In this document: one piece after another, positions 1 to 64,000 of the stretch
How the letters are laid out: every line of letters starts with the position of its first letter
Position numbering within the stretch: the first letter of the stretch is position 1
Origin: Deltaproteobacteria bacterium
GTDB taxonomy: Bacteria > Myxococcota > Myxococcia > Myxococcales > SZAS-1
Direction of reading: 5' to 3'
Length of the DNA stretch: 64,000 bases
Assembly (NCBI GenBank): GCA_018266075.1
Contig: JAFEBB010000036.1
Coordinates: 1-64,000 of the forward strand
Position numbers and translations under genes: made by a program
Notes under the pieces: model-generated
What the model was told of the DNA's origin: nothing
Databases searched by the model: none
Seen by the model: the letters and a program-made list of their open reading frames with translations, nothing else

Positions 1-2
1 GC

Positions 3-287
3 AGCAGCTCCGGCTCCTCAGGCGCCAGCAACTCCGGCAGCAGCTCCGGCTCCTCGGGCACCACGGCCACGGGCAGCGGCTCGAGCGGATCCATCGGCGG
101 CTCGGTGGGCGGCTCGAGCGCTGGCGCTTCGGCGGGCGGCGGCAGCGGCACCTCCGGCACGAGCGTGACCAACCCGGGCACGCTCGCTGGCGGCGGCTGC
201 AGCTGCGGCACCGGCCCGGCGCCGGCGGACACGGCGCTCTTCGGCCTCGCGCTCGCGGCGCTGGCAGCGCGGCGCCGCCGTCGTTAG
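3..287 (+). CDS. Partial secreted protein, C-terminal end with MYXO-CTERM sorting signal
   Basis: Only the last 94 or so residues are present; the reading frame is open at the left edge. The visible part is a Gly/Ser-rich linker followed by a Cys-containing motif (GGGCSCGTG), a hydrophobic stretch of about 17 residues and a terminal Arg cluster ending in RRRRR. That tripartite end is the MYXO-CTERM signal known from Myxococcota, thought to be processed so that the protein is anchored at the outer surface. The catalytic or binding part lies outside the window, so the function is unknown. The Ser/Gly linker is similar in composition to those of other secreted proteins here. Confidence 0.8.
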   Translation, partial: SSSGSSGASNSGSSSGSSGTTATGSGSSGSIGGSVGGSSAGASAGGGSGTSGTSVTNPGTLAGGGCSCGTGPAPADTALFGLALAALAARRRRR

Positions 288-304
288 GCGCGACGGCTCG
301 CGGC

Positions 305-346
305 AACGCCGGATCGCGCTCGCTTGACCGGGCGCAATCCGGCGTT
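305..346 (+). terminator. Stem-loop after the MYXO-CTERM gene
   Basis: Bases 305-319 pair with 332-346 over 15 positions with one mismatch, leaving a 12-base loop. It sits 17 bases past the stop codon of the upstream gene and just before the HtrA-like gene. There is no clear T run, so termination is inferred from position and stem strength only. Confidence 0.5.
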
Positions 347-358
347 ACCCATTGGGCC

Positions 359-1378
359 ATGTCCCTCGAGCTCGATCCCATCGCGTACGAAGGCGACTCC
401 TCAACCGACGAAGCCGCCGCTCCCCTGCCCTCCGAGGCCGAGGCCCTCGACGCCTACTCGCGCACCGTCTCGCACGTGGCGCGCACCGTCTCTCCCTCGG
501 TGGTGCGCATCGGCGTGCACGGCAAGCGCGGCCGCCACGACGACGCGCCCACCGGCGCCGGCTCGGGCTCCATCCTCACGCCCGACGGCTACGTGCTCAC
601 CAACAGCCACGTGGTGCACCGCGCCGGGCGCCTGGAGGTCACGCTCTCCGACGGCGCCACCGCCGCCGCCCAGCTCATCGGCGAAGATCCGGACACGGAC
701 CTCGCGGTGATTCGCATCGACGCGCCGGGCCTGCAGCCCTTGCCCTTCGGCGACTCGAGCAGCCTCCAGGTGGGCCAGCTGGTCGTCGCCATCGGCAATC
801 CGTACGGCTTCGGCGGCACGGTCACCGCGGGCGTGGTGAGCGCGCTCGGCCGATCGCTCCGCAGCACGACCGGTCGCCTCATCGACGACGTCATCCAGAC
901 CGACGCCGCGCTCAACCCGGGCAACTCCGGCGGACCTCTGGTTGACGGCCGGGGAAGGCTCGTGGGCGTGAACACCGCGATCATCGCCATGGCCCAGGGG
1001 ATCTGCTTCGCCATCGGCGAGCGCACCGCGAGCTTCATCGTGGGCCGCCTCCTCCGCGACGGCCGCGTGCGCCGCAGCTACATCGGCATCGGCGGGCAGA
1101 ACGTGCCGCTCTTGCGCAGGGTGGTGCGCCACCACGGGCTCGCGCAGGAGACCGGCGTGCTGGTGACGACCATCGAACCCGGTGGTCCGGCGTCGAGCGC
1201 GGGCCTGCGCGAGGGCGACATGGTGGTGGCGTTCGGCGAGCACCTCATCAAGGGCCTCGACGAGCTGCAGCGCGCGCTCTCCGAGGAGCGCGTGGGCGCC
1301 GCGACGCCGCTGACCGTGCTGCGCGGGACGGAGAAGCTGCAGCTCTCCATCGTCCCCGGCGAGCGCCGGCCGAGCTGA
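359..1378 (+). CDS. HtrA/DegP-like trypsin-family serine protease with one PDZ domain
   Basis: 339 residues. The protease domain (about 35-230) has the complete catalytic triad: His84 in TNSHVV, Asp114 in DTDLAVI and Ser190 in GNSGGP. A single PDZ domain follows (about 245-335), including the GPASSAGLREGD segment. HtrA proteases cut misfolded proteins, with the PDZ domain selecting substrates. Unusually, no signal peptide or membrane segment is visible: the N-terminus is acidic and soluble, so this copy may act in the cytoplasm or be exported by another route. No stress-response neighbours are seen to suggest regulation. Confidence 0.92.
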   Translation: MSLELDPIAYEGDSSTDEAAAPLPSEAEALDAYSRTVSHVARTVSPSVVRIGVHGKRGRHDDAPTGAGSGSILTPDGYVLTNSHVVHRAGRLEVTLSDGATAAAQLIGEDPDTDLAVIRIDAPGLQPLPFGDSSSLQVGQLVVAIGNPYGFGGTVTAGVVSALGRSLRSTTGRLIDDVIQTDAALNPGNSGGPLVDGRGRLVGVNTAIIAMAQGICFAIGERTASFIVGRLLRDGRVRRSYIGIGGQNVPLLRRVVRHHGLAQETGVLVTTIEPGGPASSAGLREGDMVVAFGEHLIKGLDELQRALSEERVGAATPLTVLRGTEKLQLSIVPGERRPS

Positions 1379-1406
1379 CGCGCGACGAGCGTGTTACAGA
1401 TTGGTT

Positions 1407-2150
1407 ATGTGCACCCTGGCCGTCGCCTTCGCGCCGAACGCGGAGCTGCCTCTGCTCGCAGCCGCGAACCGCGACGAAGCGCTCGACCGTCCGGCCACCG
1501 GGCCCGCGCTGCGCGAGGGGCCCATCCGCTTCATCGCCCCGCGCGACGAGAAGGCCGGCGGCACCTGGCTCGGCCTGAACGCGCGCGGGCTCTTCGTGGG
1601 CATCACCAACCGCTTCGGCCAGCGGCCGGATCCCGCTCGGCTCTCGCGCGGCGCGCTGGTGTGGGAGTCGCTCGGCCAGCCCTCGGCCGAGGCGTTGCAT
1701 CGCGCGCTCTCCACGCTCGACGGCCGCCGCTACAACCCCTTCCACCTTCTCTACGCGGATCGCTCGGGCGCGTTCGCCACCTGGAGCGACGGCGACGCAC
1801 GCCGACAGATCCAGCTCGCGCCCGGGCTGCACGTGGTCACCGAGCGCAGCTTCGACGCGGTGCCTGTGGTGGAGCGCGAGTCCCTCCTCCGCGACGCCTG
1901 GGCCAAGGCCAACGTGCACGCCCCGACCGAGCTCGAGCGGCTCCACGACGTGATGACCCTCCACGATCCGGAGACGCGCATCGGCGGGACCTGCGTGCAC
2001 GCCGAGGAGCTGAACTACGGCACCCGGAGCTCGCTGCTGCTGGCGCTCGCGCGCGAGCCCGGTCAGAGCCGCTTCATGTGGGCCGAAGGCCGGCCGTGCG
2101 AGCACCCGCACGTCGATCAGCCCGAGCTCTTGCGCGAACTCGGCATCTAG
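1407..2150 (+). CDS. NRDE (TANGO2-like) family protein
   Basis: 247 residues, with the family's signature Asn-Arg-Asp-Glu at about residues 21-24 and conserved GGTWLG, GITNR and YNPFHLL segments. The ATG at 1407 is chosen over TTG at 1401 because it gives the usual Met-Cys-Thr start; the Cys next to the initiator suggests an N-terminal-nucleophile fold, which is an inference. The biochemical role of bacterial NRDE proteins is not settled; the human homologue TANGO2 is linked to lipid and haem handling. The stop codon overlaps, inside CTAG, the stop of the opposite-strand gene. Confidence 0.88.
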   Translation: MCTLAVAFAPNAELPLLAAANRDEALDRPATGPALREGPIRFIAPRDEKAGGTWLGLNARGLFVGITNRFGQRPDPARLSRGALVWESLGQPSAEALHRALSTLDGRRYNPFHLLYADRSGAFATWSDGDARRQIQLAPGLHVVTERSFDAVPVVERESLLRDAWAKANVHAPTELERLHDVMTLHDPETRIGGTCVHAEELNYGTRSSLLLALAREPGQSRFMWAEGRPCEHPHVDQPELLRELGI

Positions 2151-3361
2151 CCCGCGACGCCGTCGCTCACGAGCGCCAGCGGCTTCATCTCCAGCTCTTC
2201 GATCTCCGGCAGCCCCTGGTCGGCGATGCCCTGCAGGTCTCCGTAGAGGCCGGCGGTGTTCTTGAGCATGCGCTCGAGCTGCTTCTCGCGCTTGGCCCAG
2301 TGCTTCTCGAACAGCCGCCGCTCGGCGTCGAGGTCGGCGCGCATGGTGATAAACGCCTCGGCGATGCCCTGCACCCGCTGCCGGAACTGCGGACCACAGA
2401 GGTAGTCGTAGACCAGCTCCATCTTGGTCTGCTGCCCCTCGCTCGCCTGGCGCGCGCGCGCGAGCTCGATGAGCTGCTGCCGCAGCGCCGACGCCAGCGG
2501 CATGGCCGACGCCCAATCCGTCACCCAGATGCCGTCGATCATGCCGAAGCGCTCGATGGACTTGGGCAGCGTGGCCGTCACCAGGATGGCCAGCTCGGCC
2601 TTGGCCGCGCGCTGGTCGTCGCGGAGCTTGGCCAGCCAGCCGTCGCTCCAGGCCTTGGTGCGCTTCGACTCCCAGAGCAGCCCGCCCACGATGCCCCGCC
2701 CCGGCCCCACCACGCGCTGCAGGCAGTCGCCGCCGTGCTGGCCCTTGGGAACCGGCTCCACCACATCCAGCGCGAACGTGGTGCGCAGCGTGGACTCGAG
2801 GTTGAGCTCCTGCACCTCGCCCTGGAGCTGCTGGCTGCCCTGCTCGGCCTTGCGCTGCAGCTCGGCGATCTGCGTCTTCATGTCGGCGATCATCTTCTCG
2901 CGCTCGACGTCCTTCAGCCGGTGGCGCTCGGCCTCGTCCTTCTGCGCGGCCTCGCGGATCTTGGCGCGCTCCTCGTTCAGCTCGCGCTGCTTCTGCAGCT
3001 CCAGGTCGCGCTTGGCGTCCTCGAGCTCGGTGGCCTTGCGCAGGAGCTCCAGCTCCTTGGCGTTGGCGCGCTTCACCTTCTCGCGCTCGCTCTCGAGCTC
3101 CTTCTCCAGCGAGTCGAGCGTCTCCGCGCTCTCGCGCAGCGCGTCCTGCTGGGCCTTGGCGATGAGCTTCTTCTTCTCGTCCGCGAGCTTTTTGGCGAGC
3201 TCCGCCTGCAGCTCCTCCTCGCGGTGCTCGAGCTTGTGGCGCAGCGCCTTGGCCTCGGCCTCGAAGCGCGCGCGCTCGGCCGCGACGAGCGGCTCGGCCA
3301 GCGTCTTGCTGAGCGGGATCTCGCTCTGGCACTTGGGGCAGGTGACGGTGGGCTCGCTCAT
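2147..3361 (-). CDS. DUF2130 family coiled-coil protein with N-terminal zinc ribbon
   Basis: 404 residues. It begins with a CPKC pair typical of a half zinc ribbon (residues 8-11), followed by a long charged coiled coil (about 30-200) rich in Glu, Lys and Arg, and then a globular DUF2130 domain (about 205-385) with WESKRTKAWSDGW and YDYLCGPQF. The start at 3361 is preferred because it places the zinc ribbon at the N-terminus; a longer frame begins at 3475 but lacks conserved features. The DUF2130 domain has been compared with RmuC-like nuclease folds. No specific function is assigned. Confidence 0.85.
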   Translation of the reverse strand: MSEPTVTCPKCQSEIPLSKTLAEPLVAAERARFEAEAKALRHKLEHREEELQAELAKKLADEKKKLIAKAQQDALRESAETLDSLEKELESEREKVKRANAKELELLRKATELEDAKRDLELQKQRELNEERAKIREAAQKDEAERHRLKDVEREKMIADMKTQIAELQRKAEQGSQQLQGEVQELNLESTLRTTFALDVVEPVPKGQHGGDCLQRVVGPGRGIVGGLLWESKRTKAWSDGWLAKLRDDQRAAKAELAILVTATLPKSIERFGMIDGIWVTDWASAMPLASALRQQLIELARARQASEGQQTKMELVYDYLCGPQFRQRVQGIAEAFITMRADLDAERRLFEKHWAKREKQLERMLKNTAGLYGDLQGIADQGLPEIEELEMKPLALVSDGVAG

Positions 3362-3431
3362 GGTGCCGGAAAAGCTAGCACGCGGGTCTGACAGCACTTT
3401 TCGAGCGCAAAGTCCCCAGATCCCGCTGGAA

Positions 3432-3863
3432 ATGGGCGATGCTTCGCGGCCCATGGGGCCCGTCGAAATCGTCATTGCGCTGATCGTCGCCGCGGCGCTG
3501 ATCCGGTTCGTCTCCTCGCTCGCGCGCGGGCCGAAGCAGCTGCCGGCGCCGGTGCGAGATGCGGAAGACGTCGAGGACGGCGTCGATGACGATCAGCCGG
3601 ACGACGAGCCCGAAGACGACGGCGACGACGACGAGGCCGAGGACGAAGAAGTCGAAGACGTCCCGTCCGCGCCCGAGCCGCCGTCCGAGGTCATCCGCGC
3701 GCCCGAAATCGAAGTCGACGGCGTCCTCCCGCCGCTGGCCGCGCTGAACGCGCTCGAGCCGTCGCCCCCGCTTTCGCCTCTCCCGGTGCAGTCGCCGTTG
3801 GCGCCGCTGCCGCCGGTTGCCGTCCAAACCCAGCGCCGCGGAGGAAAACCGAAATGGGAATGA
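3432..3863 (+). CDS. Small single-pass membrane protein with acidic and proline-rich tail
   Basis: About 143 residues from ATG 3432, or 136 from ATG 3453. A hydrophobic segment (PVEIVIALIVAAALIRFVSS) near the N-terminus is followed by a run of Asp/Glu-rich sequence and a proline-rich tail. No known domain is recognised. Its last codons overlap the start of the SPFH gene by 10 bases, so the two are probably translationally coupled; the protein may tether or recruit the SPFH protein to the membrane, which is inference. The strongly acidic middle and normal codon use argue that it is a real gene. Confidence 0.65.
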   Translation: MGDASRPMGPVEIVIALIVAAALIRFVSSLARGPKQLPAPVRDAEDVEDGVDDDQPDDEPEDDGDDDEAEDEEVEDVPSAPEPPSEVIRAPEIEVDGVLPPLAALNALEPSPPLSPLPVQSPLAPLPPVAVQTQRRGGKPKWE

Positions 3864-4696
3864 TGACCGTCATCTCCACGCTCGACGAGCGTGGCCATGA
3901 AGTGATGGGCCCGGACACGATGATCTACCACTTCCCGTCGGCGACCATCGTCAGCGGGTCGCTGCTCACGGTGGAGAGCAACCACTTCTGCGTGCTCAAG
4001 TCGCGCGGCGCCATCCTGAACGTCTACGAGACCGGCCAGTACCCCATCACCACCGGCGACAAGCCCCTCGTCGGCTCGTTCGTGCAGGGCTTCTTCGGCG
4101 GCCAGAGCCCCTGGCAGTACGAGGCCCTCTACGTGAACCGCGCCAAGCTGGTGGTGCGCGCGGCCGGGCTCGCGCTGTCGAAGGAGATGGCGGAGATGCG
4201 CTACGACGTCGACTACTACGTCCACGTCTCCACCCGCGACGGCGCGCTCAAGCTGGTGCAGCACATGCCCTACGCCGGGCACAAGCTGACCACCGAGCAG
4301 CTCAACAACTACGCGGGCCCGGTGGTGGAACAGGCCATCAACCAAATTGTTCAGGTGACGCCGCTGGAGCAGGTGAACGAGAAGATCCACGAGCTCACCC
4401 AGCTGGTGCGCGAGCACCTCGCCGAGTTCCTCGACGGCTACGGCATCACCCTGGACACGGTGAAGGTCCTGGTCCGCCCCAGCGACGAGCGCATGCGCGG
4501 GCTGATCGCGCTCAAGGCCTTTGGGCTCAGCGAGCTGGACGCCGTCCGCTACTACTCGGCGCTGGTGATGGCCGAGCGCGGGGTGGTCACCGCGCCCAAC
4601 ATGGCCATCGGCGCGCCGTTCAACGTGGGCGGCAACGCGCAGACCACGATTCCGTCGATCGAGCTCACGGCGGCCACGGCGACGCGCAACGGCTAG
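3854..4696 (+). CDS. SPFH/band 7 (PHB) domain protein
   Basis: 280 residues. The sequence matches the soluble branch of the SPFH superfamily: an N-terminal beta-rich part with LKSRGAILNVYETGQYPI, then FGGQSPWQYEALYVNR, and a long helical region with QVTPLEQVNEKI and GITLDTVKVLV. It lacks an N-terminal membrane anchor, which the small membrane protein just upstream could supply. Start choice: ATG at 3854 has GGAGG at 3840-3844, 9 bases away; ATG at 3860 would give a classic ATGA overlap with the upstream stop. SPFH proteins form membrane-associated oligomers; the exact role here is unknown. Confidence 0.85.
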   Translation: MGMMTVISTLDERGHEVMGPDTMIYHFPSATIVSGSLLTVESNHFCVLKSRGAILNVYETGQYPITTGDKPLVGSFVQGFFGGQSPWQYEALYVNRAKLVVRAAGLALSKEMAEMRYDVDYYVHVSTRDGALKLVQHMPYAGHKLTTEQLNNYAGPVVEQAINQIVQVTPLEQVNEKIHELTQLVREHLAEFLDGYGITLDTVKVLVRPSDERMRGLIALKAFGLSELDAVRYYSALVMAERGVVTAPNMAIGAPFNVGGNAQTTIPSIELTAATATRNG

Positions 4697-4715
4697 CTTC
4701 ACTTCTTGGTTAACG

Positions 4716-4745
4716 AGCGGGTCGAGGCGGAGACCTCGACCCGCT
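4716..4745. terminator. Bidirectional terminator between SPFH and OmpA genes
   Basis: A perfect 12-base-pair stem (4716-4727 with 4734-4745) and a 6-base loop lie between two convergent genes, followed by TTTCT on the plus strand. It can serve both directions. Confidence 0.75.
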
Positions 4746-4747
4746 TT

Positions 4748-6664
4748 CTACTTCTGCTTGGGCACCGCCGGCGTGGCCTCGGGCGGCGCGGGCGTGCCCG
4801 CGGGCGCCTCGGGCTGCACGATCACGAACTCCACGCGGCGGTTGTTGGCGCGGCCCTTGGCGGTCTTGTTGGTGTCGATGGGCCGATCCGGACCGAAGCC
4901 CTGGGACTCGAGCCGATTCGCCTCCACGCCATGCTTCACCAGGTAGTCGCGCACGCTGTTGGCGCGGTCCTGGCTGAGCTTGCGGTTGTGCTCCGCCTTG
5001 CCCACGTTGTCCGTGTGGCCCTCGATGCGGACCTTGGTGATCGCCGGGTGGCTCTTGATCACGGAGGCGATCTGGTCGAGCAGCTTGAAGCTCTTCTTCT
5101 GGATCGTGGACTTGTCGGTGTCGAAGTAGATCTTGTCTTTGATCTCGAGCTTCTCGCGCGTAATCACCACCAGCTGCTTCTGCTTCACCGGGCAGCCGCC
5201 GTTCTCCTTCGGGCCGGGCTCCTTGGGGCAGTTGTCGAAGCGGTCGGGCACGCCGTCCTTGTCGGTGTCGACGTCGGGGCAGCCCTTGAGCTCGGGGATG
5301 CCGGGCTGGTCGGGGCAGGCGTCCTGGTCGTCGCGGATGCCGTCGCCGTCGCGGTCACCCGGGCAGCCGTTGGTCTTGGGATCGTTGGTCTTGATGCCCG
5401 GGATGTCGGGGCACGCGTCTTCCGTGTCCGGGATGCCGTCGCCGTCGATGTCGCGCGGGCAGCCGTTCTTCTTGGGGTCGTTGCTGGGCACGCCGGCCAC
5501 GTCCGGGCAGGCGTCCTTCTCGTCCGGGATGCCGTCCTTGTCGCGGTCGGGCGGCGGCGGCGGGCAGCCGTTGGTGGCCAGGTTCGCCGTCTTCGGGCCG
5601 GGCTGGTCGGGGCAGGCGTCGACCACGTCGGGGATGCCGTCCTTGTCGCGGTCGGGGCAGCCGTTGGTGGCGGGGTTGTCGGTCTTGATGCCCGCCTGGT
5701 CCGGACACGCGTCCTGCTCATCCGGCACGCCGTCGGCGTCCCGATCCTTCACCGGCTCCTTGAACTGCGGCGCGTAGTCGAACGAGAGCAGCCCGCGGAA
5801 CTCGGGCGTGCCCACGCCACGGGTGAGGCCCGGGCCGAAGCCGGCGCCGAGCTTGTAGTCGCCGAGCTGGTAGTGCGCGCCCACGATGACCTCCACGGGC
5901 GTGGTCACCTTCTGGAAGAAGTTGGAGGTGACGGTGTTGCCGTAGACCTCGGGCCCGATGATGAGCTCGGGCATGGGCCGGTAGCCGAGGGCCGCGCCGA
6001 AGTTCAGCGTGGAGCCCACCTGCGAGCCGGCGATGGGCTGGTTGAGCGCGCGGTAGGTGAAGCCCACCTCGGCGGAGTACTCCACGAGGCCCATGGCCTG
6101 GCCGGACACGATGGCGTGCGGCTGCAGGCGCACCTTGCCGTCGCCGGCCCACTGCGCGGTGCTGCCGATGGGAATGTAGACGTCGGCGCCGAGCGCGAGG
6201 GTGACGGGATCGCCGTAGACGCCGAGCAGGCGCACGTCGGCGCCAATGCGCGGATCGCCGAGCGCGGCACTGGAGGCGGCCTGCAAGGCCACGTCGTTCA
6301 CGGTGGTGGCGTCGCCGCTCTGGGCGATGGCCACGGGGATGCTGAGGTTGAAGCGCAGCCGGTCCATCATCACCAGCGACGCGCCGGCGTGGGCGAAGAG
6401 CTGCATCTTCACCACGTCGGCCTTCTCGTTGCCGGAGAGGTCGTAGACGACGAGCGGCTTGTAGCCGAGCTCGGCGGTGAGGCCGACGGCGAGGCGCATG
6501 TCGCCGCGGAAGTCGAGGCTGTCGGCCTGGAAGAAGTCGGAGCCGCGGGGTGCGGGATCGAACTGGTCGAGCGCGAAGCCCTGGGAGGTGGTCTGGGCGC
6601 GGGCCTGCGCCGCGACGCACGACACCGCGAGCGCCAAGGCAATGCGCGACAGCTTGCCGATCAT
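4748..6664 (-). CDS. OmpA family outer-membrane protein with six TSP3 calcium repeats
   Basis: 638 residues. A signal peptide (MIGKLSRIALALAVSC, cleaved near AQA) is followed by a beta-rich domain (about 25-285) likely to form an outer-membrane barrel. Six thrombospondin type 3 repeats follow (about 290-475), each with a DxDxDGxxD-type calcium motif and a Cys-Pro pair. The C-terminal OmpA domain (about 500-610) contains IYFDTDKSTI and EGHTDNVG and should bind peptidoglycan. The protein ends in a Pro/Ala-rich tail. The architecture resembles myxobacterial OmpA proteins that link the outer membrane to the cell wall through a stiff calcium-stabilised stalk. Start 6664 is chosen because it begins the signal peptide. 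Confidence 0.9.
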   Translation of the reverse strand: MIGKLSRIALALAVSCVAAQARAQTTSQGFALDQFDPAPRGSDFFQADSLDFRGDMRLAVGLTAELGYKPLVVYDLSGNEKADVVKMQLFAHAGASLVMMDRLRFNLSIPVAIAQSGDATTVNDVALQAASSAALGDPRIGADVRLLGVYGDPVTLALGADVYIPIGSTAQWAGDGKVRLQPHAIVSGQAMGLVEYSAEVGFTYRALNQPIAGSQVGSTLNFGAALGYRPMPELIIGPEVYGNTVTSNFFQKVTTPVEVIVGAHYQLGDYKLGAGFGPGLTRGVGTPEFRGLLSFDYAPQFKEPVKDRDADGVPDEQDACPDQAGIKTDNPATNGCPDRDKDGIPDVVDACPDQPGPKTANLATNGCPPPPPDRDKDGIPDEKDACPDVAGVPSNDPKKNGCPRDIDGDGIPDTEDACPDIPGIKTNDPKTNGCPGDRDGDGIRDDQDACPDQPGIPELKGCPDVDTDKDGVPDRFDNCPKEPGPKENGGCPVKQKQLVVITREKLEIKDKIYFDTDKSTIQKKSFKLLDQIASVIKSHPAITKVRIEGHTDNVGKAEHNRKLSQDRANSVRDYLVKHGVEANRLESQGFGPDRPIDTNKTAKGRANNRRVEFVIVQPEAPAGTPAPPEATPAVPKQK

Positions 6665-6977
6665 GGAAGATCCTCCGCCAGCATCCGGACGAGGGTACAG
6701 CATGGGACAACTCGGCCTGCGTCGAAAGTTTTTTAGAGGGGTGCGCGGGATCTCGGGGTGCCAGGCTTCCCCGGAAACGCTCAGGAGCTCCGTACCTGGG
6801 GAACGGTAAAGGTGATCGGTGTGCGGTGATCGGGCCCGATCACCGCACACCGATCACCGTCACCGGTCCCCAAGCAAGCGCGCGTCCGGGTGCAGCGGGA
6901 AACCCCGCCCCCAAATCCCCCTCCCTCGGCCACCGCGCTCATGCCATCCTCATCCCCGCACCAAACGGAGCGCAGCG
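6665..6977. other. Divergent intergenic region, OmpA to mtnP
   Basis: About 310 bases upstream of two divergent genes. It holds the long palindrome at 6811-6858. No further gene is supported. Promoters for both genes must lie here, but no clear -35/-10 pair stands out. Confidence 0.6.
6811..6858. repeat. 48-base perfect palindrome made of four GGTGATCGG units
   Basis: Bases 6811-6834 are the exact reverse complement of 6835-6858. Each arm holds two direct copies of GGTGATCGG separated by TGTGC, so there are two forward and two inverted units. Outside the core, bases 6798-6810 pair with 6859-6871 imperfectly. It lies between divergent promoters, so an operator for a dimeric or tetrameric regulator is possible; a cruciform or REP-like element is the alternative. 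Confidence 0.85.
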
Positions 6978-7859
6978 ATGAGCAAGCCGTTCGTGGGGAT
7001 CATTGGTGGCAGTGGCCTGGGCCAGGCGCTCGGCGCCCTCGGCTCGGGCGAGACCCACGACGTCGACACGCCCTTTGGCAAGCCCTCGCAGCCCATCGTC
7101 GTCACCGAGGTGGAGGGCGTGCGCATCGCGCTCCTCGCGCGCCACGGCCAGGGCCATCGCCACAGCCCCACGTTCGTGCCCTACCGCGCCAATATCTTCG
7201 CGATGAAGAAGCTCGGCGTGACCCACGTGCTCGCCAGCGCCGCGTCGGGCTCGCTGAAAGAGGAGATCGCCCCGCGCGATCTCGTCGTGGTGGATCAGGC
7301 CATCGACAAGACCTTCCGCCGGCCGAACACCTTCTTCGACGAGCTCGCCGTCCACACCGAGCTCGCCTCGCCATTCTGCCCCACGCTGCGCGGGCTGATG
7401 CTCGCCGCCGCCCCGAAGGTGAAGGCAAAGGTTCACACCCAGGGCACGTACGTGTGCATGGAGGGTCCGGGCTTCTCCACGCGCGCAGAGAGCGAGCTGC
7501 ACCGCAGCTGGGGCGCGGAGCTCATCGGCATGACGCTCCTGCCGGAGGCCAAGCTCGCCCGCGAGGCCGAGCTCTGCTACGCGGCCGTGGGCCTGGCCAC
7601 CGACTACGACTGCTGGCGCCCGCCGGAGCACGAGGTCGACAAGCTCAAGCTGCTCGAGGAGATCATCGGCAACTTGAAGTCCGCGACCGCGAACGCGCTC
7701 GAGCTCCTGCGCGCCACGCTGCCCGCTGTCGGCCAGCTGCAGCCTGGCACGTGCGCCTGCGCGAGCGCCCTCGCCCAGGCGATCTGGACGGACAAGAACG
7801 CCATTTCACCCGAAGTGAAGTCCAAGCTCGCGCCCATCATCGGCAAGTACGTGGGCTAG
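6978..7859 (+). CDS. mtnP: S-methyl-5'-thioadenosine phosphorylase
   Basis: 293 residues of the purine nucleoside phosphorylase family 2. It splits methylthioadenosine with phosphate into adenine and methylthioribose-1-phosphate, part of methionine salvage and polyamine by-product recycling. Family motifs are clear: IGGSGLG at the N-terminus (phosphate binding), RHGQGHRHSP, and MEGPGFSTRAESEL around residues 161-174, where the substrate ribose and base are bound. The AMP-cleaving relatives are excluded only by overall similarity. No other mtn genes are adjacent. Its stop overlaps the opposite-strand permease stop in CTAG. Confidence 0.92.
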   Translation: MSKPFVGIIGGSGLGQALGALGSGETHDVDTPFGKPSQPIVVTEVEGVRIALLARHGQGHRHSPTFVPYRANIFAMKKLGVTHVLASAASGSLKEEIAPRDLVVVDQAIDKTFRRPNTFFDELAVHTELASPFCPTLRGLMLAAAPKVKAKVHTQGTYVCMEGPGFSTRAESELHRSWGAELIGMTLLPEAKLAREAELCYAAVGLATDYDCWRPPEHEVDKLKLLEEIIGNLKSATANALELLRATLPAVGQLQPGTCACASALAQAIWTDKNAISPEVKSKLAPIIGKYVG

Positions 7860-8623
7860 CGCACCAGCAGGTACACGCCCATCGAGAGCCCGATGATCGT
7901 CACCAGGGTGCGCACGCGCTGCTGGCCGAGCCGCTGCGCCAGGCCTGCGCCGCCGTAGCCGCCCGCAATTCCGCCCGCGGCCATGAGCAACGCCAGCGGC
8001 CAGCGGACCTTGTCCTGCACCACGAAGATCACCGAGGCCACGCCGTTGATGGCGATGGCGGCGAGGTTCTTGAGCCCGTTCATGCGGTGGATGTCGCGCA
8101 GGCCGAGAAAGCCCAGCGCCGCGAGCATCAGGATGCCCATGCCCGCGCCGAAGAACCCGCCGTAGATCGCCACCAGGAACTGCCAGCCCGCGAGCGCCAG
8201 CAGCTCTCGCGGGCCACGCGTCGGCTCCACGTCGTCGGCACGTTGTGAGCGCTTGCGCAGCCAGCCTTGCGCCATGAACAGGCCCGTCGCGCCGAAGACC
8301 AGATACGGCACGATCCGCCCGAAGGTGACGTCCCCCGCGCGGATGAGCAGGAACGCGCCCAGGGCACCCCCGAGCAGGCTCGGGACGGCCAGCGCGATCG
8401 CCAACCGCGTCGAGCCGCTGAGGTGCTTGCGATAGCCGCCGAGTGAGCCCAGCGAGCTCGGCACCATGGACACGGTGCTCGTCGCGTTGGCCATCACCGG
8501 CGAGAGCCCCGCGGCCAGCAGCGCGGGAAAGGTGACGAGCGTGCCACCGCCGGCGACCGAATTGATCGCCCCCGCTGAAAACGCGGCCAGAAAAAGGACG
8601 GCCTCGCGGAACAAATCGCTCAT
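7856..8623 (-). CDS. TauE/SafE (TSUP) family membrane permease
   Basis: 255 residues with about eight hydrophobic segments. The N-terminal AGAINSVAGGGTLVTFPALL motif and its second-half counterpart YGGFFGAGMGILML are the paired repeats of the TSUP family, which export sulfite, sulfonates or other small organic anions across the inner membrane. The substrate cannot be read from sequence. Start 8623 is chosen because the upstream extension is Arg-rich and not conserved-looking. It is convergent with mtnP, so a joint sulfur-salvage role is only suggestive. Confidence 0.88.
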   Translation of the reverse strand: MSDLFREAVLFLAAFSAGAINSVAGGGTLVTFPALLAAGLSPVMANATSTVSMVPSSLGSLGGYRKHLSGSTRLAIALAVPSLLGGALGAFLLIRAGDVTFGRIVPYLVFGATGLFMAQGWLRKRSQRADDVEPTRGPRELLALAGWQFLVAIYGGFFGAGMGILMLAALGFLGLRDIHRMNGLKNLAAIAINGVASVIFVVQDKVRWPLALLMAAGGIAGGYGGAGLAQRLGQQRVRTLVTIIGLSMGVYLLVR

Positions 8624-8692
8624 GGCTGCGTTTGTGGACTGCGGTCCACACGCCTTGTAGCACCACGAAAATCTTTTGGAAGCTCGTCGCAG

Positions 8693-8722
8693 TTGCAATT
8701 TGATTTGAGCTCAAACTATTTA
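8693..8722 (+). promoter_or_regulatory. Candidate promoter for the Pal-like lipoprotein gene
   Basis: TTGCAA (8693-8698) and TATTTA (8717-8722) are 18 bases apart in an unusually AT-rich patch. The spacer contains the 12-base palindrome TTTGAGCTCAAA (8704-8715), a possible operator. An AGGAGG ribosome-binding site at 8740-8745 precedes the ATG at 8751. Confidence 0.45.
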
Positions 8723-8750
8723 TTCGAGTTCCCGAAGCGAGGAGGTCGCC

Positions 8751-9278
8751 ATGAAGTCGGGCTCCGTGATGTTTGCTGCTGGGCTCTTCGGCCCGCTGGC
8801 CCTGGGCGCTGCCGGTTGCGCGCACGCGCCGCCGCCCGCGCCCGTCGAGGAAACGCACACCCAGACCGTCGCCGCCAAGCCGCCCCCGCCGCCCGCGCCG
8901 GCCCCCGCGCCCGCGGAGCAGGATCCCGACGTGGCCGCCATGCTCCGCGGCGACGTGCTGCACTTCGGCTTCGACCAGGCCGAGCTCACCGACGAGAGCC
9001 GCCAGCGCCTGCAGCACGTGGCCGAGGTGATGAAGTCGCACGGCGCGGTGGCGCTCACCATCTCCGGCAACACCGACGAGCGCGGGACCGAGGAGTACAA
9101 CCTCGCCCTCGGCCAGCGCCGCGCCGAGGTGGCGCGCAAGTACCTCGTGGCCCTGGGCATCGAGGGCGCGCGCGTGAAGACCGTGAGCTACGGCAAGGAG
9201 AAGCCCGCCGAGTCCGGCCATGACGAGTCGGCCTACCAGGCGAACCGCCGCGACGAGGTGCAGGTCAATCACGAGTAG
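8751..9278 (+). CDS. Peptidoglycan-associated (Pal-like) OmpA-domain lipoprotein
   Basis: 175 residues. The signal peptide ends in a lipobox (AAGC, Cys23), then a Pro/Ala-rich linker (about 35-60) and an OmpA C-terminal domain (about 68-172). The domain contains LHFGFDQAEL, the NTDERGTEEYNLALGQRRA loop and YGKEKP, as in Pal. The usual GHTDERG His is Asn here. Pal proteins anchor the outer membrane to peptidoglycan with the Tol system, but no tol genes are adjacent, so this may be a paralogue rather than the Tol-linked Pal. A strong AGGAGG site lies 5 bases before the start. Confidence 0.88.
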   Translation: MKSGSVMFAAGLFGPLALGAAGCAHAPPPAPVEETHTQTVAAKPPPPPAPAPAPAEQDPDVAAMLRGDVLHFGFDQAELTDESRQRLQHVAEVMKSHGAVALTISGNTDERGTEEYNLALGQRRAEVARKYLVALGIEGARVKTVSYGKEKPAESGHDESAYQANRRDEVQVNHE

Positions 9279-9309
9279 TGGAGCGGAGTTCTGCATCCCC
9301 ACCCGGGGG

Positions 9310-9345
9310 CCCGCGCAGTTCTCTCTGAGACCTGCGCGGGTTTGC
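9310..9345 (+). terminator. Terminator-like hairpin after the Pal-like gene
   Basis: CCCGCGCAG (9310-9318) pairs with CTGCGCGGG (9332-9340) with a 13-base loop, followed by TTTGCGTATT. It lies 31 bases after the lipoprotein stop and before the MarR gene. Confidence 0.6.
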
Positions 9346-9358
9346 GTATTCTCCGCGC

Positions 9359-9835
9359 ATGGCCCAACCCACGCGCACCGCACCTGCATCGCCCGAGCGG
9401 CTCCCGCTCAACCCGCGGCTGGAGTTCATGCGCCTGCTCTGGGCGGTGGACCACGCGCTGCAGTCGGCGTCGAAGCGGCTCGAGTCGCGGGCGGGCGTGA
9501 CCGGGCCGCAGCGGCTGGTGCTGCGCATCGTGGGCTGCTTTCCGCAGATCTCCGCGGGCGAGCTGGCCGAGGTGCTGGTCACGCACCCGAGCACGCTCTC
9601 GGGTGTGCTCAAGCGCCTCGAGGCCCGGGGGTACCTGGAGCGCAAGGCTGATCCCAGCGACGCCCGCCGCGCCCAGCTCCGGCTGACGCGGAAGGGCCGG
9701 TCCATCGACGCGCTCCGCGCCGGGACGGTGGAGTCTTCGATCCAGCGGCTCCTGTCGCGCACCACCGAGGCCGACCTGGCCGCCGCCGGGCGCGTGCTGC
9801 AGGCGCTCGCCGCCGAGCTCGGGCCGCGCCGCTAG
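9359..9835 (+). CDS. MarR family transcriptional regulator
   Basis: 158 residues. A winged helix-turn-helix occupies about 45-125, with the recognition region THPSTLSGVLKRLEARGYLERK followed by the wing DPSDARRAQLRLTRKG. Helices at both ends should form the dimer interface. The direct neighbours are not obvious drug or aromatic-acid genes, so the target and ligand are unknown. The gene is preceded by a terminator-like hairpin, indicating its own promoter or weak read-through. Confidence 0.92.
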   Translation: MAQPTRTAPASPERLPLNPRLEFMRLLWAVDHALQSASKRLESRAGVTGPQRLVLRIVGCFPQISAGELAEVLVTHPSTLSGVLKRLEARGYLERKADPSDARRAQLRLTRKGRSIDALRAGTVESSIQRLLSRTTEADLAAAGRVLQALAAELGPRR

Positions 9836-10222
9836 ATCGCTCTCGGTCGCCTTCCGAACGAACCCCCAGCGGGCAGCCCTGCCGAGCGCATTCGTCAATG
9901 ATTTGGTTAATGCCGTTTACATCGGGCGCGGTTGTGCGCCTGGATTGACCACGAAACTGACTGTTCTTCGCGCAGTCTGGAAACCGTCCGTCTCCGACCC
10001 GGACACCCACCCCGACGTTCACCGGTTCCTGTCCGAGTCTTGGTGACTCTTATTTGGACATGCTCCGCTGCTGTAAAGCGAAGAGGCACGCACGATCGGC
10101 CGCCCAAGCGTCGGAATCTGCATGAGTACTAAGGAGGCGCGCGCCGGCTGAGCGCCGAAAACGCGCGATCGGGAGGCTGGTACGGCAATCGCACAAGGGG
10201 CCCGCGCCTTCCCGGAGCCCTC
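9836..10222 (+). other. Long 5' intergenic region before the sedolisin gene
   Basis: 387 bases without a supported gene. It is somewhat less GC-rich than its surroundings around 9895-10080. A good ribosome-binding-like AAGGAGG occurs at about 10130, with no plausible open frame behind it. It could hold a leader RNA or distal promoter for the gene at 10223; no known riboswitch was recognised. Confidence 0.5.
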
Positions 10223-12316
10223 ATGTCCCGCACGTTCCTCCGCAGCAGCCTCATCGCTCTCGTAGGCCTGGCCCTCACCGCATGCGGCGAAGGGCGCGTC
10301 TCCAATCCGGTCGATGACGCCGTCGACAACCGGCCCCAGGAGATTCAGTCGATCCCCATCTTCCCGCACATCTCGCGCTGCCCGGCCACGGGCGTGCCCG
10401 GCCAGATGCACTGCATGGCCACCATTCGCACCGACGCTTCCGGCAACATCACGCCCAACGCCACGCCCCAAGGCTTCGGTCCGTCCGACCTGCAGGCGGC
10501 CTACAACATCCCCGCCAACGCCGGCTCGGGCATGACCATCGCGATCGTCGACGCCCAGGACGATCCGACCGCCGAGCAGGACCTTGCGACCTACCGCTCG
10601 CAGTTCGGTTTGCCCGCGTGCACCACCGCGAACGGTTGCTTCAAGAAGGTGAACGAGAACGGCGCCGCCAGCCCGCTGCCCTCGGCCGACCAGGGCTGGG
10701 CCGGTGAGATCGCGCTGGACCTGGACATGGTCAGCGCCGCCTGCCCGAACTGCAAGATCCTCCTCGTGGAGGCCAACCAGGCCAGCGACGCCGACCTGGG
10801 CAAGGCCGTCAACACCGCGGTGAGCATGGGCGCGGTGGCGGTGAGCAACAGCTACGGCGGCTCGGAGTCGTCGGGCGACACCTCGTCGAACAGCTACTAC
10901 AACCACCCCGGGGTGATCATCACCGCCAGCGCCGGCGACAACGGCTACGGCGTGGAGTACCCCGCGGCCTCGCCCTACGTGACCGCGGTGGGCGGCACCA
11001 CCCTGGCCCGCTCCACCAGCAACAGCCGCGGCTGGGTGGAGAGCGCCTGGGGCTCCTCCAGCAACTCCAACGGCGGCACCGGCTCGGGCTGCAGCAGCTA
11101 CGAGTCGAAGCCCTCCTGGCAGACGGCGAGCACCAGCTGCAGCAAGCGCGCGGTGGCCGACATCTCGGCCGTGGCCGACCCGAACTCGGGCGTGGCCGTG
11201 TACGACGGCTACGGCTCGGGCGGCTGGCAGGTCTACGGCGGCACCAGCGCGGCCAGCCCGCTCGTCGCCGCGATCCTCGCGCTCTCCGGCCACCAGTCGG
11301 ACTCGCTGGGCTTCGCCTACTCGCACACCTCGGACTTCAACGACGTCACCAGCGGCCTCAACGGCAACTGCGGCACCCTGCTCTGCAAGAGCGGCTCGGG
11401 CTGGGATGGCCCCACCGGCATCGGCACCCCGAACGCCACCGCGATGCTGAACGGCGGCTCCTCGAGCTCGTCGTCGTCGAGCAGCAGCAGCTCGACGGGC
11501 AGCACGACCGGCAGCACCAGCTCGGGCTCCACCACGGGCTCCGGCTCGACCACGGGCTCGGGCTCGACCAGCGGCTCGACCACCACGTCCGGCTCGACCT
11601 CTGGCACCAGCGGCTCGAACGCGCTGCAGAACGGCGTGGCGGTGACCGGCCTCTCCGGCGCCAAGAGCAGCAAGACCTACTTCACGGTCACGGTGCCCTC
11701 CGGCGCGACCAACCTCAACATCGCCATCTCCGGCGGCACCGGCGACGCGGACCTTTACGTGCGCTTCGGCTCGAACCCCACCACGTCGACCTATGACTGC
11801 CGCCCGTACATCAACGGCAACGGCGAGAACTGCAGCTTCGCCACCACCCAGGCCGGCACCTACGACGTGATGATCAACGGCTACGCCGCCTACACCGGCC
11901 TCTCCATCGAGGCCACCTGGACGGCGGGCTCGGGCTCGACCACGGGCGGCGGCTCCACCAGCGGCGGCTCGACCGGCGGCTCCTCGACGGGCGGCAGCAC
12001 CGGGGGCGGCAACGCGCTCCAGGACGGCGTTCCCGTGACCGGCCTCTCCGGCGCCAAGAGCAGCAAGACCTACTACACCGTGACCATCCCCTCGGGCGTG
12101 AGCAGCCTGAACGTGGCCATCAGCGGGGGCACGGGCGATGCCGACCTGTACGTCCGCGCGGGGGCCAACCCGACGACGTCCACGTACGACTGCCGCCCCT
12201 ACATCAACGGCAACGGAGAGAACTGCACCTTCAACTCCCCGGCGGCGGGCACGTACTACATCATGATCAACGGGTACGCGGCCTACACCGGCCTCTCGCT
12301 CGAAGCCGACTACTGA
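10223..12316 (+). CDS. Sedolisin (S53) peptidase lipoprotein with two PPC domains
   Basis: 697 residues. Lipoprotein signal with Cys21 (LTAC). The S53 catalytic domain (about 85-415) has the Glu-Asp pair in GEIALDLD (four residues apart), the oxyanion Asp in SAGDNG, and Ser in GGTSAASP. Two copies of a pre-peptidase C-terminal domain follow (about 470-570 and 600-697), each with GGTGDADLYVR and NGENC, separated by Ser/Thr/Gly linkers. PPC domains are usually cut off during secretion. The normal long pro-kumamolisin prodomain is missing, which is odd. An exported, surface or secreted acid-type protease, fitting a predatory lifestyle. Confidence 0.9.
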   Translation: MSRTFLRSSLIALVGLALTACGEGRVSNPVDDAVDNRPQEIQSIPIFPHISRCPATGVPGQMHCMATIRTDASGNITPNATPQGFGPSDLQAAYNIPANAGSGMTIAIVDAQDDPTAEQDLATYRSQFGLPACTTANGCFKKVNENGAASPLPSADQGWAGEIALDLDMVSAACPNCKILLVEANQASDADLGKAVNTAVSMGAVAVSNSYGGSESSGDTSSNSYYNHPGVIITASAGDNGYGVEYPAASPYVTAVGGTTLARSTSNSRGWVESAWGSSSNSNGGTGSGCSSYESKPSWQTASTSCSKRAVADISAVADPNSGVAVYDGYGSGGWQVYGGTSAASPLVAAILALSGHQSDSLGFAYSHTSDFNDVTSGLNGNCGTLLCKSGSGWDGPTGIGTPNATAMLNGGSSSSSSSSSSSSTGSTTGSTSSGSTTGSGSTTGSGSTSGSTTTSGSTSGTSGSNALQNGVAVTGLSGAKSSKTYFTVTVPSGATNLNIAISGGTGDADLYVRFGSNPTTSTYDCRPYINGNGENCSFATTQAGTYDVMINGYAAYTGLSIEATWTAGSGSTTGGGSTSGGSTGGSSTGGSTGGGNALQDGVPVTGLSGAKSSKTYYTVTIPSGVSSLNVAISGGTGDADLYVRAGANPTTSTYDCRPYINGNGENCTFNSPAAGTYYIMINGYAAYTGLSLEADY

Positions 12317-12337
12317 TTCAACGCTGCACCCTCCCTG

Positions 12338-12375
12338 CGCCCCGCCAGCTCGTCTGGCGGGGCGTTTTTATTTTG
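12338..12375 (+). terminator. Rho-independent terminator after sedolisin gene
   Basis: An 11-base-pair GC stem (12338-12348 with 12354-12364), 5-base loop, then TTTTTATTTT. Confidence 0.9.
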
Positions 12376-12451
12376 TGCTCAAACCAATTACCGACTTCCC
12401 TCGAGGCGGTACGCAATTTGCTCATGAATTACCCATTCACGGAGGTCGGCC

Positions 12452-13588
12452 ATGCAGAGGCTGCTCGCGGTGGTGGTGCTCGGTGGGCTCATGGGCTGCG
12501 GTGTGGGAGCGGTCGACGGCCTGGACGGCACCGGTGAAGCCTCCGAGGACGTGGCGAGCAGCTGCAGCGACTACGCCTCGCCCGACCAGAGCGGCTCCTG
12601 TCACTGCCCCAGCGGCGGCCCCTGCACGGCCAACGGCTGCGACTCGGGCAAGTGGTGCCACCTCACCACCAACCGCTGCGTGAACGCGCCCTCGGGCTGC
12701 AGCGCGGGCGGGAGCAGCGGCAGCACGGGGAGCACCGGCAGCAGCGGCGGGACGTCGGGCGGCGGCTCGGCGGGCTCCGTCGGTCCCTCGGGGGGCACGG
12801 TGAGCCTGCTGCACTTCGGCCTCACCGGCGACACCCGGCCGCCGAGCTGCAACGACACGTCGGGATATCCGAGCGCGATCATCAACGGCATCGCCGACCA
12901 GTTCAAAGCGCAGAAGGCGCAGTTCGCGCTCGACCTGGGCGATCACATGTTCGTGTGCGACTACACCCTCGCCACGGCCCAGGCGCAGATGCAGCTCTAC
13001 CAGGCCGCGCAGGCGCGCTACCCGGGCACCTGGTACATGACCATGGGCAACCACGAGTGCTCGCACTCGCCCTGCCTGAAGGGCTCGCAGAACGCGAACT
13101 ACGTGGCCTTCATGGACGCGCTCGCGCCCATCGCCTCGCTGCCCTACTACAGCTTCGACGTGAAGACGGAGAAGGGCCTGGCCACGTTCGTCATCGTCGC
13201 GGACAACGCCTGGGACAGCACCCAGGCGAGCTGGCTGGAGTCGACGCTGTCGACGGCGGACACCAAGGCCACCTACACCATCGTCGCCCGCCACCACCCC
13301 CAGGACGACACCTCGGTGCCCACCAACGCCGACAGCCTGCAGATCATCCGCAAGCACAAGCTCTCGCTGCTGCTCACCGGGCACAGCCACCAGTACGAGC
13401 ACCAGTCGGCCGACGGCGCCCGCGACCTGGTGCTCGGCACCGGCGGCGCGCCCCTGGTGGCCAGCGGCTCCGGCGCGTTCAACGGCTACGCGCTCGTGGA
13501 CCAGCTCTCGAGCGGCGAGCTCCAGGTCAGCGTGTACGACGTGGGCGGCACCCTCCACGACCGTTGGAGCGTCTCGCCCAACCCATAG
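12452..13588 (+). CDS. Secreted calcineurin-like metallophosphoesterase lipoprotein
   Basis: 378 residues. Lipobox LMGC with Cys16, a small cysteine-rich region (about 38-82), a Gly/Ser linker and a metallophosphoesterase domain (about 115-370). The metal-binding motifs are present in order: GDTR, GDH, GNHE, the later HH and GHSH. Such enzymes cleave phosphomonoesters or phosphodiesters using two metal ions; the purple acid phosphatase branch is closest by motif pattern. The substrate is unknown. GGAGG at 12441-12445 lies 6 bases before the start, supporting it. It follows the strong terminator of the upstream gene, so it is transcribed alone. Confidence 0.9.
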   Translation: MQRLLAVVVLGGLMGCGVGAVDGLDGTGEASEDVASSCSDYASPDQSGSCHCPSGGPCTANGCDSGKWCHLTTNRCVNAPSGCSAGGSSGSTGSTGSSGGTSGGGSAGSVGPSGGTVSLLHFGLTGDTRPPSCNDTSGYPSAIINGIADQFKAQKAQFALDLGDHMFVCDYTLATAQAQMQLYQAAQARYPGTWYMTMGNHECSHSPCLKGSQNANYVAFMDALAPIASLPYYSFDVKTEKGLATFVIVADNAWDSTQASWLESTLSTADTKATYTIVARHHPQDDTSVPTNADSLQIIRKHKLSLLLTGHSHQYEHQSADGARDLVLGTGGAPLVASGSGAFNGYALVDQLSSGELQVSVYDVGGTLHDRWSVSPNP

Positions 13589-13602
13589 AATTTAATTTGA
13601 TA

Positions 13603-14133
13603 CTACGAGCCGCAGGTCGGGAAAGGCGCGCCCGGCAGCGCCACCCGGCCACTGGGCGTGAGGCCACCGCCGATGGGCGCGGGGGGCACGCAGGTGGTGG
13701 GATCCGGCGGCTGGTGACAGCCGTTGCAGCCGACGCCCTTCCCGGGCACGCCGGAGCCGTAGATCATCGCGGGCGTGGGCTGGGTGAGCATCCCGGCGTC
13801 CGCGCCCTGGTACTCGATGCTGACCGTGAGCGGCGGCGTCAGCGGCTCGGCGGTGTAGAAGTTGCCCGCCTCGTTGGTCACCAGGGTGATGCCGGCGTCG
13901 AGGGCGTCGACGATCATCACGTGCACGCCCGAGACGCCCGCGCCCGCAGGGCTGTCATACGCGGGGTAGATGGTGCCCGCCGCCGTCCACGGCAACGCCC
14001 GCGCCGTGCAGGTGTCGTCGGTGGTGCAGTGGCACTGCATGCAGTCCTGCCCGGGGTTCATGGTGGGCTTGTTGGTGGGGTCGCAGCCCAAAAGGCCCAG
14101 CACCAACGCCGTCGCGGAGAAGATCCGAAGCAT
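13603..14133 (-). CDS. Lipoprotein with two CXXCH c-type haem motifs
   Basis: 176 residues. Lipobox LLGC with Cys17. Two covalent-haem motifs are present: CMQCH (residues 31-35) and CNGCH (136-140), separated by a beta-rich region (about 45-125) that resembles a carboxypeptidase-like or transthyretin-type sandwich. Probably an anchored periplasmic or surface electron carrier. It is the last gene of a three-gene operon, 3 bases after the membrane gene. Axial ligands beyond the two His are not evident. If haem is not attached, the pairs could simply be disulfides. Confidence 0.75.
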   Translation of the reverse strand: MLRIFSATALVLGLLGCDPTNKPTMNPGQDCMQCHCTTDDTCTARALPWTAAGTIYPAYDSPAGAGVSGVHVMIVDALDAGITLVTNEAGNFYTAEPLTPPLTVSIEYQGADAGMLTQPTPAMIYGSGVPGKGVGCNGCHQPPDPTTCVPPAPIGGGLTPSGRVALPGAPFPTCGS

Positions 14134-14136
14134 GGC

Positions 14137-14997
14137 TCAGAAGAGGAACGCGCTCGCGCCGGCGCTCATGAAGACCAGCGTGGAGAAGCCGATGATCTGG
14201 TGCGCCTGGGCGATCGACTTCTGGTTGGTGTAGCCCTCGCGGCTGGCGGTGTACACGCCCAGGCCCAGCTCGCTCATCATCCCCAGCGTGGCCGCGCCCA
14301 TGCAGAGCTTGTGGGCCAGCGTGGTGTCCGCCTTCACCGGCTTGTCGTACGGCACCGGCGCGAAGAGCCCGAGCATGCCCGTGGCCGCAAATCCGCCCAG
14401 GGTGGCGAAGGCGAGCACGGTGTGCGGCGCCTCCCACTTGGCGCTGTTGCTCGGCGCGCTGCCGGCAAACTTGTCCATGTAGTTGAGCTGGCCCACCAGC
14501 ACCGTGGCCGCGAGCAGGCCCAGCGTGGCCAGGCCGGCAGTCTGGTGGATGGTGAGCGTGGTGCGACGCACCTCGGCGTCGTGCGCGATGGCCAGCTCGG
14601 CGGCGCTGCGCTCGCGCGGCTTGCTCTCGCCGAGGAGGTCGAAGTTCATGTCGCCGCCGGAGCTGGAGCTCGACGATGAGGCCGCGGGCACGTCCTTGAC
14701 CACCGGCGCGGGCGACACGGACGGCGACTCCGGTTCGGGCGCGCTGCTGTCCGGCGAGGGCGAGGTGCCCAGATCCGGCGCGGGCGTGGAGGTGTCCGGC
14801 GTGGGCGCGGGCGCGGGCTTCTTCTTCTTCTTCTTCGTCTTCGCGTCCACGAGGTCCGGCATGAGCTGCAGCTGCGGCGCCGCGCCCTCGGGCATGAGGT
14901 GCAGCACCGGCTGGTACTCGGCGTGGGCCGTCTTGGGCACGGCGAGCGCGATCACCAGCCCCGCCACCACCGCGCCCCGCAGGGTGAACCGAATCAT
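14137..14997 (-). CDS. Four-helix membrane protein with one His per helix, cytochrome b561-like
   Basis: 286 residues. Signal peptide, Lys-rich then Pro/Ser-rich periplasmic region (about 50-115), and four membrane helices in the last half. Each helix begins with or contains one His: His151, His192, His229 and His266, spaced like the haem b ligands of cytochrome b561/DUF4405-type proteins. I therefore infer a di-haem membrane electron carrier. It lies 10 bases after a YceI gene, as in the E. coli yceJ-yceI pair, where YceJ is a b561 homologue, and 3 bases before a CXXCH lipoprotein. A haem-free role remains possible. Confidence 0.65.
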   Translation of the reverse strand: MIRFTLRGAVVAGLVIALAVPKTAHAEYQPVLHLMPEGAAPQLQLMPDLVDAKTKKKKKKPAPAPTPDTSTPAPDLGTSPSPDSSAPEPESPSVSPAPVVKDVPAASSSSSSSGGDMNFDLLGESKPRERSAAELAIAHDAEVRRTTLTIHQTAGLATLGLLAATVLVGQLNYMDKFAGSAPSNSAKWEAPHTVLAFATLGGFAATGMLGLFAPVPYDKPVKADTTLAHKLCMGAATLGMMSELGLGVYTASREGYTNQKSIAQAHQIIGFSTLVFMSAGASAFLF

Positions 14998-15007
14998 GTG
15001 GGCGGGC

Positions 15008-15571
15008 CTACTTCGCGAACTGGAGGTCGGCCGTGATGTGGCAGGCGTCGTCGATCTTCACGAACATCAGGCTGGGGCGGTCGACCTTGTAGCCGTCGAG
15101 GCTCACGTCGAACTCGGTGGTGGCGTGCGCCTTGTCCGCCGACTCGAAGTCGATGGTGACCGGGATCTTGATGGGGTTGGTCTGGCCGTGGAAGGTGAGC
15201 TGGCCCTCGAGCGTGCCCTGCGCCTTGCCCGGGAACTTGGCTGGCACCGCCAGGCCCTTCACCACGCCCTTCAAGGTGACGTCGGGGTACTTCGCCTCCT
15301 CGACGGTCTCCTTCATGTGCGCGTCGCGGTTGGCGTTGCCGGAGTCGAAGTCGGCCACGTTGGCGCGGATCTGCACCTGGGCATCGTTGCCCTTGAGCGC
15401 CGCGGCGCCCTGGAGCTTCTTGTCCACGCCCACGGACTCGTGGAACTTGTGGACGACCTTGTAGCTCAGCGACGACTTGCTCGGATCCAGCTTGTAGACG
15501 CCGTCGGCGTGGGCCGAGAGCGGGAGGCTGATCGAGGACAGCGCGACAACGACGGCAAGCAGCTTCTTCAT
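15008..15571 (-). CDS. YceI-family periplasmic lipid-binding protein
   Basis: 187 residues with a clear signal peptide (ends at AHA) and a YceI domain: KLDPSKSSLSYKVVHKFHESV, then LTFHGQTNPIKIPV and a C-terminal KIDDACHIT segment. YceI proteins are lipocalin-like barrels that bind polyisoprenoid or quinone-like lipids. First gene of an operon with a b561-like protein and a CXXCH lipoprotein, so it may carry a quinone-type lipid for that unit; this is inference. A second, signal-free YceI is encoded at 35421-35951. Confidence 0.9.
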   Translation of the reverse strand: MKKLLAVVVALSSISLPLSAHADGVYKLDPSKSSLSYKVVHKFHESVGVDKKLQGAAALKGNDAQVQIRANVADFDSGNANRDAHMKETVEEAKYPDVTLKGVVKGLAVPAKFPGKAQGTLEGQLTFHGQTNPIKIPVTIDFESADKAHATTEFDVSLDGYKVDRPSLMFVKIDDACHITADLQFAK

Positions 15572-15758
15572 CTTCGCCTCGGCGTGGGATCGGGGAGTTG
15601 GCGTCGCATCAGTGAGGCGCCAACACCTCAACGTTCGGCCGCGCGGGTCGATGCGCCCGCGCCCCTCGGGACCAGCCCCGAGGACGTGAGGTTCTACACC
15701 CATTTGGGACGGGGCGGACAGCGGCAATATTCCAGCGCGGAAACGCCGGATTTCGCCT

Positions 15759-16472
15759 TTAGAATCCGCCGGTTCGGGGAACGCCGCGGTTGTAGCCCGC
15801 CTCGGGCGCCGGACGGGCCGCGCCAGCGTTTCCGATGGCGTGCACCACCGCCGGATAGAGCTCTGCAGGCCGTGCACCGCGCCGCAGCGCCGAGCCCACC
15901 TGGCCCAGGAGCACCTCGCGCGGGACCGCGCCCTCGCGGGCCAGCCGCTGCGCCGAGCTCACCAGCGACGAGAGATCCGTGCGCGAGTAGCCGCGCTCGG
16001 CCGCAAGGGCCACCACCTCGGCCGCGGCGGGAACCGCGAAGCCCGAGCTGGCCAGCGTCGAGAGCGCCAGGCAACGACCGGCGGCCTCGTCGACCGTGGT
16101 CGAACCGCGGAGCGCGCGCGAGAGCGGCGCCTTCTCCACGCCCGCGAGCCGCGCCGAGGCCGCCGACTCCACCAGCGCCGGCGCAGGCGTCAGCCCCGCC
16201 TCGACGAGCGCCGCGCGTCCATCGACGGCGGCCAGCCTCAGCGACTCGAGCAAGTCCAGCACGCGCGCGGCGTCGGCGCCCTTGGCCTGCCACTCCTGCA
16301 CGCGATCCACGGCGGACGCGCGCGCGAGCCCGGCGGCGACCAGGCCGTCCAGCCGCTGCTGCGCGACCGCTTTTTGATCCGCCGAGAAGTTCGCGAGCGC
16401 CGCGTCGACGTCCGCGTCCGCGCGGGCCACGCCGGGCAGAGCTATCACCAGCGCCAAAAACAGGGCCTTCAT
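15759..16472 (-). CDS. Secreted Ala-rich helical protein, function unknown
   Basis: 237 residues with a signal peptide (cleaved near ARA). The rest is predicted almost entirely helical and rich in Ala, Leu and Arg, with no Cys-based or enzymatic motif. No family is recognised. Its ATG overlaps the stop of the upstream lipoprotein gene by 4 bases (ATGA), so it is the third gene of the operon headed by the outer-membrane barrel with the CBM48-like domain. A periplasmic partner of that barrel is a reasonable guess. Confidence 0.7.
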   Translation of the reverse strand: MKALFLALVIALPGVARADADVDAALANFSADQKAVAQQRLDGLVAAGLARASAVDRVQEWQAKGADAARVLDLLESLRLAAVDGRAALVEAGLTPAPALVESAASARLAGVEKAPLSRALRGSTTVDEAAGRCLALSTLASSGFAVPAAAEVVALAAERGYSRTDLSSLVSSAQRLAREGAVPREVLLGQVGSALRRGARPAELYPAVVHAIGNAGAARPAPEAGYNRGVPRTGGF

Positions 16473-16975
16473 GGCAGCACCTTCAAGTCCGCCGCGGGGC
16501 GCAGCACCAGCCTGCCCTGGCCGTCGCGGGCGACGGTCGCCGCCAGATCCCAGTCGACGTCGAGGTGCACGGAGTTTCCTTGCAGCTGCGGCAGGGGCAG
16601 CTCCAGCACCGAGCGCGCGTCGGGATCCAGCGGGAGCGCGCCCGAGAGACCTTCGTCGAGATCCAGGCTGATCTGCAGCGTGCTCAGCGTGCCCTGGGGG
16701 ACGTCGCGCTCGGCGGCCAGGGTTCCCGAGCCCAGGGTGCAGAGGTCGAAGGTGCGCGCGCCCTCCTCGTCGCTGACGAGGGTGCGCCACTGGCCTCCAA
16801 TGCCTGGCACGTCGTCGAACACCCGGATCTCCTCCACCGTGAACCGCGCCGTGGCCACGCCATCGGGCGGCTGGCCATGCGCCGACATCTCCACCAGCAC
16901 CGTCTGGGAAGGCTGGCCGCAACCAACCAGGCCCCCGAGCCCCACGAGCAGCGCCAAGGCGCAAACGCTGCGCAT
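16469..16975 (-). CDS. Lipoprotein with DUF4382-like beta domain
   Basis: 168 residues. Lipobox LVGC with Cys19, then a beta-rich domain with FTVEEIRVFDD and regularly spaced hydrophobic strands, resembling DUF4382-type surface lipoproteins, which is a weak match by eye. It lies 8 bases after the barrel gene and overlaps the next gene by ATGA. Its operon position suggests it works with the outer-membrane barrel. Confidence 0.7.
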   Translation of the reverse strand: MRSVCALALLVGLGGLVGCGQPSQTVLVEMSAHGQPPDGVATARFTVEEIRVFDDVPGIGGQWRTLVSDEEGARTFDLCTLGSGTLAAERDVPQGTLSTLQISLDLDEGLSGALPLDPDARSVLELPLPQLQGNSVHLDVDWDLAATVARDGQGRLVLRPAADLKVLP

Positions 16976-16983
16976 CACTCGGT

Positions 16984-18216
16984 TCAACGGGTGGCCCCCC
17001 GGTCGGATGCGTCCGGCACGTTCAAGACGGCGTCGGTGCCGCCCATTCCATCTGCCTCGTAGCCGTCGGCGTCGGGCGGTGCAAGCCGCACCCCGTCGAC
17101 GATGAGCTGGTAGCGGTAACGCCCCGGCTGGAGGTCGAGCTCGACGACGAAGTGCCCCGGTCGGGTCTCGGTGAGCGGCACGCCGGGCGCCTGCCAGCGC
17201 TGGAAGCTGCCCACGATCGACACGCTCTTGGCGTTCGGGAGCTCCAGCTCCAGCTTGTACCGGCCCGGTCGCTCGGGGAGCGGCGCAGCGAGCGCGTGCG
17301 GCGGCGGGCTCCAGCCGTAGCGCCAGCTGAAGTCCACGCCGGCCACGGCGCGGCTGAAGATGGCCAGCGGGTAGTTCGAGACCGTGCGCTCGAAGCTGGC
17401 CTCCAGCCCGGGGCTGAAGGCGCCCCAGTGGTAGGCGAGCTCGGCGTGCGCCAGCCACTCCAGATCCTGCCGGCCGACGGCGAGATCCGTGACCGGGAAG
17501 TTCGGCAGGGCGACGCGGCGGCCGTCGAGGTGCAGCGCGACGTCGAGCGCACCACGCGACCAGGTTCCACCCAGCTCGAGCAGCTCCAGATCGCCCGCAG
17601 CCGTGGCCGCGTTCGACCCGCGCGACTCCCCTCGCAAGGAGCCGTCCACCGCGAACGGCCCCGCGAGGAGGCGGGCCATCAGCGTCACCGCGAGCACGGA
17701 GTCGTTCTCCAGCACCCGGTACGCGCTCTCGCGCGCGGGGAAGTGCCGCACGCCGCCCTCGAGCCCCAGGCCCAGCTCCAGCGCGCCCACGGCCATCCCG
17801 GCGTCGAGGCCCGCGAGCGCGCGCTGCAGGTGGTCGCTGCGGAAGGCGGAGATGGCGTAGTCGTCGCCGAGCTCCTCGAGCCCCAGCGAGAACCGGCCCA
17901 GGGCGAGCGTCTGGCTCAGGCTCGCGCGCAGCACGCGGTAGTAGCCGTGCGCGTACTGCGCGTACTGGGTGAGCGAAGCCTCGGCGTCGGCGCCGAGCGT
18001 GAGCCGCCCGACCGCAAGATTTCCGAGCAGCCGCGGACGCACGGCGACGAAGCTGTCGTGCGCGGTGGCCAGCGCGTCGTTGGTCGACTGCGGCTCGATG
18101 GCCAGGTCCTGCACGGCGCCAAAGAAGAGGTTGGAGTCGTAGCCCGCGCGCAGGTCCACGCCAGCCGACGCCCCACCGGACGCAGCCAGGGCCAGGCCCA
18201 CCAAGGCCGCGATCAC
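16984..18216 (-). CDS. Outer-membrane beta-barrel protein with C-terminal CBM48-like domain
   Basis: 410 residues. A signal peptide (cleaved near ASA) leads into a long amphipathic beta region (about 20-310, alternating aromatic and small residues) likely to be an outer-membrane barrel. The C-terminus (about 318-402) is an AMPK/CBM48-like early set domain: SVSIVGSFQRW, GHFVVELDLQPGRYRYQLIVDG and GGTDAVLNV. The same domain ends the anti-sigma factor encoded divergently at 18887. CBM48 domains usually bind alpha-glucans. Whether the domain lies inside or outside the outer membrane is unknown. Confidence 0.8.
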   Translation of the reverse strand: MIAALVGLALAASGGASAGVDLRAGYDSNLFFGAVQDLAIEPQSTNDALATAHDSFVAVRPRLLGNLAVGRLTLGADAEASLTQYAQYAHGYYRVLRASLSQTLALGRFSLGLEELGDDYAISAFRSDHLQRALAGLDAGMAVGALELGLGLEGGVRHFPARESAYRVLENDSVLAVTLMARLLAGPFAVDGSLRGESRGSNAATAAGDLELLELGGTWSRGALDVALHLDGRRVALPNFPVTDLAVGRQDLEWLAHAELAYHWGAFSPGLEASFERTVSNYPLAIFSRAVAGVDFSWRYGWSPPPHALAAPLPERPGRYKLELELPNAKSVSIVGSFQRWQAPGVPLTETRPGHFVVELDLQPGRYRYQLIVDGVRLAPPDADGYEADGMGGTDAVLNVPDASDRGATR

Positions 18217-18362
18217 GCCCAGCTCCTCAAGAGGCCATGCATTTCAGCCAATTGGGGCGCGGTCTGCAATGTAGGCAGAGCGCGCATCGGACAAACGGGT
18301 CGCGCGTTGTAGTGTCGGGGAAGAGGCCGCGTCTGGGACCCGTGTCCACCACCCGTGTCACC

Positions 18363-18890
18363 ATGGAGGGCGTCTCCGCCGAGGAGGCGCGCGAGCTGGT
18401 CGACCGGCACCGCGCGCCTGTGTACCGGGTAGCCCTGCGCATGCTGGGCGACGCCCACGAGGCCGAGGACGTGACCCAGGAAGTGCTGCTCCAGCTCTGC
18501 CGCACCCGCGCCAGCCTCAAGCCCGGCAGCGACGAGGGCGCCTGGGCGTACTCCATCGCCATCAACCGCTGCCGCGACATCCTCCGCTCGCACCGCCACA
18601 AGATGCTCGCCCTGGCGCCCATCGAAGAGCTCGACGGCGAGGACCTCCGCCCCACCCAGGACCTGGCGCTCGACCAGGCCCGCCGCGAGCGCCAGGTGCA
18701 GGAGGCGCTGCAGCTCCTGCCCGCGAGCTACCGCGAAGTGCTCGTGCTTCGCGACTTGGAAGGTCAGCCCTACCGCCGCATGTGCGAGGTGCTGAAGCTG
18801 TCGGAGACGAACTTGAAGGCCCGGGTGATCCGCGCGCGCCGCGCCCTGGCCCGGGTGCTCGTGGCCGAAAACGCGGAGGACGAACAGTGA
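18363..18890 (+). CDS. ECF-type RNA polymerase sigma factor
   Basis: 175 residues from ATG 18363; GTG at 18342 would add seven residues. Region 2 (about 10-75) includes MLGDAHEAEDVTQEVLLQLC and region 4 (about 110-170) includes LPASYREVLVLRDLEGQPYRRM and the helix-turn-helix. ECF sigmas direct RNA polymerase to a small regulon and are held by an anti-sigma factor. The next gene, overlapping by GTGA, encodes that partner. The divergent barrel operon is its most likely target. No -35/-10 pair of ECF type could be defined with confidence. Confidence 0.9.
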   Translation: MEGVSAEEARELVDRHRAPVYRVALRMLGDAHEAEDVTQEVLLQLCRTRASLKPGSDEGAWAYSIAINRCRDILRSHRHKMLALAPIEELDGEDLRPTQDLALDQARRERQVQEALQLLPASYREVLVLRDLEGQPYRRMCEVLKLSETNLKARVIRARRALARVLVAENAEDEQ

Positions 18891-19687
18891 ACCGCGCCCA
18901 CCTCGAGCGGATCCGTGCCCTCGTCGATGGCGAGCTCCCGGAGGCAGACGCCGCCGCGCTTCGCCTCGAGGCCGCGCGCGATCCGGCGCTGGCCGCCGAG
19001 CTGCGCCGGCAAGAGGCGCTGCACCAGAAGCTGCTCGCCCTCGGCTCGCCCGCGCTTCCGGCGTCGCTCTCGGTGGACGCGCTGCTCGGCCGCGCGCTGG
19101 CCCGCGCGGATCACGAGCGGATCCGCGCGTATGTCGACGGCGAGCTCAAGCCCGACGCCATCGCCGAGCTGCTCGCGAACGCGCGCACCCATTCGAACCT
19201 CGACCGCGAGCTCCAACGGCAGCTCGCCCTGCGCCGCACGCTCGCGTCGCTGCCGCAGCCCAGGCCGCCCATGCCCAAGCCGCAGCCGGGCTGGCTCTCG
19301 CTGCTCCTCGGGCGCCGCGCGCTGGGGCTGAGCTTGCCCGCCGCCGCCGCTGCCGGGCTGTTGCTCTTCGGGGCTGGCACGGTGGTGGGCCGCCGGAGCC
19401 CGACGCCGGCGACGACCGTGGCCGAGCAAGACCTGGTGCCGGTGCGCTTCGTGATCCTCGCGGGTGACGCGCAGAACGTCTCCGTGGCGGGCAGCTTCAA
19501 CCGCTGGTCGGACAAGGCCACGCCGCTGGCGCCGGTGGGCGACGGCGTCTGGGAGGCCACGGTGCGCCTGCCGCGCGGCGAGCATCGCTACATCTTCCGC
19601 GTGGATGGCCGCTGGCAGCCGGATCCGCTCGCGCCGCAGCTCGTGCCCGACGGCATGGGCAACATGGACGCGGTCATCCAGCTCTAG
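18887..19687 (+). CDS. Membrane anti-sigma factor with CBM48-like sensor domain
   Basis: 266 residues from a GTG overlapping the sigma stop by 4 bases. The cytoplasmic part has two tandem copies of a helical unit with the same motif, HLERIRALVDGEL (5-17) and HERIRAYVDGEL (76-87). Neither has the HxxxCxxC of zinc anti-sigma domains. A membrane helix (about 145-168) is followed by a periplasmic CBM48/AMPK-like domain (about 185-266) with VSVAGSFNRW, HRYIFRVDG and MGNMDAVIQL. The natural reading is a glycan-sensing anti-sigma factor. The duplicated sigma-binding unit and glycan-binding output are unusual. Confidence 0.85.
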   Translation: MNRAHLERIRALVDGELPEADAAALRLEAARDPALAAELRRQEALHQKLLALGSPALPASLSVDALLGRALARADHERIRAYVDGELKPDAIAELLANARTHSNLDRELQRQLALRRTLASLPQPRPPMPKPQPGWLSLLLGRRALGLSLPAAAAAGLLLFGAGTVVGRRSPTPATTVAEQDLVPVRFVILAGDAQNVSVAGSFNRWSDKATPLAPVGDGVWEATVRLPRGEHRYIFRVDGRWQPDPLAPQLVPDGMGNMDAVIQL

Positions 19688-19820
19688 AAATCGCCGCTGA
19701 ACACGATGAAGCCCGGCTCACGAGCTCGTGAACCGGGCCCGACGTAGTCATCCAGCTCGAAGAATCGCCGCTGAGAACGACGAAGCCCGGCTCACGAGGT
19801 CGTGAACCGGGCTCGATGAT
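19673..19820. repeat. Tandem 74-base repeat with stem-loops after the anti-sigma gene
   Basis: Copies at 19673-19746 and 19747-19820 are about 85 % identical by eye. Each holds a hairpin (19711-19738 and 19785-19812) with GCCCGG/CCGGGC ends and a central inverted TCACGAG/CTCGTGA-type core. Copy 1 includes the last four codons and stop of the anti-sigma gene, so the gene end and hairpin were duplicated together. The hairpins may act as bidirectional terminators with the convergent lipoprotein genes, though T runs are absent. A further pair of GATCCGGATC units follows at about 19825-19846. Confidence 0.8.
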
Positions 19821-19854
19821 TTCGGATCCGGATCTTGATCCGGATCAAGCTGGC

Positions 19855-20676
19855 TCAGGGCGAGCCGCAGCCGATCCAGGTGTCGACGCGCTGGCGGTCG
19901 CTCTGGGAGAGGCCGCCGCCCGGAGGCATGGAGCCCGAGTCGATGCGGCCCTGGCCGCTGTCGGCAAAGCTCTTGGACACGCTGTGGCAGCTGCTGCACT
20001 TCGACGTGAAGAACGACTTCATCGTGCTGGTCCACGTGTCGGTGGTGCACGCGCCGGTGGTGCCGGTGGTGGAGCCGCTGCTGGTGGTGCTGCCCGAGCC
20101 GGTGGTGGTGGCGCCCGCGGTGGTGGTGCCGCTGCTGGTGGCGCCCGCGGTGGTGATGCCGCCCGTGGTGGTGCCGCTGCTGGTGGTCGTGGTGCTGCTG
20201 CTGGTGGCGCCCGCGCTGGTGGTCGTGCCGCTGCTGGTCGCACCGGCGCTGGTGGTGCCGCTGCTGGTGGCACCCGCGCTGGTGGCACCCGCGCTGGTCG
20301 CGCCCGCGCTGGAGTTGCCGCTGTCGCCACCGGAGCCCGTGCCGCCCGAGGTGGCGATGATGCCCGCGCAGGTGCCGGAGCTGGGGTAGCAGCCGGTGTT
20401 GCCGTTGTCGTCGATGGTGAAGCAGGTGAGGCCGGTGTCGCAGGTGCCGTCCGAGTAGCACGGCGTGGTGCAGAACTGGTCGCCGGTGGCGTCCTCGGTG
20501 GCGCAGAACGCGTTGGGGCCGCAGTCCGCGTCGTGCGTGCAGGCGCGGCACACCTGGTTGGTGTTGATGGCTGCCTGCGGCTGGCTCGGATCCGGCGCGA
20601 GGTCGCTGTTGGGCGAGTAGTTCGCGCCGCAGCTCGCGGTCAGCAGAACCAGCGTGAGGGTGGCGAGGCGTTTCAT
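19855..20676 (-). CDS. Cys-rich lipoprotein with Ser/Thr/Ala linker and one CXXCH motif
   Basis: 273 residues. Lipoprotein signal with Cys16; a Cys-rich EGF/Dickkopf-like region (about 43-103); a low-complexity Gly/Ala/Ser/Thr linker (about 109-208); and a short C-terminal domain with CSSCH (227-231), a possible axial Met250 in SMPPGG, and a final Cys. The end resembles a small cytochrome c-type domain, as in many Myxococcota surface lipoproteins. It is the second of two tandem paralogues 16 bases apart. Haem attachment is inferred from motif only. Confidence 0.75.
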   Translation of the reverse strand: MKRLATLTLVLLTASCGANYSPNSDLAPDPSQPQAAINTNQVCRACTHDADCGPNAFCATEDATGDQFCTTPCYSDGTCDTGLTCFTIDDNGNTGCYPSSGTCAGIIATSGGTGSGGDSGNSSAGATSAGATSAGATSSGTTSAGATSSGTTTSAGATSSSTTTTSSGTTTGGITTAGATSSGTTTAGATTTGSGSTTSSGSTTGTTGACTTDTWTSTMKSFFTSKCSSCHSVSKSFADSGQGRIDSGSMPPGGGLSQSDRQRVDTWIGCGSP

Positions 20677-20692
20677 GAGGGGCTGCTCCCTA

Positions 20693-21313
20693 TCACGGTG
20701 CTCCGCAGCCGATCCACGCCACCACGGCGTCGATCTGTGCCTGATCCAGGCTCTCGCCTGGGGGCATCCTGCCGGAGTTAATCTCGTCGATCATCGTGTC
20801 GCTGTTGCGTCGAACGTCGCCCAGGTCGAAGGCGTGGCACCCGTTGCAGTGGGTGTCGAAGAACGACTTCATTGATGAATTCCAGGTGTCGGGCGTACAC
20901 CCACCACCACTCGAGCCGCCCGTCGTCGAGCCGAAGTCGGCGCACGTCGCCACCACCGGGTAGCAGCCCGTCTGGCCCGCCCTGTTTCCGACCTGGAAGC
21001 ACGCTTGTCCGTCTGGGCAGGTGCCGCCGGGGCCGCAGGGCGCGGTGCAGGCGTCGTGCGGAAGATCTTCCACGCAGAAGCCGCCCGCGGCGCAGTCGGC
21101 GTCGCTCTCGCAGCGGGTGCACACGGTGGGGCCCGTTGAGGCGGTGCCGGTGGAACCCGAGGTGCTGCCGCTGCTGGAGGCGCTGGTCACTGCGCCGTGC
21201 ATCCCGCCGGTGGCCTGGTTCAGCTTGGGATCCGGCTCGTGGACAGCCTCCGGGTTGCACCCCGGGAGCAGGGCCAGCGAGAGCAGCGCGAGCTGGGCAC
21301 GTGGGCCGACCAT
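20693..21313 (-). CDS. Cys-rich lipoprotein with one CXXCH motif, paralogue
   Basis: 206 residues. Lipobox LLPGC with Cys19, short Ser/Gly linker (about 45-62), Cys-rich segment (about 65-125), and a C-terminal domain with CNGCH (156-160) and Met183 in RMPPGE. It shares layout and residues (DTWNSSMKSFF versus DTWTSTMKSFF, WIGCG at the end) with the next gene, so the pair arose by tandem duplication with the linkers then changing in length. Start 21313 begins the lipoprotein signal. Confidence 0.75.
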   Translation of the reverse strand: MVGPRAQLALLSLALLPGCNPEAVHEPDPKLNQATGGMHGAVTSASSSGSTSGSTGTASTGPTVCTRCESDADCAAGGFCVEDLPHDACTAPCGPGGTCPDGQACFQVGNRAGQTGCYPVVATCADFGSTTGGSSGGGCTPDTWNSSMKSFFDTHCNGCHAFDLGDVRRNSDTMIDEINSGRMPPGESLDQAQIDAVVAWIGCGAP

Positions 21314-21567
21314 CGTCACTCGGATCCGGAAAAGAGTGCCCGGATTCGATGCAGTCAACGCGCGGCGAATGGGCCGGATGCGTCCTGTTTCAGGACAGGA
21401 GAAGTGCCTGATTCCGCTCGGAGAAATCGAAACGGCGGGCGCGCGAAGTTTCCCCGCTTCACTCGGGCGCGCCCAAGCTTCGCGATGCGGGGAGCGTGCT
21501 GCGCGAACCGCCAACCGGCCGGATCACGGGTCACCGTCGCGCACCCAGCGGGGGAACTTCGCGTCCG

Positions 21568-21771
21568 TCAGTCTTCGGTCCGCGTGAGCGCGTCGAGCAG
21601 GAACTGCTCCTCGGCGGGCGAGAGGTCGTAGCGCACCGACGCCTGCTCGACGAGCTCGCCCAGCCGTACGTTCGGCCGGTCCTCGCGCTCGTTGGAGATC
21701 CAGCGCAGCGCCTGCTTCAGCGACTCGCCTGCGGGCTTCAAGTCACCCGTGCCACCGGATCTGGTCGCCAT
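21568..21771 (-). CDS. Small conserved-looking helical protein, function unknown
   Basis: 67 residues from ATG 21771. It contains SLKQALRWISNERED, LGELVEQASVRYDLSPAEEQFLL, a compact amphipathic helical pattern that I have seen in short Myxococcota hypothetical proteins. No domain with assigned function. It stands alone upstream of the recCBD operon region, on the same strand. A longer frame from 21828 lacks supporting features. Confidence 0.6.
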   Translation of the reverse strand: MATRSGGTGDLKPAGESLKQALRWISNEREDRPNVRLGELVEQASVRYDLSPAEEQFLLDALTRTED

Positions 21772-21830
21772 GTGCGGATCTCCTGGGTCCAACAATGCGC
21801 CCAGGACGCTCGCCGCGCACCGCTTCATGA

Positions 21831-21860
21831 GATCTAGGCCGATCTAGGCCGATCTAGGCC
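21831..21860. repeat. Three tandem copies of a 10-base unit
   Basis: GATCTAGGCC occurs three times in a row. The stop codon of recD lies in the third copy, so two copies are downstream of the gene. Copy-number change here would not alter the protein. Confidence 0.9.
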
Positions 21861-23911
21861 CGACGCGCCGTGGGCCCGCTCGGCCCAGCGAGGAGCTCGC
21901 CCATTCGCGAGAACCGCCCCAGCGTGCGCCGCGCGCCCAGCTCGAGCAGCGGCCGCGGGCCGACGATCGTCGCCGAGCGCCGCGCGCGGGTGAGCGCCGT
22001 GTACAGCAGCTCCCGGGTGAACACGGGCACGTCGCGCGCGGGCAGGAGCAGGCCCACCCGATCGAGCTCCGAGCCCTGCGACTTGTGCACGGTGATGGCG
22101 TGCGCCAGCGAGAGCGTGCCGCGCAGGCCGTCGAGGTGGAAGGCGCGGAAGGTCTCGCCCGCGCGAAACACTGTCATGAAGCGCTGCTTGCCCTCGCGCG
22201 CGTCGACGCCGCGCAGGACCAGCCCCGAGTCGCCGTTCCACAGCCCGCGCGCGTAGTCGTTGCGCTCCACCATTACCGGCTCGCCGGGCAAGAGCTCGGG
22301 CTCGCCGCGAAGCTCGCCTTGCCGCTGCAGCTCCGCGAGCGCGCGCGCGTGGAAGTACGCGTTCACGCCCCCGGTGCCGCCGAGATCGCGCTCGCTGCGG
22401 GTCACGCACAGGAGCCGCGACGACTCCGCCCGCGCAAACAGCCGCCCCAGCGCCTCGCGATCGGCCGCCGCCGCGCCGTCGGGCCCGAAGGTGTACGCGC
22501 GCCGTATCCAGGCGTCGAGCTCGGGATCGCGAAGCCGGGCCTGCCAGGCGTCGAGGAACGCCCGCTGCCCCGCGCTCCCCGACTCCGCCTCCAGCAGCTC
22601 CACGCCCGAGAGCTCGAGCTCCGATGCGCTCGCGCGCCGCCGGATCACGCCCGGCCGCAGCGCCCCGCCCTCGACGACCTCCGGCAGGGTCCCGCCCTGG
22701 AGCGCCTGTGCCACGGAGAGCACGCTCCGGCCCTCCGGATTCTGGGGATCCATGCGGTAGCTGCGCGTGAGCCGCACGGCACCGCGCGCGCGCGGATCCG
22801 CGGATCCGGCTCCGGCGGGCGGCAAGAGGTCGCGGAAGACGGCGCCCGCATCCACGCTCGGCAGCTGCTCGGCGTCGCCCAGCAGCAGGAGCCGCGCGCC
22901 CGGCCGCAGCGCACGCAGCAGCCGATCCATGAGGAAGAGATCCACCATCGACGCCTCGTCGACGACCACCACCTCCTCGACCAGCGGATTGCGCTCGTGG
23001 TGCAGCGTTCGCTCCTGCGTCGGCGATGAGCCCAGCAGCCGGTGGAGCGTCCGCGGCTCGGGTGGGTGCGCGAGCAGCGCCTGCTCGAAGGCGTCGGGCG
23101 CGGCGATCTGTCCGAGCTGCGCGCGCAGGGCCTCACCCAAACGCTGCGCGGCTTTTCCGGTGGGCGCCGCGAGCGCGATGGCCGCGGGCGCGATGCCCAG
23201 CTGCCCCAGGGCGCGCAAGATGGCCACCACGATCGCCGTCTTCCCCGTGCCCGGCCCGCCGGTGATCACCGAGAGCGGCCGCACGAGCGCCGCTTCCACC
23301 GCGGCGGCCTGCTCGTCCGAGAGCTGCACGGCGCCGCTGGGCCGCGCCAGGACAGCCTCGCGCGCGCGCTTCGCGTCGACAGCGGTGGCGACATCCGGCT
23401 GCGCCAGCCGCGCGGCCAGCGCCGAGCCGAGCCGCTCCTCCACCGCGCGCAGCTTCTGGCTGGAGAGCCAATCGCCGTCGAGCAGCAGCGGCTTGTGCTC
23501 ACCCGCGCGGCCCAGCACCGAGGCCACGCGCGCGCTGGGTGAACCCACCAGCTCGCCCAACGCCTGCCAGTCTTCGGGCTTGGCGCCGAGCGGCTCGAGC
23601 ACGGCCGTCAGCGCCTCGGCGGCGAGCGGCCCGCGAACCGGCACGCGCGTGGATCCTGCGCGCTCGCCCGCCAGCGCCAGGAACGCGAGCAGCATCAGCG
23701 CACGAGCCTCCGCCGGCTGAGCTGCGGGCGCACAGCGCGCGAGCTCCCAGGCGAGGTGCAGGAGCTCGGGCCCGTCTTCCCAGGCGCTGGCGCCCTCGAG
23801 CCACTCGCGCGGAAACGCCGGCTGCAGCTTGGGCGCGCCGAGCTCGCGACGGAGCGCGAAGAGCGCTTCCCGACCGGGCCCCGTGGGCAGCAGGGAACGC
23901 GAGCCGCTCAT
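21854..23911 (-). CDS. recD: Exodeoxyribonuclease V alpha subunit RecD
   Basis: 685 residues. Superfamily 1B helicase with Walker A TGGPGTGKT (217-225), motif Ia APTGKAAQRL, motif II VVVDEASMVD, motif III LLLGDAEQLPSVDAGAVF, and C-terminal AITVHKSQGSELDRV and YTALTRARR. RecD is the 5'-3' motor of RecBCD, which unwinds and resects double-strand breaks up to Chi. Its start overlaps the recB stop by ATGA. The N-terminal domain (about 1-195) resembles the RecB-contacting part of RecD. Confidence 0.95.
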   Translation of the reverse strand: MSGSRSLLPTGPGREALFALRRELGAPKLQPAFPREWLEGASAWEDGPELLHLAWELARCAPAAQPAEARALMLLAFLALAGERAGSTRVPVRGPLAAEALTAVLEPLGAKPEDWQALGELVGSPSARVASVLGRAGEHKPLLLDGDWLSSQKLRAVEERLGSALAARLAQPDVATAVDAKRAREAVLARPSGAVQLSDEQAAAVEAALVRPLSVITGGPGTGKTAIVVAILRALGQLGIAPAAIALAAPTGKAAQRLGEALRAQLGQIAAPDAFEQALLAHPPEPRTLHRLLGSSPTQERTLHHERNPLVEEVVVVDEASMVDLFLMDRLLRALRPGARLLLLGDAEQLPSVDAGAVFRDLLPPAGAGSADPRARGAVRLTRSYRMDPQNPEGRSVLSVAQALQGGTLPEVVEGGALRPGVIRRRASASELELSGVELLEAESGSAGQRAFLDAWQARLRDPELDAWIRRAYTFGPDGAAAADREALGRLFARAESSRLLCVTRSERDLGGTGGVNAYFHARALAELQRQGELRGEPELLPGEPVMVERNDYARGLWNGDSGLVLRGVDAREGKQRFMTVFRAGETFRAFHLDGLRGTLSLAHAITVHKSQGSELDRVGLLLPARDVPVFTRELLYTALTRARRSATIVGPRPLLELGARRTLGRFSRMGELLAGPSGPTARRA

Positions 23912-26900
23912 GCGCGCTCCTCCGCCCAGGGCGCGCGCACGCCCCAGTCCTGGCGGTGGAGCAGCTCGGCCTCCCACGCGACGACGTTCGCCCAGCGCGC
24001 GCGCGACAGGTGCACACCGTTCGCGCCCTCGCCCATGCCGCGCACGAAGAGGTAGAGCCCGCCGCCGAAGCGCGCCTCGTACTCGGCCTCCGTCCGCAGG
24101 CCCAGCAACCGCACGAGCGCCAAGGTGTAGAGCCGTTCTTGAATCGCGTAGTGCTCGCCCACGTGCGCCGCGAGCAGCTCCGGCGCGTAGCCCGCGAGGT
24201 GATCCGTCTTCCAGTCGGCGAGGTAGGCCCGGCCCGCGTGCTCGAAGACCAGGTCGATGAAGCCCTTGATGCAGCCGCGCTCGATCGAGAAGCGCCCCTT
24301 CGCGCGTCCGAGGAGCGGATGGCTCGCCTCGGGGATCGGAAACAGGAACTCCACCTCGCGGAGCACCTGCGCGGCGCTGGCGATGCCGAGGAGGACGCTG
24401 CCGCCGGTGAGCGTGAGCGGCGTCCGCAGGGCGCGCCAGGCCAGGCGTCGCGCGGCAGGGACCTGGCGCTCCGCGAAGCCGTGCCGCGCGGCCGTGCGGC
24501 GAATCAGCCCCTCGACCACGTCGTCGTCGGCGAGCGCGTCCAGGCTCTGGGCCGCGGCCACCCGCGCGAGCGGCAGGTTCTCCAGCACCTCGTGCACGAA
24601 GACGCCCGTCTCCGCGCCCGGCGGCAGCTCGTCGGGACCGAGCGGCACGAACGGCGTCGCGAGATCGAGCTTGAAGAGCTCGTTCTCCTCTTCCTCGCGG
24701 CGGGCGCTGCGCGACGCGGCCATGCGCGAGTACGAGGTCACCAGGAAGCCCGCGTGTGTCTTGCGCAGCGCGTTCGGCCGCGGATCCGAATCCGGCTCCA
24801 CCGCCACCGGCGGCGACCAGGCGGGCAGCGGCTTCGCTTCGACCGGCTCTTCCCAGCTGCTGTGCACGCGCAGCGCCTCGCGCGCGAAGAGCTTGGCGTC
24901 GAGCCCGCCCGCGTAGAGCCGCGCCAGCCGATCGTTGAGCGGCCGATGGCTGCCCTTGAGCGCGACCTTGGGCACGAAGCTCGCGCCCGCGCGCGCGTCG
25001 GCCGCGAGCGGCTCGGCCCAGAACGGCACATAGAGCCGGGCCGCCGCACGCGTGAGCCCCACGTAGAGCAGCCGCTGGTCCTCTTCGAGGGCCTCGCGCT
25101 CCACCTGCGACTTCACGGCGCCCTCGAGCTTGCCCAGCCAGGCCAGGCGCTCCCCGCGATCGTGATATATCGAGACCCGTAGTCCCTGCGCGCCGAAGTC
25201 GGTGAAGCCGCCGGCGAGGAAGACCACCGGCGCCTCCAGGCCCTTGCTCTTGTGCAGGGTCATCACCTGCACCGCCTGCCCGTCCGACTCGAGCCGCTGG
25301 AGGTTTCCCTCCTGGCCCGGCGGCTCGCGCACCTCGCGCACCCAGCCGTCGAGCGTCCGGGCCAGGCCATCCAGCCCCTCGCGGACGCGGTGCGCCTCCT
25401 GCAGGAGCACCTCGAACAGGTGCTGGTAGTTGGTGAGCTCGCGCTCCGAAGGCGAGAGCAGCAGGAGGCGCCGCACCAGGCCGCTCTCGTCGAGGATGCG
25501 CGCGAAGAGCCGCTCGTAGTCGCGCGCGTCGGCGAGGGCCTTCCACGAAATCAGCCGCGCCATCCACGGGTGCTCGGGCGGCACGGCGTCGGCGCGCGCG
25601 ACGTCCGGCAGCTCGAGGGCGAAGAACGGCGTGAGCCACGCTTTGCGGCACGCCGAGAGATCGCCCGGCGAGGCAATCGCGCGCAGCAGGTCGAGGACGT
25701 GGAAGGCCTCGGGCGTCTGGAACAGGCCGTCCTGCTTGTAGAAGGCCACGGCCAGCCCGCGCGCGCGCAGGATGTGGCCCAGCTCGCGGGCCTCGCGATC
25801 CTTGCGGGTGAGCACGAAGACGTCGCCCGGGCCGAGCCGCCGACGCTCGTCGCCGTCGTGCAGATAGAGCCCGCGTCGATCATCGAGCAGCCGCTCCACC
25901 TCGTCGGCGATGCGGCGGCCGAGCGACTCCACCATCGACCGCGCGCGCAGCTCGCCGCGGCTCCAGAGGTGCCAGAGCGCCACCGGCGGCACCTCGGCGC
26001 CCTTCGCATCCCGCAGCGCGAGTGTGGTCTTTCCGCAGCGAACGGGGTGCTCGTAGCGGATGTCGCCGTCGAAGAACGGCGGCGTCGCGCGTTGATCGAG
26101 CACGGTGTTCACGGCGTCGATGAGCGGCTGGGTGGAGCGGAAGTTCTCCTCGAGCGGCACCGCGGGCCCGATGGTTCGGGTCGCGCGCACGTAGGTGTGC
26201 ACGTCGGCGCCGCGGAAGGCGTAGATGGCCTGCTTGGGATCGCCGATGAGATAGAGCCGGCTCGTGCTCGAGGCCGTCTGAAACAGCTCGCCCTGCGCCT
26301 GGTCGGTCTTGCGGAACGCGGTCTCGAAGATCTCCCACTGCACCGCGTCCGTGTCCTGGAACTCGTCGACGAGCGCGTAGCGATAGCGCGCGCGCAGGGC
26401 ATCGACGAGCGCCGGGCCGCCCGGTCCGCGCAGGGCGTCGCGCAGCAGGAGCAGCATGTCGTCGAAGTCGTACTGGCCCTGCTCGCGCTTGCGCTGCGCG
26501 AGCCGCTCGGTCACCGGCGGCAACAGGACCTGCACGGCCGCGGTGGCGAAGGGCGGCGCGGCGTCGACGAGCGCCTGGAGCGCTCGCCGGAAGGGCGAAT
26601 CTCCGAGGTTCTTGAGCAGCGGCTCGGCGCTGGCGTCGATCCAATTGCGGACCTCGACCAGGAGCGCAGGCGCATCGTTGCGGCCGCGCCAACCGTCGAC
26701 CTCCTGCTCGTAGTGCGCGACGCGCTTCCTCATCGCGCCCTTGGTGCTGTGGTGCACCGCCAGCGCCGCAATCTCCGCGTCGAGCCCCTTCGTGCCCGGC
26801 AGTGCGTCCACCGCGGCCAGGAATGCGGGCTCGTCCCAGATCGGCCGCAAGCCGCCGTGCAGCCCGGCCACGTCCTGGAGCGCCTTCTGCAGCTTGGCCG

Positions 26901-27432
26901 CGTCGCCTTCGTGCTCGAGCCAGGCCTGCACCCACGCGCGCTGCGTGGTCGCGAGCTCCGTACGCAGCACGTCGAGGAACGTGCGCTCGAATGCCTCGGC
27001 CGCGTCGACCTGGCTCTCCTCGAACAGCCGACCGCTCTCGAAGGCCTGCTCGCCGAGCGTCCGCTGGCAGAAGCCGTGAATGGTCGCGATGGTGGCGCCA
27101 TCGAGGCCGCCGAGCGCCGTCCGGAGCTTCTGGCGCGCGCGGTCGTCGATGGTCCAGCACGGCTTGCCCTCGACGTCTCTGCCATCCGCCTCGAGCGCGA
27201 GCAGCTCCCCCAGCTTCTGGCGGATGCGCGCGCGCAGCTCGCCCGCGGCCTTCTCCGTGAAGGTGACGACGAGGATCTGCTCGATGCGCGCGTCGCGCTC
27301 GAGGAGCAGATCGACGACCAGGCCCACGAGGGTGAAGGTCTTGCCCGTGCCGGCCGAGGCCTCGATCACCGCGTCGCGATCGCGGGGGATCCGCGCGAGG
27401 ACCTCGGGCTTCTGGAAACGGAAGACGCTCAT
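23908..27432 (-). CDS. recB: Exodeoxyribonuclease V beta subunit RecB
   Basis: 1174 residues. UvrD-type helicase with Walker A ASAGTGKT (25-32), YALVDEFQDTD (motif II), LYLIGDPKQAIYAFRGAD (motif III), and QVMTLHKSKGLEAPVV and LLYVGLTRAAARLYV later. The C-terminal nuclease keeps the catalytic pattern GFIDLVFE and YLADWKTD. It is the 3'-5' motor and nuclease of RecBCD. Overlaps recC by ATGA. Start 27432 is chosen because it places the helicase domain at the N-terminus; the longer frame is Arg-rich and lacks conservation. Confidence 0.95.
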   Translation of the reverse strand: MSVFRFQKPEVLARIPRDRDAVIEASAGTGKTFTLVGLVVDLLLERDARIEQILVVTFTEKAAGELRARIRQKLGELLALEADGRDVEGKPCWTIDDRARQKLRTALGGLDGATIATIHGFCQRTLGEQAFESGRLFEESQVDAAEAFERTFLDVLRTELATTQRAWVQAWLEHEGDAAKLQKALQDVAGLHGGLRPIWDEPAFLAAVDALPGTKGLDAEIAALAVHHSTKGAMRKRVAHYEQEVDGWRGRNDAPALLVEVRNWIDASAEPLLKNLGDSPFRRALQALVDAAPPFATAAVQVLLPPVTERLAQRKREQGQYDFDDMLLLLRDALRGPGGPALVDALRARYRYALVDEFQDTDAVQWEIFETAFRKTDQAQGELFQTASSTSRLYLIGDPKQAIYAFRGADVHTYVRATRTIGPAVPLEENFRSTQPLIDAVNTVLDQRATPPFFDGDIRYEHPVRCGKTTLALRDAKGAEVPPVALWHLWSRGELRARSMVESLGRRIADEVERLLDDRRGLYLHDGDERRRLGPGDVFVLTRKDREARELGHILRARGLAVAFYKQDGLFQTPEAFHVLDLLRAIASPGDLSACRKAWLTPFFALELPDVARADAVPPEHPWMARLISWKALADARDYERLFARILDESGLVRRLLLLSPSERELTNYQHLFEVLLQEAHRVREGLDGLARTLDGWVREVREPPGQEGNLQRLESDGQAVQVMTLHKSKGLEAPVVFLAGGFTDFGAQGLRVSIYHDRGERLAWLGKLEGAVKSQVEREALEEDQRLLYVGLTRAAARLYVPFWAEPLAADARAGASFVPKVALKGSHRPLNDRLARLYAGGLDAKLFAREALRVHSSWEEPVEAKPLPAWSPPVAVEPDSDPRPNALRKTHAGFLVTSYSRMAASRSARREEEENELFKLDLATPFVPLGPDELPPGAETGVFVHEVLENLPLARVAAAQSLDALADDDVVEGLIRRTAARHGFAERQVPAARRLAWRALRTPLTLTGGSVLLGIASAAQVLREVEFLFPIPEASHPLLGRAKGRFSIERGCIKGFIDLVFEHAGRAYLADWKTDHLAGYAPELLAAHVGEHYAIQERLYTLALVRLLGLRTEAEYEARFGGGLYLFVRGMGEGANGVHLSRARWANVVAWEAELLHRQDWGVRAPWAEERA

Positions 27433-30400
27433 CCCGCGCCCTCCAGCTTCAAGCGCTTCAAGTACGAGCCGAAGCGCCGCTGCACGATCTCGTTCGCGTC
27501 CTCGTCGGGGAGCGGCGAGCGATCCTGCCAATCGCGAATGGGGCCGAAGCTCGAGCTGCACGGCGCGTAGCCTTCGCAGAGCTTCTCCACCTCGGCGCCG
27601 ATGCTCCCGGCGTTGCGGTGCGCGGTGAACACGGCCTCGCAGGGCATCAAGTAGTCATGCCCGCCCGAGAGCAGATCCGACAGCAGCGCTGCGAGCTGGG
27701 CGCGCGCGTCCTTCTTGGAGATGGGCGCGAGCGGCACGATGTGAAACTTGCTCGGCTCGCCGCCGAAGATCGCCACGGTGATGTGCTCGCCCTCGTGAAC
27801 GCCCGCGGCCGCGAGCATGAGCTGCTCCAGGTACGCGCGCAGCCCGCGCCGAGCGATCTCGTCCTGCCACGACTTCGGCGCCTTCTTGTCGAGCAGCAGC
27901 ACGCTCGCCCAGGGCGAGTCCGAGAGCGGCCCCGCGCGACCGACGAGCTCGACTTCCACGGTCCGCGCGACGCCGTCCTTCCGAACTTCCACGGGGAGCA
28001 CCAGCGCCGGATGAAGCGCGTCGACGGCCTCGTGCTCCTCGGCGCCGCCGAAGCGATGCACGCGCAGCGGCGCGATCCCCACGCCCGACTCGTGCACCAG
28101 TTCGGCCCAGGTGTGCAGCACCGCTCGCTGACGCGCCTGCTCCACCTCGCCGAAGACGCCCGACGGCACCCGCCCCGCGTCTTGAAGGTGCGAGAGCTGC
28201 GCTTCATACGGCGCGTCCACCTCGCGCACGCCGCTCGCGGCGCCCGGCGGCGCATCGAGGAACGCGCGCTGCAGGAGCTGGGTCGCGAGCAGCCGCGGGG
28301 TGTGCAGGTGCTCGTCCTCGCGGTCCTGCATGTCCTCGAAGTCGGCGTCGTCGGCGAGGCGCAGGCCGTACTCCGCCCAGCCCTGCAGCGGGCACTCGAG
28401 GAAGTGCCGCAGCGCCGCGAGCGACACCCGAACCCGCTCGACGTGCTCCGCGGCCATCTCAGGGGGTGCCGCGAGCGCGAGCCGATTCGCGAGCGCATCC
28501 CAATCCTTCGGCTCCATCGCCTGACGCAGCCCACTCAGCGCCGGCAGCCGCCCTTCCCCATCGCGCGGAAGCGACGCGCGCAGCGCAGCGACGGCCTCCT
28601 CGCGCGCGGCCTCGGGCAATCGGATGCGCTTCGGATCCGCGCCCTCGTGGCGACGCAGCGGAATCTCGCGAAGTCGCGCTTGGCGACCGTCCTCACCGAG
28701 CGCGGCCATCTCCAGCAGCTCCAGCACCACCGACGACGGCTCGAGGTCTTCGCCGCTCACGGGGTTCCGCGCGACGTAGGAGAGCGTGAGCCGCTGCCGG
28801 GCGCAGAGCAGCGTCTCCAGGAACAGGTAGCGATCGCGCTCGCGCGGGCTGACGTCGCCGGGCTGGGGCTTGGCCGCGCGGAGATCGAGCGTGTCGCGGC
28901 GATCGACGCTGGGGAACTCGCCCTCACCCAGCCCGACCATGAAGATCGCCTTGAAGGGAATGGCGCGCATGGGCTGCGAGGTGGAGACGACCACGCCATC
29001 TGCGAGGTGCTGTCCGCGCCCGGTGCCCAGGCCCGCGAGCCGCGCCGTGGCCAGCTCGTGCACCACGCGATAGCCCACCGCGCGGCCGCCGAGCTCCAGC
29101 TCACCCAGCCGACGCAATTCGCCGAGCACGTGCGCCAGCTCGCGCTCCTCCTGCGGATTCGTGGCCACGAGGTGCGCTTGCACCTGCGCGCTCAAGAACG
29201 CCGCCCACTCGGGAAGCGTGAGCTCCTGCTTCCGGGCGAAGCGCGCGTCGGCGATGAGCGCGCGCACGGCCATGGCCAGCTGGGCCGCGGGACCTTGCAG
29301 ATCGCGGCCGAGCTCCTCGGGCAGATAGCGGGCGCCGTCGAGCTCGAGCGCGCGCCGGTCGCCGGAGCGTTCGCCGGTGAGGAACGCGCCCAGCGCCAGC
29401 CGACGCAGGCCCTGGTCCCAGTTGTAGTGATCGCCGTCGACGTATGTGCCCGCGTGATCGCTCTGGTCCGCGCCCCGGAGAATCTCCAGGCGCTCGCACC
29501 AGGCGACCCAAGCGTCGGCGTCGATGTTCGGATCGCGCGCGCGCGCCGACGGGTGCGTGAGCAGGTCGAGCAGCTCAGGCCGCGTGAACCCGCCGAGCGG
29601 CAGCGCGAGCAACAACTGCACGGCTTCCGCGAGCGAGCTGGTGCGTGCGAGCTCGAGATCGACCACGTTGTGCGGCAAGTCGTGGCAGGCGCGGAACGCG
29701 GCGGTGAGCTGGGCGAAGTACGTCTCGCGATCGCGCCCCGCGACGATCACCGCGATCTCGTTGAACCGCAGGTCCGGATCGCGTTCCACCAGCGACCAGA
29801 TCTCCTCGGCCACGGCCTCGGCTTCGCGACGCACGCTCGGCGCCTTCAGGACGCACAGGCTCTCGTCGTCCCTCGCGACCGGCCGCGGCGCGGGCGGCGC
29901 GGGCGCGCGCTCGAGGATCTCGCGCTGCAGCGAGCCGAGCAGCGTGTCCGGCAGCGAGTCGGTCTCGGGGAAGCGCTCGACAAAGTCGCACTCGGCGAGC
30001 GCGTTCAGCAGCCGGATGTTCTCGCGCCCGGGCTTGCCCCAGAGCCGCAGCGCGGCGTTCTCGCTCACGGCGAGGTTGAACGGGTCGTCCCCTTCGGGCA
30101 CGCGGCGGCCGCGCACGTCCTCCCAGAACTCGCGACACGGATTGAGCGCGTAGACGTGCAGCTCCGTCTGCTCGGCGAGCAGCGCGAACACCCGCTGGAA
30201 CGCGCGCGCCACGTACGACACCCCGAACACGTGCACGTGCTTCGGCAGCGCGAGCTTCCCCAGCGGCTGGTCGAGGAGCGTCCCGAGCTGCACGCGGCGA
30301 ATGCCGTCGTCCTTCTGGCGGCGCGCGAGCACGCCCTCGGATCCGAAGAGCTTCAGCCACAGCGCGCGCTGCCAACGCTCGGCGCCCGCGAGAGGCGTCT

Positions 30401-30881
30401 TCTGCAGGAGCATCCGCTCGGGCCACACGCGCAGCAGCTCCTCGCGCGAGAAGCCGTACTCCTCGAACAGCCGCCCCAGCCGATTCGCGAGCTGGACGCG
30501 CCGCAGATCCATCGCGTCATTCGACTCGCCCGCGGCGCGCAGGTACTCGCGCACCGGCGCCAGGTCCTTGCCCTTCAAGGCTGAGTCGTCGAGGAGCAGG
30601 CCCAGCAGATGGCCGCTGAGCGCGTCCGCGTCGAGCAGCTCCACGGGCCCGTCGCCCACCAGCAGCTCGGTCACGAAGCGCCGCAAGAGGTGCACGCTCA
30701 GGTTGGCCGCGATGCCCGTCTCGCGCGCGATGCCGAAGCGCACGAACGTCTCGACATTGCGGTTGTGCACCACCAGGTGCTGCGGCGCGAGCGGGCCTTC
30801 CTGCTCGCGATGGGCGTGAAGGTCCGCGATGAGCGCGTCGAGCAGCTTCTCCGTCTGGCTGGAGTAGACGAGGTGGAGCAT
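27429..30881 (-). CDS. recC: Exodeoxyribonuclease V gamma subunit RecC
   Basis: 1150 residues. It starts MLHLVYSSQTEKLLDAL and contains HVFGVSYVARAFQRVFALLAE, LPHNVVDLELARTSSL, and GLGEGEFPSVDRRDTLDL, all typical of RecC. RecC has a dead helicase fold that scans for Chi and splits the strands. First gene of recC-recB-recD. No other operon member is visible upstream within 48 bases; the next gene on that strand ends at 30930. Confidence 0.95.
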   Translation of the reverse strand: MLHLVYSSQTEKLLDALIADLHAHREQEGPLAPQHLVVHNRNVETFVRFGIARETGIAANLSVHLLRRFVTELLVGDGPVELLDADALSGHLLGLLLDDSALKGKDLAPVREYLRAAGESNDAMDLRRVQLANRLGRLFEEYGFSREELLRVWPERMLLQKTPLAGAERWQRALWLKLFGSEGVLARRQKDDGIRRVQLGTLLDQPLGKLALPKHVHVFGVSYVARAFQRVFALLAEQTELHVYALNPCREFWEDVRGRRVPEGDDPFNLAVSENAALRLWGKPGRENIRLLNALAECDFVERFPETDSLPDTLLGSLQREILERAPAPPAPRPVARDDESLCVLKAPSVRREAEAVAEEIWSLVERDPDLRFNEIAVIVAGRDRETYFAQLTAAFRACHDLPHNVVDLELARTSSLAEAVQLLLALPLGGFTRPELLDLLTHPSARARDPNIDADAWVAWCERLEILRGADQSDHAGTYVDGDHYNWDQGLRRLALGAFLTGERSGDRRALELDGARYLPEELGRDLQGPAAQLAMAVRALIADARFARKQELTLPEWAAFLSAQVQAHLVATNPQEERELAHVLGELRRLGELELGGRAVGYRVVHELATARLAGLGTGRGQHLADGVVVSTSQPMRAIPFKAIFMVGLGEGEFPSVDRRDTLDLRAAKPQPGDVSPRERDRYLFLETLLCARQRLTLSYVARNPVSGEDLEPSSVVLELLEMAALGEDGRQARLREIPLRRHEGADPKRIRLPEAAREEAVAALRASLPRDGEGRLPALSGLRQAMEPKDWDALANRLALAAPPEMAAEHVERVRVSLAALRHFLECPLQGWAEYGLRLADDADFEDMQDREDEHLHTPRLLATQLLQRAFLDAPPGAASGVREVDAPYEAQLSHLQDAGRVPSGVFGEVEQARQRAVLHTWAELVHESGVGIAPLRVHRFGGAEEHEAVDALHPALVLPVEVRKDGVARTVEVELVGRAGPLSDSPWASVLLLDKKAPKSWQDEIARRGLRAYLEQLMLAAAGVHEGEHITVAIFGGEPSKFHIVPLAPISKKDARAQLAALLSDLLSGGHDYLMPCEAVFTAHRNAGSIGAEVEKLCEGYAPCSSSFGPIRDWQDRSPLPDEDANEIVQRRFGSYLKRLKLEGAG

Positions 30882-30929
30882 GGACCGGCCCTCGTTCTAC
30901 CAGCCAGGGCCGACGCGTCGATGCGCCGT

Positions 30930-32216
30930 TCAAGCAGGCGGGCGGCGTCGATCGCGGCGCTCGGCCATCTCCGCGGCCACGGCCTGCTGGCGCTTCCACT
31001 GCCCGTAGAGCCGCCCCTGCGACGCCAGCCGGTCGAGCTTCTCGCGCGTGGCGTCGTCGACCTGGCCCGGCGGCGCGCGCTTGAAGGGCGTCCCCGGCAG
31101 CGGCATGAAGGTGTGGCCGTGCACCTTGGCGCCGATCTCGGCGAGCCGCTCCATCAGCGCGAGCGTGGCTTCGATGTCCGCCTGCTCCTCGCCCGGCAGC
31201 CCGAGGATGAAGTCGACATTGGGCAAGAAACCGCACTCGACGGAGATCCGCGCGGCCCGGACGATCGACTCCACGTCGTGCCCACGATGGCTCTGGGCGA
31301 GCACGCGCTCCGAGCCGCTCTGCCCGCCGATGATGAGGTTGTCGTTGTCGACCCACTTCTTCAGGACCGCCAGCGCTTCGGGCGTGACGTGCTCGGGTCG
31401 CAGCTCCGAGGGGAAGGTGCCGAAGTAGATGCGTCCTTCGGGTCCGATCGCCTCGCGACAGCGCGCGAGCAGCGCGTCGACGGCCTCGAGATTCGGCGTC
31501 TCGTCGGGCGAGCCATAGGACAGCGACGTGGGCGAGAGGAACCGCAGATCGCGCCGCCCGGTGGCACGGAGCTTCTTGGCCCAGCCGACGATGTTCTCGA
31601 TGGAGCGATGCCGGAAGCGCGCCTTGCTGACGAAGGGCGTCTGGCAGAACTTGCACGCGTAGATGCAGCCGCGGGTGATCTCGATGGCGCCGAACTTGTC
31701 GTGGCGCACGGCGAACGGCGGCCAGTCATCGAGCGTCGCCAGCTCGCCCTTGCCGTGCGAGCGCAGCGCGCCCTCCTCGAGCCGCGCGGTGCCGGGAACG
31801 CCGTGCCAGCTCTCGCCCACGCGAAGGCGCCGCACGAGCTCGACGATGGTCTTCTCGCCTTCACCGACCGCGACGAGATCGAACCCGGCCTGCAGCGTCT
31901 CCAGCGGCTCGGCGGTGGCGTGCACGCCGCCCGCGATGCAGAGGACGTCGATGCCGGCGAGCTGCGCGCGGACCCAGGCGAGATCCGTGGCCGCCTCGGG
32001 GAAGCCGGGCGAGTAGAACGACCACGCGAGCACCACGCGCTCGCCGCGCGTCTGCGCCGCTCGAGCTGCCGCGACCATGCCTTCGCGATCGCGCGCGAAG
32101 TGCAGCCCGAGCTGGCCGGTGTCCTCCTCGCGCTCGAGCGCGCCGGCGAGCACCGTGAACGCGTACTTGCCTGGGAACCGATGCGACATCACCAGCGCGA
32201 CGCGAGGATCCGTCAT
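30930..32216 (-). CDS. B12-binding domain/radical SAM protein (TIGR04013-like)
   Basis: 428 residues. The N-terminal part (about 5-130) is a Rossmann-like B12-binding domain. A radical SAM domain follows with the iron-sulfur cluster motif CIYACKFC (Cys184, Cys188, Cys191). It also has IEITRG before the motif and GGQSGSERVL and NVDFILGLPGE afterward. Members of the archaeal MJ_1487-type family look similar; their reaction is unknown. The expected cobalamin-binding His motif DxHxxG is not evident, so B12 use is uncertain. The start overlaps the upstream DUF4286 gene by 4 bases (ATGA). Confidence 0.85.
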   Translation of the reverse strand: MTDPRVALVMSHRFPGKYAFTVLAGALEREEDTGQLGLHFARDREGMVAAARAAQTRGERVVLAWSFYSPGFPEAATDLAWVRAQLAGIDVLCIAGGVHATAEPLETLQAGFDLVAVGEGEKTIVELVRRLRVGESWHGVPGTARLEEGALRSHGKGELATLDDWPPFAVRHDKFGAIEITRGCIYACKFCQTPFVSKARFRHRSIENIVGWAKKLRATGRRDLRFLSPTSLSYGSPDETPNLEAVDALLARCREAIGPEGRIYFGTFPSELRPEHVTPEALAVLKKWVDNDNLIIGGQSGSERVLAQSHRGHDVESIVRAARISVECGFLPNVDFILGLPGEEQADIEATLALMERLAEIGAKVHGHTFMPLPGTPFKRAPPGQVDDATREKLDRLASQGRLYGQWKRQQAVAAEMAERRDRRRPPA

Positions 32217-32554
32217 TCGGAGAGCTCGCCGCGAATCGGATCTCCCGCCTCGACCAGGATCTGTCGGCTGATCCGCGTCGTCGCTCCGAAGCGCTCGGTG
32301 TGCTCCTGGCGGATCCGGCCGATGTGCGGTCCGTTGAGGTAGCCGTCGATCACCGCGCGGCTCTCGGCCTCGTAGAGGAGCGTCCAGCGGTGCCAGCCGT
32401 CGGGCGCGCGGGCCTCGTCGCGCAGGCGCCGCGCGCGCAGAAACCCGCCCAGCTTCACCACCTCGGGCACGTGGTGGCCAAACATCCACGGCTCCCACGC
32501 CGGCTCGGCCGCAGGGTCGATCTCGATGTGCACGACGTACAGCGCGTGGGCCAT
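32213..32554 (-). CDS. DUF4286 family protein
   Basis: 113 residues. The sequence YVVHIEIDPAAEPAWEPWMFGHHVPEVVKLGGF matches DUF4286, a ferredoxin-fold (dimeric alpha/beta barrel-like) family of unknown role. It overlaps the radical SAM gene, so both are co-transcribed and may be coupled in function. No catalytic residues are known. Confidence 0.8.
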   Translation of the reverse strand: MAHALYVVHIEIDPAAEPAWEPWMFGHHVPEVVKLGGFLRARRLRDEARAPDGWHRWTLLYEAESRAVIDGYLNGPHIGRIRQEHTERFGATTRISRQILVEAGDPIRGELSE

Positions 32555-32667
32555 GGCTTGAACTCTCGAGCGCCCACGGTTGTATCCCAGCGGAACTGCG
32601 CGCGCTCGTCGGGTTGGGACGGAAGCGGCCGGAAGCGGCCGGCGAGCGCGCGTTCACTCCGGCTTGC

Positions 32668-32687
32668 AAAAAAGCACGACCGTTCGT
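32668..32687. promoter_or_regulatory. Probable TetR operator upstream of the tetR gene
   Basis: AAAAAAGCACGACCGTTCGT. A near-identical 20-mer occurs at 33339-33358 before the hydrolase gene. The core CGACCGTTCG is a one-mismatch palindrome here. It overlaps the start of the TetR gene region (start 32699), suggesting autoregulation. Confidence 0.7.
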
Positions 32688-32698
32688 AATCTTCGTCC

Positions 32699-33295
32699 AT
32701 GGGCAAGGGCGCCGAGACGCGGGAGCGGATCGTCAAGAAGGCCATGGCCCTCGCCAGCCGCGACGGGCTGGCCGGGGTGACCATCGGCGCGCTCGCCTCG
32801 GAGACCCACCTCTCCAAGAGCGGGCTCTTCGCGCACTTCGGCTCGAAGGAAGAGCTGCAGCTCACCGTGCTCGACCAGACGGCCGCGGACTTCACCGAGA
32901 GCGTGCTCAAGCCGGCGCTCGCGTCGCCGCGCGGGGTGATGCGCCTCGCCGTCTTCTTCGACCGCTGGCTCGACTGGGCCCAGGACCGACGCTTCCCTGG
33001 CGGCTGCTTGATGATCGCCGCCTCGGCCGAGCTCGACGACCGGCCGGGTCCGCAGCGCGATCGGGTGGTCGCGCATCAGAAGGATCTCGTCGACAGCATC
33101 GCCCGCATGGCCCAGGGGGCCGTGGACGAAGGCCAGTTCCGCGCCGACCTCGACTGCAAGCAGTTCGCCCACGACGTGTACGCGCTCTACGTGGGCTACC
33201 ACCAGCTCCGCCGGCTGCTCCGGGATCGCAACGAGGGCGCGCGCGTGCGCGCCTCGTTCGACCGGCTGGTGGAGTGGGCCCGCCGCCGCGAGTGA
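32699..33295 (+). CDS. TetR family transcriptional regulator
   Basis: 198 residues. The N-terminal helix-turn-helix (about 8-55) has RERIVKKAMALASRDGLAGVTIGALASETHLSKSGLFAHFGSKEEL. The C-terminal ligand domain holds FFDRWLDWAQDRRFPGGC, seen in TetR subgroups controlling fatty acid and redox genes. The matching operator-like sequences before itself and before the hydrolase-thiolase operon indicate that it represses both. Ligand is probably an acyl-CoA or fatty acid, by context only. Confidence 0.93.
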   Translation: MGKGAETRERIVKKAMALASRDGLAGVTIGALASETHLSKSGLFAHFGSKEELQLTVLDQTAADFTESVLKPALASPRGVMRLAVFFDRWLDWAQDRRFPGGCLMIAASAELDDRPGPQRDRVVAHQKDLVDSIARMAQGAVDEGQFRADLDCKQFAHDVYALYVGYHQLRRLLRDRNEGARVRASFDRLVEWARRRE

Positions 33296-33338
33296 GCCGT
33301 TTCCACGCAGGACAAGAGGTGCGCCATGGTTTCACCAC

Positions 33339-33358
33339 AAAAAAGCACGAACGTTCGA
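33339..33358. promoter_or_regulatory. Probable TetR operator upstream of hydrolase-thiolase operon
   Basis: AAAAAAGCACGAACGTTCGA. The core CGAACGTTCG is a perfect 10-base palindrome. The site begins 44 bases after the tetR stop. Confidence 0.75.
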
Positions 33359-33376
33359 TCTTGGAGTCGCGGCGAC

Positions 33377-34147
33377 ATGCCCGCGCTGGCCGCTCAGTTC
33401 TTCCGGCCCCGGCAGCGGCTGCAGCTCGCCCCGCCGACCGACGCGACGCCGCTCTCTGTCACACACGGCGATCTCGCGCTCCAGGGCTGGGCGCTCGGCC
33501 AAGGTCCCGCGGTGCTCCTGGCGCACGGCTGGGAGGGCGCGGCCGGGCAGTTCGGGCCGATGGCGCAGGCGCTGACGGCGCAAGGGCTCCGGGCGGTGGC
33601 GTTCGACCTGCCGGCGCACGGCGCGAGCGGCGGCGTCGAGGCGAACGTCGTCACCTTCGCGGCAGCGCTGCGCGAGGTGGCCCGCGCACACGGGCCGTTC
33701 GTCGGCGTGGTGGGGCACTCGCTCGGCGGCGCCGCGGTGAGCGTGGCCAGCGCCACGGGGCTCGGCGCGGAGCGCGCGCTGCTCATCGCGCCGGCGGCGT
33801 CGCCCGACCACTTCATCCGCACGTTCGCGGGCGCGGTGCTGCCGCCGGAGCTGCTCGGGCCCTTCACCGACGCGGTCTGGGCGCATGCGGGCTTCGTCTC
33901 TCAGGACGTGCATGCGCCTTCGCATGTGTCACGCTTCGACGGCACGGTGCGCGTGCTCCACGACCCGGCCGATCGCGAGGTGCCCTTCGCGCACGGCGAG
34001 TCGATCGCCGCCGCGGCGAAGGCGGGCTCCCTGCGCGAGCTGCCCGGCGCGGGACACGTTCGCATCCTCACCGACGCCCGGACGCTGGATGAGACCACCC
34101 ACTTCTTCGCGCCGCTGCGGCGCACTTCGGAGGCAAGCCATGTCTGA
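33377..34147 (+). CDS. Alpha/beta hydrolase
   Basis: 256 residues with the nucleophile in GHSLGG, an oxyanion HGWEG, and a C-terminal [16 protein letters not shown] that supplies the His. Asp likely lies in HDPADREVP. Start at 33377 is chosen since an earlier in-frame GTG/ATG at 33326 would overlap the operator. Its stop lies 8 bases inside the thiolase start, so the two are coupled. Substrate unknown; an ester or CoA-thioester linked to fatty acid breakdown is likely by context. Confidence 0.85.
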
Positions 34148-35372
34148 CGCATTCATCCTCGACGCGGTCCGCACCCCGCGCGGCCGCGGCAAGCTGGGCA
34201 AGGGCGCGCTCTCGGGCGTCCACCCGCAGGAGCTCCTGGCGCAGGTCTTCCGCGCGCTCGCCTCACGAAACCACGTCGATCCGCGCGAGCTCGACGACGT
34301 CCTCGTGGGCTGCGTGTCGCAAGTGAACGACCAGGGCGCCAACATCGCGCGCAACGCGGTGCTCGCCGCGGGCTGGCCGCAGGAGATCCCCGCGCTCTCC
34401 GTGAACCGCTTCTGCGCCTCGGGCCTTCAGGCGGTGAACCTGGCCGCGATGGGCGTGGGCTCCGGCGCGCAGGATCTCGTCGTGGCGGGCGGCGTGGAGA
34501 GCATGTCGCGCGTGCCCATGGGCTCCGACGGCGCCGGCCAGGACGGCGGAAATCTCACGTTGCGCGAGAAGCTCATCCAGATTCCGCAGGGCATCAGCGC
34601 CGACGCCATCGCCACCCGCGAGAAGCTCAGCCGCGAGGCGATCGATGGCTGGGCGCTGACGTCGCAGCAGCGCGCGGCGATGGCTCAGGCCGAGGGCCGC
34701 TTCACGCGCTCGCTGATTCCGGTGACGGATCCCGCGAGCGGCAAGCTGCTCCTCGATCGCGACGAGAGCGTGCGCGGCGACACGACGGCTGAGGGTTTGG
34801 CGAAGTTGGCGCCGAGCTTCGCGGCGCTGGGTGAGGCGGAGATCGCGCCGGGCCTGACGCTCGACGGCGCCGCGCGGCGGGTCTATCCCGAGCTCCCGAC
34901 GATCGATCACCGACACACCGCGGGCAACTCGAGCGGCCTGGCCGACGGCGCCGCGGCGGTGCTGCTCGCCTCGGAGGCGTACGTGCGCCGAACGGGCGTG
35001 CGACCGCGGGCGCGCATCGCCTCCATGGCCGCGCTGGGCAGCGAGCCGGTGATCATGCTCACTGCGCCGGCGCCCACCGCGAAGAAGGCGCTCGGCCGCA
35101 TCGGGCTCAGCCCGCGCGACGTGGACGTCTGGGAGATCAACGAGGCCTTCTCCGCGGTGGTGCTGCAGACGATGCGCGCCCTGGAGCTCGATCCGGAGAA
35201 GGTGAACCCCAACGGCGGCGCGATCGCGCTCGGACATCCGCTCGGCGCGACCGGCGCCATGCTGCTCGGCACCGCGCTCGACGAACTGGAGCGCACCGGC
35301 AAGCGGCGCGCGCTGGTGGTGCTTTGCATCGGCGGTGGCCAGGGACTCGCCACGGTGATCGAGCGCATCTGA
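34140..35372 (+). CDS. Acetyl-CoA acetyltransferase (thiolase)
   Basis: 410 residues. Catalytic Cys92 in [11 protein letters not shown], His in [19 protein letters not shown], and Cys in [14 protein letters not shown]. Thiolases cleave 3-ketoacyl-CoA or condense acetyl-CoA. It is preceded by a hydrolase in the same operon under an apparent TetR operator. Whether it acts in degradation or biosynthesis of beta-ketoacyl chains cannot be told. No other beta-oxidation genes lie next to it. Confidence 0.93.
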
Positions 35373-35374
35373 AA

Positions 35375-35413
35375 CGTTCGTGGCTCGTGGCCCCGAGCCA
35401 CGAGCCACGAACG
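35375..35413. terminator. Bidirectional terminator between thiolase and YceI genes
   Basis: A perfect 16-base-pair stem (35375-35390 with 35398-35413) and 7-base loop between convergent genes. No T run on either side, but the stem is strong. Confidence 0.75.
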
Positions 35414-35420
35414 GGCCGGA

Positions 35421-35951
35421 CTACTTCGCGAGCACCGCGCTGACCTCGAGGTCGATGTCGACCTTCTCGCCGACGAGCACGCCGCCGGCCTCGAGGGCCT
35501 GGTTCCACTTCAGGCCGTAGTCGGTGCGGTTCAGGCTGCCGCGCGCGGTGAAGGCCAGGCGCTGGTTACCCCAGGGATCCTTGCCGCCGCCCTCGCGGCT
35601 CACGTCGAGGGTGACCTCCTTGGTCACGCCGTGCAGCGTGAGATCGCCGACCAGCTTGAAGCTGTCGCCCTTGCCTTCGACGCGCTTGCTCACGAAGGTG
35701 AGCTTGGGAAACTTCTCCACGTCGAAGAAGTCGGGGCTCTTGAGGTGGCCGTCGCGCTTGGGCTCGTGGGTGTTGATGCTGGCCACGTCGATCTCCGCCT
35801 TCACCAAGCTCTTGCTCGCGTCGTCGTCATCCACGGTGATGGCGCCGCTGAACGCGCCAAACGAGCCGCGCACCTTGGCGATCATCATGTGCCGCACCGA
35901 GAAGTTCACGCCCGAGTGCGAGGGATCGATGTTCCAGGTCTGGGTCGACAT
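35421..35951 (-). CDS. YceI family protein without signal peptide
   Basis: 176 residues of the YceI lipocalin-like family: WNIDPSHSGVNFSVRHMMIAKVRGSF, then PDFFDVEKFPKLTF and LTLHGVTKEVTLD. Unlike the copy at 15008, it starts without a signal peptide, so it is likely cytoplasmic. It is divergent from an HxlR regulator 138 bases away, a common pairing that suggests regulation by redox or electrophile stress. Confidence 0.9.
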   Translation of the reverse strand: MSTQTWNIDPSHSGVNFSVRHMMIAKVRGSFGAFSGAITVDDDDASKSLVKAEIDVASINTHEPKRDGHLKSPDFFDVEKFPKLTFVSKRVEGKGDSFKLVGDLTLHGVTKEVTLDVSREGGGKDPWGNQRLAFTARGSLNRTDYGLKWNQALEAGGVLVGEKVDIDLEVSAVLAK

Positions 35952-36002
35952 ATGTGTGCCTCCGAAAGGCCGCCCCACACGCGGGGCCGGCGAATGGGCC
36001 AA

Positions 36003-36031
36003 GGCATAACCGCGCAGCTTTTCTTTCGCAA
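36003..36031 (-). promoter_or_regulatory. Candidate promoter for the YceI gene
   Basis: On the minus strand TTGCGA (36031-36026) and TATGCC (36008-36003) are 17 bases apart, upstream of the start at 35951. An AAAAGTAAG segment at 36041-36049 could be a regulator site. Tentative. Confidence 0.35.
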
Positions 36032-36089
36032 GCCGCTTCTCAAAAGTAAGCACTGCGGCGCCGCCGACGTGCCGCGTATATTGGTGGAG

Positions 36090-36440
36090 ATGACCATGAA
36101 GCGCGCCACCGACATCTGCCCCCGCTTCGAGGCTGCGGCCGAGCTCCTGGGCAAGCGCTGGACGGGGCTGCTCGTGCAGCAGCTCCTGGCCGGGCCGCGC
36201 CGGTTCTCGGAGCTGGCGTCGGCGATCCAGGTGAGCGAGCGGGTGCTCTCGGAGCGGCTGAAGGAGCTCGAGGACGCCGGCGTGGTGGTGCGCAAGGTGC
36301 ACCCCGAGCCGCCGGTGCGCGTGGAGTACCGGCTCACGCCCAAGGGCGAGGCGCTCTCCGTGGTCGTGAACGCGATCGGCGAATGGGCGAACCGCTGGGT
36401 CGAGCCCAAGCCGGCCCGCGCGCGCAAGAAGACCGCTTAA
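36090..36440 (+). CDS. HxlR family transcriptional regulator
   Basis: 116 residues with the winged helix (about 15-95): CPRFEAAAELLGKRWTGLLV, FSELASAIQVSERVLSERLKELEDAGVV. The Cys near the N-terminus (DICPRF, Cys10) fits the sensing Cys of YodB/HypR-type members that respond to quinones and electrophiles. Divergent from a YceI gene. An ATG at 36096 is an alternative start. Confidence 0.9.
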   Translation: MTMKRATDICPRFEAAAELLGKRWTGLLVQQLLAGPRRFSELASAIQVSERVLSERLKELEDAGVVVRKVHPEPPVRVEYRLTPKGEALSVVVNAIGEWANRWVEPKPARARKKTA

Positions 36441-36468
36441 CCGATCGGCTTTATTAACCGATCGGTTA
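36438..36468. terminator. Stem-loop between convergent HxlR and sedolisin genes
   Basis: TAACCGATCGG (36438-36448) pairs with CCGATCGGTTA (36458-36468), loop CTTTATTAA. The right arm overlaps the stop of the gene at 36466, and the left arm the stop at 36440. Both arms contain the self-palindromic CCGATCGG. Confidence 0.65.
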
Positions 36469-39279
36469 GGCGCGCTTCCGACGAGCGCCGAACATCGCCA
36501 GCGCGATCAGCAGCGAGAACGAGAGCTCCGCGCTGCTCGAGCCCGCCGAGCAGCCACAGCCGCCGCCCTTGCCGCCCGTGGTTCCGGTGGAGCCCGAGCT
36601 CGCCGCCGCGACGGTGCCCGTGGTGCCTTGGCTGGTGGAGCCCGCGCCGGTCGAGCCGGTGGTCTCCGTTCCCGTCGACGAGCCGCTGCCCGTGGTCGAG
36701 CCGGAGCCGGTCGATCCGGACGCGCCGGTCGATCCCGACGAGCTGGTGCTGGTGGTCTGGCCGGGGGCGGCGCAGATGCCGCTGGTGGTGTCGCAGGTCT
36801 GGTTCGCGCCCAGGCACTGGCCGCCGAGGTCGTTGCAGTTGGGCAGGCAGATGCCGGTGTCGGCGTCGCCGGTCTGCGTCGACGGATCGCACACGTAGCC
36901 CGCGCGGCAGCCGGTCTGCGTGCTCACCGTGCAGGTCTCGAAGCAGAAGCCCGAGTTCGACTCACAGATCGAGCCCGAAGGACAGCCGCACGCGCCGGTG
37001 GCGCCCGCGGTGCACTGCGCGCTGCAGTAGCCGCCGGGCAGGCCGCTGAAGTTCTGGGAGAGGCAGAAGCCGCCGGTCTGGCAGTCGCTGCGGTGCACGC
37101 AGGCGTCGCCGATGGCCGCGCCGGCCTTCCCGGGCGCGATGCAGGTGTGCGCGCACGCGTTGCAAACCTGGACGCTGGAGCAGTCCGAGTCCGCGTTGCA
37201 GCCCACCTGGCAGAAGCCGGCGTCGGAGCCGTTGAAGGGCGCGCAGTAGTTGCCCGCGGGGCAGGGATTCGTCGTGGCCGAGAGGTCGCAGGGCGCGAGG
37301 CACGAGGTCGGGCCCTCGGTCACGGTCACGCACACCGAGCCGCCATCGCAGGCGAGCGCGGCGCAGGCGTCGTAGGCGGTGCGCGGGCCAGCGTCGAGCG
37401 CGGGGCCGCCGTCCCACGGGCCGATCGCGAACGGACCGGCGTCGATGATGGCGCTGCCACCGTCGTCGATGCTGCCACCGTCGTCGATGCCGCCGTCCGC
37501 GAGGGCGCTGCCGCCGTCGTCGGTGCTGCCGGCGTCCACGTCACCCGCATCGGGCGCGCCCGCGTCCACCGCGCCCGCGTCGACGGACGGTGCGCACGGC
37601 GGCCAGGCCTCGGCGAGCGCGGCCACGTCCAGCGACCCCAGGCCGGTGGCCTCGTCGTAGCCCACGCCCGCGGCCGCGCCCTGCACCAGCCCGCCGTCGG
37701 TGCCCTGCACGGAGATGTCGCCGGTGGTGATGTCGTGGAACACCGCGGGGCCACTGGCGCCGTACTGCGCGCGCGCGAGCGCGTAGAGGGTGAAGTTCGG
37801 CGTGCCCAGCCGGCAGCCGCCGATGCGGTCGTTCACCGCCGCGAAGATGCCCGCCGCCATCGGCGAGGCATCGCTGGTGCCGTTGCCGCCCGGATCGATC
37901 TGGCCGGGCGCGCGATCGACGATCGCCACGCCGGGCTGGGTGGCCGCGAGCAGGGCCACGTCGGGCACCTCGCGGAAGCCGCCGTCGGTGGTGCCGGGCG
38001 CGAGCTGCCAGGGCGGCCGGGGGAAGTGGTTGCTCACGCCGCCACCGCCCGCGAGGAAGTTCTGCTCGTTCCAGGTGGTCTCGCTGCCGTACGCGGGGAT
38101 GGCGCCGTTGGCGTCGAAGGAGCCGGTGAACATGGTGCCGCCGACGGCGGTCATGTACGGCGTCGACGAGGGGAAATCGACGGACGGCAGGTTCACGTTC
38201 GACGTGCCCGACTGCGTGCAGGTGAGCACGCCGTTGTCGCCCGAGGCGCTGAAGAAGGCGATGCCCTCGCTCACGCCCTGGGCCACCAGCGTGGCCACGG
38301 TGTCCATCTCGCCGGAGGCGAACTGCTCCTCGTCGAGCTCGCAGCCGCCGAAGCTGGTCGAGACCGAGGTGAGATCCGGGAGGTTGTTCACCACCTCGGC
38401 GTAGCCCGACTCGAAGAGCGTCCCCGGGGGCGCGAGCACCATGGTCACGCTCTGCACCAGCGGCGCGCCCACGGTCACCATCTCCGCGTCCATCTCCAGC
38501 TCGGTGCGCAGCCCGGGCTGGCTGTCCGGCTGGCCAATCACCAGCGGGAGCTGATCGATGGAGAAGCTCGCGGTGCTGTCGGAGACGTTCGCGTAGAACC
38601 AGGTGATGTCCGCGGGCTGCGGCATGTTGGTGCTGTTGGGCAAGCTGCCGACGACCGCGACCTTGGAGAGCTGGCCCGCGTAGCCCTGGGCGTGCAGCGC
38701 GTCCATGTCGTAGTACCGGCGCAGGTCCTGCGGGCCGAAGGTGTCCTGGTTGCGAGCGACGAGGCGGTGGTGGAAGCGCGCGCGCGTGTCCAGGCCGGTC
38801 ACCGACTGCACCAGCACGGCGAGGTCCGCGGGCAGGTGCGGCGTGCCCTGGAAGGTGCGGTAGGAGCCCTCGGGCGCGCCGTCCACGTCGACGAGCCGCA
38901 CGCCGAGGAGCTTCTGCAACTGCGACGCGGTGCCCTTCGCCTCGAGGTAGGTGCGGCCCGCGTAGCGCGTGACCTCCAGCCCGCCCTTCTCCAGCGCATG
39001 CACCAGCGCGTCGTACTGCTGCGGCGGCGTGCCGAACGCGTCGCCGAACTCCGCGGGCGTGAGCCACTGGCGGAACTGCGGCGAGCGCGGATCGTGCAGC
39101 GCGGCGATGTAGCGATCGAGCCCGGCGCGGTCGCGGAGCTTGAGGCCCAGCGAGATCGACTGCGCCGAGGTCGGCGAGGCGTCGCGGACCTGGGCGCCGG
39201 CGGGGAGCACGGGCGCACGCGCCGGGAGCGGGCTCAGCGGCGCTGCGGCGAGCGCGAGGACAAAGAGGGGAGCGAGCAT
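36466..39279 (-). CDS. Sedolisin (S53) peptidase with Cys-rich region and MYXO-CTERM
   Basis: 937 residues. Signal peptide, pro-kumamolisin activation domain (about 25-165), S53 domain (about 180-560) with the Glu-Asp pair in RTELEMD, the oxyanion Asp in SASGDNG and Ser in GNGTSDASP. A D/A/G-rich linker (about 565-630) leads to a Cys-rich region (about 640-845), a Ser/Thr/Gly linker, and the MYXO-CTERM end GGGCGCSAGSS plus hydrophobic helix and RRKRA. A surface-anchored serine-carboxyl protease. It differs from the sedolisin at 10223 in having the propeptide and no PPC domain. Confidence 0.92.
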   Translation of the reverse strand: MLAPLFVLALAAAPLSPLPARAPVLPAGAQVRDASPTSAQSISLGLKLRDRAGLDRYIAALHDPRSPQFRQWLTPAEFGDAFGTPPQQYDALVHALEKGGLEVTRYAGRTYLEAKGTASQLQKLLGVRLVDVDGAPEGSYRTFQGTPHLPADLAVLVQSVTGLDTRARFHHRLVARNQDTFGPQDLRRYYDMDALHAQGYAGQLSKVAVVGSLPNSTNMPQPADITWFYANVSDSTASFSIDQLPLVIGQPDSQPGLRTELEMDAEMVTVGAPLVQSVTMVLAPPGTLFESGYAEVVNNLPDLTSVSTSFGGCELDEEQFASGEMDTVATLVAQGVSEGIAFFSASGDNGVLTCTQSGTSNVNLPSVDFPSSTPYMTAVGGTMFTGSFDANGAIPAYGSETTWNEQNFLAGGGGVSNHFPRPPWQLAPGTTDGGFREVPDVALLAATQPGVAIVDRAPGQIDPGGNGTSDASPMAAGIFAAVNDRIGGCRLGTPNFTLYALARAQYGASGPAVFHDITTGDISVQGTDGGLVQGAAAGVGYDEATGLGSLDVAALAEAWPPCAPSVDAGAVDAGAPDAGDVDAGSTDDGGSALADGGIDDGGSIDDGGSAIIDAGPFAIGPWDGGPALDAGPRTAYDACAALACDGGSVCVTVTEGPTSCLAPCDLSATTNPCPAGNYCAPFNGSDAGFCQVGCNADSDCSSVQVCNACAHTCIAPGKAGAAIGDACVHRSDCQTGGFCLSQNFSGLPGGYCSAQCTAGATGACGCPSGSICESNSGFCFETCTVSTQTGCRAGYVCDPSTQTGDADTGICLPNCNDLGGQCLGANQTCDTTSGICAAPGQTTSTSSSGSTGASGSTGSGSTTGSGSSTGTETTGSTGAGSTSQGTTGTVAAASSGSTGTTGGKGGGCGCSAGSSSAELSFSLLIALAMFGARRKRA

Positions 39280-39353
39280 CGGCGGGCCTTGGCAGAAAAG
39301 GGCGCCGCACCCTACCCGGCCTGGGTCGCGAACGGAACTGGCGGTGGATCAGC

Positions 39354-40958
39354 TCACCACGCGTAGTTCTTGAACCGCTCGCGCAGCTCGGTCTTCTTGA
39401 ACTTGCCCGCGGAGGTGCGCGGGATGGTGTCGGTGAACACGAAGGCGTCGGGCAGCCAGAACTTGGCAAAGTTGGGCGCGAGGTGGTTCTTGAGCTCCTC
39501 GGCGGTGGCGTTCGCGCCGGGCTTGAGCACGACCACCGCGATGGGCCGCTCGCTCCACTTCGGGTGCGGCGCGCCGACCACGGCCGCTTCCCGCACCGCG
39601 GGATGGCCCATGAGCGCGTTCTCCACCTCGACGGAGCTGATCCACTCGCCCCCGCTCTTGATGAGGTCGCTCACGCGATCCACGAGCTGGATGCAGCCGC
39701 GCGAGTCCATGTTGGCCACGTCGCCGGTGCGAAAGAAGCCGTCGGCCGTCCAGCGCGCGGGATCGGTGTGGCTCGCGTAGCGCGCGGTGATCCACGGCCC
39801 GCGGATGAGCAGCTCGCCCGAGGTCTTCGCGTCGGTGGGCACGTCGCCCCGCTCGTTGCGCACGCGGATGTCGACCAGCGGCACCGGCACGCCCTGGCGC
39901 GCGCGGCTCTTGTACTTCTCGTCGGCGCTGGCGTTGGCGAGCTCCGGCGGCACGCGCGAGACGGTTCCAATGGGCGAGGTCTCGGTCATGCCCCAAGCGT
40001 GCAAAAGGGTCATGCCCAGGCGATCGAAGTCGCGGATGAGCTGCTCGGGTGCCGCCGAGCCGCCGACCACCATGCGCAATCCGGGCTGGAGCTTGTGCTG
40101 GCCCGGCTTCGCGTCCATCGCCTCGCGGATGCCGAGCCAGATGGTGGGCACACCTGCGGCGATGGTGACCTTCTCCTGCTCCATCAACTCCAACAGGCTC
40201 GCGGGATCCAGATGCGGCCCGGGCATGACCATCTTCGTGCCGGTCATCGCGCACGCGTAGGGCAATCCCCAGGCGTTGACGTGGAACATGGGCACCACGG
40301 GCAAGAGCGTGTCCGCGCGAGACAGGTGCAGGGAATCCGGCAAGGCGCTCACGAGCGCGTGAAGCAGCGTCGACTTGTGCGTGTAGACCACGCCCTTCGG
40401 CTTCCCCGTCGTGCCGCTCGTGTAGCAGCAGCCGAGCGCGTCGGACTCGGCCAGCACCGGCAACTTCACGTCGGCGGGCGCGCTGGCGAGGAACTTCTCG
40501 TAGTCCTCGCGCGCCCCGGCCACGGTACCCGTCGCGTTCACCACGAAGATCCGCTCGAAGAGATCCTTGCGCTGGAACTTGTCGCAGAGCGGAACCAGCG
40601 ACTCGTCGAGGAGCAGGAAGCGATCCTTGGCGTCTTCGGCGATGAAGGCGACGTCGTCCGGATGCAGTCGCAGGTTGAGCGTGTGGCACACGCCGCCCGC
40701 GAGCGGGATTCCAAAGTACGCCTCGAGGTGCGCGGCATGGTTCCAGCTCAGCGTGGCCACGCGCTCGCCCGGCTTGAGGCCCGCGGCCACGAGCGCGCGC
40801 GCGAGCTTGCGCGCCCGGAACATGATCTCGCCCCAGGTGGTGCGGTGCAGGCTCCTGTCCGCGCGTCGCGAGACGACCTCGACGTTCTTGAAGAGCCCCT
40901 CTGCGCGCTCGACGAAGCGCTCCAGCGTGAGCGGCACGTCCATCATGGTTCCGGACAT
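39354..40958 (-). CDS. Long- or medium-chain acyl-CoA synthetase
   Basis: 534 residues from ATG 40958, with GGGAGC about 6 bases upstream. ANL superfamily: AMP-binding YTSGTTGKPKGVVYTHKS, HAWGMTETSP, DGFFRTGDVA, DRVSDLIKSGGEWIS and the C-terminal Lys in SAGKFKKTELRERF. It activates fatty acids with ATP and CoA. Chain length cannot be told. Divergent from the urease operon 69 bases away, which is likely coincidental. Confidence 0.93.
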   Translation of the reverse strand: MSGTMMDVPLTLERFVERAEGLFKNVEVVSRRADRSLHRTTWGEIMFRARKLARALVAAGLKPGERVATLSWNHAAHLEAYFGIPLAGGVCHTLNLRLHPDDVAFIAEDAKDRFLLLDESLVPLCDKFQRKDLFERIFVVNATGTVAGAREDYEKFLASAPADVKLPVLAESDALGCCYTSGTTGKPKGVVYTHKSTLLHALVSALPDSLHLSRADTLLPVVPMFHVNAWGLPYACAMTGTKMVMPGPHLDPASLLELMEQEKVTIAAGVPTIWLGIREAMDAKPGQHKLQPGLRMVVGGSAAPEQLIRDFDRLGMTLLHAWGMTETSPIGTVSRVPPELANASADEKYKSRARQGVPVPLVDIRVRNERGDVPTDAKTSGELLIRGPWITARYASHTDPARWTADGFFRTGDVANMDSRGCIQLVDRVSDLIKSGGEWISSVEVENALMGHPAVREAAVVGAPHPKWSERPIAVVVLKPGANATAEELKNHLAPNFAKFWLPDAFVFTDTIPRTSAGKFKKTELRERFKNYAW

Positions 40959-41027
40959 TTGAAGCTCCCGAGCGTCTGGCGAAGCACGGAGCATACAGCG
41001 GGCTTTCGTGCGAGCGCGCATTGAGCG

Positions 41028-41846
41028 ATGGTGCGCGGCATGGGGGCGACCGAGAGCTCGCTGGCGGTGACGCGCGTCGACGGACGCAGCGTGGTGACCG
41101 CCTCGCACGCCAGGAGCCCGCTCAAGCTGCTCGCGCCGCGCAACCACGGCCACGCGGCATGGGTGTACCAGTCGAGCTACGGCGGCGGCTTCGTGGGCGC
41201 GGATGACATTTCACTCGCAGTGAATGTCGAACCGGGCTCGACGCTCTTCCTCTCCTCGCAGGCCGCGAGCCGCGCGTACGCGGGAAGCCAAGCGCGATTT
41301 TCCCTGCGCGCCACCGTCGCCGACGATGCCGCGCTCGTCTTCTGGCCGGATCCGCTGAGCTGCTTTCCCGGCGCGGACTTCGAACAGGTGCTGCACTTCT
41401 CGCTCGCAGCCAACGCCAGCCTGCTCGCCGTGGATGCGCTCTCGGCCGGACGCGTGGCGCGCGGCGAGCGCTGGGCATTCCAGAAGCTGGCGACGAAGCT
41501 GCACATCGCCGTCGCGAACGTGCCCGCCTTGCGCGAATCGCTCCTGCTCACGGCGGACGCAGGTTTGCTGTCCGCGCGGCTCGAAGGCATCGACGCGCTC
41601 GCAACCGTCGTGCTCGCGGGTCCCAAGCTCGCGCCCGCTTGTGCCCAGCTCGCGAAGTCGATCAACGAGCGTGGCTTGCAACCGCTGCGCGAAGCGACGC
41701 TGGTCACCGCGAGCACCTGGCCGTGGGGAATGGTGCTGCGACTCGCGTCACCGAGCGTCGACGCGCTGACCCACACGCTGCGTGAACTCCTGCAGGCGCA
41801 CGCCCACGCGCTGCTTGGAGATGATCCCTGGGCGAGGAAGTGGTAG
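41028..41846 (+). CDS. ureD: Urease accessory protein UreD
   Basis: 272 residues (an ATG at 41040 gives 268). The sequence fits UreD: LLAPRNHGHAAWVYQSSYGGGFVGAD, LFLSSQAASRAYAG and LVFWPDPLSCFPGADF. UreD binds the urease apoprotein and channels nickel with UreF and UreG. First gene of the operon; the start is preceded by only 69 bases shared with the divergent acyl-CoA synthetase. Confidence 0.93.
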   Translation: MVRGMGATESSLAVTRVDGRSVVTASHARSPLKLLAPRNHGHAAWVYQSSYGGGFVGADDISLAVNVEPGSTLFLSSQAASRAYAGSQARFSLRATVADDAALVFWPDPLSCFPGADFEQVLHFSLAANASLLAVDALSAGRVARGERWAFQKLATKLHIAVANVPALRESLLLTADAGLLSARLEGIDALATVVLAGPKLAPACAQLAKSINERGLQPLREATLVTASTWPWGMVLRLASPSVDALTHTLRELLQAHAHALLGDDPWARKW

Positions 41847-41855
41847 CGAGCCGCC

Positions 41856-42610
41856 GTGCGACTCTCTCCTCAAGAGCTCGACAAGCTCGTGCTGCATCAA
41901 GCGGGTTTTCTCGCGCAGAAGCGCCTCGCCCGCGGGCTCCGGTTGAACCACCCTGAAGCCGTGGCGCTCATCGCCACGCAGCTCCTCGAGCTCATCCGCG
42001 ACGGCAAGAGCGTGGCCGAGCTGATGGACCTCGGGAAGCGCTTCCTCGGGCGGCGCCAGGTGATGGACGGCGTGGCCGAGCTCATCGCCGAAGTGCAAGT
42101 CGAAGGCACCTTCGCCGATGGCTCCAAGCTCGTGACCGTGCACCACCCCATCGCGCGCGAGGACGGCGATCTCGCGCTGGCGCTGCACGGCAGCTTCTTG
42201 CCCGCGCCGGACTTGAAAGTATTCGGAACCACCACCAGCCATGCGCCGCCGGGCGCCTATCGATTGCAGAGCGGCGAGCTCGAGCTCAACGCCGGACGGC
42301 GGTCGATTTCTCTCTCGGTGACGAACACCGGCGATCGGCCGATTCAAGTCGGCAGTCACTATGCATTTGTAGAAACGAATCGCGCCCTGGTCTTCGATCG
42401 CGCGGCCGCTGTCGGAATGCGGCTCGATATTCCTGCGGGAACGGCCGTGCGCTTCGAACCCGGCGAAGCGAAGACGGTGAAGCTGGTGGAGCTCGCCGGC
42501 AATCGCGTGGTGCGCGGCGGAAATGCGCTCACCGATGGACCGACGACGGACGCAAATGCGGTGCTGACGCGCGTTCAACAGCGCGGCTTCGGTCACCGGG
42601 GAGGCACGCC

Positions 42611-42614
<4 letters not shown>
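41856..42614 (+). CDS. ureAB: Fused urease gamma and beta subunits (UreA-UreB)
   Basis: 252 residues starting at GTG 41856. Residues 1-100 are the gamma subunit ([43 protein letters not shown]). Residues 115-240 are the beta subunit ([48 protein letters not shown]). The fusion matches Helicobacter UreA and differs from most bacteria, where the two are separate. Its stop overlaps the ureC GTG start (GTGA). Confidence 0.95.
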
Positions 42615-44326
<1,712 letters not shown>

Positions 44327-44968
44327 ATGGATTCGCGACTCCTCCAGCTGGCCGACTCCGCGTTCCCCTCGGGGAGCTTCGCGCACTCGCTCGGACTCGA
44401 GGCGCTGCGGCAGCTCGGCGGGCTTCGCGGCGAGGAGCAGCTCGCGCTTCGGCTTCGCGAACTGTGCTGGCACACCGCCCATGGCGCCCTGCCCTTCCTG
44501 AATGACGCGCACGGGAACGATCCGATCGCCGCCGATCGGGCCGCCGACATCTTCTTGAGCCAGCACGTGGCGAATCGCGCGAGTCGCGCGCAAGGACAAG
44601 CGTTCCTGCTCGCGGCCGAGGCGGCGTTTGATAACGCTTCAGTGACATCGCTCCGTGGCTCGCTGCCGTGCGGGCACGTCGCGGTAGCGGTGGGCGCGGC
44701 GCTGAAGCTCGCCGGCTTCTCGCTGGATGATGCGCGGCGGCTCTTCCTCTTCAGCTCGGTGCGAAGCGCGCTCTCTGCGGCAGTGCGCCTGGGCGTGGTC
44801 GGGCCGTTGCGTGGGCAGAAGCTCTTGTTCGAGCTGCATCCCGAGCTCGATCGTGCGCTCGCTTCCACGCAGGGCTTCACTGGCGCCGACGCAGCCTCGA
44901 TCGCGCCGCTCGTCGATTGCGCGCAAGGTGCGCAGGACCGGCTCTACTCGCGGCTGTTTCAAAGTTGA
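44327..44968 (+). CDS. ureF: Urease accessory protein UreF
   Basis: 213 residues. LADSAFPSGSFAHSLGLEAL at the start and LGVVGPLRGQKLLFEL later match UreF, which activates UreG GTPase during nickel insertion. It begins on the first base after the ureC stop codon, so it is strongly coupled. Confidence 0.93.
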   Translation: MDSRLLQLADSAFPSGSFAHSLGLEALRQLGGLRGEEQLALRLRELCWHTAHGALPFLNDAHGNDPIAADRAADIFLSQHVANRASRAQGQAFLLAAEAAFDNASVTSLRGSLPCGHVAVAVGAALKLAGFSLDDARRLFLFSSVRSALSAAVRLGVVGPLRGQKLLFELHPELDRALASTQGFTGADAASIAPLVDCAQGAQDRLYSRLFQS

Positions 44969-44983
44969 TGATTGGAGAATTCG

Positions 44984-45724
44984 ATGGTTCGCCACTCCCA
45001 CGATGGCCACGGTGAGCACACCCACGACGGCGAGCACGGGCACACGCACGAGCACTGGCTGCATCCCGGCCTGTTCCACGAGCGCGACAAGCCGCTGAAC
45101 CGCGACTACGCCAAGCGCTCGTTCACGGTCGGCATCGGCGGGCCGGTGGGAAGCGGCAAGACCGCGCTGGTGCTCGCGCTCTGCCGCGCGCTGCGCGAGA
45201 GGCACTCGCTGGGCGTGGTGACCAACGACATCTTCACCCGCGAGGACGCCGAGTTCCTCACGCGCAACGAGGCGCTCGCTCCCGAGCGGATCCGCGCGGT
45301 GGAGACCGGCGGCTGTCCGCACGCGGCGATCCGCGAAGACATCACGCCCAACCTGCTCGCGCTCGAAGAGCTCATGAAGAGCGTGAAGCCCGAGCTCTTG
45401 ATCGTCGAGAGTGGCGGCGACAACCTGGCCGCGCAATACAGCCGCGAGCTCGTGGACTATACAATATATGTGATTGACGTCGCCGGCGGCGACAAGGTGC
45501 CGCGCAAGGGCGGCCCGGGCATCACCCAGTCGGATCTCCTGGTCATCAACAAGACCGACCTCGCGCCGAGCGTGGGCGCGAGCCTGGAGGTCATGGCCCG
45601 CGACGCCAAGAAGATGCGCGGCGATGGCCCGGTGGTGTTCTCGCAAGTGACGCGCGCGGTCGGCGTCGACGAGATCAGCAAGCACGTCCTCGGCGCTTGG
45701 CGCGAGGCCGTCGCGACGAAGTAG
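44984..45724 (+). CDS. ureG: Urease accessory GTPase UreG with His-rich N-terminus
   Basis: 246 residues from ATG 44984, with GGAG 6 bases upstream. P-loop GPVGSGKT (53-60), [27 protein letters not shown] (CPH nickel motif) and INKTDLA. The first 32 residues carry 11 His. UreG delivers nickel to urease. No ureE is in the operon, so the His-rich start may store nickel in its place, as in some plant UreG proteins. This is inference. Gene order: ureD-ureAB-ureC-ureF-ureG. Confidence 0.95.
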
Positions 45725-46648
45725 TCAGTGCCCCTCGTCGTCGCGCTGGGCAGGGGCCGGCTCCGGCTCCACCGGCTCCATCTGATCGATCGACTCGGGC
45801 TGATCGCTCGCCTCCGACTCCGGCGCGGCCTCGGGCGGCACCACGTACCACTGCCGCCCGTGCTGCTGGCGGCGGAGCAGCCCCTCGCGCTCCATCGCCG
45901 CGAGCAGCTTGTTGAAGCTCGAGAAGCCGTGATCGCGCTCGTCGAAGTCGGGCTCCTTGCGGACGATCGTCTCCTTGATGAACGACGGATTGATCGGCTG
46001 CGTCGCGGCCGCGAGGAGGTTGTGCACCACCTCTCGCGCCACCTCGGGCACCTCGCCCGTCTCCGGCAGCTCGGCCTTCTCGCCCTTCTCGGTCTTCTCA
46101 GCGCCGCGTCCACCGCGACGCCCACGACCGCCGCGACCGCGCCGGCCGCCGTCCTTCGCGCCCTCGGCCTTCTCCTCGCCGCGGCGCTCGGTGTCGGGCT
46201 TCAGGTAGATGAACTCGTCGCAGGCCTTCACGAAGAACGGCGACGTCGCTTCCTTGATCGCCAGGCCAATGACGATCTTGTTGTTCTCGCGCAGCTTGTA
46301 CGCCAGCGGGCAGAAGTCGGAGTCACCGGAGGCGATCACGAAGGTGTCGATGTGCTCGCGCGCGTAGCAGAGCTCGAGTGCGTCGATGACCAGGCGGATG
46401 TCGGCGCTGTTCTTCCCCGCGCGCGTGGACGGCGGCACGTCGACGAGCTCCACGCCCGCCTCGTGCAAGGTGCGCGTGGCCTCGCGGAAGCGCGCCCAGT
46501 CGCAGTACGCGCGCCGGAAGACCACCTTCCCCTTCTCCAGCAGGCGATCCAGCGAAGGCTGAAGGTCGAACTTCGACGCCGAAACCCCCGTGTTGGTCAC
46601 CAGGTTCTCGAAGTCGATGAAGAGTGCGATGCGGCGCTCAGCGGTCAT
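45725..46648 (-). CDS. NYN-domain nuclease with RGG-like linker and LOTUS-like domain
   Basis: 307 residues. NYN/PIN-like domain (about 1-150) with conserved Asp in ALFIDFENL, IRLVIDALEL and IASGDSDF. An Arg/Gly-rich linker (about 160-190, GRRGRGGRGRRGGRG) resembles an RNA-binding RGG box. The last part (about 205-275, VAREVVHNLLAAATQ to LLRRQQHGRQWYVVPP) looks like an OST-HTH/LOTUS domain. Together they resemble eukaryotic MARF1/Limkain-b1 RNA-cutting proteins. Begins right after ureG on the opposite strand. An RNA-processing role is inferred. Confidence 0.8.
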   Translation of the reverse strand: MTAERRIALFIDFENLVTNTGVSASKFDLQPSLDRLLEKGKVVFRRAYCDWARFREATRTLHEAGVELVDVPPSTRAGKNSADIRLVIDALELCYAREHIDTFVIASGDSDFCPLAYKLRENNKIVIGLAIKEATSPFFVKACDEFIYLKPDTERRGEEKAEGAKDGGRRGRGGRGRRGGRGAEKTEKGEKAELPETGEVPEVAREVVHNLLAAATQPINPSFIKETIVRKEPDFDERDHGFSSFNKLLAAMEREGLLRRQQHGRQWYVVPPEAAPESEASDQPESIDQMEPVEPEPAPAQRDDEGH

Positions 46649-46705
46649 GGGTGCCCTCGGTGACCACTCGATAACACGCCTGCCCCGCGCACGCGTGGTC
46701 AAGTT

Positions 46706-47104
46706 CTACGATTTGGCGTCGGTCTTGAACATCAAGGGCGGCACGCGCCGATGAGCACCGCTTGGCCACGCGAGCGGTGCCGTAGCGGCCGATGTAGCGC
46801 GCCACCTCGCCGCCGCGGTGGAGTGCCCCACGTGGATGGCCTTCTGCAGATCCAGCGCCTTCACCAGCGCGGCGAGGTCGTCGGCGTAGGTGTCCATGTC
46901 GTTGCCGCGCCAGGGCTGGCTGGAGCGCCCGTGCCCGCGGCGGTCGTGGGCCACGCAACGGAACCCGCGCGAGGCCAGGAAGAGCATCTGGTCTTCGAAC
47001 GCGTCGGCGGAGAGCGGCCAGCCGTGGCTGAACACCACCGGCTGCCCGCTGCCCCAATCTTTGCAATAAATCCGGGTGCCGTCCTCGATGACGATCGAGC
47101 TCAT
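46706..47104 (-). pseudogene. Decayed alpha/beta hydrolase (haloperoxidase family)
   Basis: The frame starts well ([54 protein letters not shown]) but then reads out of frame over about 90 bases. Restoring one G at each of three sites gives the expected [20 protein letters not shown] and IGAVPP, after which the frame returns at [12 protein letters not shown]. It then stops about 130 residues into a family normally near 275. Three deletions and truncation mark it as decayed, unless due to sequence error. Confidence 0.8.
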
Positions 47105-47444
47105 GAGTGTCTCTCCGGGTCGACGCAGGCGCGACCACGCGGAAGGCTAGGATCTGCGCCGCGCGCCGCACTCCCCGGCCAGCGGCTGTGAGGGGCCCGG
47201 GTTCGCGCGGGAGACGCAGCGGGCGCACGGGCGACCATGACGCACCCCGCTCTCCCCGTGAAACGCCAGGTGGATGAGCGAGGGCTTGGTGCCCTGCTGA
47301 GGCCTGCTGCACTTTCGCGCCGCGTGACCTCGGAGTCGCCCGTCGGGTTGGAGTTCGACGAGTTCAGGCCCGGCACCGCGTGGTGATCGAGCCCGGCCAG
47401 GTCACGGCCGAGCGGCTCACGCTGAACTAGCCGTCAGCGTCGGC
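47105..47444. other. Gene-free stretch, possible remnants
   Basis: 340 bases with no supported gene. Short fragments in different frames (for example a tail ending VIEPGQVTAERLTLN at 47428) suggest an old decayed gene next to the hydrolase remnant. Nothing certain. Confidence 0.4.
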
Positions 47445-48002
47445 TCAGCCGCAGCGGTTGTTGCCGTGGCAGTTGTTCGAGCAGCAGTCGGAGTCCTGCT
47501 GGCAGCTGCCGCCTTGCTGCGCGCAGCTGCTGGTGGTGCCGCTCGAGCCGGTGCTGCTCGAGGACGAGTTGCTGGTGCCCGTGCCCGTGCTGCTCGCGCT
47601 GCCGCTGCTCGTGCCCACGGTTCCCGAGCTCGACGAGGACGACGCCGTCGCCGAGGCGCTCGACGACGAGCTGCCATGCGTGTTGCCGCGGGTGGTGCCG
47701 GTGGAGCCCGTCGAGGCGCTGGTCGCGCTGGAGCCGCTCGAGCTCCCGATGGTTCCCGTGCTCGCGGTGCTGCCCGAGCTCGAGGTCTCGGTCGAGGTGC
47801 TGCCGGTCGAGCCGGCGCTCGAGCCGGAGGCCGACCCGCTTGCGTCGCCGCCGGGCACCGCGCAGACGCCGTCGATGCAGGCGAAGCCGTCGGCGCAGAG
47901 GTGGGTCGCGTCGCAGGCGAAGGTCTCCGTGGCCGGGTCCACGGTGTTGGAGCCGCAGGCCGCGAAGGCCAGCGCGAGGGCGGCGACGAGCTTTCGACTC
48001 AC
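47445..48002 (-). CDS. Ser/Thr/Gly-rich lipoprotein with Cys-rich end
   Basis: 185 residues from GTG 48002, overlapping the upstream stop by GTGA. Lipobox AAC with Cys16, a short Cys-rich segment, a long low-complexity Ser/Gly/Thr region (about 50-158), and a C-terminal knot-like cluster CAQQGGSCQQDSDCCSNNCHGNNRC. No enzymatic motif. Likely surface or cell-envelope protein, second gene of a two-gene operon. Confidence 0.7.
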   Translation of the reverse strand: MSRKLVAALALAFAACGSNTVDPATETFACDATHLCADGFACIDGVCAVPGGDASGSASGSSAGSTGSTSTETSSSGSTASTGTIGSSSGSSATSASTGSTGTTRGNTHGSSSSSASATASSSSSSGTVGTSSGSASSTGTGTSNSSSSSTGSSGTTSSCAQQGGSCQQDSDCCSNNCHGNNRCG

Positions 48003-48982
48003 GGAAACCTCCCGGCCACCGCCACGCCCGAGGGCGTGGGCACCACCGCGACCGGCCGCGAGTAGATCCAAAGCCCCACGCCGGCCGCGAGCACCGCCGC
48101 GCCCGTCGCGCCCAGGAACACCGCCGTGGAGGCGCGCGAGTTGCCCTCGCTGTAGAGGCTGAAAGCGTCCTGCTGGCTGAGACCGGTGACGCGGCCGTTG
48201 GCGTCCTTGGCCGCATTGGCGAGCTTGCTGCGGTCGGAGCTCGCGCCCAGCGCGAAGGAGGTGCTCCCCGCGAGGAGCGCCACGCCCGCGCCCGCCACCG
48301 CGTACGAGTACGGTCGCAGCGCGGAGTGGTCGGCGGGGGCCGCGTCGGCCTTCAACGAGAGGGGCACGCCCGGCGCGGCCTTGGCCATGAGCGGCGCCGT
48401 CGGCGCACCCAGGGCGAGCAGCGTCGCGCCCGCAGGGCCCAGCAGCTCGGCCCAGTACTTCACCTCGGTCGCGGGCGTGATGGGCGCCACGATCTTGCCG
48501 TCGGCGGGGACGGCGACCGTGGTCGGCGTGCCGTTGACGTTGAGGCGCACCTGGGTGGCGAGCTTGAGGGCGGCGTCGTGGACCTCGAGCACCACGGCCT
48601 GCACCTGCCCGTTCGCGGAGATGGGATCGGCGGGCTCCACGCTGAGCGGCGCGGCCGCGGCGAGCCAGGCCTTGGCCTCGGTGAAGCGGCTCGAGACCTT
48701 CGGGCTCCACGACGCGCTCGGGGCGGTGTCCGGGGCCAGGTAGAGCAGCTCCTTGAACGCCGCGGTGGACTCGTCGGCCTTGCCCACGATGGCCTTCACC
48801 TCGCCGGTGAGGCTGAGCAGCGCCAGCAGCGTGGCCCGGTCGTTGCCGTCGGCGGAGAGGCCGGCGCGGAGCGCGGTCTCGGCCTTGTCGTAGCGCAGCG
48901 CCGCCATCTCCGAGCGGGCCTGGTCCAGGGGGGCGGGAGGCGCGGCCGCGGCGGCGAGGAGCGCAACGCAGGTGAAGAGCAT
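47999..48982 (-). CDS. Exported protein with TPR-like start and two C-terminal helices
   Basis: 327 residues. Signal peptide, a helical region (about 20-95) resembling one or two TPRs, a beta-rich middle (about 105-200) and two hydrophobic helices (about 230-250 and 285-310). Myxobacterial proteins of this plan often carry PEGA domains; no clear match. Function unknown. It shares an operon with the lipoprotein at 47445. Confidence 0.65.
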   Translation of the reverse strand: MLFTCVALLAAAAAPPAPLDQARSEMAALRYDKAETALRAGLSADGNDRATLLALLSLTGEVKAIVGKADESTAAFKELLYLAPDTAPSASWSPKVSSRFTEAKAWLAAAAPLSVEPADPISANGQVQAVVLEVHDAALKLATQVRLNVNGTPTTVAVPADGKIVAPITPATEVKYWAELLGPAGATLLALGAPTAPLMAKAAPGVPLSLKADAAPADHSALRPYSYAVAGAGVALLAGSTSFALGASSDRSKLANAAKDANGRVTGLSQQDAFSLYSEGNSRASTAVFLGATGAAVLAAGVGLWIYSRPVAVVPTPSGVAVAGRFP

Positions 48983-49066
48983 GGGTCTTCGAGCCTAGCC
49001 CAGTCGATGTCGACGAGCGACGACGTGCCAGGCAGCGACGACCTCCCCTCTCGCGGGTAACAGCCG

Positions 49067-49561
49067 CTACCCCTTGCGCGTGCGGGTGTCCGCGGCCTTG
49101 CGCGCGGCGGCCCGGCGACCCGCGGTCCCCTTGGTGGCCACGGCCTTGCGCGCGGCCCTCCGGCGCTGAGCCGGCCCGCGGCGCTTGGCCGCGGACTTGG
49201 CCTGCTTGGAGAGCGCGCCCGAAGATGCCGCGCGACGCGTCTCACGGCGCAGCGCCCGGGCCACCGCCCGACTCCGCCGCGCGGACCTGGGGCGCGGCGA
49301 CTTCGCGCGGGCGAGATCCTGCTCGGCCTTCTTGCGGATCTGCGGCGTGGCGCGCTCGGGCGGCGGCGGTGGCAGCTTCACCCCCGAGCGCCGGGCCTTG
49401 GAGAGCCCGATGGCGATGGCCTGCTTGGGCGAGCGCGCGCCGTGCTCACCCTCGCGGATGTGGCGCATCTCCTCGTGCACGAACTCGCCGGCCTGCACCG
49501 ACGGCGACTTGCCCGCGGCGGCGTCGGCGCGCGCCCGGTCGATCACCCACTTCCCTGGCAT
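49067..49561 (-). CDS. DUF6496 protein with basic histone H1-like tail
   Basis: 164 residues. The N-terminal half holds VHEEMRHIREGEHGARSPKQAIAIGLSKARRSGV, the DUF6496 motif. The tail (about 75-164) is Arg/Ala/Lys-rich and likely binds nucleic acid. No function is known. It lies 18 bases after the small basic gene at 49580. Confidence 0.75.
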   Translation of the reverse strand: MPGKWVIDRARADAAAGKSPSVQAGEFVHEEMRHIREGEHGARSPKQAIAIGLSKARRSGVKLPPPPPERATPQIRKKAEQDLARAKSPRPRSARRSRAVARALRRETRRAASSGALSKQAKSAAKRRGPAQRRRAARKAVATKGTAGRRAAARKAADTRTRKG

Positions 49562-49579
49562 GGCTCCTCCGAAGCGCGC

Positions 49580-49729
49580 TCAGTGGCGCTTGAAGTACTG
49601 CACCGCCCGCTCGTGTCGCAGCGCGGCCTCGCGGGTGGGGAAGGTGCCGAGGTTTCGCCGCTTGCCCGTGCGCGGGTTCTTCTTGCGCGAGTACAGCCGG
49701 AACCGGCCCGTGGACAGCTTGCGGATCAT
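49580..49729 (-). CDS. Small basic conserved protein
   Basis: 49 residues, MIRKLSTGRFRLYSRKKN to AVQYFKRH. It matches short conserved hypothetical proteins with the pattern GKRRNLGTFPTREAALRHERA. Strongly basic, possibly nucleic-acid binding. Likely co-transcribed with the DUF6496 gene downstream. Confidence 0.7.
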   Translation of the reverse strand: MIRKLSTGRFRLYSRKKNPRTGKRRNLGTFPTREAALRHERAVQYFKRH

Positions 49730-49882
49730 CGCGACACCTCGGCCCAAACCGTAGGGCGCCGATGTCGGGAAGGCTCGCCTGCTCGGATGCTCCTGCGATC
49801 TCCGGATGTTGGTCGCCTTCAGATTTCGTGAATCTGCCGCCGGGGCCGCGACACGTAGCCATGCGGGCGGACGGAGCGGCCG

Positions 49883-50491
49883 ATGCTCTCGGTGGTGGCG
49901 GTGCTGCAGCTCACACTGGCGGTGGCTGGCGACGCGCCGGCGCCGGTGCCGGTGGTGCGCGCCGACGATGCCCAGCCGGTGGTTCTCTCGTTCTCGGGCC
50001 CGAAGTTCGGCGCCGCCCTCGACGTCGGCCTGCCCACGGGGATTCAGCTCGCGCCGTACGTGCGCCCGCTCGAGTGGCTGCAGCTCGACCTGGCGCTCGC
50101 ACACGACGGCGCCGCCTTCGGCCTGGGCGGCGGGCTCACGCTGGGCGCGCTGGAGTCGTCGTTCACGCCCACCCTGAGCGTGGATGGCGGACACTTCTTC
50201 CGCGGCGACCCCTCCGGAAACCTCGGCTCGGTCACCGGCCTGAACCTCGCGAAGTACACCTGGGCCAAGCAGTTCGACTTCGATCATGTCGAGGCCCAGG
50301 CAGGCGTCCTCTTCGGCTGGCCGAGCGCGCGCTTCTACGTGCGCGCGGGCATCAGCTACCTGCACGCGACGCTGCACGACTTCCAGGCCTCGCTGCAGTC
50401 GGCGACCCACGACACCACCCTCACCGCCGCCGATCCCACCCTCACCGCGATCGCTCCCTCGGCGCGCGCGGGCATGATGGTGAGCTTCTGA
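49883..50491 (+). CDS. Exported beta-rich protein, probable outer-membrane barrel
   Basis: 202 residues. Signal peptide, then alternating beta-strand pattern (about 30-200) with Gly and aromatic girdles, ending in a hydrophobic residue pattern MVSF, typical of barrel insertion signals. No family is recognised. Its stop overlaps the next gene start (TGATG), so it works with that lipoprotein. Confidence 0.65.
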   Translation: MLSVVAVLQLTLAVAGDAPAPVPVVRADDAQPVVLSFSGPKFGAALDVGLPTGIQLAPYVRPLEWLQLDLALAHDGAAFGLGGGLTLGALESSFTPTLSVDGGHFFRGDPSGNLGSVTGLNLAKYTWAKQFDFDHVEAQAGVLFGWPSARFYVRAGISYLHATLHDFQASLQSATHDTTLTAADPTLTAIAPSARAGMMVSF

Positions 50492-50982
50492 TGCGCGCCC
50501 TCGTGCTCAGCGCGCTGGTGCTGGTGGGCTGCGGCGCCACCATCGACGAGCCGTCCATCTGCAAGACGCTGAAGGACCAGGCCGTCCCCGGTGCGGTGGG
50601 ACTGAAGGCGATCACCGTGCCCGTGGCGCTCGATCTCCGGCCCGAGCTCAAGACCCTGGGCGTGACCGAGGGCCGCGCCGAGCTCTCGCAGGTCACGCTG
50701 CACGTGGTCGACGGCGTGAGCGATCTCGGCTTCCTCACTTCACTCCGGGTGAACCTGCTCCAGCCCAGCGACGGCGGCGAGCTGCAGCTCATCGACTACG
50801 AGGGCGTCACCGCGCCCACCACGCTGGTGCTCGACGGCGGCGGCGGCGACATCCTCCCCGAGGCGCTCGCGGGGCCCCTGCAGATGCAGCTCTCGCTGGT
50901 GGGCGATCTGCCGGAGAGCACCTGGCACGCCGACGTGAGCGTGTGCCTCTCGGCGCAGGCCGACGTCGGGCTCAAGCTCTAG
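50491..50982 (+). CDS. Lipoprotein, function unknown
   Basis: 163 residues. Lipobox VGC with Cys14, and a beta-rich domain (about 30-160) containing SQVTLHVVDGVSDLGFLTSL. No known family. Translationally coupled to the barrel gene, and its stop overlaps the FHA gene stop on the opposite strand through CTAG. Confidence 0.65.
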   Translation: MRALVLSALVLVGCGATIDEPSICKTLKDQAVPGAVGLKAITVPVALDLRPELKTLGVTEGRAELSQVTLHVVDGVSDLGFLTSLRVNLLQPSDGGELQLIDYEGVTAPTTLVLDGGGGDILPEALAGPLQMQLSLVGDLPESTWHADVSVCLSAQADVGLKL

Positions 50983-51500
50983 CGTCGGGCGCTGCGCGCC
51001 TGCTCATCGGCGAGCCGCAAATGAAAGTCGGCCGCGTGGAAGAAGACCAGCTTCACGTCGCCGGCCACGATCTCGTCGCCCGTGGTCAGCGTGCGCGGCG
51101 TCGGGGTGAGCGGTGCGCCGCGGTGCGAGGCAGGCTGCGCGTCCTGCCCCAGCGCCACCGCGTACACGCCCGGCCCGGTGCAGCTCAGCGCCAGCTGCCG
51201 ACGCGAGAACGTCGCGTGGTCGATGAGCAGCTCACAGTCCTTGTGGCGCCCCGCGGTGAGCTGCTGGCCTGGCGCCATCACCAGCTCGTAGCAGAGCGCG
51301 TCGCCCGCTTTGGGCATGTTCCCGCGCGAGGAGCCCATGGTGCTGTGCTCTTCGGCGTCGCGCGCCGGCGGCGCCCACTTGTCGGGCTCCCACACCAGCC
51401 AGCCGCCCTTGTAGCGCCGCGCAAACTCCGCCGGCGAGTGCGCGTAGTGCACCGTGAGGAACGAGAGCAGCGACGCGCGCGCGGTCGGAGGGAGGGCCAC
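50979..51500 (-). CDS. FHA-domain-like protein
   Basis: 173 residues. The C-terminal half (about 70-165) looks like an FHA domain: TAGRHKDCELLIDHATFSRRQLALS and DEIVAGDVKLVFF. The usual SRxH is SRRQ, so the phosphothreonine-binding His may be lost. The N-terminus (about 1-65) is unassigned. FHA domains bind phosphothreonine, often with Ser/Thr kinases; a kinase is encoded at 57184. Confidence 0.75.
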   Translation of the reverse strand: MALPPTARASLLSFLTVHYAHSPAEFARRYKGGWLVWEPDKWAPPARDAEEHSTMGSSRGNMPKAGDALCYELVMAPGQQLTAGRHKDCELLIDHATFSRRQLALSCTGPGVYAVALGQDAQPASHRGAPLTPTPRTLTTGDEIVAGDVKLVFFHAADFHLRLADEQARSARR

Positions 51501-51714
51501 GACCGGATTCTATCGCGATCGCCGCGCGCCGAGCACACCAGCGCCCACCGGGGACCGCACGGCGCAATGTAACCTTTTGGTTCACAAGCCCGGGAACGAA
51601 ATGGTCATCGCCTGCCAGGGCGGCGGGTTGGCCGTGTTCATGAGCAGCTCGGACTGAGGGGCCCTGGCATCAAGACGCGAAATTCGTTAATGGGCGGCGC
51701 CCCAGGAGCTGCCC

Positions 51715-54108
51715 ATGCGTTCGACCACCCTCGCCGCGTTCTGCCTCGCGCTCATCGCCCTCGCCGGCTGCCAGAAGACCCGCGCCGGCGCCTGCGGCAG
51801 CGACGCCGACTGCGCCCACAGCCCGCTCGGCACCAAGTGCTCCGCGAGCAACAAGGTCTGCGTGCAGTGCACCATCGGCTCGGAGTGCCCGAGCGGCGTG
51901 TGCCGCTCGAACGGGACCTGCGCCGCGTGCGGCCCGAACGTGGCCTGCCTCGCCGGCCAGACCTGCGACGCCGCGAGCGGCACCTGCCAGGCGAGCTGTC
52001 CCTCGTGCACGGCCGGCCTGCACTGCCTGGCCGGCAGCGACACCTGCGTGGCCTGCCTGAAAGACGGCGACTGCGCGGCGGGCCAGACCTGCGGCGCCGA
52101 TCACACCTGCCACGCCGGCTGCGACGCGCAGCACCAGGCCTGCAGCGGCAGCCAGGTCTGCGACGTGGACGCGGGCAGCTGCGTGGCCTGCAACACCGGC
52201 GGCGACTGCACCGCCGCGACGCCGGTCTGCGACCCCTCGACGCACACCTGCGTGGTCTGCGACGTGGACGGCGACTGCCCCGGGGGCCAGGTCTGCGGCA
52301 GCGACCACACCTGCCACGCGGGCTGCAACGCGGGCCATCCGGGCTGCACCACGGGCCAGGTCTGCGACACCGACGGAGGCGACTGCGTGGCCTGCGTGTC
52401 GAACTCGGACTGCGGAAGCGCCACGCCCGTCTGCGATCCGTCCACGCACACCTGCGTGGGCTGCGACACCAACACCGACTGCCGCGGCGCCACGCCCATC
52501 TGCGACGGCTCGACCCACACCTGCGTGGGCTGCGACGTGGACGGCGACTGCCCCGCGGGCCAGGTCTGCGGCTCGGACCACGCCTGCCACGCGGGCTGCG
52601 ACGCGAGCCACGCCTGCGCCACCGGCCAGGTCTGCGACGCGGACGCGGGCTCGTGCGTGGGCTGCCTGGGCAACGGCGACTGCAGCGGCGCGACGCCCGT
52701 CTGCGACTCGGGGAGCCACACCTGCGTGGGCTGCGTGAGCAGCAGCGACTGCAGCGGCGCGACCCCGGTGTGCAACCCGGCAGATCACACCTGCGTGGCG
52801 TGCGACGTCGACACGGACTGCGCCGCGGGCTCCATCTGCAACCTGCACGCCTGCACCCCGGGCTGCAGCGCAACCCAGGCGTGCCCGACGGGCCAGCAGT
52901 GCGATCTCACCAGCGGCACGTGCGTGGCCTGCGTCGATGACAGCGGCTGCCCGAGCTCGTCGGCGCCGCGCTGCGACACCACCACGCACACCTGCGGCGC
53001 GTGCATCCCCGGCGCGACCGACAACTGCCCGGCGGGCGAGCACTGCGGCACGGGCGATGTCTGCGTGCGCGGCTGCAAGACCGGCGCGGACTGCGCGTCC
53101 GGCACCTGCGACGCGAACCACAACTGCACCGGCTGCACCGGCGACAGCGAGTGCGTCGCCGGCGACGTCTGCCAGAGCGGCACCTGCACCGCCGCGTGCG
53201 ATTCGAGCAACCCCTGCGGCGGCAGCGCCACCTGCTGCGGAAGCCACTGCCTCGACACCCAGAACGATCCCAACAACTGCGGCACCTGCGGCCACGTCTG
53301 CGGGAGCGGCTCGTGCTGCGGCGGCCAGTGCGTCACGCTCGACACGACCGCGAACTGCGGCACCTGCGGCAACACCTGCGGCGTGGGTCAGGGCTGCTGC
53401 ACCGGGAGCTGCCAGCCGCTCAACTCGCTGCAGAACTGCGGCGCGTGCGGCAACACCTGCAGCGCCGGCCAGTTCTGCGACGGCACCGCTTGCCACGACC
53501 CGACCTATCCGAACTTCTGCGCCAACAAGAACGTGTACGAGCTCTACGACAACACCACGAGCGACAACGCGGCCAACGACGTGATGGTCTCCACCATCGT
53601 CGCCAACTGCCCGGCGACCACGGCCGTCACGCGCGGCAACATGAGCGACCCGCTCCTCGTGAACCAGGACGGCGGCGAGCCCATCGCCGGCGCGGGCTCC
53701 ACGTTCGTGCTCGCGGGCGGCCCCGCGGCGGCCTCGGTGAGCGTGGTGAAGTGGCTGGAGCAGACCGAGAAGGCCACCGACGTGTTCTTCAAGTTCGGCG
53801 TGGGCCAGTACGAGTTCGACTACCGCGACGGCGGCGTGGCGGCGTCCATCGTCACCACCACGCCCAACCACGACCTCTTCGTGGTGGAGCTGGTGCCGGA
53901 TCCGAACGGCGGCACGCTCTCGCTCATCGGCTACGGCGTGGGCGGCCAGGGCACGGCGGCGGCGGCCGTCTACTACGCGCAGACCATGCTGCCCAACGCG
54001 ACGAGCTTCCCCGACAGCTGGTACCTCGTCGACTGGCAGAGCGCCAAGGGCGACGGCGGCAAGCCCGCAGCGAACGACGTGTACACCATCGTCAGCCACG
54101 GCCGCTGA
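51715..54108 (+). CDS. Large Cys-rich repeat lipoprotein
   Basis: 797 residues. Lipobox LAGC with Cys19. The first 600 residues hold many short Cys-rich modules (about 20-30 residues, with CDVDGDCPAGQVCGSDH and CxGATPVCD-type motifs) alternating between two flavours. A terminal domain (about 600-797) is Cys-free and beta-rich. The repeats are partly duplicated at the DNA level. Probably an extracellular or surface protein held by disulfides; binding partner unknown. Confidence 0.8.
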   Translation: MRSTTLAAFCLALIALAGCQKTRAGACGSDADCAHSPLGTKCSASNKVCVQCTIGSECPSGVCRSNGTCAACGPNVACLAGQTCDAASGTCQASCPSCTAGLHCLAGSDTCVACLKDGDCAAGQTCGADHTCHAGCDAQHQACSGSQVCDVDAGSCVACNTGGDCTAATPVCDPSTHTCVVCDVDGDCPGGQVCGSDHTCHAGCNAGHPGCTTGQVCDTDGGDCVACVSNSDCGSATPVCDPSTHTCVGCDTNTDCRGATPICDGSTHTCVGCDVDGDCPAGQVCGSDHACHAGCDASHACATGQVCDADAGSCVGCLGNGDCSGATPVCDSGSHTCVGCVSSSDCSGATPVCNPADHTCVACDVDTDCAAGSICNLHACTPGCSATQACPTGQQCDLTSGTCVACVDDSGCPSSSAPRCDTTTHTCGACIPGATDNCPAGEHCGTGDVCVRGCKTGADCASGTCDANHNCTGCTGDSECVAGDVCQSGTCTAACDSSNPCGGSATCCGSHCLDTQNDPNNCGTCGHVCGSGSCCGGQCVTLDTTANCGTCGNTCGVGQGCCTGSCQPLNSLQNCGACGNTCSAGQFCDGTACHDPTYPNFCANKNVYELYDNTTSDNAANDVMVSTIVANCPATTAVTRGNMSDPLLVNQDGGEPIAGAGSTFVLAGGPAAASVSVVKWLEQTEKATDVFFKFGVGQYEFDYRDGGVAASIVTTTPNHDLFVVELVPDPNGGTLSLIGYGVGGQGTAAAAVYYAQTMLPNATSFPDSWYLVDWQSAKGDGGKPAANDVYTIVSHGR

Positions 54109-54111
54109 CGC

Positions 54112-54469
54112 TCACCTCTTCTTCGCGGTCACGCACTTCCCCGCCTCGCACGCGGCGCGGAAGCTCTCGAGCGGCGCCACACTCGGCGGCTTGCTTGGCA
54201 GGGACCGCCACGTAGGCACCGGCCCGACAAATGGCGCGGAGGTCCGGGTTGGCCTTGGTGGGCGGACACGGCGGCTCGGGCGGGGCGCAGTCGACCTTCG
54301 CGCAGCGGCTCCGTTGCGCTTGCGCTTCGGCTTTGGGCTTGGCCTCCGGATCCGAGCGGCAGCCACAGCAGCTGCCGAGATCGGTGATCACGCAGTCGGC
54401 GTCGCGCACACAAGCCGGCGTCGCGGGCGCAGCCAAGAGAGCCATCGCGAGCATGAGCGCAGGGACCAT
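54112..54469 (-). pseudogene. Frameshifted small secreted Cys-rich protein
   Basis: A signal peptide and CVRDADCVITDLGSCCGCRSDP, then DCAPPEPPCPPTKANPDLRAICRAGAYVAVPAK. A CTTG tetramer is duplicated at 54190-54197. Removing one copy restores KPPSVAPLESFRAACEAGKCVTAKKR and a stop at 54112. As read, the frame ends in an unrelated tail at 54092. A Cys is also replaced by Tyr before the break. A four-base slip is the likely cause. Confidence 0.7.
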
Positions 54470-54478
54470 CGATAAATC

Positions 54479-55603
54479 CTACTCGACGGCTATCAACTGC
54501 ACATACTTATAAATCCGGCGATCGAGCGGCACGCGCACGTCCAATCCGCCCTCGACCTCGTCGAAGCTCCCGGTGACCACCGCGCTCGGCATGGGCGGGC
54601 TCACGCTCACTACCAGCGTGAACGACCAGATGCTCCGGATGGAGCTCCCGATTCCCATGCCCTTCTCCGGCGGCACCGGGAGCTGCATCGCGCCCGAGCG
54701 CAGCTCCGCCATCACCTGGGCGTCGAGCGCGGGATCGTTCGAGGCGTGAATCAACTCCACGCTCTGCAGGAGCCCGCCCTTGCCCTGGGTGATCCGAACG
54801 ACGGTCTGGTTCACCTGGCGGAAGCTGTCGAGGAAGCGCTCGCGCAGCTCGCCCATCTCCTGGATCGAGGTGAGAGGGCCGCCCATGGATTCGGCGTCGG
54901 GCGTGCCCAGCGTGCCCGTCTTGGCGTACTGCTCGGCGACCTTCTGCCAGGCGCGCAGCCCGGTGGCGAGGTTCTCTCCGAGCTGTGCGGTGTTGTCGAC
55001 GAGGCTGTCGGGCCGAACGTGCCCTTCGGGCTTCCAGCTCTTGGCCAGCGCCTTTCCCACGCGCGAGAAGTATGGATCGATCGCGCCCCGCGCCACGCGA
55101 TCGCGGCCCAGGCCCTCGGCGATCATCGCCCGCGCGCGCTCGTTGGGATCCTCGAGGCGCTCCGGCGCCACGATCTCCCGCTCTGGCCGCGGCTTCGGCG
55201 CCGGCTGCTCGACGATGAAGGCATCGGCGTGGCTGGCCTCGTCCATCGCCGCGCGCGCGAGATCTGGCGCGGGCTGCGGGGGCGGTCGCGGCGCAGGCGA
55301 CGGCCCGGGCTCGGGTGCGCTGGGCGTCGGCGCGGCAGCGACGGGCGCCGGCACGTAGACAGGCTTGGCGGCCTGGTGCGGCGCGGACTTCACGGGCGGT
55401 GAAATCGGCGTGGCCACCGGCATGGGTGGCGGCGGCTTCGTTCGCTCCACGACCTCGAGATCAATCTGGATGGGAGCCGGAGGCTTCGGCGGCTGGCGCG
55501 GGGTCTGTCGCACCAGCAGCGCCGCCAGGCCGAGGTGCACGAGCGCCGAGAGGACGACGCTCCATGCGGCGACTGAGCGGCGGCGACGGATCGACACGAT
55601 CAC
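54479..55603 (-). CDS. TonB-like energy transducer
   Basis: 374 residues from GTG 55603 (another at 55597). One N-terminal membrane helix (about 13-31), a Pro-rich periplasmic region (about 35-115), and a C-terminal TonB-like domain (about 165-330) with PYFSRVGKALAKSWKPEG and VELIHASNDPALDAQVMAEL. TonB passes proton-motive energy to outer-membrane receptors. No exbB/exbD or receptor gene is in the window, and the C-terminus is longer than usual. Confidence 0.75.
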   Translation of the reverse strand: MIVSIRRRRSVAAWSVVLSALVHLGLAALLVRQTPRQPPKPPAPIQIDLEVVERTKPPPPMPVATPISPPVKSAPHQAAKPVYVPAPVAAAPTPSAPEPGPSPAPRPPPQPAPDLARAAMDEASHADAFIVEQPAPKPRPEREIVAPERLEDPNERARAMIAEGLGRDRVARGAIDPYFSRVGKALAKSWKPEGHVRPDSLVDNTAQLGENLATGLRAWQKVAEQYAKTGTLGTPDAESMGGPLTSIQEMGELRERFLDSFRQVNQTVVRITQGKGGLLQSVELIHASNDPALDAQVMAELRSGAMQLPVPPEKGMGIGSSIRSIWSFTLVVSVSPPMPSAVVTGSFDEVEGGLDVRVPLDRRIYKYVQLIAVE

Positions 55604-55676
55604 ATCTTAGTCATTTCAGCGTTCCCGGCGTGCAATGCTCGGTCTCCGACGCTCGCCGATCCGGGGATTGATAATT

Positions 55677-56249
55677 ATGAAGCGCGTCGCACTGGGCTTC
55701 TCGGTGCACACGGGCTGGGCTGCGCTCGTGGCCGTGTCGCAAACCCACGAGGTCGTCGATCGTCGGCGCGTGGAGATGATTCCCGGCAGTGATCCCGAAG
55801 CACCGCCGTTCGTGTACCACGCCGCGCGACACCTCCCGCTCGCGAAGGCCGAGCGCTTCCTCCACGGGCAGCAGGACCTCGCACGATCGCGGGCGCGCGA
55901 GGCGCTCCAGGCCATGGCTCGCGACTTCAAGCTCGTGGCCGCCGCCATCCCCGTGGGCGAGCGGCCGGTGACGTCGCCGCTCGCGTCGATTCTGGCGAAC
56001 CACTCGCTCATCCACGCTGCGGAGGGCGTGCTCTATCGCCAGGTGATTCGCGAGGCGCTCGAAGAACTGAAGATCGACGTCTGTGAGATCCCGACCAAAC
56101 AGTTAACTTCGCGCGCGGCCAAGGTGTTGAAGGTCAGCGAGCCGGAGCTCGTCGAGCAGGTCGTAACCACGGGCCGTGCTGCGGGGCGCCCGTGGGCGAA
56201 GGATCAGCAACAAGCCTTCATGGCTGCGCTCATCGCACTCGCAGATTGA
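55677..56249 (+). CDS. Protein with RNase H/RuvC-like fold pattern, unknown role
   Basis: 190 residues from ATG 55677. The order VALGFSVHTGWAALVAV, VCEIPTKQL and KDQQQAFMAALIAL follows the strand and helix pattern of RuvC-like nuclease folds. The first catalytic Asp is replaced by Ser, so it may be inactive or use other residues. No family was identified with certainty. Confidence 0.6.
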   Translation: MKRVALGFSVHTGWAALVAVSQTHEVVDRRRVEMIPGSDPEAPPFVYHAARHLPLAKAERFLHGQQDLARSRAREALQAMARDFKLVAAAIPVGERPVTSPLASILANHSLIHAAEGVLYRQVIREALEELKIDVCEIPTKQLTSRAAKVLKVSEPELVEQVVTTGRAAGRPWAKDQQQAFMAALIALAD

Positions 56250-56288
56250 GCTTTCTGTAGAATCGCCGAACTTTCCTGGGAGGGATTC

Positions 56289-56693
56289 ATGCACGCACTC
56301 GCGATTTCTCTGATGCTCGTCGTCGCTGCACCCGGTGGTGGCAAGCACGGGGGTCCCTGCAAAGAGGACGCGGAGAAGCTCTGTCCCGGCATGCACCCCG
56401 GCGACGGCAAGTTCCACGAGTGCATGAAGCAGCACCTCGACCAGCTCTCCGACGCCTGCAAAGAGAAGATGGCGGAGCACAAGGAGCACGCCGAGGAGTT
56501 CCACAAGGACTGCGCCGACGACGTGAAGAAGCTCTGCGGCGACGTGAAGCCCGGCGGCGGCCGGATCATCGAGTGCCTCAAGCAGAAGCAGGCCCAGGCC
56601 TCGCCCGCGTGCCGGACCGTGCTCAACAGCAAGGGCGAGCACGGCGGCGGCCTGCCCACCCCGCCCGCTCCGCCGCCCGCGCCGACGAAGTAA
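56289..56693 (+). CDS. Secreted Cys-rich GLG1-repeat protein
   Basis: 134 residues. Signal peptide, then two GLG1-type Cys-rich repeats: CKEDAEKLCPGMHPGDGKFHECMKQHLDQLSDACKEKM and CADDVKKLCGDVKPGGGRIIECLKQKQAQASPACRTVL. These repeats are known from eukaryotic Golgi protein 1 and bacterial envelope proteins. Pro-rich tail. Function unknown. Confidence 0.85.
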   Translation: MHALAISLMLVVAAPGGGKHGGPCKEDAEKLCPGMHPGDGKFHECMKQHLDQLSDACKEKMAEHKEHAEEFHKDCADDVKKLCGDVKPGGGRIIECLKQKQAQASPACRTVLNSKGEHGGGLPTPPAPPPAPTK

Positions 56694-56711
56694 CCAATCG
56701 GTTAACAGGTC

Positions 56712-57101
56712 TCAGCTCTTGCCGACGGTCACCGGGGCGCTGCGGCCCTTGGCGCCGCACGCCTCGGGGTGCACCACCACGTGCGCCTTCCAGCTGGCGG
56801 TCTTCGCCCCGAGCTGGGTGAGCGCCTCGACGCACGCCTTCTCGCTGATGGCTTGCGGCCGCGACCCATCGCCGGGGCTGAAGTTCGAAGAGATGACGAA
56901 CGACTCCTCGCCGCGCGCGCTCTTCAGCTTGTAGACCAGCGAACCGCCGCCCTCGGGGCCGTAGCTGTCGACCTGGATGAGCGTGGTGGCGCCGTCGTCG
57001 CTCTTGGCGATGGGCGTCTCCTCGCTGTGGATGCTCATCGCCAGCGACGTGGACGACGCGAAGACGACGGTCAGCACGAGGGCGGTTCGAAGTCGGCTCA
57101 T
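56712..57101 (-). CDS. Small secreted protein, unknown function
   Basis: 129 residues with a signal peptide (cleaved near SLA). It contains a beta-rich segment (TTLIQVDSYGPEGGGSLVYKL) and two Cys near the end. No family was recognised. Convergent with the GLG1 gene and divergent from the kinase. Confidence 0.65.
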   Translation of the reverse strand: MSRLRTALVLTVVFASSTSLAMSIHSEETPIAKSDDGATTLIQVDSYGPEGGGSLVYKLKSARGEESFVISSNFSPGDGSRPQAISEKACVEALTQLGAKTASWKAHVVVHPEACGAKGRSAPVTVGKS

Positions 57102-57183
57102 GCTCAGATTCTACGCGCGAGGCGTGCGAATCGGCCTTCCGGCAAGGTATTGTCGCTGGGTCTTTTCCCGCGGGGCAGCACCC

Positions 57184-59145
57184 ATGGCCGCCATCGGCCG
57201 CTACCAGGTTCTCGCGAAGATCGCCGCCGGCGGCATGGCCGAGGTGTACCTCACGCGCACGCAGGGCCTGGCCGGCTTCAGCAAGGTCGCGGCGGTGAAG
57301 CGCATCCTGCCTCACGTGGCGCAGAACCCGGAGTTCATGCAGCTGTTCGTGAACGAAGCGAACCTCTGCCTGCAGCTCTCGCATCCGAACATCGTCGAGA
57401 CGCTCGAGTTCAGCCAGGACGGCGACTCGTACTTCCTGGCCATGGAGTACGTGGACGGCGCCACGCTCCGCGACCTGCTCCGCGCCGCCGCCGACAAGGG
57501 CCAGCGCCTGCCGATGGGCGTGGCGCTGAAGATCATCTCCCTCACGCTCGAAGGCCTGGGCTACGCGCACGCGCTGCGCGACAACGCCGGCAAGCTCCAG
57601 AACGTGGTGCACCGCGACATCTCGCCGCACAACGTGCTCGTGGCCCGCTCCGGCGCGGTGAAGGTCGCCGACTTCGGCATCGCCAAGGCGGCGAGCGTGC
57701 CCAGCCTCACCAAGACCGGCCAGGTGCGCGGCAAGGTGCGGTACATGTCGCCCGAGCAGATCAACGTCGGGCCGCTGGATTCGCGCAGCGATCTCTTCGC
57801 CGTCGGCATCACGCTCTTCGAGGTGCTCACCGGACATCGGCCGTTCGCAGGCGAGAGCGAAGCCGAGGCGATGGTGTCCATCACCAACGAGCCGCCCACG
57901 CCGCTCTCGCAGTACCTGCCGCAGGTCCCCGAGGGCCTGCAGGCGGTGCTCGATCGCGCGCTGGCGAAGAACCCGGCCGATCGCTACGCCGACGCGGGCC
58001 AGATGCAGGCCGACGTCGAGGTGGTGCTGGTGAAGCTGGGCCAGTCGGTGAAGGGCGCCGACATCGCCGCGGTCGTCGGCGCGCTCTGCGAGCGCCGCGC
58101 GGATCTGGCTGCGGCCATCGCCGACTCCGAGCCCGCGCCGCTGGCTGCACCTCAGGCGATTCCCGAGCCGGTGTTTCCCGGGCCCACGCACGTGGATCCG
58201 GTGGTGCGCAGTGCCGGCAAGCTGCGCGCCGCGCCGGCCGCGACCACGTCCGAGCCTGCGGCCACGCGCGCTGAAGGCCAGCTCCGCAGCAACCCGCGCA
58301 TCCCCGTGGTGCCGCAGACCGAAGACGTCATCACCGATCGGCAGCAGGCCGTCTCGCGGCCGGCCCAGGTCACGGATCCGCAGGACGTGGAGACGGCGCG
58401 GCGCGACGCGGCCCAGCGGCCCGTTCGTCCCGCGCCCGAGGTCGATGTCCCTGCCACCGCGCGGATTCCCTCGGTCGTGCGGCCGTCGGTGGAGCCCGCG
58501 CAGCAGAACCGCACCGGGCTCTGGGTGGGCGGGCTGGCGCTGCTCGGCGTCGGCGTGGCGCTCGCAGTGTCCGCGGAGCTCGGCCGCGAGCGAAACCCGG
58601 AGACCCTCGACGTGATTGCGGTGAAGCCCGCCGCCAAGCCCGCAACCGAACTGCCCGACGCCGGTCCGAAAGAGACGAGCATCGCCCAGGCGATCAAGGA
58701 CGCGCCCGACTCGGGGCCCATGGTCGTCGCCACGGTTTCCGAGCCGCCGTCGCTCCCGCCGCTGCCTGCGGATCCCACGCCCGCGATGCCCGCGCCTGCG
58801 CCCGAGTCCGGAGGGGGCGGCGGCAAGAAGGTTTGGAAGAAGCTGATGCTCCCGCGCGGCAACGTGGCCACGGTCGGCTTCGAGGACGAGGACGGCATGG
58901 CGATCATTCCCGAGAAGCCGTCGGAGTGGGAGCCGCGCGTCGGCACCGGGACGATCAAGGTCCACCTTCTGGGCCGCGCGGCGATCGCGGTCGACGACAC
59001 CGAGCACGGCGTGGTCCACGACCTCAACGTCACGGTGCAGGCCGGCGAGCACCTGGTGCGCGTGTGGGCCCTCAACGGGCAGAACCAGTCCTACAAGGTG
59101 CTGGTGCGCCGCGATGAAACCAAAACGTTAAATTTTGGGTTCTAG
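57184..59145 (+). CDS. Eukaryotic-type Ser/Thr protein kinase
   Basis: 653 residues. Kinase domain (about 7-275): GGMAEVYL, Lys39 in AAVKR, HRDISPHNVL (Asp145), DFGIAK (163-165) and MSPEQ. A Pro/Ala-rich linker, one membrane helix (about 442-462) and an extracytoplasmic C-terminal domain (about 550-653) that ends in a beta-rich PEGA-like segment. Myxobacteria encode many such kinases in signalling. It is an HRDISPHN (not HRDLKPxN) type typical of Myxococcota kinases. Its stop overlaps the Flp-like gene stop in CTAG. Confidence 0.92.
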   Translation: MAAIGRYQVLAKIAAGGMAEVYLTRTQGLAGFSKVAAVKRILPHVAQNPEFMQLFVNEANLCLQLSHPNIVETLEFSQDGDSYFLAMEYVDGATLRDLLRAAADKGQRLPMGVALKIISLTLEGLGYAHALRDNAGKLQNVVHRDISPHNVLVARSGAVKVADFGIAKAASVPSLTKTGQVRGKVRYMSPEQINVGPLDSRSDLFAVGITLFEVLTGHRPFAGESEAEAMVSITNEPPTPLSQYLPQVPEGLQAVLDRALAKNPADRYADAGQMQADVEVVLVKLGQSVKGADIAAVVGALCERRADLAAAIADSEPAPLAAPQAIPEPVFPGPTHVDPVVRSAGKLRAAPAATTSEPAATRAEGQLRSNPRIPVVPQTEDVITDRQQAVSRPAQVTDPQDVETARRDAAQRPVRPAPEVDVPATARIPSVVRPSVEPAQQNRTGLWVGGLALLGVGVALAVSAELGRERNPETLDVIAVKPAAKPATELPDAGPKETSIAQAIKDAPDSGPMVVATVSEPPSLPPLPADPTPAMPAPAPESGGGGGKKVWKKLMLPRGNVATVGFEDEDGMAIIPEKPSEWEPRVGTGTIKVHLLGRAAIAVDDTEHGVVHDLNVTVQAGEHLVRVWALNGQNQSYKVLVRRDETKTLNFGF

Positions 59146-59369
59146 GTCGCCGCGAGACTCAGCGCGAAGTTCACGCTGTTCACGTACGTCTGCAGCGCCT
59201 TGTAGAGCAGCGCCGCGATGGTGTCGTGCTGGTTCACGGGCCAGCTGAACACGAGCAAGCCCGCGCCGAGCAGGATCGCGAAGGTCACGGTGGAGTACTC
59301 CACCATCGCCTGGCCGCGCTCGCTCTGGAGCAAGCGGATCCATCGGCGCAGCGCGCGTCGCGGGCTCAT
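59142..59369 (-). CDS. Flp/TadE-like small pilin
   Basis: 75 residues with SERGQAMVEYSTVTFAILLGAGLLVFSW, a Glu five residues into the hydrophobic helix, typical of Flp-type prepilins. The last gene of a Tad-like operon. A prepilin peptidase would be needed for maturation, but none is in the window. Confidence 0.8.
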   Translation of the reverse strand: MSPRRALRRWIRLLQSERGQAMVEYSTVTFAILLGAGLLVFSWPVNQHDTIAALLYKALQTYVNSVNFALSLAAT

Positions 59370-60142
59370 GGCGCGCGCTCCTCGGCGGGCGGCGCCTCCA
59401 CCGTGTGAAGCGCGGTCACCACCGTGCGCACCTGCGGCGCGTGGAACGTGGCCGAGACGCGCCACTGGCCGTCCGGCACGCGGAACGTGGCCGCGTTCTC
59501 CGACTGCTCGATGACCTGCGCGCCCTGCTCGCCAAACGTGCGGGTGTAGAACGCAATGACGTCCTGCGGGCTGTCACCCGACTCGAAGTTCACCTGCACG
59601 CGCTTCACTTCACCATCGATGAAGGTCATCGACGCCGGGTCTTGCGCCTTCGGATACGGCGCCAGCCCGCCGAAGCGCTCGGCCTGCGCGCGGTCGAGGT
59701 CATGCACCAGCGGCTGCATGTCGGCGAGCGCGAGGAACACCATGGTCCGCCTATCCGGGCTGGGCACGGCGATGACGGAGAGATCCAGGTCGTGCGCCTC
59801 GTCGAGCACGGTGACGCTCGGGTACGGGAACTTGGTGACCATGTCCCCGTTGCCGATCATGGGCAGGCCCAGCTTCTTGAAGTGCGCCTCGTAGAAGTCG
59901 AGCACCTTTCGCGGCGGATCGTTGGTCATGAACGACTGCACGTTCATGGGCACGCCGTGCGCCTCGATGGCGTCGCCCACCGGAATGCGGCCTTCGGTGG
60001 CGCCTGGATAGTTCGGAAAGAGCGCGTCCACCGCGGCCTGGCCGGTGCGGGGCGACGACTCCGCGGGCTTCGCGGGCTGCGCCGGAGCGGGCGCCGTCGC
60101 CGGCGCCGCAGCGAGCCACGCGAGGGCCAGCTGAAGCTTCAC
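59366..60142 (-). CDS. Exported protein of Tad-like operon, unknown
   Basis: 258 residues from GTG 60142, overlapping the upstream stop (GTGA) and the downstream start (ATGA). Signal peptide and an Ala/Pro stretch, then two similar halves with FPYPSVTVLDEAHDLDLSVIAV and GEVKRVQVNFESGDSPQDVIAFYTRTF. No family is known to me. Its place among pilin-like genes suggests a role in pilus assembly. Confidence 0.7.
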   Translation of the reverse strand: MKLQLALAWLAAAPATAPAPAQPAKPAESSPRTGQAAVDALFPNYPGATEGRIPVGDAIEAHGVPMNVQSFMTNDPPRKVLDFYEAHFKKLGLPMIGNGDMVTKFPYPSVTVLDEAHDLDLSVIAVPSPDRRTMVFLALADMQPLVHDLDRAQAERFGGLAPYPKAQDPASMTFIDGEVKRVQVNFESGDSPQDVIAFYTRTFGEQGAQVIEQSENAATFRVPDGQWRVSATFHAPQVRTVVTALHTVEAPPAEERAP

Positions 60143-61296
60143 TTGCCGTCCTCCGACCACGCCTTCACGCCCATGTAGTGGCCTGCCTCGCGGTGGTGGA
60201 AGGTGTCGCGCGAGAGGCCGCCCGGCGCGGTGCCCACGCTGTTCACACCGTAGAGCTCGTGCCACGGGCCGCCGGTGTGCGGCGTGGGGCGGGTGATGCC
60301 GTCGGGGCCGCCGAAGGCGCCGCGCTGGCCGTCGCGGATCTCGGTGTCGCCGTAGGAGTGGTCGGTGGCGTAGCGGTACGAGATGTGGAACCAGTCGGTC
60401 TTGCCCAGCTCCTTCACACCCGCCACCGACATGGCGTCGGCCATCACCTGCACGCTCATGTTCTCCTGCGGCGAGCGCCAGAAGTACTTGGCCATCTTGA
60501 AGTAGTCGATGTTGCGACGCTGGCCGCTGCTCGAGTCGCTGGGCGTGGTGTCGAAGGCGTCCACGTCGTGGTTGTAGTTGGAGAGCGAGAGCGGGAGGTC
60601 CACGTCCTCGTGCTTGGCGGGGTTCCAGAGGGCCCAGTCGTCGAGCATGATCGACAGGCCAGGGTCGCGCGCGCCGTTGCAGCCGTGCATGCCCGGGCCG
60701 ATGCCGCAGAGCTTGAGCGACGTCCAGCTCGGCTTGAACAGGCTCGAGGTGCTGCCCATCTCCTGGAAGTGCGCGGGCACGCCGAGCGTCCCGATCTGCG
60801 CCTGCGCGTGGCAGGTGACCCAGGACTGGATGTTGAGCTCCTTCACGTGGGTGCCCTGCCGGCTCTCGTTCATGGCGTAGTTGGCCACCACGCCGGGCTG
60901 GCTCCGGCCCACGTGGTCTTCGCACGTCACCTTCAGATTTCGCGGCCGCGCGAACACGCCCGAGGCGTAGGTGGCTGCGGTGGGCTTGGCCGAGTCGAAC
61001 GAGCCCGACATCTTCTGGTGGATGGAGCCCGGCCCCACCGCCGCGGAGTCGGTGGCGTGTGCGTAGAGCGCGCGGTAGTTCGGCGTATTGTCGGAGAAGT
61101 CGTTCACCCGGAAGCGGGTGAGGTCCATGGTGCTGACGACGGTGGCCTCCTCGAGCTTGAGCTTCCAGTGCGCCACGTCGGCGAACCAGTTGGCGTAGAG
61201 GATGAGCGGCACCAGCACGATGGTGACGATGGCGAACTCCACCAGCGCGCCGCCCTCCTGGCCGTCCATGCGTCGCTTGATCGAAGCGTGGGTCAT
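60139..61296 (-). CDS. TadE-like pseudopilin with extended C-terminus
   Basis: 385 residues. GGALVEFAIVTIVLVPLILYANWFADVAHW near the N-terminus is a TadE-type pilin helix. The rest (about 60-385) is a large extracytoplasmic domain with some Cys. Overlaps both neighbours by ATGA/GTGA. TadE-like proteins help Flp pilus assembly. Confidence 0.8.
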   Translation of the reverse strand: MTHASIKRRMDGQEGGALVEFAIVTIVLVPLILYANWFADVAHWKLKLEEATVVSTMDLTRFRVNDFSDNTPNYRALYAHATDSAAVGPGSIHQKMSGSFDSAKPTAATYASGVFARPRNLKVTCEDHVGRSQPGVVANYAMNESRQGTHVKELNIQSWVTCHAQAQIGTLGVPAHFQEMGSTSSLFKPSWTSLKLCGIGPGMHGCNGARDPGLSIMLDDWALWNPAKHEDVDLPLSLSNYNHDVDAFDTTPSDSSSGQRRNIDYFKMAKYFWRSPQENMSVQVMADAMSVAGVKELGKTDWFHISYRYATDHSYGDTEIRDGQRGAFGGPDGITRPTPHTGGPWHELYGVNSVGTAPGGLSRDTFHHREAGHYMGVKAWSEDGK

Positions 61297-63356
61297 GGGC
61301 ACCTGCTCCCGCCCGGGCTCGCGTCGTCGCGGAGGCCGAGCTCCCTGCCGATCTCGCAGTCGTCGCGGCTGATGGCGTCGAGGCTCTGGAGGGCGTTGGC
61401 GCCTGGCGGCGAGAGCTTCGCGCGCCAGTAGGGGTTGAAGAGGTTGGGCACCTCCTGCCAGCCGGTGGGGTTGTGGTAGTAGCTCAGCCCCGACGCGAAC
61501 CCGCGCACGTACCGGTAGGTGTTGGTGTTCATGCCCGCGTTGCTGCCGTTGACGCTGGTGCCGTCGCGGTTGCCGTTGGTGTCGCGCGCGTTCCCGTCCT
61601 GGTCCGTGCGCTGATCGAGGGTGAGCAGCGAGCCGCCCACGCGGCCGAGCTCGAAGTTCCAGGGCAGCGGGCGGCCGTTCTCGTCACGCGTCGCATCGAC
61701 CTGCGTGGACGCATACGTGAACGGCTGGCCGTACAGATCCACGGCGGCGGTCCTGCCCGGATCGCGGCTGAACGGCGTGGTGGTGAAGCTCACGTCGTCG
61801 TGGATGGCGAAGCGGAAGAAGCCCACCTCCGTTTCGCCGCCGCAGCTGGCGCCCGCGTTGAAGGTGTCGTCGCTGACGTTGTAGCCCTTGGTCGGGTTGG
61901 CCGTGTCGCCCGCGCCGCGGATGACGAAGCTGCGCATGCACTGAAGCGTGTTGTCGTGCGCGACCTCGGAGAACATGACCTCGCGCTTGCCCGTCTCCGA
62001 GAGGCACACCAGCGACTTGCCGGGCAGCACCGTGGGGTACGCGGGGCAGGTGATCTGCTCAATGGTGAATGACGCCGTCGTGGTGGCGCGGTCGTCGGCG
62101 GAGAGCGCCTTGCGGCCGCCCAGGCTGCCCTTGTCGCCGAGCGGGTAGTCGTGGAGGTTGCTGGTGTTGGCGACGTGGATGGCGTCGGAGTCGTCGGGGC
62201 TGCCCGCGAGCATCATCGAGCCGCCGCGGAAGTTGCCGGCCGGGTCGTCGACCTGGTTCCACTTCCGCACCTGCGCGAACGAGCCGTAGTTCTGGTCCCA
62301 GGTGGCCTCGCAGTCGTAGGTGGGCCAGGAGCCGAGGTGGTAGGCGCCGTTGGCGCAGATGCCAGGGAGCGCGTGGGCGTCGTCGTCGAAGTAGCCGTTG
62401 GCGATGCCGTGCTGCGGCTCCCAGACCATCGGATCCGGATCCAGGTTGTGCTGGCCGCCGCCGCGGGTGCCGGTGAGGATCTCGTTGAAGACGTCGAAGT
62501 CGGCGTCGTGCACCACGTCGGCGCCGGATGTGGCGGGGTAGATCTCGATGGCGCGCTCGAGGTTGTGCTGGGCGCCGGTCATCTGCGCCACCCCGCCGCC
62601 GTGCGCTGCCTTGGCTGCGGTCATGCGCGGGTCGACGGTCGCGGCCACGCCCTTGGCGAACGCCTGGCGGTCGAGGAGGTCGCGGTAGGTCTTGAAGGCC
62701 TCCACGCCCTGGTCGCTGGCGCGCCAGGCCTGGTGCACGTAGTCGGCGGCGTAGCGGCCCAGCGCCTTGATCTTCGGCTGCGGGTACTCGTGCCACTTGG
62801 AGTGGATGGCCTTCCACGACTTCTGACCGAAGCCCTGGTGCCAGTCGTCGGAGATCCTGTCGAAGAGCGCGTCGGGCGCGGAGCAGGCCGCCGCGTAGCA
62901 GTTGTAGTAGTCGCAGTCGCTGGTGCAGCAGCCGCCGGAGGGGCCCTTGCAGCACACGGTGCGGTGTCGGCAGCTCGGATCCGACCGGCCCGCGCCGTGG
63001 CAGTACTGGTAGAGCGCGCACTCCGCGTCTTTGTCGGCCTTGAGCTTCTGCCAAAGCTCGGCCTGCATGTCGAAGGTCCACTCGTAGATGTTCATCCACG
63101 AGATGTGGCCGGTGACCGAGAGCGCCGAGACGTACTCGCCCACGATGGCGCGGTTGGCGAGCGCCATCACGTTCATGGCGCGAGACTGCGACACCGCCAG
63201 GCCATATGCCGCCGAGTCCGCCGCGGCCTGGGCCTTCACTTTCTCCTGCAGCCGGTTGCCGGTGGAGATGGTGAAGAACGTCACCATGGCCACGAGCAGG
63301 AGCGCGATGGCGAAGAGCGCCACCGTCTGTCCCGACTGTTGTGCTCGCTTCAGCAT
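61293..63356 (-). CDS. TadG-like pilus-associated protein
   Basis: 687 residues. SGQTVALFAIALLLVAMVTFF at the N-terminus resembles TadG/TadE. The long rest is extracytoplasmic with a Cys cluster (about 115-155) and a region rich in Asn/Asp. Similar proteins sit next to tadE genes. Function in surface attachment is inferred. Confidence 0.78.
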   Translation of the reverse strand: MLKRAQQSGQTVALFAIALLLVAMVTFFTISTGNRLQEKVKAQAAADSAAYGLAVSQSRAMNVMALANRAIVGEYVSALSVTGHISWMNIYEWTFDMQAELWQKLKADKDAECALYQYCHGAGRSDPSCRHRTVCCKGPSGGCCTSDCDYYNCYAAACSAPDALFDRISDDWHQGFGQKSWKAIHSKWHEYPQPKIKALGRYAADYVHQAWRASDQGVEAFKTYRDLLDRQAFAKGVAATVDPRMTAAKAAHGGGVAQMTGAQHNLERAIEIYPATSGADVVHDADFDVFNEILTGTRGGGQHNLDPDPMVWEPQHGIANGYFDDDAHALPGICANGAYHLGSWPTYDCEATWDQNYGSFAQVRKWNQVDDPAGNFRGGSMMLAGSPDDSDAIHVANTSNLHDYPLGDKGSLGGRKALSADDRATTTASFTIEQITCPAYPTVLPGKSLVCLSETGKREVMFSEVAHDNTLQCMRSFVIRGAGDTANPTKGYNVSDDTFNAGASCGGETEVGFFRFAIHDDVSFTTTPFSRDPGRTAAVDLYGQPFTYASTQVDATRDENGRPLPWNFELGRVGGSLLTLDQRTDQDGNARDTNGNRDGTSVNGSNAGMNTNTYRYVRGFASGLSYYHNPTGWQEVPNLFNPYWRAKLSPPGANALQSLDAISRDDCEIGRELGLRDDASPGGSRCP

Positions 63357-63363
63357 GGGCGGC

Positions 63364-64000
63364 CTATTGGCAGGGCTTCATGTCGTTGCGCACCAGATCG
63401 CTGGCGGCAGCGCGGGAGAACATCGGCATGGTCCAGCTGGCGTAGAGCGGCACCACGTAGATGCCCTTGCGCAGGTAATCGAGCGTCCAGCGCTGCACCC
63501 ACGCGGCCTCGCCGCTGAGGTTGTGCTGCTGCGGCAGCGCCTCGTGGTTGGTCACCGGGTGAAGCGGGTCGGCTTCGTTCGGCGTGCGCGCGAACGCGAA
63601 GTACTGCGCCAGGTACCACTTGGAGATCACCCAGTTCGCGAAGGGGATCCGCAGCGGGTAGTAGAAGTACATCCGCAGCTCGACGTGCGAGACGTCGGTC
63701 TCGTTGGTCACCGGCGCGTCGAAGGTCTCGGTGCGCGTGAGCGGGTTGTCGATGCGCCAGAAGCTCACCACCACCGGCAGCTGGCTCTTCTGCTGCGACA
63801 CGGAGGTCTTGAAGGTGCTGATCCACTTCTGCGTGTCGTCGCTGCGACCGAGCATGGGCGTGAGCGCCGCGAGCTCGGAGGTGATCACCGCGTCGCAGCT
63901 CGCCATCTCCAGCGAGGCCGAGCGCGCGCCGCGGTACGCCGCGTAGTCCGCGAAGAGCCGCGCCTGCTGCATCATCCCCAGCTGCAACAGGCCGAGCAGC
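63364..64000 (-). CDS. Partial TadE-like protein, cut by the right edge
   Basis: At least 207 residues; the start lies beyond the window. The visible N-terminal part LLGLLQLGMMQQARLFADYAAYRGARSASLEMA is the end of a TadE-type pilin helix. First visible gene of the Tad-like operon, 7 bases upstream of the TadG-like gene. Confidence 0.78.
   Translation of the reverse strand, partial: LLGLLQLGMMQQARLFADYAAYRGARSASLEMASCDAVITSELAALTPMLGRSDDTQKWISTFKTSVSQQKSQLPVVVSFWRIDNPLTRTETFDAPVTNETDVSHVELRMYFYYPLRIPFANWVISKWYLAQYFAFARTPNEADPLHPVTNHEALPQQHNLSGEAAWVQRWTLDYLRKGIYVVPLYASWTMPMFSRAAASDLVRNDMKPCQ

Follow-up and report, generated by a model that had tools for sequence, protein, structure and literature searches.

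A YceI lipocalin, a four-histidine membrane protein and an interchangeable carrier lipoprotein: a probable envelope redox unit of Myxococcota

The window analysed here, a stretch of 64,000 nucleotides from a myxococcotal assembly (GCA_018266075.1, contig JAFEBB010000036.1), contains a three-gene operon whose members all lie on the minus strand, in the order YceI-family lipocalin, four-helix membrane protein with one histidine per helix (four-His protein) and lipoprotein with two CXXCH motifs (di-CXXCH lipoprotein). The intergenic gaps of 10 and 3 bases are exactly those given in a preliminary description of this DNA, from which the strand was absent. The four histidines reported there, at positions 151, 192, 229 and 266, each fall in a separate predicted helix, and both CMQCH and CNGCH are present in the third protein, which starts with a lipobox-like LLGC (Cys17). 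Toward lower coordinates, the adjoining genes encode a metallophosphatase and a PPC-domain protein and are carried on the strand opposite to the operon. A role in anti-phage defence was considered and rejected, with no match in PADLOC. The features of the operon are as follows:

15008..15571, minus strand: lipocalin of the YceI family, 187 aa, Sec-type signal sequence at the start (PF04264, E 7.2e-20; alignment A3, n = 27)
15440..15451, minus strand: HKFH (His41, His44), the HxxH motif of operon-linked YceI (invariant in 27/27)
14137..14997, minus strand: four-His protein, 286 aa, with signal (AHA/E), Pro-rich spacer, NFDLL and four-helix transmembrane bundle (AlphaFold2 model, 90-row alignment)
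14545..14547, minus strand: codon of His151, helix 1, proposed periplasmic-side haem ligand (90/90)
14422..14424, minus strand: codon of His192, helix 2, proposed cytoplasmic-side haem ligand (90/90)
14311..14313, minus strand: codon of His229, helix 3, proposed partner of His151 (90/90)
14200..14202, minus strand: codon of His266, helix 4, proposed partner of His192 (89/90, one gap)
13603..14133, minus strand: di-CXXCH lipoprotein, 176 aa, with CXXCH sites on both sides of a carboxypeptidase-regulatory/transthyretin-like beta domain (alignments A2 and A9; model)
14029..14043, minus strand: CMQCH (residues 31-35), first proposed c-haem site (CXXCH in 14/14 operon-linked orthologues)
13714..13728, minus strand: CNGCH (residues 136-140), second proposed c-haem site (CXXCH in 13/14, absent from locus L144)

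The four-His protein was found in 29 of the 40 related genomes searched, at 37 places of which a weak one (G026:C282) was left out, and when 193 genomes of the phylum were searched with a profile it was detected in 86, all but three belonging to the window's own order. Together, 96 loci were scored with profiles of four proteins, namely the window, 35 loci from the 40-genome search and 60 from the 193-genome and lipoprotein searches, and carrier genes were counted within 2.5 kb. The 90 loci considered below exclude L151 and L152, which have no four-His match and were included in the scoring for their lipoprotein, as well as L147 to L150, with matches worse than 1e-40 (that of L147 is cut off by a contig end).

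In the AlphaFold2 model of the four-His protein, the helices predicted at residues 132-178, 189-211, 225-252 and 259-285 hold His151, His192, His229 and His266, respectively, and pLDDT exceeds 90 across most of the bundle. The spacer ahead of it carries a DFDLL-like motif, NFDLL in the window. The histidines, on whose conservation the earlier proposal depended, proved nearly invariant: in the 90 homologues with E < 1e-40 the first three are present in every sequence and His266 in 89, that is, in all but L065, whose broken reading frame shows a gap there. Arg144-Arg145 is likewise present in 90/90, and in an alignment read by eye one of the four histidines is missing from each of the weak homologues L148, L149 and L150. 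An N-terminal signal sequence was recognized in 62 of the 90 relatives by a crude rule that requires a Met start, suggesting that the N-terminus lies outside. In an up-down bundle the histidines of helices 1 and 3 are found on the face opposite to those of helices 2 and 4 and thus, with the N-terminus outside and judging from the helix limits of the model, His151 and His229 would point toward the periplasm and His192 and His266 toward the cytoplasm. With four conserved histidines, one per helix, two pairs can form, an arrangement consistent with the binding of two bis-His b haems.

Assignment of the four-His protein to a known family of b-type cytochromes was less straightforward. Its score of 17.9 bits against PF01292, which we take to be the family of YceJ and LcoA, is well under the curated cut-off of 30.1 bits, and that of 14.6 bits against PF03188 is under the cut-off of 23; E 0.01 was reached by 4/36 and 6/36 relatives, respectively (best value for PF03188, 0.0011). 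Plain membership of PF01292 or PF03188 was accordingly ruled out, and the protein is no ordinary YceJ, its profile also having no match to E. coli YceJ alone in a direct profile comparison. A PF03188 search in 30 related genomes gave no matches, but neither did its controls. When the family was compared with a PF01292 set of 25 proteins, consisting of E. coli YceJ and 24 proteins from related, mostly myxobacterial genomes, a suggestive match was obtained (probability 68.7, E 4.5e-5, 109 columns; reversed controls 1.3 and 2.4), in which His151 and His229 align with histidines of the set.

Structural comparisons with VIA-align retrieved generic helical bundles at Z 11-15, scores that are common for such folds. 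The designed two-haem protein 4D2 (7ah0; Z 13.2, rmsd 1.9, 104 aligned residues) and cytochrome b6 (7r0w_A; Z 12.1, rmsd 3.3, 130 aligned residues) scored like other helical bundles, and no cytochrome b561 entry was among the best 50 matches listed, a result compatible with a b561 fold all the same. Foldseek at E 0.001 found no match for the model of the four-His protein or for that of the lipoprotein, and a search of PDB chain sequences returned no relative of the former. Given the missed cut-offs, the suggestive profile match and the generic bundle folds, we therefore call the four-His protein a b561-like or analogous two-haem bundle, and not a member of the family.

The identity of the first gene product was clear, with PF04264 matched at 72.3 bits against a cut-off of 23.7 over the whole profile (1-150 of 150) and an hhalign probability of 94 between its family and E. 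coli YceI. It carries an HxxH motif (His41 and His44) that is invariant in the 27 operon-linked YceI proteins aligned; across 82 YceI copies, two are cut off and of the rest only that of L151 is without the first His. Seven other YceI proteins are encoded in the window's genome, and in the five of them that were recovered the motif is absent from that position. The HxxH might form a possible metal or haem site near the barrel. A YceI gene was found within 2.5 kb of the four-His gene and in the same direction in 80/90 loci, which rules out chance linkage of the two.

The lipoprotein was more difficult to place. Its only Pfam match was a weak one to a carboxypeptidase regulatory-like domain, and a search of PDB sequences with it returned nothing useful. 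The model was poor, with a mean pLDDT of 65.9 and only the beta core usable, and for this core, carboxypeptidase D regulatory and transthyretin-like chains were retrieved at Z of about 6 to 6.5, the top match of this poor model reaching 7.1. The lipobox Cys17 is invariant in alignment A2, in which Met25 and Met115 are nearly so (at least 90% of 13 rows) and could serve as distal haem ligands. Several observations make it likely that this lipoprotein binds c-type haem: the first CXXCH is kept in 14/14 operon-linked lipoproteins and the second in 13/14; the orthologue in an Anaeromyxobacter metagenome-assembled genome (L074, judging by length on the same contig as L062) is extended by an array made up of CXXCH and CX4CH motifs; a paralogous domain in the window's genome is part of a protein with five CXXCH; members of the family give weak matches to the cytochrome profiles Cytochrome_C7 (5/13) and Paired_CXXCH_1 (4/13); and the window's genome contains cytochrome c assembly genes, with PF01578 above cut-off at four places on three contigs.

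The preliminary description regarded the third gene as an addition to a yceJ-yceI pair, and suggested looking in other genomes for the same three-gene order. It missed that the slot has two alternative occupants: beside the YceI and four-His pair, itself linked in 80/90 loci, a Rieske gene in the same direction and within 2.5 kb of the four-His gene was found in 64/90 loci and the di-CXXCH lipoprotein in 13/90, or 14 when L057, where it is encoded nearby on the other strand, is counted. Loci without the CXXCH lipoprotein often encode the Rieske protein directly after the four-His or YceI gene. This protein has a twin-arginine-like start and an invariant Cys at the would-be lipobox position; PF00355 was matched by all ten members of alignment A10, and two Rieske motifs were present in 62 of the 64 same-direction copies. 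The domains carry CTHxxC...CPCH boxes, which resemble those of high-potential Rieske proteins.

The two carriers replace each other. Counted on either strand, the lipoprotein is the only carrier in 14 of the 90 loci and the Rieske gene in 63, while 12 loci have neither and one has both (L055, whose CXXCH protein has a divergent sequence and the opposite direction); these numbers differ from the same-direction ones through L057 and L055. Fisher's test gave p 1.4e-8 for this exclusion with the loci treated as independent, which they are not. At the level of genomes, which are also non-independent, 82 had the four-His gene once the weak matches in G007, G074, G175 and G180 were excluded, 68 of them with Rieske only, 11 with the CXXCH orthologue only, one with both and two with neither, one of the two carriers thus being present in 80/82. 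For this count, lipoproteins with E 4.4e-44 or better were accepted, together with the linked, weaker match of G188, and the remainder of the 193 genomes were scored as without a match. A Rieske gene without a four-His gene was found in 1/70 genomes (G032, at a contig start) and a CXXCH orthologue without one in 1/13 (G007, which has a weak four-His relative). The search of the window's genome for an operon-type Rieske gene found none, with partial matches at E 4e-15 or weaker. In a quick tree, Rieske loci and lipoprotein loci formed largely two groups, for which two label changes were enough when loci with neither carrier were ignored, and the window's own branch was long and weakly placed. 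The exclusion thus follows clades with few switches, and the Fisher values overstate independence. Incomplete combinations were also found: four-His and YceI genes with no carrier nearby in 7/90 loci, four-His and lipoprotein genes without YceI in L036, L045 and L048, and, in G049, YceI and lipoprotein genes together with the four-His gene on another contig (L151 and L146).

The replacement, in one slot beside the same two partners, of one one-electron carrier by an unrelated one is to our mind the strongest argument that the unit would move electrons. We consider, with a probability of roughly 0.6, that the three genes constitute one envelope redox unit with an interchangeable carrier. The claim that a single conserved operon of redox-type parts lies at this locus is borne out by the linkage of YceI, the conserved histidines and the CXXCH motifs kept in an exported lipoprotein. 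The swap also bears on the contrary explanation, in which the metal or haem bound by histidines and CXXCH motifs has a sensory or structural function and linkage reflects common regulation only. ECF-type sigma factor genes do occur near the operon in several genomes, and in L042 to L044 and L046 a sigma-factor gene and a neighbour lie between the four-His and YceI genes (identified with Pfam in L044 only), yet the exchange of a di-CXXCH lipoprotein for a Rieske one at this position has no easy explanation unless the two have a redox role in common, and we regard electron-free functions as very improbable.

In the best reading, the unit would be a relative or analogue of the LcoA-BcnA (b561-YceI) defence against lipid peroxyl radicals, with an added carrier. 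The four-His protein would be an inner-membrane protein with an external N-terminus and a b haem near either face, and would relay electrons between the periplasm and the quinone pool of the membrane. YceI, its barrel occupied by an isoprenoid quinone, would be the lipid-phase partner. The third protein would be a one-electron carrier with a lipid anchor, presumably a two-haem c-type cytochrome here and a mostly two-domain Rieske [2Fe-2S] lipoprotein in most relatives. Electrons could then run from the quinone pool through the b haems to the periplasmic partners, with the carrier either feeding electrons in or taking them out. The use that we consider most likely is the maintenance of the quinone bound to YceI in its reduced state, in which it could quench lipid peroxyl radicals in the way suggested for LcoA-BcnA. 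Taken alone, this antioxidant role is a tentative suggestion, to which we give clearly less than even odds. The path from lipid through haem b to haem c put forward in the preliminary description is one of two possibilities; sequence does not reveal direction, and the authors of the LcoA-BcnA study propose the opposite step.

A different use of the same parts would be a small quinol-oxidising unit, analogous in parts and not by descent to cytochrome bc1/b6f, in which the bundle oxidises quinol, YceI supplies or removes quinone and the Rieske or c-type lipoprotein delivers electrons to terminal oxidases, cytochromes or extracellular acceptors. The CTHxxC...CPCH boxes of the Rieske domains would suit such a unit, as would the fusion of the CXXCH carrier to a multi-CXXCH array in L074 and the paralogous domain in the five-CXXCH protein of the window's genome. 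However, the PDB sequence search found nothing related to the four-His protein, and the recurrent neighbour clusters that could be identified, a minority of all clusters, comprise a Rieske protein and sigma factors besides a small number of unrelated proteins, with no oxidase or conduit among them; the clustering relied on a crude gene caller and some frames were misnamed. We consider quinol oxidation of this kind unlikely. Electrons might also be exported to oxidoreductases that are secreted or sit on the surface, the role proposed for Cbp2D of Cellvibrio japonicus, a protein in which YceI and CXXCH domains are already known to be joined and of which one cytochrome domain reduced LPMOs in vitro, according to its description (PMC8981238). 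Genes for secreted proteins, those of the PPC-domain and metallophosphatase proteins, do adjoin the operon, but on the other strand and in no recurrent cluster, and the lipid anchors suggest a membrane-bound role; outward transfer seems to us hardly probable.

Comparison with known systems places this unit among several partial counterparts. In eukaryotic-type cytochromes b561, four consecutive helices contribute a single His each, paired 1/3 and 2/4, and there are two extra helices; the four-His protein has the same layout and would have the same pairing, but falls below the PF03188 cut-off and is without the extra helices. The likeness to cytochrome bc1/b6f is confined to the parts list, that is, a putative two-b-haem bundle together with either a Rieske protein or a putative c-type cytochrome. 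The haem ligands of cytochrome b, also four in number, are on two helices, whereas the four-His protein has one proposed ligand on each of four helices; YceI has no counterpart there and no sequence relative of the bundle was found among PDB chains. A bolder version of our proposal, which we regard as doubtful, is a minimal quinone:carrier unit, so far of Myxococcota, with a two-haem bundle not descended from known cytochromes b, YceI as quinone shuttle and a carrier slot filled by a two-domain Rieske or a two-haem c-type lipoprotein. If true, the unit would represent a class of bc-like envelope complex not described before.

YceI lipocalins and b561 neighbours are widespread, and a lineage with a dedicated one-electron carrier would give a direct handle on how electrons reach or leave the YceI-b561 pair, the carrier swap being a natural experiment in which one redox cofactor is exchanged for another within a fixed unit. 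Cbp2D combines a YceI-like ubiquinone-8 domain (X158) with c-type cytochrome domains (X183 and X132), and thereby resembles the present operon in joining a YceI-type quinone-binding domain with CXXCH cytochrome domains; unlike the operon, it is one multidomain protein with a carbohydrate-binding module, and 'b561' is absent from the main text of its description (PMC8981238).

The nearest functional counterpart is LcoA-BcnA, and E. coli yceJ-yceI was fairly named as a precedent for the first two genes. Naguib et al. 2022 (PMC9113575) report increased lipid peroxidation in Burkholderia cenocepacia when either BcnA, a YceI lipocalin, or LcoA, the b561 linked to it, is mutated; LcoA is proposed there to reduce the quinone bound to BcnA, and b561 and YceI are fused in most of the Alphaproteobacteria that the paper names. 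Both those systems and ours have a membrane protein with conserved histidines for two b haems, putative in our case, whose gene adjoins that of YceI (80/90 loci here). The four-His protein differs from LcoA in scoring under the b561 cut-off, in having one His per helix and in the signal sequence and spacer ahead of the bundle, and the operon differs in its one-electron carrier lipoprotein and in the HxxH of its YceI; the main text of the LcoA-BcnA paper has no mention of 'Rieske', 'cytochrome c' or 'Myxococc' (PMC9113575). A search of the open-licence literature found no description of a unit of YceI, four-His protein and Rieske or CXXCH carrier. We regard the operon as a real variant of the b561-YceI theme, conserved among relatives and with an interchangeable carrier.

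A DFDLL-like motif is kept between the spacer and the first helix of the four-His protein, the proposed two-haem membrane bundle, and could be where a periplasmic partner docks. Three weak homologues of this protein (at loci L148, L149 and L150) each lack one of the four histidines and are possibly one-haem or degenerate forms.

Window 14997-14137, minus strand: four-His protein gene; the motif reads NFDLL, at residues ~118-122 of the protein.

Some relatives of the di-CXXCH lipoprotein, the third protein of the operon, differ from it in their motifs. In the lipoprotein of L078/L144 the first CXXCH is kept, and at the second site the sequence is CNRPTNGSGCH, where the two cysteines are eight residues apart. 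Two further proteins carry the lipoprotein or a paralogue of its domain within a multi-CXXCH context.

L078 1983-2366 and L144 2101-2460: lipoprotein with altered second site.
L074 9064-10611, from an Anaeromyxobacter MAG: here the lipoprotein forms a fusion with an extended CXXCH and CX4CH array.
L186 1998-3623, contig C63 of the window's own genome (G000): five-CXXCH protein containing a paralogue of the lipoprotein's domain.

YceI matches in the window's genome numbered eight in total, one of them a second gene within the window, and a sigma factor gene lies close to the operon.

Window 35421-36302, minus strand: the other YceI gene, an ordinary-type member scoring 181.9 bits on PF04264.
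Window 18237-18890, plus strand: ECF-type sigma factor gene; the start of YceI in the operon lies ~2.7 kb away.

L034, L035, L037 and L060 also have related sigma factors in the vicinity of their four-His gene, according to the clustering of neighbouring genes. At L042, L043, L044 and L046 an opposite-strand gene pair lies within the operon, separating the four-His gene from that of YceI. One gene of the pair encodes a sigma-70 region 2 protein; the product of the other contains a CPAC motif, may be the anti-sigma factor of that sigma and, in the Pfam search run on L044, gave a DUF4384 match below the cut-off.

In four genomes (G013, G029, G182 and G185) the four-His locus has no carrier nearby, in the form of either the di-CXXCH or the Rieske lipoprotein, and a Rieske gene is found elsewhere in the genome; the unit can therefore be split.

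Follow-up and report, generated by a model that had tools for sequence, protein, structure and literature searches.

We consider it an even call whether the locus described here represents a widespread type of trans-envelope module in which a CBM48 domain on an anti-sigma factor acts as a glycan sensor and frees its sigma factor. The locus lies in a 64,000-nucleotide stretch of a deltaproteobacterial genome (Myxococcota; contig JAFEBB010000036.1), referred to here as the window. As read from sequence, the parts of the module are an ECF sigma factor, a one-pass anti-sigma factor carrying the CBM48 domain, an outer-membrane barrel, a second periplasmic CBM48 domain, and a helical protein.

Results

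Gene order and domains of the window locus

The open reading frames, strands, and coordinates of the sigma, anti-sigma, and barrel genes (Table 1) agree with those in a preliminary description of this DNA. The sigma factor scores 88.8 bits against TIGR02937 (cut-off 42.9) and, like ECF sigma factors, has regions 2 and 4 only (Sigma70_r2 and Sigma70_r4_2), with no Pfam match to region 3; read from the sequence, the ATG at 18363 (or the GTG at 18342) is a more probable start than 18237. The anti-sigma reading frame overlaps the sigma stop by 4 bases, and from this gene order we infer that its product binds and inhibits the sigma factor. The anti-sigma factor shares with class I (ZAS-type) proteins its membrane location and a gene that adjoins and overlaps that of its sigma factor; its zinc-finger match (zf-HC2) reaches 18.8 bits against a Pfam cut-off of 22.2, and zf-HC2 is matched at E 0.01 in five of the 40 homologues in anti-sigma alignment A3.

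The cytoplasmic part of the anti-sigma factor is a tandem duplication whose two copies are 46% identical across 56 residues; in alignment A1 the nine remaining anti-sigma sequences carry a single copy and show a gap in place of copy 1. Residues 1-50 are modeled by AlphaFold as helical (pLDDT 95-98). A transmembrane segment (hydropathy >1.6) is present in 60/61 anti-sigma homologues, and in the window protein the CBM48 domain sits beyond this helix, outside the membrane as first proposed. At one related locus (L072:4284-5330), sigma region 2 and an anti-sigma-CBM48 protein share one 349-residue open reading frame from which region 4 is apparently missing, either as a natural fusion or through an assembly deletion.

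On the other strand, the barrel gene is present in the divergent operon as described, together with a DUF4382 lipoprotein gene and the gene for the helical protein (15759-16472), a partner that had been missed; the last two genes overlap as ATGA. Genes resembling that for the DUF4382 lipoprotein were seen in modules L037 and L084 and, weakly, in L136. Just 3′ of the anti-sigma gene is an imperfect tandem repeat of ~65 bases (19670-19830) with a CCCGGCTCACGA...TCGTGAACCGGG stem in each unit, which also duplicates the last bases of the gene (GTCATCCAGCTC); beyond it lie two adjoining genes for secreted proteins with Ser/Thr/Gly-rich linkers (19858-20676 and 20696-21514), probably paralogues, with weak cytochrome c-like C-terminal matches.

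The source genome (7.84 Mb) has three AMPK1_CBM domains by the Pfam model, two of them within 2.7 kb in the window. The third belongs to the anti-sigma factor of a paralogous module on another contig, which contains a sigma factor, an anti-sigma-CBM48 protein, a barrel, a CBM48 lipoprotein, and a helical protein.

Table 1. Features of the module locus in window coordinates, with the evidence for each
Feature	Position	Strand	Evidence
Secreted helical protein ("EGLAKG" family)	15759..16472	-	HMM E 1.6e-11
DUF4382 lipoprotein, divergent operon	16469..16975	-	PF14321 E 1.3e-7; lipobox LVGC
Outer-membrane 14-strand beta-barrel with C-terminal CBM48 (predicted)	16984..18216	-	AlphaFold and Foldseek
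Predicted periplasmic CBM48-type domain of barrel, residues 318-400	17017..17265	-	pLDDT about 85-94; AMPK1_CBM 36.6 bits
Divergent intergenic region, both promoters expected	18217..18362	.	Family ECF motif not found by weight matrix
ECF sigma factor, regions 2 and 4	18237..18890	+	Sigma70_r2 E 3e-17, Sigma70_r4_2 E 1.5e-11 (Pfam)
Anti-sigma factor, transmembrane, C-terminal CBM48	18887..19687	+	AMPK1_CBM above cut-off; zf-HC2 weak, below cut-off
Anti-sigma domain copy 1, residues 3-58	18893..19060	+	46% identity to copy 2, E 3e-11
Anti-sigma domain copy 2, residues 73-128	19103..19270	+	Alignment A1
Transmembrane helix, about residues 145-163	19319..19375	+	Hydropathy 1.82
Predicted periplasmic CBM48/AMPK-beta-type domain, residues 183-265	19433..19681	+	pLDDT 93-98; Foldseek AMPK-beta E 8e-9

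Fold and predicted placement of the two CBM48 domains

The anti-sigma factor and the barrel had been described as ending in the same CBM48/AMPK-like domain, and both match the AMPK1_CBM model (cut-off 26.8 bits), the former at 50.2 bits (E 3.1e-13) and the latter at 36.6 bits (E 5.2e-9). Over 73 residues the C-terminal domains of the two proteins can be aligned gap-free, at 37% identity (E 2e-10 in a single comparison), and the short matches noted earlier (VSVAGSFNRW/VSIVGSFQRW, RVDG/IVDG, and GNMDAV/GGTDAV) all fall inside this alignment. Among PDB sequences, the anti-sigma domain is matched best by AMPK-beta (E 2e-11) and the barrel domain by pullulanase and AMPK-beta (E 6e-5 to 4e-3). In the Foldseek comparison that the preliminary description had recommended, both domains lead to the AMPK-beta glycogen-binding domain; AMPK-beta chains are the best matches of the anti-sigma domain, with a TM score of 0.89 by target length against 1z0m. 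The structure models give a CBM48/AMPK-beta beta-sandwich fold for both domains.

In a tree of 121 CBM48 domains, anti-sigma and outer-membrane copies lie apart, requiring 9 label changes as against 55 in shuffles, and the window barrel domain groups with barrel and lipoprotein copies (branch 90/92), on a long branch, and not with its own anti-sigma factor. Because the tree separates the two lineages, the domains are an old pair of paralogues inherited in fixed, separate roles. Local duplication of the domain was rejected, since the barrel domain is placed with other outer-membrane copies; specific co-evolution of the two domains was likewise rejected, as partial Mantel tests gave no excess over the cytoplasmic anti-sigma part.

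The barrel is modeled by AlphaFold as 14 strands (residues 16-300) followed by the CBM48 domain, at moderate confidence (mean pLDDT 73.5), and the best-fitting solved barrels are OmpG-like (Foldseek TM 0.61-0.68 by target length). It has the barrel fold of the OmpG-type 14-strand porins but differs from them in having no Pfam porin-family match and in carrying an extra, predicted periplasmic CBM48 domain. Barrels with an even number of strands have both ends on the periplasmic side; the C-terminal domain is therefore expected in the periplasm, and the earlier proposal of a ligand bound at the outer membrane is not supported in so far as it suggests binding at the cell surface. Both CBM48 domains would then face the periplasm, one at each membrane. 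Split and fused barrels share no sequence homology in plain HMM searches; in a profile comparison covering most of the barrel they are related at 87.6% probability, a value that could reflect general barrel features.

Distribution of the module and its helical protein

GTDB genomes were scanned with ten anti-sigma proteins, yielding 394 relatives, of which the best 80 were read. With loci from the same phylum added and two duplicates dropped, we obtained 64 sigma/anti-sigma-CBM48 modules, 61 of them in full; the latter come from about ten phyla, a range that is a lower bound because reading was confined to the 80 best-matching loci, and for the same reason the proportions given here are not unbiased. 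Record titles include Nitrospira, Thermodesulfovibrio, Gemmatimonadota, Eisenbacteria, Krumholzibacteriota, Rokuibacteriota, Vicinamibacterales, Acidobacteria, Spirochaetes, Elusimicrobia, Aliifodinibius, and deltaproteobacteria.

A second CBM48 gene lies nearby in 43/61 modules: as a fusion to the barrel (21), as a small protein encoded after the anti-sigma gene (8) or upstream of the sigma gene (9), or as a lipoprotein encoded after the barrel (5). None was found in the stretch examined in the other 18, some of which end at contig ends. The two domains are thus conserved together across phyla, against the possibility raised at the outset that they would not be, and this recurrence excludes a chance pairing. 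Clustering of the module neighbors revealed no carbohydrate enzyme or transporter as a constant neighbor. Six other loci (L118, L147, L152, L154, L158, and L168), from Eisenbacteria, Krumholzibacteriota, and Elusimicrobia, have clustered genes for large proteins, each bearing between two and four CBM48 domains in tandem, with no sigma gene upstream.

The most constant partner is the secreted helical protein, present in 60/64 modules and recognized in the clustering by its EGLAKG motif and by a polar tail rich in Gly, Arg, and Pro. The window gene is matched by an HMM trained only on loci from the multi-phylum scan. When this HMM was run against 4006 open reading frames of the other loci, the window gene among them, every match lay inside a module, and among 195 phylum genomes all ten strong matches (E <1e-35) adjoin a module, two of them in the source genome. 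No NCBIfam match was found among the members tried, and Pfam matches are scattered and weak. Nitrospira members (L093:9103-10074 and L101:9144-10097) have long Arg/Asp/Ser-rich tails with RSERDR repeats.

A promoter motif associated with the module

The motif GT[AG]AC-N15..17-CGTC occurs upstream of the sigma gene in 23/60 regions, compared with 0.4 expected from shuffling and one on the opposite strand. It also precedes the helical-protein gene in 12/57 cases (0.3 expected; 1.6% of random windows contain it), and ten of these 12 sites begin one base ahead of the stop codon that closes the upstream CBM48 gene, so that this codon forms part of the −35 element (L031:7583, L034:7268, L091:6565, L104:10026, L151:9423, and others). 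AAC/CGTC is a form of ECF promoter, and it is very likely from the motif's form that the sigma factor drives its own module in the members that bear it.

Within the window, a weight matrix (to which no significance is attached) found no good site in the 18217-18362 interval, where a one-mismatch site lies on the - strand at 18361; a motif search in the Myxococcota-centered set alone gave nothing above shuffles. The earlier placing of both operons under one sigma factor accordingly fits the family at large, which has a common promoter motif, but because the motif was not found between the window's divergent genes, co-regulation here is a candidate only.

Ligand-contact residues

AMPK-beta contacts beta-cyclodextrin by stacking of W100 and W133 and by hydrogen bonds from K126 and N150 (PMC9788615), and glycogen binding by AMPK-beta1 is abolished by K126Q or W100G and weakened or partly disrupted by W133L (PMC6274970). 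The 61 anti-sigma domains, which have the same fold, keep W100 in 61, W133 in 57, and N150 in 59, but K126 in none, having M in 47 and Q in 10; in control CBM48 domains of other proteins, K occupies this position in 15/16. At W100/K126/W133/N150 the window anti-sigma factor has W, I, W, and D. The AMPK-beta domain also differs in being cytoplasmic, whereas the anti-sigma domain is predicted to be periplasmic. By these residues, the anti-sigma family keeps the putative ligand face with a changed specificity. With this lysine substituted in every member, glycogen held as AMPK-beta holds it is probably not the ligand; the case for the alpha-glucan suggested earlier is weakened across the whole family by the M or Q at K126, while W100, W133, and N150 are kept.

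In the window barrel domain, the corresponding residues are W, Q, R, and D. The proposed glucan binding by this domain, which keeps W100 and has the other three positions replaced, is doubtful; given the loss of binding residues, a structural role or a partner surface is more likely. Sugar-contact residues are also poorly kept in lipoprotein CBM48 copies. Overall, the preliminary interpretation is partly supported.

Discussion

We favor glycan sensing by the anti-sigma factor as the mechanism and give it close to an even chance, with signaling by contact between the membranes as its main rival. The anti-sigma factor would hold the sigma factor at the inner membrane, and a periplasmic glycan or glycan-like ligand, possibly one that crosses the barrel or is bound close to it, would dock on the conserved two-tryptophan face of its CBM48 domain. 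Docking would alter or expose the anti-sigma factor so that the sigma factor is freed, and the freed sigma factor would raise expression of its own operon and of the barrel, CBM48, and helical-protein genes.

Rather unlikely, by our estimate, is a relay by protein contact in which the barrel CBM48 touches that of the anti-sigma factor, or the helical protein is contacted by both, and the state or assembly of the barrel is thereby reported much as from FecA to FecR, and CBM48 serves as a protein interface with no reading of sugar. This would suit two domains that are both predicted to face the periplasm, with the second kept as a separate lineage whose sugar residues are poorly retained in the lipoproteins and the window. 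Distances among anti-sigma domains correlate with those among outer-membrane domains (r 0.60, with a partial r of 0.24 once sigma distances are taken into account), but the partial correlation is larger (0.39) when the cytoplasmic anti-sigma part is set against the outer-membrane domain. The 18/61 modules in which the examined stretch (in some cases ending with the contig) lacks a second CBM48 speak against a relay, as does the tryptophan face, which protein contact would not require to be kept.

That same face, intact across phyla, is left unexplained by an envelope-stress response in which damage is sensed by general proteolysis and the CBM48 domains only tether their proteins to a polymer, for example peptidoglycan or exported polysaccharide. 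An auto-regulated ECF sigma factor with outer-membrane and secreted targets is a usual layout of a stress response; the module fits this layout, and has no constant nutrient-use neighbors, yet we regard such a response as improbable. Least of all do we credit chance or a recent local duplication with no functional link between the domains: CBM48 is common in glycoside hydrolases, and of the related genomes searched roughly one in three has at least one match, but the pairing in 43/61 modules and the grouping of the barrel domain with outer-membrane copies leave this reading very little weight.

For glycan sensing, the nearest precedent is SigI/RsgI of Clostridium thermocellum, in which a one-pass anti-sigma factor has an outside C-terminal domain that can be a carbohydrate-binding module (PMC12203970). 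The likeness lies in this architecture. RsgI acts in a Gram-positive bacterium on sigma-I, uses CBM3, CBM42, PA14, or GH10 sensors, and has a periplasmic-type domain with described autoproteolysis, whereas the window module combines an ECF sigma factor and CBM48 with an outer-membrane barrel and a helical protein; no Pfam match to the RsgI N-terminal or periplasmic domains was found in the window proteins up to E 1. FecI/FecR/FecA likewise pairs an ECF sigma factor with a one-pass regulator bearing a periplasmic sensor and an outer-membrane barrel with an extra periplasmic domain (PMC9249621), all features with counterparts here. FecA, however, is a TonB-dependent receptor whose signaling domain is N-terminal, and the window barrel is small, with 14 predicted strands and a C-terminal CBM48 domain; FecR, STN, and plug domains gave no Pfam match in the module proteins searched.

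The open literature that we searched, a scope outside which the numbered ECF group classification falls, contains no description of such a module. We hold it plausible, at somewhat less than an even chance, that this is an undescribed system of about ten phyla in which paired CBM48 domains at the two faces of the periplasm, together with a new family of secreted helical proteins, convey the presence of a glycan or the state of a channel to one sigma factor. The known carbohydrate-binding anti-sigma sensors are those of Gram-positive cellulose degraders; here the sensor domain is a different one and is accompanied by an outer-membrane barrel, in diderm groups that include Nitrospira, Gemmatimonadota, and Myxococcota. 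The promoter motif makes the module regulon predictable, and scattered genes, along with a secreted family that has no Pfam or NCBIfam model, become one testable unit. If the proposal is true, the state or contents of the envelope would be sensed across the periplasm by a system not previously described.
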